A stretch of 22,048 bases of DNA. Origin: Pigoraptor vietnamica. Taxonomy: Eukaryota > Opisthokonta > Filasterea. Positions 1 to 22,048 of the stretch are shown piece after piece. The position numbers were made by a program, and so were the translations under genes. The notes beneath the pieces were generated by a model. It saw only the letters and a list, made by a program, of their open reading frames with translations. It was not told where the DNA came from and searched no databases. Position 1 is the first letter of the stretch, and every line of letters starts with the position of its first letter. Where the stretch lies: positions 1 to 22,048 of the forward strand of contig CALSCQ010000795.1 of assembly GCA_943704525.1 (NCBI GenBank), read 5' to 3'.

Positions 1-71
1 GGGGGGGGGGTCACAACGGGGCCCACCGTGTTATAAGAAAGTACAGTCTCCAGCATTCAGCATTCGCATTA
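1..71. other. Window start: poly-G run and 3' flank of makorin
   Basis: Ten G bases open the window, followed by sequence just downstream of the makorin stop. Nothing else is recognisable. The G run may mark an assembly gap edge. Confidence 0.3.
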
Positions 72-1645
72 TTAGAAGCGATCCCACAACGTTCGCCGCT
101 CGTGCGGTGCGCCGGCGCGCGCACAACAGGCAAGCAGACAGAGGGGGAACGTGTCGTGTGGGTCGATTGTGCGCGACATATCGTTCCAAACGAACCTGAA
201 TTGCTGGCGGCGAGGCTTCAACCTGGCCATCACGTGAGCGGGCGGGTGCTTGTAGAAGCACTTGTCGCCAAACGGGCACTGGTAACCGGAAGACGTATAC
301 TGCAACACAAAGAGAGGGCATAGGGGAGGAGGAAAAGTGCCGGGGGCACTTGTGAGGTAATGGTTTGCACGATTGACGAAATCACGGGATGGCCATGGAG
401 GAAGAAAACGAGCTACCGGCTGCGGGGGAACGCAAATGGACCAATTCCGCACAAACTGGCAGTGTCGCTGCTTCAACTCACCCGACACGCGCGGTGCTTC
501 TTGGATTCCACATAAGAACTGATAATTGCTGCCTGCGCGAATCAGAATTGAGCGGCGTGATTTTCAGACAAAGAGAGGGGACGGACGGGATGATGAACAA
601 CAACACCGGGCGCGCTGTGCAAACAGTGCACAAACACTACCCGCGACCGCAGATGCCACAAAAAGGATACCTTCGTGGCGCCCGTTGCGTGCATGTCACT
701 CGGCACGACGAACGTGCTTGGCGTGCGACACACGGGACAATTGCGCACGGCGTCGCTGTCGATCGCCTTGTTCTTGCGCCATGTGCGGATGCAGTCAAAA
801 CAAAACACGTGGCAGCAATCGGCTGCGGCGTTTGCGACACAGCGAGTAAGCACCACAGTGGGTGGGCATCCTCCAAAAAGCGAACATCCACTCCACACGC
901 CACCCAGCGAGCGTGAGGGGTGTGTGTAAACGACAATGCGCAAGAAACACTCTCGATACGGCAACGTTTAAGAAGACGCAAAACATTCAAGCGAGCAAAA
1001 CTCACACAGCAGACCGAATCGCCGCCCCGCAGCCCTGACGTCCTCGTAACATATCGAGCACTGCGTCTCGTCCTCGCCGTCCCCTGCCGCCGCAGTGAAG
1101 CCGCCAGCACTCTCGGCTTCGCGCGATTCCCCCGCCACATCACCACTTTCCAGCGAGGGCTTCGCACTCGCACCCGAGTTGATGCTTGGCGCGCTGGGCA
1201 TTGCCGGTCCCACATGCGCAAAGTTGCACGCGGCTCCGTTGCGGCAGCGGCCCCGCCGGTAAAAGTGGCACACGCGCGCGGGTGCAGACGACGCGGACGC
1301 ACAGGACGACGCCGTCGTCGACGCCGCTTCTGCTGACGACGCAGCAGGCGGCAAAGATAGCGAGGCAATGTGCGCAAATCGACATTGGTCTCCAAAGTGG
1401 CACGTCCCGCGGAGGTAGTACGGACAGGGGGCGACAACCGCGCGCGGGCGGGACACTGGAGGCGGCACTGCCACTGTGCGCGTGCTTTGGTCGCGGGCGC
1501 CAATCGGCCCCTCGAATCCAGAGGGCATCATCGACGCGTACGTCTCAAAGCCAGCGTCGGCAAACTCGCACGCAAAGTAGTCGTCCACGTAATCGACCTC
1601 TTGCCACGCCGGTTCGAACGGGTGCCAAAAGGCGGGAGGGTCCAT
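72..1645 (-). CDS. MKRN: Makorin-type E3 ubiquitin ligase (CCCH-CCCH-RING-CCCH)
   Basis: Four exons on the minus strand: 1645-1006, 822-671, 532-482 and 299-72, joining in phase to 356 residues. Seen: two CCCH zinc fingers with C-x7-C-x5-C-x3-H spacing (C74/C82/C88/H92 and C126/C134/C140/H144), a C3HC4 RING (C196, C199, C216, H218, C221, C224, C242, C245), and a third CCCH finger (C280-x8-C289-x5-C295-x3-H299) containing CPFGDKCFYKH. This order, and the FGLLSDCCH and CIRTWR stretches, are diagnostic of makorins, RNA-binding RING ubiquitin ligases. The start was chosen because it has A at -3 and G at +4; an upstream in-frame methionine at 1813 would add 56 unconserved residues. Length is close to plant makorins and shorter than animal MKRN1. 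The residues after H299 are not makorin-like, so another 3' intron and exon beyond the window are possible. The second intron looks U12-type. Confidence 0.9.
533..670 (-). other. Candidate U12-type GT-AG intron in makorin gene
   Basis: The donor reads GTATCCTTTTT, an exact match to the U12 5' splice consensus RTATCCTTT and unlike the GTG-rich donors elsewhere in the window. The acceptor is CGCAG, with a possible branch-site core CTGAT about 9 nt upstream. The intron is 138 nt, phase 0, and joins the RING exon to the 51-nt exon that precedes the third zinc finger. The branch site is weaker than the donor. Confidence 0.65.
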
Positions 1646-2535
1646 TCTAGGGGCGCTTGGAGGGAACGCGCGCGACACGGGAGGCGGAGGATAGAGGGGA
1701 TGATGGTAAAGAAGGAGGGATGAAACAATAGAGAAGGGCGCCAAAAAGGACGGCGAAATGCAACAGCGAAACAATAACTTCCCGAGTGCGCGCCAAAACA
1801 ATAACCCACGCAAAACTCAGAAACTCGCAAACGCTATCATAAAAAGGGAAGGTGAGAGTGGTTAATGAGAGTGGGAGAAAGGGGGACGTGAAAGAGTGGG
1901 GGGGGACTGCGAGGCAAAGTGTGCTGTGCCGTTTTGCGCGCCGTTTGTGTGTGTGCGAGTGCGAGTGTTGTTGTCGTCAGCAGACGAATGATGACGCCCA
2001 AAAGCAGCGGCGCGCGCTGATTGGTCAAATTGAATCCCACATGTCATTCTCACCCCGGATTCAATAGTCAACGTGCATCCGTAACTAGGGATACTCTCGT
2101 CCTTCACCGCATGAAGAATGCCCCCCATGATTGTAAATGCCTCACTATGGAAATTGCATAGAGAGATGACGTCTGTTGATAGGGTTATTGCTTCAGTGAT
2201 ATGCAATAGAGGGTTGACGACGTCATGCAAAACGGCAGCGTTCGCCGCCGACACGCGCTTTCTCCCGCCAGTTTTGCTGCGAACGCCCGCCTTTGCATTC
2301 TGGGCGCGAGAAAGTTAAGCGTGTTCATGGAAAAACACGGCACGCGCGTAAAACGCAGAGCTTTCTTCTCCGGTTCTTCCACGTCATTGCGCCGTTTTAT
2401 TTTTTTTCGGAGCGTTGTAATCTTTTCAAATTCAAATTTTAGTGTGGACAGCGCGAAATCTGCCATCAACTCGTACGCACAAGTTGGTCCACCCGCCCAT
2501 ATCCGTCCTTCTCTCTCCGTGGACGGCCCGTCGCA
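1646..2535. promoter_or_regulatory. Divergent intergenic region upstream of makorin, with CRE-like and E2F-like motifs
   Basis: There is no convincing coding frame here. The region separates the makorin start from the doubtful plus-strand frame at 2536. Visible motifs are TGACGTCT (2167-2174) and GACGTCA (2219-2225), which resemble CRE sites, and GCGCGAAA (2451-2458), which matches the E2F/DP consensus. No clear TATA box stands at a sensible distance from either start. Motif function is inferred from consensus only; short motifs arise by chance. Confidence 0.3.
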
Positions 2536-3025
2536 ATGTCCCAACCGCAGCCGACGGGGCCGCCGCCGCCGTCGCAGCAAGCCCCGCGAACACCCCCGCC
2601 ACACGGAAACGGCGATTCCGTGCGTCGGGACCACATGGGGATGCCCTACGGCGAGCAACCGGGCGCGCCGCTGAAGCAAGTGCGACCCAGCGTGCCCGTG
2701 TCACCAAAGGGGGCGAGGCGTCGCTTGAACTTTGACGCGGAGACGTGAGCCTTTGTGACGAGCTGATTCACGCAGTGTGTAACAGGCCGGGTCGCCCATG
2801 TCTTCAGGGACATTCCACGGCATCGCGTGGACCTCGGTAAGTGCGCGGCCCTGTCACGTTGTGCAGCTCATTGACTCGTGCGACTGGAGCTTTTTCCGAT
2901 CGTGCCACTCACTTGTTTTTTTCTCCCTCTTTCTCTCTCTCTCTCTCAAAGCTAGGGCGGCAAGAGTCGACGTGACTTCAACAGCTACCAAGCTCAGGTC
3001 ACCAAAGCTTTGGCGAATACGCTAA
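2536..3025 (+). CDS. Doubtful small multi-exon gene, proline-rich N-terminus
   Basis: A possible three-exon model is 2536-2744, 2786-2836 and 2956-3025, giving 109 residues with consistent phase. The donors are GTGAGC and GTAAGT. The last intron has a long CT-rich tract before an AG. The first exon reads as a proline/glutamine-rich leader with an SPK site at residues 56-58 followed by RRRLNF (61-66), which resembles a cyclin-docking RxL motif next to a CDK site. An E2F-like site lies 78-85 bp upstream. No family is recognised. Another frame through the last part (GGKSRRDFNSYQ, open to 3213) looks equally protein-like but does not join to exon 1 in phase. The whole entry could be non-coding. 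Confidence 0.3.
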
Positions 3026-3160
3026 AAGTCACTCGCTACGCATCGTCACATGTTGTAAAACTTACGACTCGGTCGCACGGACGAAATTGGCCTCACACAT
3101 TCAACTTGGATAAAGAGCTGTATCGGACGTGGTCGCTACCCTGTGTGCGCAATTTGCATC

Positions 3161-4716
3161 TCACTTTCGCCGCGAGAACACAACGCGGAGGCCGTTTCGC
3201 GGGTACACGGTAATGGACATGGAGCTCTCGACGGGCTCGTGGCCCGGTGCGAGGGCGACGGTGTACCGGCGCGCAATCTGCGAGAGGATGACCTTCATCT
3301 CGATCATGGCGAATTTCTGCGAATGGGAGTGGGGTTTGGGGAGAGAGTGGAGAAGATAATTTGTCAGAGACATTCTCTCAGCTGCGCAGGCATCAAAGGA
3401 GGAAGAGAGGAGGGGGGGAGGAGGGTTTGAGGGGTTACACACAAATGGTACAGCAGTGTGGCGAGAGATGCCATACGAGGTACAGTGCGGTGTGCGTGAT
3501 AGCAAGCCCCCCAACTCACCTGCCCAATGCACGACTTGGGACCGTGGCCGAAGGGGAGGTACGAGCCTGGCTTCGGCGGCGGAAGCGCCTCATCCCATCG
3601 ATCGGGATCGAATGCGTCTGGCTCGGACCAAAGCGCGGGGTCCCAGTGCGGGTGCGACAGGTGCGCGAACACGCCCGTCTGCGCGCGCGTGTGTGCGTGG
3701 CATGTAGCGTGTGAGCGGCAATGGCGAGAAAGCGTCGGAGCGGTTGCAGAGGGCAAAAAAAAAAAAACACACTGTGCCATTCAGCGCGACGCGAGGAGAT
3801 GCCCAAATCCCTGCTCGCAAATCGCCACGCCCCACTCACCCCCTTTGCAATCGGAACGCCGTCAATCACCGTGTCGCGGAGCACTGTGCGCGACGTGAAT
3901 GCGACGACGGGGTGCATGCGCAGAGTCTCCTTCACGAACATCTCGGCGTACTTGAGCTCGGACACCTTTGCAAAGTCGAGGCCGGCGGGCGCGGGTGGAG
4001 TGGGAGCCGACGCCCCGAGCACGTCCACGGCCTCTGCGGCAAGCTTGTCGGCAAGGTGCGGGAACTGGGCCATGCAGTATACGGCCCAGCTCAGCTGCGC
4101 GCAGGGCGGGAAGGGTGTGGTCAATATATATGCGGGTCGGTGGCAAAGACAACGGGGGAGTGAGAATTGGTCCGTTGGGGAGTGCTTCTTGCGTGTGCGT
4201 GTAACCGGCAACAACATATATAGAGGGCACTTCACGAACCGAATTCGATGTCGTCTCGTGGCCCGCGAGGTGCGACAGGGTTAAATGGAAACAACGTTCA
4301 AGGATCCGCCGAGAGCGCGCCCATGTTGCGCACACCAAAGCATGCACACAGACGATCCAATTCAGGACGCAATGACACAAGACGTGTGGCGGATATGAAG
4401 AACATGACGAGCTCCTCGAGGACTTCGGCGAGAGACAGCTCGTCCGCAGAGCCGTCGCGAGAGGCGAGGAGGAGGTCCATGAGGTCGCTCTCCTTTCCCA
4501 CTTCGTTCGTATTTCCCCCCTCCTCGCGCTGCGCCAAGCGTTGCGCGAGGACGCCGCGCAAGTGTTCCTTGATGAGGGCGATCCCAGCCGCAAACTCGGC
4601 ATTGTCGGCGAGCATCTGCGAGAGATTTGAACTCGGCCCTTTAGAGATTGTCGGCCCGCGGGCGCGAAGATATTCCACTCAATGACAGCGTGTATGCGCG
4701 CTTGCGTGTGTGTGTG

Positions 4717-4761
<45 letters not shown>

Positions 4762-4824
4762 GTGTGTGTTTGTGTGTGTGTGTGTGCGTGTGCGTGTGCG
4801 TGTGCGTGTGCGTGTGTGTGTGTG

Positions 4825-4856
<32 letters not shown>

Positions 4857-6028
4857 CGTGTGCGTGTGCGTGTGTGTGTTGTGTGTGCGCGTGTGTGTGG
4901 GGACAGTGTTGCACACTACGATGTCTTTGCGGGATGGTGGGAGAAGGGTCAGTCCCCACGATGCACACGTGCTGCACCACTGCGCACACACCCAGCGCCA
5001 CAGGAACGGCGGAAAGGACATTCGCATTTGAACGCCAATCATGACGGTGCGCACGGCCTGCTTCAGCGCCACCGCCTTCGCCGAAGTCCCCGAGAACTCG
5101 GTCGCAAAGGCCGCCTTTCCGATAATGTCCGCGGCGATGCTCGAAAACTCTTGCGTGACCTCAACGGGGGTCGCTGTCGTGTGGCGGAGTGTGTGCAGTC
5201 AAGGGTGGCGTGTGAGTGCAAGTGGGTCAAGAGTGGGATAGCACAAAGAAGAAGTGCGCGCCGTGCGCCGTGTGTCGTGTGCGTGGACGCCCGTTTTTCT
5301 TTGGAATGATAGGGAAACCCGGGGAATTGTCAAGGGGTTACGCATAGTGTGACGAAGGCCTGCAGGCACGCACGTGTGTGTGCCGGCGTATGCACGCGCG
5401 TCACAGTACAGGCGGAATGGCGCAACACCCACCCTTCTCGCACGCGGCGTCCCATTCCGCCAACGTGCGCGTGATGCGCCTGTCGGCAAGCGTGCACACC
5501 GACCTCAGCTGCGTGGGATAAAACGCCGGCTGCGCAAAGCGGCGGTGTCGCTTCCACTCGTCGCCGTACAGGACGAGCAGGCCCTGCGACACGACGCCAA
5601 AGGGATCCGCGAAGAAAGCATACGCCCCAAAATCATCGTGCGATCCCTCGAGGATACGTCGAATGGCGGACGGCGACGAGAACACGGCGACGGACCCAAA
5701 GGGTGTTGAGAAGGCGTACGAAGGGCCGTGCTCGTTCTGCCACTTGCGGAGGAGGAGGTGCAGCGTGAGGCTCTTTCCGGCCTCTTGCAGATCGGGAAGG
5801 GAACCGACGAGAAAGCGCCCCTTGGGACCGGGAAGGGGCGGTCGCGGCGGGGGTCGCACGCGCCGAAGTAACTGCGATTTTCGAGAAAGCGGTGCCGAGT
5901 GAGTGAAAACTTGAGCATGTGCACGTGTGACAGTCCACTGTGTCCGGCCTGCGAGGGCACGGTCGTTCACCCACCGTGAAGAGCACGGCAGCAAGACCGA
6001 GCACAAGCACGAAGGTAAGCGACGCCAT
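3161..6028 (-). CDS. Cytochrome P450 mono-oxygenase, membrane-anchored (microsomal type)
   Basis: Eight exons: 6028-5975, 5871-5433, 5173-4992, 4615-4397, 4269-4240, 4094-3840, 3678-3520 and 3316-3161. They total 497 residues, the usual P450 length. A heme-thiolate enzyme that uses NADPH-P450 reductase to insert oxygen into lipophilic substrates; the substrate cannot be deduced. Seen in order: a hydrophobic N-terminal anchor (residues 1-18) followed by a proline-rich hinge ([12 protein letters not shown]), typical of ER P450s; C-helix WKRHR (W124-R128); I-helix oxygen-binding LAGHETTS (299-306); K-helix ETLR (E364-R367); FDPDRW in the PERF position; and heme loop [10 protein letters not shown] (436-445) with ligand C443. 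The start has a GCC ATG G context. All junctions keep phase. The exon 4/5 junction needs an AT-AC intron. Intron 3 holds a long CA tract on the sense strand. The family number (CYP clan) was not assigned. Confidence 0.95.
4240..4269 (-). other. 30-nt micro-exon encoding the P450 oxygen-binding motif
   Basis: This exon of exactly ten codons encodes [10 protein letters not shown]. It lies between the AT-AC intron and a GT-AG intron (donor GTTCGT, acceptor GCGCAG at 4095-4096). Both borders are phase 0, so skipping it would leave the frame open but remove the I-helix residues needed for catalysis. Confidence 0.8.
4270..4396 (-). other. U12-type AT-AC intron in the P450 gene
   Basis: A 127-nt intron that begins ATATCC and ends GTCGCAC on the sense strand. 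Joining at these borders gives [12 protein letters not shown], the expected P450 I-helix, with no phase change. No AG dinucleotide occurs in the intron between the donor and the exon, so a GT-AG model would have to delete the oxygen-binding motif. A TTTAAC branch-like element ends about 10 nt before the acceptor, and a closer consensus match, TCCTTGAAC, lies further upstream. Donor positions +7 and +8 deviate from consensus (G, C instead of T, T). Confidence 0.8.
4704..4900. repeat. Interrupted TG/CA microsatellite in P450 intron 3
   Basis: About 200 bp of alternating TG with CG interruptions (blocks of TGCG) on the plus strand, lying wholly within intron 3 (4991-4616) of the minus-strand P450. 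Pure purine-pyrimidine alternation of this length can adopt Z-DNA. The many apparent Cys/Val or His/Thr frames across it are artefacts. Confidence 0.95.
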
Positions 6029-6462
6029 GGCTTCGAGATCGTATCCAGCGATCGCGGTTTGGCTTTAAAGTCTTCTTTTTGAGGTTGACTTGTTTTTCCG
6101 CACTGCTGTGCGCACACTGGGTGACATATCCAGACACAAGGCATATTCGGCTTAATTCTGGAGTTCCCTCATTTGAATTATGTATCAAAATAGCAATCAG
6201 AGGACCATGGACAAAACTGGATACCACACCCACACCCACGCAATGCAGCTGAAGTGTGGAACTCATGCAACTGCGTCCACTGTGCCCGGTCGGTCAGTGT
6301 GCGCCAGTGCGGGCCTGACTAATGCGGGCACTTCGAGTCATACATGACCCGACTTTGGCGCGTGGCTCACGTAATGCGATCTATATTACACTCCTAGCCG
6401 AGCTCGAAAGCCGGCACACAACATCAGCTCGTAAGGGCGCGCCCGGTGGTCCACTAAAGTCT
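6029..6462. other. Intergenic: 3' flank of unknown gene and P450 promoter side
   Basis: These 434 bp separate two minus-strand genes. The sequence is less GC-rich than its surroundings, and includes a TTTAAAG and T-rich stretch about 35-55 bp upstream of the P450 start that could serve as a core promoter. No coding frame, RNA gene or repeat was seen. Confidence 0.4.
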
Positions 6463-9422
6463 TCACGACGACAATCCGAGAGCACGCCGCATGGCGATAC
6501 GGTGGGCGGGATCCGAGACGTTGTAGCAGTCTCCGAGCGAATACTGCACGCGCCGTCCGTTCTTTTGCGTCGCCATCATCTTCGCATCCGTTACTGACTT
6601 CACCGACGCGCACCCCCGCGAGACGGCGACGAGAAACGTGTCGTCCTGCATGTTGTCCACGAACGCCGTAAAGCGCGCCGAACCCTTTTTGGCCGTTGTA
6701 CCCGGGGTCGCCTGCACCGTCCGTCCATTCCCGTCCAGGTAGTGGCGCTTGGGCACCTGACATGCGTGCGAAACAGTGCGGCGGCGCGTGAGAATTGAAC
6801 AGGCGGCAAGAGCACACAACTTGCGGGACACGCAAAAGTTGAAGCACGCAACCCGTCTAGCACCGCACCTTCACTTTCTGGACGCGCCCGCGGAACTCGA
6901 TTATGATGCCGTCGCGCGTGAGCGACACGACTTCGCCAGCCGTGCTGAGTAGGCGCAGCATCGCAAACACCTCCATCTCGTGCTCGTCCACAACGTTGTC
7001 GTCCGTCGCGGCGTCGTTCGGCACGTCGCCGCGGCCCTCCGTCAGCACGTCGCCGTTGTACTCCGTCGGCACGTCGCCACGGAGCAACTGCGAGACGAGG
7101 AGGTGCCGCACCCTGTTGCCGCTCGACTCCCTCGCGTTCGCAACGTAGTAGTCGGGGACCGTCGTGTAGTCGTTCGCTCGCACCCAATAGCCCTCTTTCG
7201 CCGCAGGCGCGCGATGCGCTGGCGTGCAGCGAAACGCGAGCGTGCGACCGACGCTGCCGGCGAGTGCGCGGTGAGCAACGACGGCAAAGTCGTCCGCCTT
7301 CCCGAGCCTGCAGTCGACGCGCACCACCACGTGCGCGGGAAAGAGTGAACGAAGGGGGGCGTCGTAGTCATCGCGACGAGCGCACGGCGCCTGCGTCCTC
7401 CCTGAAGACGTCGGCGACGCCGTCTTTTCCTGCGGCGCAAAGCAACAAGTTACAGATGTGCGGCCATCGCCTCGACTGTAGCAAGCAAAACATTCGGCAC
7501 ATTTAAAAAGAGAAGAGATGGGAGTGTGTCAAGAGTGGGAGTGAAGCAAGTTCGAACCCACGCAGCACACATATGAGACGGAGAAATTCTGCGCGCACCT
7601 GCGAGGCGATGACGCCGGTACTGCCGTCGCGTAGCACCACGAGAAACTTCGAATCCACAAAGTGGCCCGGGAATGTGCGCACGCAGAACAGTCCGACAGA
7701 CGCGGCCACGGTGTCGAGGAAAGCCGCCGACGACTGCTGTCCCGTCCCGCGCGCGAGGTCGATGGACAGGCGCGGTGCCTGCGGTAAATGGGCTGTCAGA
7801 AGGGCGACAATGGAAACTGGAGGCGGAGAAAGAACAAGGGGCTTGCCTTACTCGCCGTGAGATCGTAGAGGAGCACCCAAACGATGTGGCACATGTGCTC
7901 GAGACTCGCCGGATGAAAGAACGGCAATGTCGTACAGACGCGAAAGCCCAAGCTTGGGGTCAGTGTCAGGTAAAACGGGACGCCGCGCGCTTCGTTGGGC
8001 TCGAAGACCGCGCGGGTGAAATCCTCTGCAAGCGGATATCGGGCACGAGCGACAAGGGGACGATTGAGCGAGAACGAAAAAAGAACCAATGTCTGAAAGC
8101 CGTTCAATAGCAGCCATAGGGGCCATCGACTCTATATTCGCCGAGTCTGTGTGCGTGTGAGAGTGTGAGCGAGAGAGAAAGGGAAGCGCGAGGTGGCGGC
8201 TCTATCACCAGTAGCATATCAATCGCACGTAAGGAGGACCAGGGAACAACAGTTCCGCAGCAGTTAAGGTGTGCAGACATCAACCCACTCGAAAGTATGG
8301 CGAGGCAGTCGACGTCGCCGTGGCCGCGATAGAGGATAAACGAGTGGTCGACGTTTGCTTTAGCCTGAACAGTTAGCGCCGATAATCATTAGTAGCCGCG
8401 GCGAAGCCCACAATACGTTTCGCTACGAGTATGCAAATACTGTCGCAGACCACCGTTATTGCGCACAGCCAGATGTGAATCCCTATACAGTCACATCCAT
8501 TCACCATAGGGTGTGTTAGGTTATGAAATCTACTCACACAATGGCACACACTCTCTCGGCCTCACACTCTCTCGGCCTCTCGTTACAAACCCTCTAGACT
8601 TACATTTAATCCCTTTGAAGCCTACGCTTAATATCGACTCGCGGTTCATTCTCTCTGTCTCTCACCCACTCACTCTCTCATTCGCGCATCGTTCACTTTT
8701 CCAAGCACCCACCAGCAGCTTGTTAATGGTATTGGCCTTCGCCAGAAGCGCATGGTTGTTCGAGGCTTCGAGGCAATTGACTGCGCCCGCGAGAATCAGT
8801 AATGCGAACTGGCAGAAAACCAAGAAACGTAGACGCACACACAGTCTCTCGTACTCGCTCATTCACGCTTGTGACACAAAACACCCTCACACGCTCACAC
8901 AACGCACCCTCACGCGTTTCACACTACAACTCGCTTGCACTCACGCTCATCCGCGGTGCTCTCACACGCTCACATAACGCACCCTCGCGCGTTTCACAAT
9001 TCAACTCGCTTGCACTCACGCTCATCCGCCGAAGTGCCCTCACACGCTCACACTACGCACCCTCGCGCGTTTCACAATTCAACTCGCTTGCACTCACGCT
9101 CATCCGCCGAAGTGGGCCGGCAGGACATGACGGCCTGGTAGACGCTCAGGAGCTTCAAGGGGCAGTCGATTCCGTTCACGGCGTTGACAAACTCGCCCAC
9201 GTCATTCGCCGCGAGCAAGACGCCGCCCGCGAGGTACAGCGCATCCAGCGTGGTGAGCGTCTGCACGGCGCAAAAGGTCCTGTCTCCGTTCCCCGCTCGC
9301 CCGTTCTTCGAGAGCCCGAGTGCGGCCAAGACAGGGTGCGTTCGACCATTCCACCTCGCGTACCCACCAATGCGATCCTCCAGACGGTCCGCGTGGGCAC
9401 TCAGGGCGGCGACATCTTGCAT
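6463..9422 (-). CDS. Multi-exon protein of unrecognised family
   Basis: Proposed exons: 9422-9132, 8808-8713, 8364-8289, 8025-7852, 7792-7599, 7429-6869 and 6756-6463, giving 561 residues. From exon 2 onward every junction keeps phase with GT-AG borders, and the product reads as real protein: NKLL joins AKANVDHSFILYRGHGD, then DFTRAVFEPNEARGVPFYL, then a stretch ending DGSTGVIASQ, then a C-terminal part with EGYWVRANDYTTVPDYYV and FTAFVDNMQDDTFLVAVSRG. No catalytic motif, signal peptide or clear transmembrane helix was recognised. The N-terminal 130 residues are Ala/Leu-rich and probably helical. The 5' end is uncertain: the coding frame stays open upstream of the chosen ATG, and an ATG with better context at 9487 is out of frame. 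The exon 1 donor is also ambiguous (GTCATG at 9131, GTTGAA, or the phase-breaking GTGAGT at 9097). Confidence 0.65.
8541..8585. repeat. Short direct duplication of CACACTCTCTCGGCCTC
   Basis: A 17-nt unit occurs twice back to back within a CT-rich stretch, inside the second intron of the unrecognised gene. It is probably replication slippage, with no apparent function. Confidence 0.7.
8882..9116. repeat. 75-78 bp tandem repeat (minisatellite), about three copies
   Basis: The block beginning CACTCACGCTCATCCG recurs at 8938, 9013 and 9091, giving periods of 75 and 78 bp. The intervening sequence is near-identical (AACTCGCTTG, GCGTTTCACA and ACGCACCCTC recur in each copy). The array lies in the first intron of the unrecognised minus-strand gene, and its last copy overlaps the end of the proposed first exon. 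Confidence 0.9.
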
Positions 9423-9596
9423 GCAGTTGTGCGCGTGACAAAAGGCGCCGAGAGAACGGCTTGGAGGGGGCAAACAGTCGACGCCATGGTCACGATGCGC
9501 ACACAGACGGCAAGACTGCGACGATCAGAGCGTGGCAAAGTCCGTATATTCGCACATCCACCCAAAAATGCCCCTATTTATACGCTCGGATCCCCC

Positions 9597-9693
9597 TCAC
9601 ACACACGCACACACACACACACACACGCACACACACACACGCAGCACACACACACACGCACGCACGCACACTCACACACACACACACACACAC
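9597..9693. repeat. CA/TG microsatellite
   Basis: Alternating CA with occasional CG and AG interruptions over about 95 bp. It is intergenic, 5' of the unrecognised minus-strand gene. Confidence 0.9.
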
Positions 9694-10470
9694 CGCGCGC
9701 ATGTGCACACGTGCGCAGTTTCCGGGAAAAGCGGCCCCATTGCGCGAGAAGCGGCCAATGAGCGAAACCGCGCACAATCGGGACAAACGAGCCCCATACA
9801 ACGCCCATACACACAAGGGCGCATAGTGGCCCATAACAAACGGGCGGTTACGCGCGCCCATACTCGCGCCATAGTAAACACCGCCATACACCACGCGTAA
9901 CAAAACGAAAGAAACTTCCAGAAGAAACGTTGGGCAAAAGACGTCCCTCTGACGCACGCGTTCCGTCGGAACGGACGCTTCGTAAAAACGACGGCGAGAA
10001 AATCGCCAGGCGATTACGAGACGAAAGCACGAAAACACACTGAAAAACACAAAAGAAACACACAGAGACGAAGAGGGAACTTGGGGCACGCAACAAACCT
10101 CCGTCACGACACCACAAGCCCTCAGCCCTTCAGCGAACAACGAACCACGCCAGTTGCCCCCAGCACAGCACTGGACCGCAGGGTCAGCACTTGCGGTGCA
10201 TGTAGTGTGGTGTGTGTGGCATGTTCGCGTGTCTACGCACGCGCACACGCTTCCCAGCGAAAGTCGCTGCGAAATCGAGTAACGCAGTGACTTCTGTGTA
10301 TCTTCACCACACGCAAGCTTGAGGCCAAATACGCACTCAATCGGAATTGCATGGCCTGTGGTGGCGCATGCAGAGGAGTGTGTGCGCGTTCGTGTCACTG
10401 TGTGTTGCGCGAGCGTGTGAGCGTGAGCGTGCGTGTGTGAGAGGAGGGAAGAGGGAGAGTTGCAGAGCAG

Positions 10471-10499
10471 ATGTGTGTGTGTGTGAGAGAGAGAGAGAT
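10471..10499. repeat. TG tract followed directly by GA tract
   Basis: A (TG)n run switches to a (GA)n run within 30 bp. A GA tract next to a TG tract is a common composite microsatellite; no further role is evident. Confidence 0.8.
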
Positions 10500-10506
10500 C
10501 CGAAAT

Positions 10507-10592
10507 GCCGCTGATTTTTTCATAGAAATTTCATAGCTAAATAATGAAAAATAAATTTTTAATAATAAACGCCATCCAAAAAAAATCCATAG
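10507..10592. other. AT-rich block upstream of RPT2
   Basis: About 85 bp composed largely of A and T, including ATTTTTTCATAG, TAAATAATG and TTTTTAATAATAAA, in otherwise GC-rich DNA, about 240 bp upstream of the Rpt2 ATG. It could be a promoter element or a nucleosome-depleted stretch; the sequence alone does not decide. Confidence 0.3.
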
Positions 10593-10828
10593 TCACGTGA
10601 TCAAACAATTTCACCGAGCTCTCGGTCTGTTGTCACAGGGAAGAATTGTTCGACACAGCTGTTTCAAAACGCAACACTCGCACTCCCTTTTCACTCACGC
10701 CTCGATTCGTCCCCAAACCTCTCTTTGTACGAAGTAGAGGCTCTCTGCATCCGAGCACTTTGCTAGCAGCTGTGTGCCCTGCGGGGTCAAACTTTCTTAT
10801 TGAGAGGAAGATCTGACTTTGTGAGACA

Positions 10829-14246
<3,418 letters not shown>

Positions 14247-14737
14247 ATACGCGCCTTCTCCAGACGCCCCGAACGGCCGCGGGCTTGTGTGTGCGCTGGT
14301 CGCGTGCGTGTTGGGTGCTCTGTCTGCTGTGCGCCGTTGCTGTGCGACGGGGCGCTTCGTCGGTTTGACTAAAACTGTTGTTCTCGAGCCTGCCCATGCG
14401 TTGTGTTTGGTCCTGTGTGTGTTTATGCGCGTACTTCAGTGACTTATCCTAGGGCTGGCGTGCGCTTGTTGAGACTGTCGGATTCTTGTTGTCGGCGCCA
14501 GAGCCGTGCTACTACTACAGCATTGCGGCGGCCAATGGAGAACACTTCAGAAACAGATTGCGAGGGGCTTGAGGCGAAGCAAACTGAGTCTCTACACCAT
14601 ACGCAATTGTACGACCGAAACAGCGCCCAGCATTCTCACGAAGACTGCGCTGTCATCTACAATGGTTCAACGCGCCCACATAATACTGGCCTGTCCTCAA
14701 AGCTTCACATTGCGGCAAACACAAGGAACGCGTTTGC
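14247..14737. other. 3' flank of RPT2 / intergenic
   Basis: These 491 bp lie between the convergent ends of Rpt2 and the broken ankyrin-like frame. The first half is TG-rich and probably includes the Rpt2 3' UTR; no AATAAA was seen close to the stop. No coding frame or RNA gene is supported. Confidence 0.4.
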
Positions 14738-15373
14738 TTAATTCGACTCAATTGAGAATTTGTTCCGGTTGTCCCTAAGCCACTGCAGCATATCGGGTGT
14801 CAGCTCATACGACGGTATGTCGTCGACGCATTTCAGCGACCAGGGCACGACGGGATAATGAAAGTCGATGGCAGCCTGTAACACGTCCCGCCGACTCGAC
14901 CTCGCAAAGCTATCGACATACAGACGCCCCACGAGATTCACACCGAGCGCCGACCGTGCTAGATCGCAAATGTATCGTAGCGTAGATAAGTCTTAAAAAT
15001 CAAATCCTCCCTGCCAGCCCTCGTAGCGAACGCGCTCGCGTACGTCTCGACGATGGCGCGCAAAAAACGCGTGTCGCGCACGTCATGAACAGCCTTGAGG
15101 AACTGAGAACCATATATCGGCGAACTGCCAGACACACATCCCTCAACAACGGCCGGGTGGTTCTCCTCGAACCAGCGCACGAAATCGATGCGTTCGCAGC
15201 GCACCGCAGTCACAAAGGCATGCTGGAGCGCATCGGGCGCCGAGGCAGCCGCGGGATCGCGCGCAAGCACCCAACGGAACAGACGCCACCGCCGCGAGAT
15301 GACCGCCGCGGACAGCGTCCGTGCAAATGTTACTCGCCAAAATTGGAGCGGCCATCGCCGTGTCGGAAAGCAT
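14738..15373 (-). pseudogene. Ankyrin-like protein gene, frame broken twice
   Basis: Three overlapping minus-strand frames read as one protein. The first starts at ATG 15373 and carries TDAVRGGHLAAV, which resembles an ankyrin helix. Near 15276-15285 the sense shifts to a frame with RWVLARDPAAAS, DALQHAFVTAV and DFVRWFEENHPAV (to about 14990). Near 14985-14995 it shifts again to a frame with ICDLARSALGVN through PDMLQWLRDNRNKF, ending in TAA at 14738. No GT-AG pair reconciles the phases, so the shifts look like single-base indels: a degenerating gene, or errors in the assembly. The repeats resemble the divergent ankyrin repeats abundant in amoebae and their large DNA viruses, but no close family was identified. 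The 5' end faces the THADA start 117 bp away. Confidence 0.5.
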
Positions 15374-15490
15374 CCGGGGCACTGCCGTTACCGCCTGTTA
15401 CTCTGCACGTGTTTTGCGACCTGAAACTGCCATCTCGACGCAAATCTCATTTTTTCCGCGCATTCCTTCGTGCGCTGCTGCGTTCTTCGC

Positions 15491-18400
15491 ATGGGGCGTG
15501 GAGGCGGCAAGCGGGGAGCGCCCGCGCGTGCCACGGGCGCAGAGAGCGTCCCTCTACGCGCGCACGACGCCACATCACTCGCGGCGGTCGAGTCGCTCGC
15601 CTCCTCCGCACAGGCCCTCCACAGTAACCGCCTGCGCGATCCCGTCCTCGCGCTCGTCGACTCGCTCCGACGACGCTTTGACAGCGATGCGGCGGGTGTC
15701 TCGGCGCAAAAAGCGGCGATCGAGGGTCTTCGCGCTCCACTCTCCGCAGCCGCGCGCGAGGGAGGGGACGAGTTGCAGCCGCCGGTGCTCGGCGTGTGCG
15801 GTGCGTTGTGCGACCTCTACTTTGCCCCGCGGCAACAGACGTGGGCGCGAAAGGCAATTCTACAGGCGCTTCTCGGTGCTAACGGCGCCGTCGCGTCGGG
15901 GACACCGGGCCTCGTCCCTTCGGCATCCCGCTCGCTCGTGGCGCGCATCCACGTGCACAGGGAAACGCCCGACGACCTCGCGCAAGTGGGCGCGGCACTC
16001 TCCCATCTCTTGGACTCTGGCGGCGCGTGGGGTCTCGCGGTTGCCGGCGCGTGCGTCGTGGACGCCGTCTCTCTCTATGCATCGCTGCTGCGCGACGGGG
16101 CGTGGCTCGCTCGCTCGCACGGAAACGCAACAGAGGCTCTAAAGGGGTGCGTGCGCGTGCTACAAAAGCTGTCGGTGCCCGTTTCGCGCGCGCTGCTGCA
16201 ATCGACAGCGTCGAGGGATGACGCGTCTCGCGCCACTGCGCTCGCCGTGTGCGACGCCGCCGCGTCTTCCTTGGGCATGCTGTGCGGTGCCACGGACGAG
16301 GACGCCGCGGGCGTGGGGACGCTCCTCTTGGCCGGCCTGTGCGTGGGCACGTGTCTCTCGATGCTCGAGCCGTCGCACGCGCTGCCGTCCGCTCTCGCGC
16401 GCCTCCTGCTGCCCGCTGCGCCGTGCGACGTCTCGGCCGTGTGGGAAGTGTTGTCGGCACCTGTCGCCAACATTCGCGTTCAACCGCACAATAATTTGGG
16501 TAAATGCAGCACCGAGTGGCGCGGTCTATTATCGCTCTCGCACGTCCCCGCACTCGCTCTCATCCGTGGTGTGCTGTCGTCGGTGCCTTTGCAATCGCTT
16601 GCGTCCGCGACGTTTTCCCACTGGAGAAGCGCGCTTGCCCCTCTCGCTGGCGCTGAGAAGGACGCCGCCGCGCGCGTGCTCGATGCACTTGCGAGAATGG
16701 AGCCTCCGAGCGCGCTCGTGCACGTGCTGATGGCTGTGCCCGTGTGTCTCCTCTCCCACGCAAACGTCGTCGTCGCGGGTCTCGCCACGAAGACGGTCTG
16801 TGCGTGGCTCGATGCGCTCAGCCGAAACGCGCCCAACACCGATGCCGATGTTGCCGTGGGTGGTGGTAGTGTTGGCGCAGACCGCATGGAGCCTGATGTC
16901 GTCGGAGTGGCAGCTGAAAGCGCCGTCGTCCCTCTTTCTTCAATGAGAGAAGAGGGGGTCCCTGCGCGAACCGACGCCGCCTGGCTGCCGGCAGTTTCAT
17001 TGGCATCGTCAGAGCCGTTTGCGTCGCTGTGTTTTGCGCACGCGCGCGCTCACTGGGACTCGCCCGACGACCACCTCCAGGCCGCATCCCGCGACCTCTA
17101 CGTCCAGTCGCTCGACGCCGTCGGGTCCGTCGCCGGCGGCGCTTTTGCCGAGGCGTGCGCCGCGCGCCTTCTTTCCCTCCACCCGCGCGTGAGAGTGCGC
17201 TACCGCATGCTGGCACCCACACTGAAGCACGTGACCTCGGTGCGGATTCTGGACATGTGCCCGTCCCTGCCCTCCGAACTCCTCGCTGCGCTCGCGTCGA
17301 ACCTCCTCACCGCGCCGGCGACCGAAGCGTACGATGCGCTGCTGCGGCGGACGGGCTGCGACGCCGCCGCATCGACGCAGTGGTGGATGGAGCGCTTTTG
17401 GCCGCTCCTCGCAAACGCCCTCCGATTGCCTTCGAGCACGTCGGACGGCGAGGATGAGGACGAGGCCGAAGCGCGCGCGACCGTGCGAAAGACGCTGACG
17501 AGCACGTGGCTTCCGCGCACCCTGTCTGCGCTGCCGGGCGTCGCAGGGCCCTTGCTGGACATCGCGCGCGAGGGCACTGCCTCGCGGGACGAAGACGGCC
17601 TCCGCGTGTCCGTGGCAATCCTTCGCGCCGTGCGTTCCGCGGGGCTGCTGTCGGCGGGCGCGGGGGCGGTGGCAGGTGATGGGCATCCATTCGGTCCCAT
17701 TGCCGTCGACTCTCTCGTCGCGGCTGCAGAGTCTGCGGACGACGCACTGCGCCTGGACGCGGCCGCACTTGCCGCCGTGCACCCGCGGCGGTCCGAGGGT
17801 CTGTCGGAGGCCGAGTGTCGCGTGCTGGCGGCGTTTGTCGCTGCAAACGGCAACAGTCCCTCGACGTACTTTCGGCAGCAGATGATGGCGACGTTGCGCG
17901 TGGCGGTGCTGAGAGTGAGGGACGCCGTCGCGGCGATCGACCGCGACAGCCGTCAAGCGGCCAAGAGAAAGGCCGCTGTCGGTGCCGACCCCATCGCCGC
18001 CGCAGGGACGACTACCGAGAGCACGTTGGAATCGGAAGAGGGCGCCCGCACGGCCGCACGCGCGCGGATGGTCGCGTTCTCCCGGTGGCTGCGCGACGTT
18101 GCGTGCGCGTTCCTCTACCCCGGAGGGAGTTTCCAGCGGAGGGCTGTCGGGCTGCGTCTCGTCTCTCTGCTCTTCGAGGCCTTTGGTCCCGAGAGCGGGG
18201 GGTGCCTTGCTGAAATGGGCGGCGAGGGCGCGCAGCAGCTAACCGTCTCGGGCGCGCTCTGCGTCTCTCTGCTCGGGTGCATCGACACGACGTTCGAGGA
18301 AGTGAGCAGCATGTCGCGTGGGCTGCTCGTCACGCACGTGCTTGCGTGCGCGAGGGCGGATCCCGCCTCGGCGCTCGCCGGCTCGTCCCTGTCGGACCCG

Positions 18401-21400
18401 ACTCCCTTTGTTCGCTTCGCGTGGCCCCTTCTCTCTGCCGTCCGCGCGGCCGACACGCTCAGCGGGTCGAATTGGCTGCAGTTTGCTTTCGAGGTATGGC
18501 CGATGGGGCTCGATGCCCACGTGTGCGCGTGTGCGGGCAACGCGTGCGCGTGTCCCGCCGACGCTGCCCTTTGCCTGCTCTCGTCGCTGGTCGACGGAAT
18601 CGAGGCACAGCTGGCGACGGCCCGCGGGGACCTCGTGTGCGCCGCGCGTTCGCAGCCGATGCACGGGTTCCTGCTCGCTGCTCGCAAGTGCCTCGAGGCC
18701 GCTGCGGACTTTCACTCGCGCACGCGCGTGGGAGACGCCGCCCTGCCTCTCTGGCGACTCCTCTTGGGGCGCGCTGCGGGCGTTGCACGCGAGTGCATGT
18801 CGTTTGTTCTCGGCGTTCTGTCGGGCGGCTCTGCGTCCATTCCGGACTTTGCAGACATTGAAGTGTCGCTGGGCGAGGCTGTCGCGACCAGCGCAGGGAC
18901 GGACGCCGGGAGCGGCAACGACGAGCGCGACCGGATGTACTCGTGCCTCTGGCTTACGCTGAGAGAGTCGTCGGAACTCATCGCGTCGACCGTCGCCCTG
19001 TTTCCGCTGGAGCCGCCCGCCCAAGCGCACGCGACAACAACAACAACAACACGCGACGCACGACAGGGGTCCACTGCCGTGACGAACGCTGCCGAGGCGT
19101 CACCACAAGGGCAAGACGGACCGGTCCACGCGCGCAAGCGGCAAAAGCACGAGTCAGCAGAGCCGGCGTCGTCTGCGCCCGAGGGCACCTCCCGCTGGCT
19201 AGTCTCCCTCTCTTCCATCGCAGAGTGCGGCGCCGCCTTCTTGTCGCTCCTGACGAGCTGCCGCCACCGCGGCGCCATTGAGACGGGCGCGGCCGCGTTC
19301 GCGCGCGTGTGCCGGCGGCTGCTCGGGCCTGCGGAGGGCGGGCGATACGAGGCGGTGTGCGGCGGATGGCTGGAGCACGCGCTGGCACACTTGGAGAGTG
19401 CTGCGTCGATCACGCGAAGGGGCGCTGGCATTCCGCTCAGCGTGCAGGCCGTGCTTGGGGGCGACGCCTCGCAGGGTCGGCGACTGGCGCGGCCGTGCAT
19501 CGCGCGGTTGGTGGCCACGGCATCGGCGCCCGTCGCGCACGGTGCCGACCCGAACATGGATCTCCCGCAGGTGAGATGAGAGATGCGTGTGCGCGCGCGC
19601 TGTTACTGTCGGAGCTGTGGGAAATTATGGGCGCGCTCGCATTTTGAAAATTCTCAAAAAAGCGGGTTCGGTCATTGGTGTGTAACGCTCATCGAAGCAC
19701 ACGCTCCTTTTCGCCTCAGGTGCGCGCGTGCAATTGTCTGCGGGCGCTCGTCTCGGACGCCGTCGTGGGACCCGCCATGCACCCTTTCTCTGGCGAACTG
19801 GCCGCGCTTGCCCTCCGCATGATGCGCGCCCCCCTTTGGCCCCTGCGCAACGTCGGCCTCCTTCTCTACGGAGCCGTCGCAGCGCGAATCATCGGAAACA
19901 AGAAGCGAGGCACGGTCACGTGTCGCGAACTCGTCGCCATGCACCCGTCCCTTCTCGCCGTCTTTGAGGCTCAGCTGGGGGCCGATGCGCACCTGTCCCC
20001 GCATCCGGGAGTGTTCCCGACGCTCGCGCTGCTGTCGCGGCTTCCCCCGGACTCTGGCGAGGGGGCCGCACGCGACGACGGCAGCGCCGCAGCGGCCGAA
20101 TCGGTGTCGGACGTCGACTGCCGCCTCCGCGCGCTGCGTGAGAGCGTCCTGGGGCACACGGCGTCGCCGATTGCGCAGGTGCGGCACGTGGCGGCGCGCG
20201 CGATGACGGGCTTGTGGGCGCCGTCCGAATTTGTGTCGCTGTGCCGCGCTCTCCTTGTGGAGGCGGTCCTCGAACCCGCGACCTCGCGAAACCGCGCGCA
20301 CGGAGCCCTGCTGGCGTGTGCCGAAATCTTGCGCTGCGCCGAGGAAGACAGGCGGGTCGAAGTCGCAAAGTCGCTGGCCGCTGTTCTTTTATCCGAGCCC
20401 TCGGCGTGGTGGACCGCACATGCGTGTCTCGTGACGAGAGCGGCCGCCGTGAATCTCCTGCGCGAATGCGTCGCGGTGTGCGCGTCGTCCGCCTCGAGCG
20501 CCGATGATGGCACCGGGCGGCTGCGAGAAGTGGTGGCGATGCTGCGTGGGTCGGTGTTCCCCGCGCACCCGTCAACAGGCGACGTGACCGCCCTCATCGG
20601 CTGGTGGGAATACGCCGGCGCCGTTGTGCGGCTCGCGCTGTTCGCGGCTCCCTTGGACGGACAAGACGTCGAGGTCGTCGCGTGCGACTTTCTTCGTCGC
20701 GGATGCGCCGACGTGCGTCGTGCGTGCCTCGGCGTGCTTGCGGAGGGCCCTGCGGGTGTCGCAACGACGGCTGTCGGTCGCGCGTGCGTGGACATTGTGG
20801 TCGAGGCGGCCGGCGAGAAGCGTCCCGAGGACACGAACGCCGCGCTCTCGGCCGTTCTCGCGCAGGCGGACTGGCGGGAAAGCGTCGCGGGCAACAACAA
20901 CGGCGACGACGATTTTTGGCGCGCGGGCGTCTGCGCGCTTGAGGAGGCAGCAGAAGGGAGAGAAGGAGGCAGCGTGGCGGCGTCGTGGCTTGCGGTGCTG
21001 GGTCGATTGGTGGCTGACGCGCACGCTCTGCAGTCGCGATTTTTCAATCGGGCGAGTGCGTGGGCGTCCTTCGTCGCTGCGTTTTCGTCGCCGTCCCGTC
21101 CCGGCACGTGCCGCGCGGCTGCGACGGCGTCCTTGCGGCGCGCGGGACTCTTCGTTCTCCGCGAGCTCTCGCGCACCGGCGACGACGCTGCGCTCGCCCT
21201 CTGGGACGCCGTCTTTGCGCTGCTACAGGACGAGGACGACGGCGTGCGTGAGGGGGCCGCAGCGTTCGTCTCTTCGTGCAACGGTGCAATGGGTTCGGGC
21301 GCGGCAGAGTCGTGCCTCCAGCACTTTGCGCTCTCCCTGCGAACGGCCCGCGACGTGTGCTGCGGCTGGCTCCCCGCACATGTTGCTGCGCCTTACTTGC

Positions 21401-21927
21401 TACGCCGCCTGTCTGTGGGCGTGGGGCCTCTAGAGTCTGTCGGCGGCGCGGAGCAGACTCACGAAGACGACGGTGCGGCGCAGGTGATCTTTGAAGAGGA
21501 GCCAGCAAACATGTTCACCGAGGGGATCGCGGACGCGCAGCAAGACGCCCGTGCACTGCGTGGGCTCGTGGAGCGCTCCTCTGACGTCCTTATGCACGAC
21601 GCCGCTTTGGCCTCTCGTTTGCAGCGCGCGGCGGCGTCCGCTGCCTCTGAGATCGCGCGCTTTGCGGCCTCGCAAGACCGGCCATCGACCGTGAGGCACG
21701 CGCCCACATTCGCGTCCGTTTATCGCCGTCTTTGCATTCTGTGGGCTCTTCGCGGGCTCGTCGACGGCGACGGTGCCGCGGGCATTCGCCATGCGTGTGC
21801 CTGTCTGCAGCAGTGCGCGAGGGACATGCATCCCCTTGTGCTTGCGGCTGCGGCAGATGTGGACGGAGGGACGGCCGGGGCGTTTGGCGTCGGATTTCTG
21901 CTGTGCGATCCGCCGGTGCTGTCGTGA
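15491..21927 (+). CDS. THADA: THADA/Trm732-family protein (tRNA 2'-O-methylation cofactor, DUF2428)
   Basis: Two exons, 15491-19570 and 19720-21927, join in phase 0 (DLPQ then VRACNC) to 2095 residues; human THADA has about 1950. The yeast homologue Trm732 partners the methyltransferase Trm7 (human FTSJ1) to methylate position 32 of tRNA. Seen: long alpha-helical, HEAT-like alanine/leucine-rich sequence throughout, and the DUF2428 signatures YSCLWLTLRESSELIAS (from about residue 1149), HRGAIETG (H1259), TRRGAGIPLSVQA (R1309) and, in exon 2, APLWPLRNVGLLLYGAVAARI. A low-complexity insertion inside the domain (residues about 1183-1230) has a threonine run and a basic ARKRQKHE stretch that could act as a nuclear signal. 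The start is the first ATG; its context is only moderate (C at -3, G at +4). The gene has one intron, against twelve in its neighbour Rpt2. Confidence 0.93.
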
Positions 21928-21937
21928 ACGAGCGCAC

Positions 21938-22048
<111 letters not shown>

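Follow-up and report, generated by a model that had tools for sequence, protein, structure and literature searches.

An AT-AC intron of apparent U12 type in a P450 gene and a minor 5' splice site putatively altered across the genome

On the minus strand of the 22,048-nt stretch of DNA analyzed here (the window; contig C313 in an assembly that totals 32,526,649 bases over 1395 contigs) lies a P450 gene that raises a simple question: what removes an intron that interrupts the I-helix motif and contains not a single AG dinucleotide? The preliminary description had read it as an AT-AC intron of apparent U12 type. In the text of PMC2846911, a single consensus serves for all species covered, with a 5' splice site of RTATCCTTT (ATATCCTTT) and a branch site of UCCUUAACU, and RTATCCTT is used as the rule. 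We examined how far the join at the I helix is forced by the sequence, whether the assembly encodes a minor spliceosome, and how the donor of this intron compares with others in the same genome.

The join at the I helix

Joined together, the eight exons encode a protein with a single Pfam match (PF00067, E 2.5e-80, residues 32-479), in which the P450 domain, the I-helix motif and the heme motif are all present. Introns 1-3 and 5-7 are, all six, GT-AG (Table 1). The best solved relatives among the PDB matches listed are CYP4B1 and LUTEIN DEFICIENT 5, which we take to belong to the CYP97A family. The three PDB alignments listed, two to LUTEIN DEFICIENT 5 and one to CYP4B1, cross the intron 4 join without a gap. 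A plasmid search with the P450 gene gave no match.

Table 1. Positions and makeup of the features discussed; coordinates are those of the window unless a locus is named
Feature	Position	Strand	Basis or remark
P450 gene, 8 exons, 497 aa + stop	3161..6028	-	gene model, Pfam p450, PDB matches
Exon 1	5975..6028	-	then intron 5974..5872, GT-AG
Exon 2	5433..5871	-	then intron 5432..5174, GT-AG
Exon 3	4992..5173	-	then intron 4991..4616, GT-AG
Exon 4, ending ...EELVMFF	4397..4615	-	join enumeration and gene model
Intron 4, AT-AC, apparent U12 type, 127 nt, phase 0	4270..4396	-	join enumeration and gene model
5' splice site ATATCCGCC	4388..4396	-	9-mer identical in 7 of 8 AT-AC sibling introns
Branch-site candidate B, TCCTTGAAC, the consensus with an extra A	4296..4304	-	26 nt before intron end
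Branch-site candidate A, TTTAAC, well placed, weak sequence	4280..4285	-	10 nt before intron end
3' splice site GCAC	4270..4273	-	sequence
Exon 5, only 30 nt, encoding 10 residues	4240..4269	-	then intron 4239..4095, GT-AG
Exon 6	3840..4094	-	then intron 3839..3679, GT-AG
Exon 7, with the 11-residue heme-binding motif	3520..3678	-	then intron 3519..3317, GT-AG
Exon 8, including the stop codon	3161..3316	-	gene model
GTCCCAYAAG copies	L001 1429; L002; L003	+; -; -	start 72 nt (U12), 67 nt (U6atac) and 67 nt (U4atac) before the RNA
AT-AC sibling introns			PDEase_I (L013), kinases (L103, L106), tectonic (L010), HSBP1 (L016), C1orf109-like (L009), SGF29 Tudor (L005), lysine methyltransferase (L004)
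GT-AG sibling introns			Arf (L097), MAP-kinase-like, two introns (L112), HEAT (L036), SHQ1 (L133), ARS2 (L111), PDE-delta (L127), WD40 (L128), cofilin/ADF (L129), cation ATPase (L130), RING (L131), DUF3402 (L135)

We enumerated the possible joins at the I helix over 60 donor and 110 acceptor positions, keeping stop-free joins with 40 nt or more removed. Among the resulting 4461 joins, the 13-residue I-helix motif arises only from the AT-AC join 4397|4269 or from a CA-CA join slid by one base (4398|4270). Further stop-free AT-AC joins exist; none of them gives the motif at the proper spacing. Every stop-free GT-AG (8) or GC-AG (2) join ends at the AG at 4255 and loses AGHE. The preliminary description had claimed that a single join restores the P450 motif and that, with no AG in the intron, no GT-AG join could keep it. 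Both points are confirmed, the first with the one-base slide as its sole equivalent, and the coordinates and the ATATCC and GCAC ends it gave are exact. Judged on protein homology, the join holds as described.

Read on the minus strand, the intron runs ATATCCGCCA...CCCTGTCGCAC, with GTCGCAC as its terminal letters. ATATCC at 4396..4391 fits the RTATCC start of a U12-type 5' splice site, and the AT...CAC termini fit the AT-AC/YAC form of U12-type introns. Positions +7 to +9 are GCC and not the TTT of the published rule, a departure that, like the weak branch site, was absent from the preliminary description. The resulting motif, RTATCCGCC, occurs once in the window, exactly at the intron 4 join (0.08 copies expected; one copy in 8 of 100 shuffles).

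The branch site is the weak point of this intron. Neither candidate, TTTAAC or TCCTTGAAC, equals the consensus TCCTTRAC. A branch-to-end distance of 24-26 nt, like that of candidate B, is found in 3 of the 20 sibling introns described below. When U12 was paired to the branch region of intron 4, 64% of 500 shuffles were as good or better.

Two more P450-like genes are present in the genome, on C1129 (L118) and C1256 (L120). In L118 the I-helix motif EEVDTFMFEGHDTT is uninterrupted within a single open frame, so the position of intron 4 is not common to that gene. The window also contains GT/CA microsatellites at 4706-4899 (within intron 3 of the P450 gene), 9598-9693, 11641-11725 and 21939-22048, and a large THADA/Trm732-like gene at 15425-21927 on the plus strand, some 2140 codons long and divided between two open stretches.

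Minor-spliceosome components in the assembly

We searched the whole assembly for snRNA genes with Rfam models, taking the gathering scores as thresholds. One gene was found for each of U12 (C1296, 73.8 bits; gathering 53), U6atac (C932, 81.4 bits; gathering 33) and U4atac (C1072, 64 bits; gathering 53). These RNAs fit one another as minor snRNAs should, with 13 pairs in U4atac/U6atac stem I, a stem II, and a U12/U6atac helix I. Because the U4atac gene and one of the sibling introns (L013) both lie on C1072, the snRNAs and the introns are tied to one organism.

For U11 RNA, the Rfam model had no match in the assembly at the default setting or at E 10, a result that does not in itself show absence. 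A pattern combining a predicted GGCGG 5' end with TGAG and an Sm-like site gave 7 matches, compared with 5 for its reverse. A U11-48K-like gene was found on C1271. Its CHHC finger scores 28.2 bits against a cut-off of 21.1, with a short model for which 1 of 14 control genomes also gave a score above the cut-off; about 370 residues after the finger the gene encodes ELMAEARDYKRRRQKY. The best PDB match is human U11/U12 48K (whole-sequence E 2.7e-4), made up of two individually weak stretches, the finger and ELMAEARDYKRRRQKY (i-Evalues 43 and 0.13); the next is gametocyte-specific factor 1, also a CHHC protein (E 0.0041). The search for minor-spliceosome parts that the preliminary description had proposed was thus successful for U12, U4atac, U6atac and a gene resembling U11-48K, and unsuccessful for U11 RNA. 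A genome with no minor-spliceosome components at all, which would have spoken against a U12-type intron, is not what this assembly presents.

Upstream of all three snRNA genes lies the sequence GTCCCAYAAG (Table 1), with no further exact copies in loci L001-L136 or in the window. It looks like an snRNA promoter element of this organism and could serve as a guide to the U11 gene.

Sibling introns and their donors

Across the genome, RTATCCGCC occurs 459 times, compared with 90 for the reversed pattern, although part of the excess among these 459 sites is coding sequence. RTATCCTTT shows no excess (87, compared with 96 reversed). We took the first 100 RTATCCGCC sites listed, unselected for branch site, and sought CCTTRAC 40-350 nt downstream. 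It was present in 19 cases in the sense orientation (9 of 46 plus 10 of 54), in 2 antisense and in 5 in the reversed string; at random places in the same loci, the figure was 259 of 4000. An earlier tally (14 of 52 and 11 of 55) was set aside because it took in loci chosen by branch site. As a rough extrapolation, the genome may contain some 60-90 minor introns with the exact RTATCCGCC donor and a consensus branch site.

We also searched with most of the donor left open. With only ATATC, TCCTTRAC and YAC fixed, 13 matches were obtained (1 for the reversed pattern), and in 6 of them ATATC is followed by CGCC, giving the start ATATCCGCC. The GT-AG version, in which GTATC, the branch site and the acceptor were fixed, yielded 19 matches (5 reversed), 8 of which have CG at +6 and +7. 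Not one of the 32 matches from both searches has CTT at +6 to +8.

Candidate introns were then judged by their protein products, with Pfam scans of 48 joined peptides representing 46 candidate introns; an intron was counted if a domain match crossed its join. The first batch came from 45 listed sites, of which 24 were picked by eye and 20 submitted to Pfam, with 10 added later. Also added later were open-search matches with A or G at +6 (5 of the 19 GTATC matches) and other leftovers with an open join. The branch site served to select all siblings, and for 7 the full donor did as well; the acceptor and reading frame of each were chosen by eye among a few open joins. A domain spans the join in 20 of the 46 candidates, 8 AT-AC and 12 GT-AG, termini that formed part of the search (Table 1). 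The cross-join matches of L106 (just under) and of the second L112 intron are below the Pfam cut-off; for the RING gene L131, zf-C3HC4 is above its cut-off and the best-scoring family below.

The remaining candidates behaved in several ways. A Pfam match is present and does not cross the join in L027, L008, L067 and L126, nor in L075, where the join falls at the border between two NOMO domains. There was no Pfam match for the joined peptides of L072, L031, L104, L123, L068, L134, L006, L007, L011, L012, L014, L015, L124, L132, L136, L137, L138, L141, L109, or L140 as first read, and L139 offered no open join. The Urb2 match of L125 (E 3.8e-4) crosses the join and was excluded as weak and below cut-off. 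In L140, at 49-206, the donor GTATCGACG from the GTATC search gave no Pfam match; GTATCCGCC, 60 nt upstream, used with the same acceptor, gives a WD40-like peptide (E 2.6e-4 to 0.01, all below cut-offs), and this locus was left out of the 20 siblings.

Among the 20 siblings, the donor has C at +6 in 19, G at +7 in 17 (C in the other 3), C at +8 in 16 and C at +9 in 17; T occurs at neither +7 nor +8. The searches in which +6 to +9 were free supplied 13 of the 20 (L004, L005, L009, L010, L013, L016, L127-L131, L133 and L135). This subset has G (10) or C (3) at +7, C at +8 in 9 with no T at that position, and C at +9 in 10. The other 19 of the 32 open-search matches gave no cross-join match with the donor as found; in 10 of the 19, +6 is A or G. 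The siblings have CCTTGAC or CCTTAAC as their branch sites (TCTTGAC in L097), ending a median of 13.5 nt from the acceptor (range 10-26). Since U12 retains GUAAGGA unchanged, branch recognition with these sites looks standard. The preliminary assignment of the P450 intron to the U12 type is supported, given minor snRNA genes in the same assembly and sibling introns with like donors and branch sites.

Individual siblings vary. L128 and L131 begin GTATCCCGCC, with the CCGCC block shifted one base away from the splice site, and their Pfam matches cross the joins. The cation ATPase intron, L130, has T at +6 and retains G7 and C8. Two loci bear on cilia: L010 encodes tectonic, by Pfam, and L031 a WDR19-like peptide, recognized by eye. 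The presence of tectonic suggests a ciliated cell, and the organism probably bears cilia.

A proposed variant of the donor and the U6atac letters opposite it

With GCC at +7 to +9, T absent from both +7 and +8 throughout the 20 siblings, and no excess of RTATCCTTT, the sequences argue for a variant and against a canonical member of the U12 type. Intron 4 resembles the canonical introns of PMC2846911, as its text describes them, in its place among AT-AC and GT-AG ends, in RTATCC at +1 to +6 and in the minor snRNAs of its genome, and its siblings resemble them in the branch site CCTTRAC and a branch-to-acceptor distance of 10-26 nt. It differs in that +7 to +9 are mostly GCC instead of TTT, U6atac is altered at positions 12-14, and the P450 branch site is weak. 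Apart from the +7 to +9 rule and that branch site, intron 4 is by its sequence U12-type and shares in a variant of the minor donor that extends across the genome.

U6atac carries GAGCCGAGAGAAGG in place of the Rfam consensus GAAAGGAGAGAAGG. Its letters G10 A11 G12 C13 C14 G15 stand against GAAAGG, so that A12 A13 G14 have become G C C. The pairing register comes from suppressor experiments reported in the text of PMC4980772, in which donor CC5/6 pairs with U6atac GG14/15. In this register, G7 lies opposite C13 and C8 opposite G12, restoring both pairs, and C6 lies opposite C14, where a pair is lost; the net effect is two pairs gained and one lost. For the organism's own U6atac, the computed duplex was -2.5 kcal/mol with its own donor and -0.9 with the published one; the Rfam-consensus stretch gave -3.3 with the organism's donor. 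The organism's U6atac thus favors its own donor over the published one and, for that donor, is no better than standard U6atac. Pairing energy alone therefore does not support co-evolution, and because the third U6atac change unpairs +6, the case that donor and U6atac co-evolved is suggestive and goes no further.

Some readings would remove the intron from the minor class. AT-AC introns removed by the major spliceosome are a known rare class, with donors like ATAAGT. AT-AC termini alone are no proof of U12 type and the branch site here is weak, but we consider this explanation of intron 4 very unlikely, since its donor contains TATCC and the same 9-mer opens introns with near-perfect U12 branch sites. 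The 1395 contigs of the assembly and the very short exon 5 might point to a broken gene or an assembly error at the I helix. That is highly improbable: each of the eight exons has an open frame, together they make up a complete P450, and the donor is the recurrent minor donor of the genome. Hardly credible at all is an ordinary GT-AG intron in a gene whose P450 motif has diverged; its eight stop-free joins are available, but all cost the protein AGHE, a core P450 element, and it is the AT-AC join that is gap-free against solved P450s.

A more serious alternative accepts the U12-type introns as real and holds that TTT drifted to GCC with the G+C-rich composition of the genome (about 60%), the changes in U6atac being unrelated. 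This is possible, if in our view somewhat doubtful. G+C is 0.61 in the window and 0.59 across the fetched loci, U6atac position 14 is mismatched to C6, the own-U6atac duplex is no stabler than the Rfam-consensus one, and two donors (L128 and L131) carry the block one base later. Drift, however, predicts G or C at random, whereas the open-donor siblings have G at +7 in 10 of 13 and C at +8 in 9 of 13, each the complement of the U6atac base it faces (13 and 12, respectively), and the organism's U6atac pairs worse with the published donor than with its own.

Our preferred reading, which we hold with high confidence, is that intron 4 is a U12-type AT-AC intron, one of a group of minor introns, spread over the genome, in which the donor has shifted from RTATCCTTT to RTATCCGCC. 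In the mechanism we propose, U11 would select the donor by pairing with CCGCC, and U12 would pair with the branch site through its GUAAGGA stretch. U6atac would then displace U11 and pair with T2, T4, C5, G7 and C8. C6 of the donor may be retained for U11, so U11 is predicted to have GGCGG close to its 5' end.

Donor and U6atac altered in matching fashion have a parallel in the engineered P120/U6atac pairs of PMC4980772, whose text reports P120 CC5/6GG with U6atac GG14/15CC as a suppressor pair and that such re-pairing can restore splicing. Those pairs were made by hand, in cells, at +5/+6; here the change is natural, lies at +7/+8 and leaves +6 unpaired. The text of PMC10639083 treats minor splicing across eukaryotes, including Physarum, Blastocystis, Rhizophagus and Cyanophora, lineages that are likewise unusual, there in how many minor introns they have or in the balance of subtypes; Cyanophora is termed possibly transformed because U11 alone was found. 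The passages considered here cover numbers, termini, phase and snRNA presence and contain no replaced +7 to +9 consensus. In the openly readable article texts searched, among them PMC10639083, PMC2846911, PMC4980772, PMC9887622 and PMC7789003, we found no minor 5' splice-site consensus besides RTATCCTTT.

We lean toward the view that this lineage rewrote recognition by its minor spliceosome, with RTATCCTTT replaced wholesale by RTATCCGCC, U6atac A12 A13 G14 by G C C, and U11 predicted to carry GGCGG, so that most of its minor introns would escape programs trained to find RTATCCTTT. Among signals in eukaryotic genes, the 5' splice site of minor introns is generally regarded as one of the best conserved. 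Replacement of +7 to +9 in the AT-AC and GT-AG subtypes alike, alongside changes in the U6atac letters opposite, would be a natural experiment on how a splicing code moves without its introns ceasing to function. Where a lineage is unusual, surveys that score RTATCCTTT can arrive at too few minor introns, and gene finders that assume GT-AG would break the P450 gene and other conserved genes of this genome.
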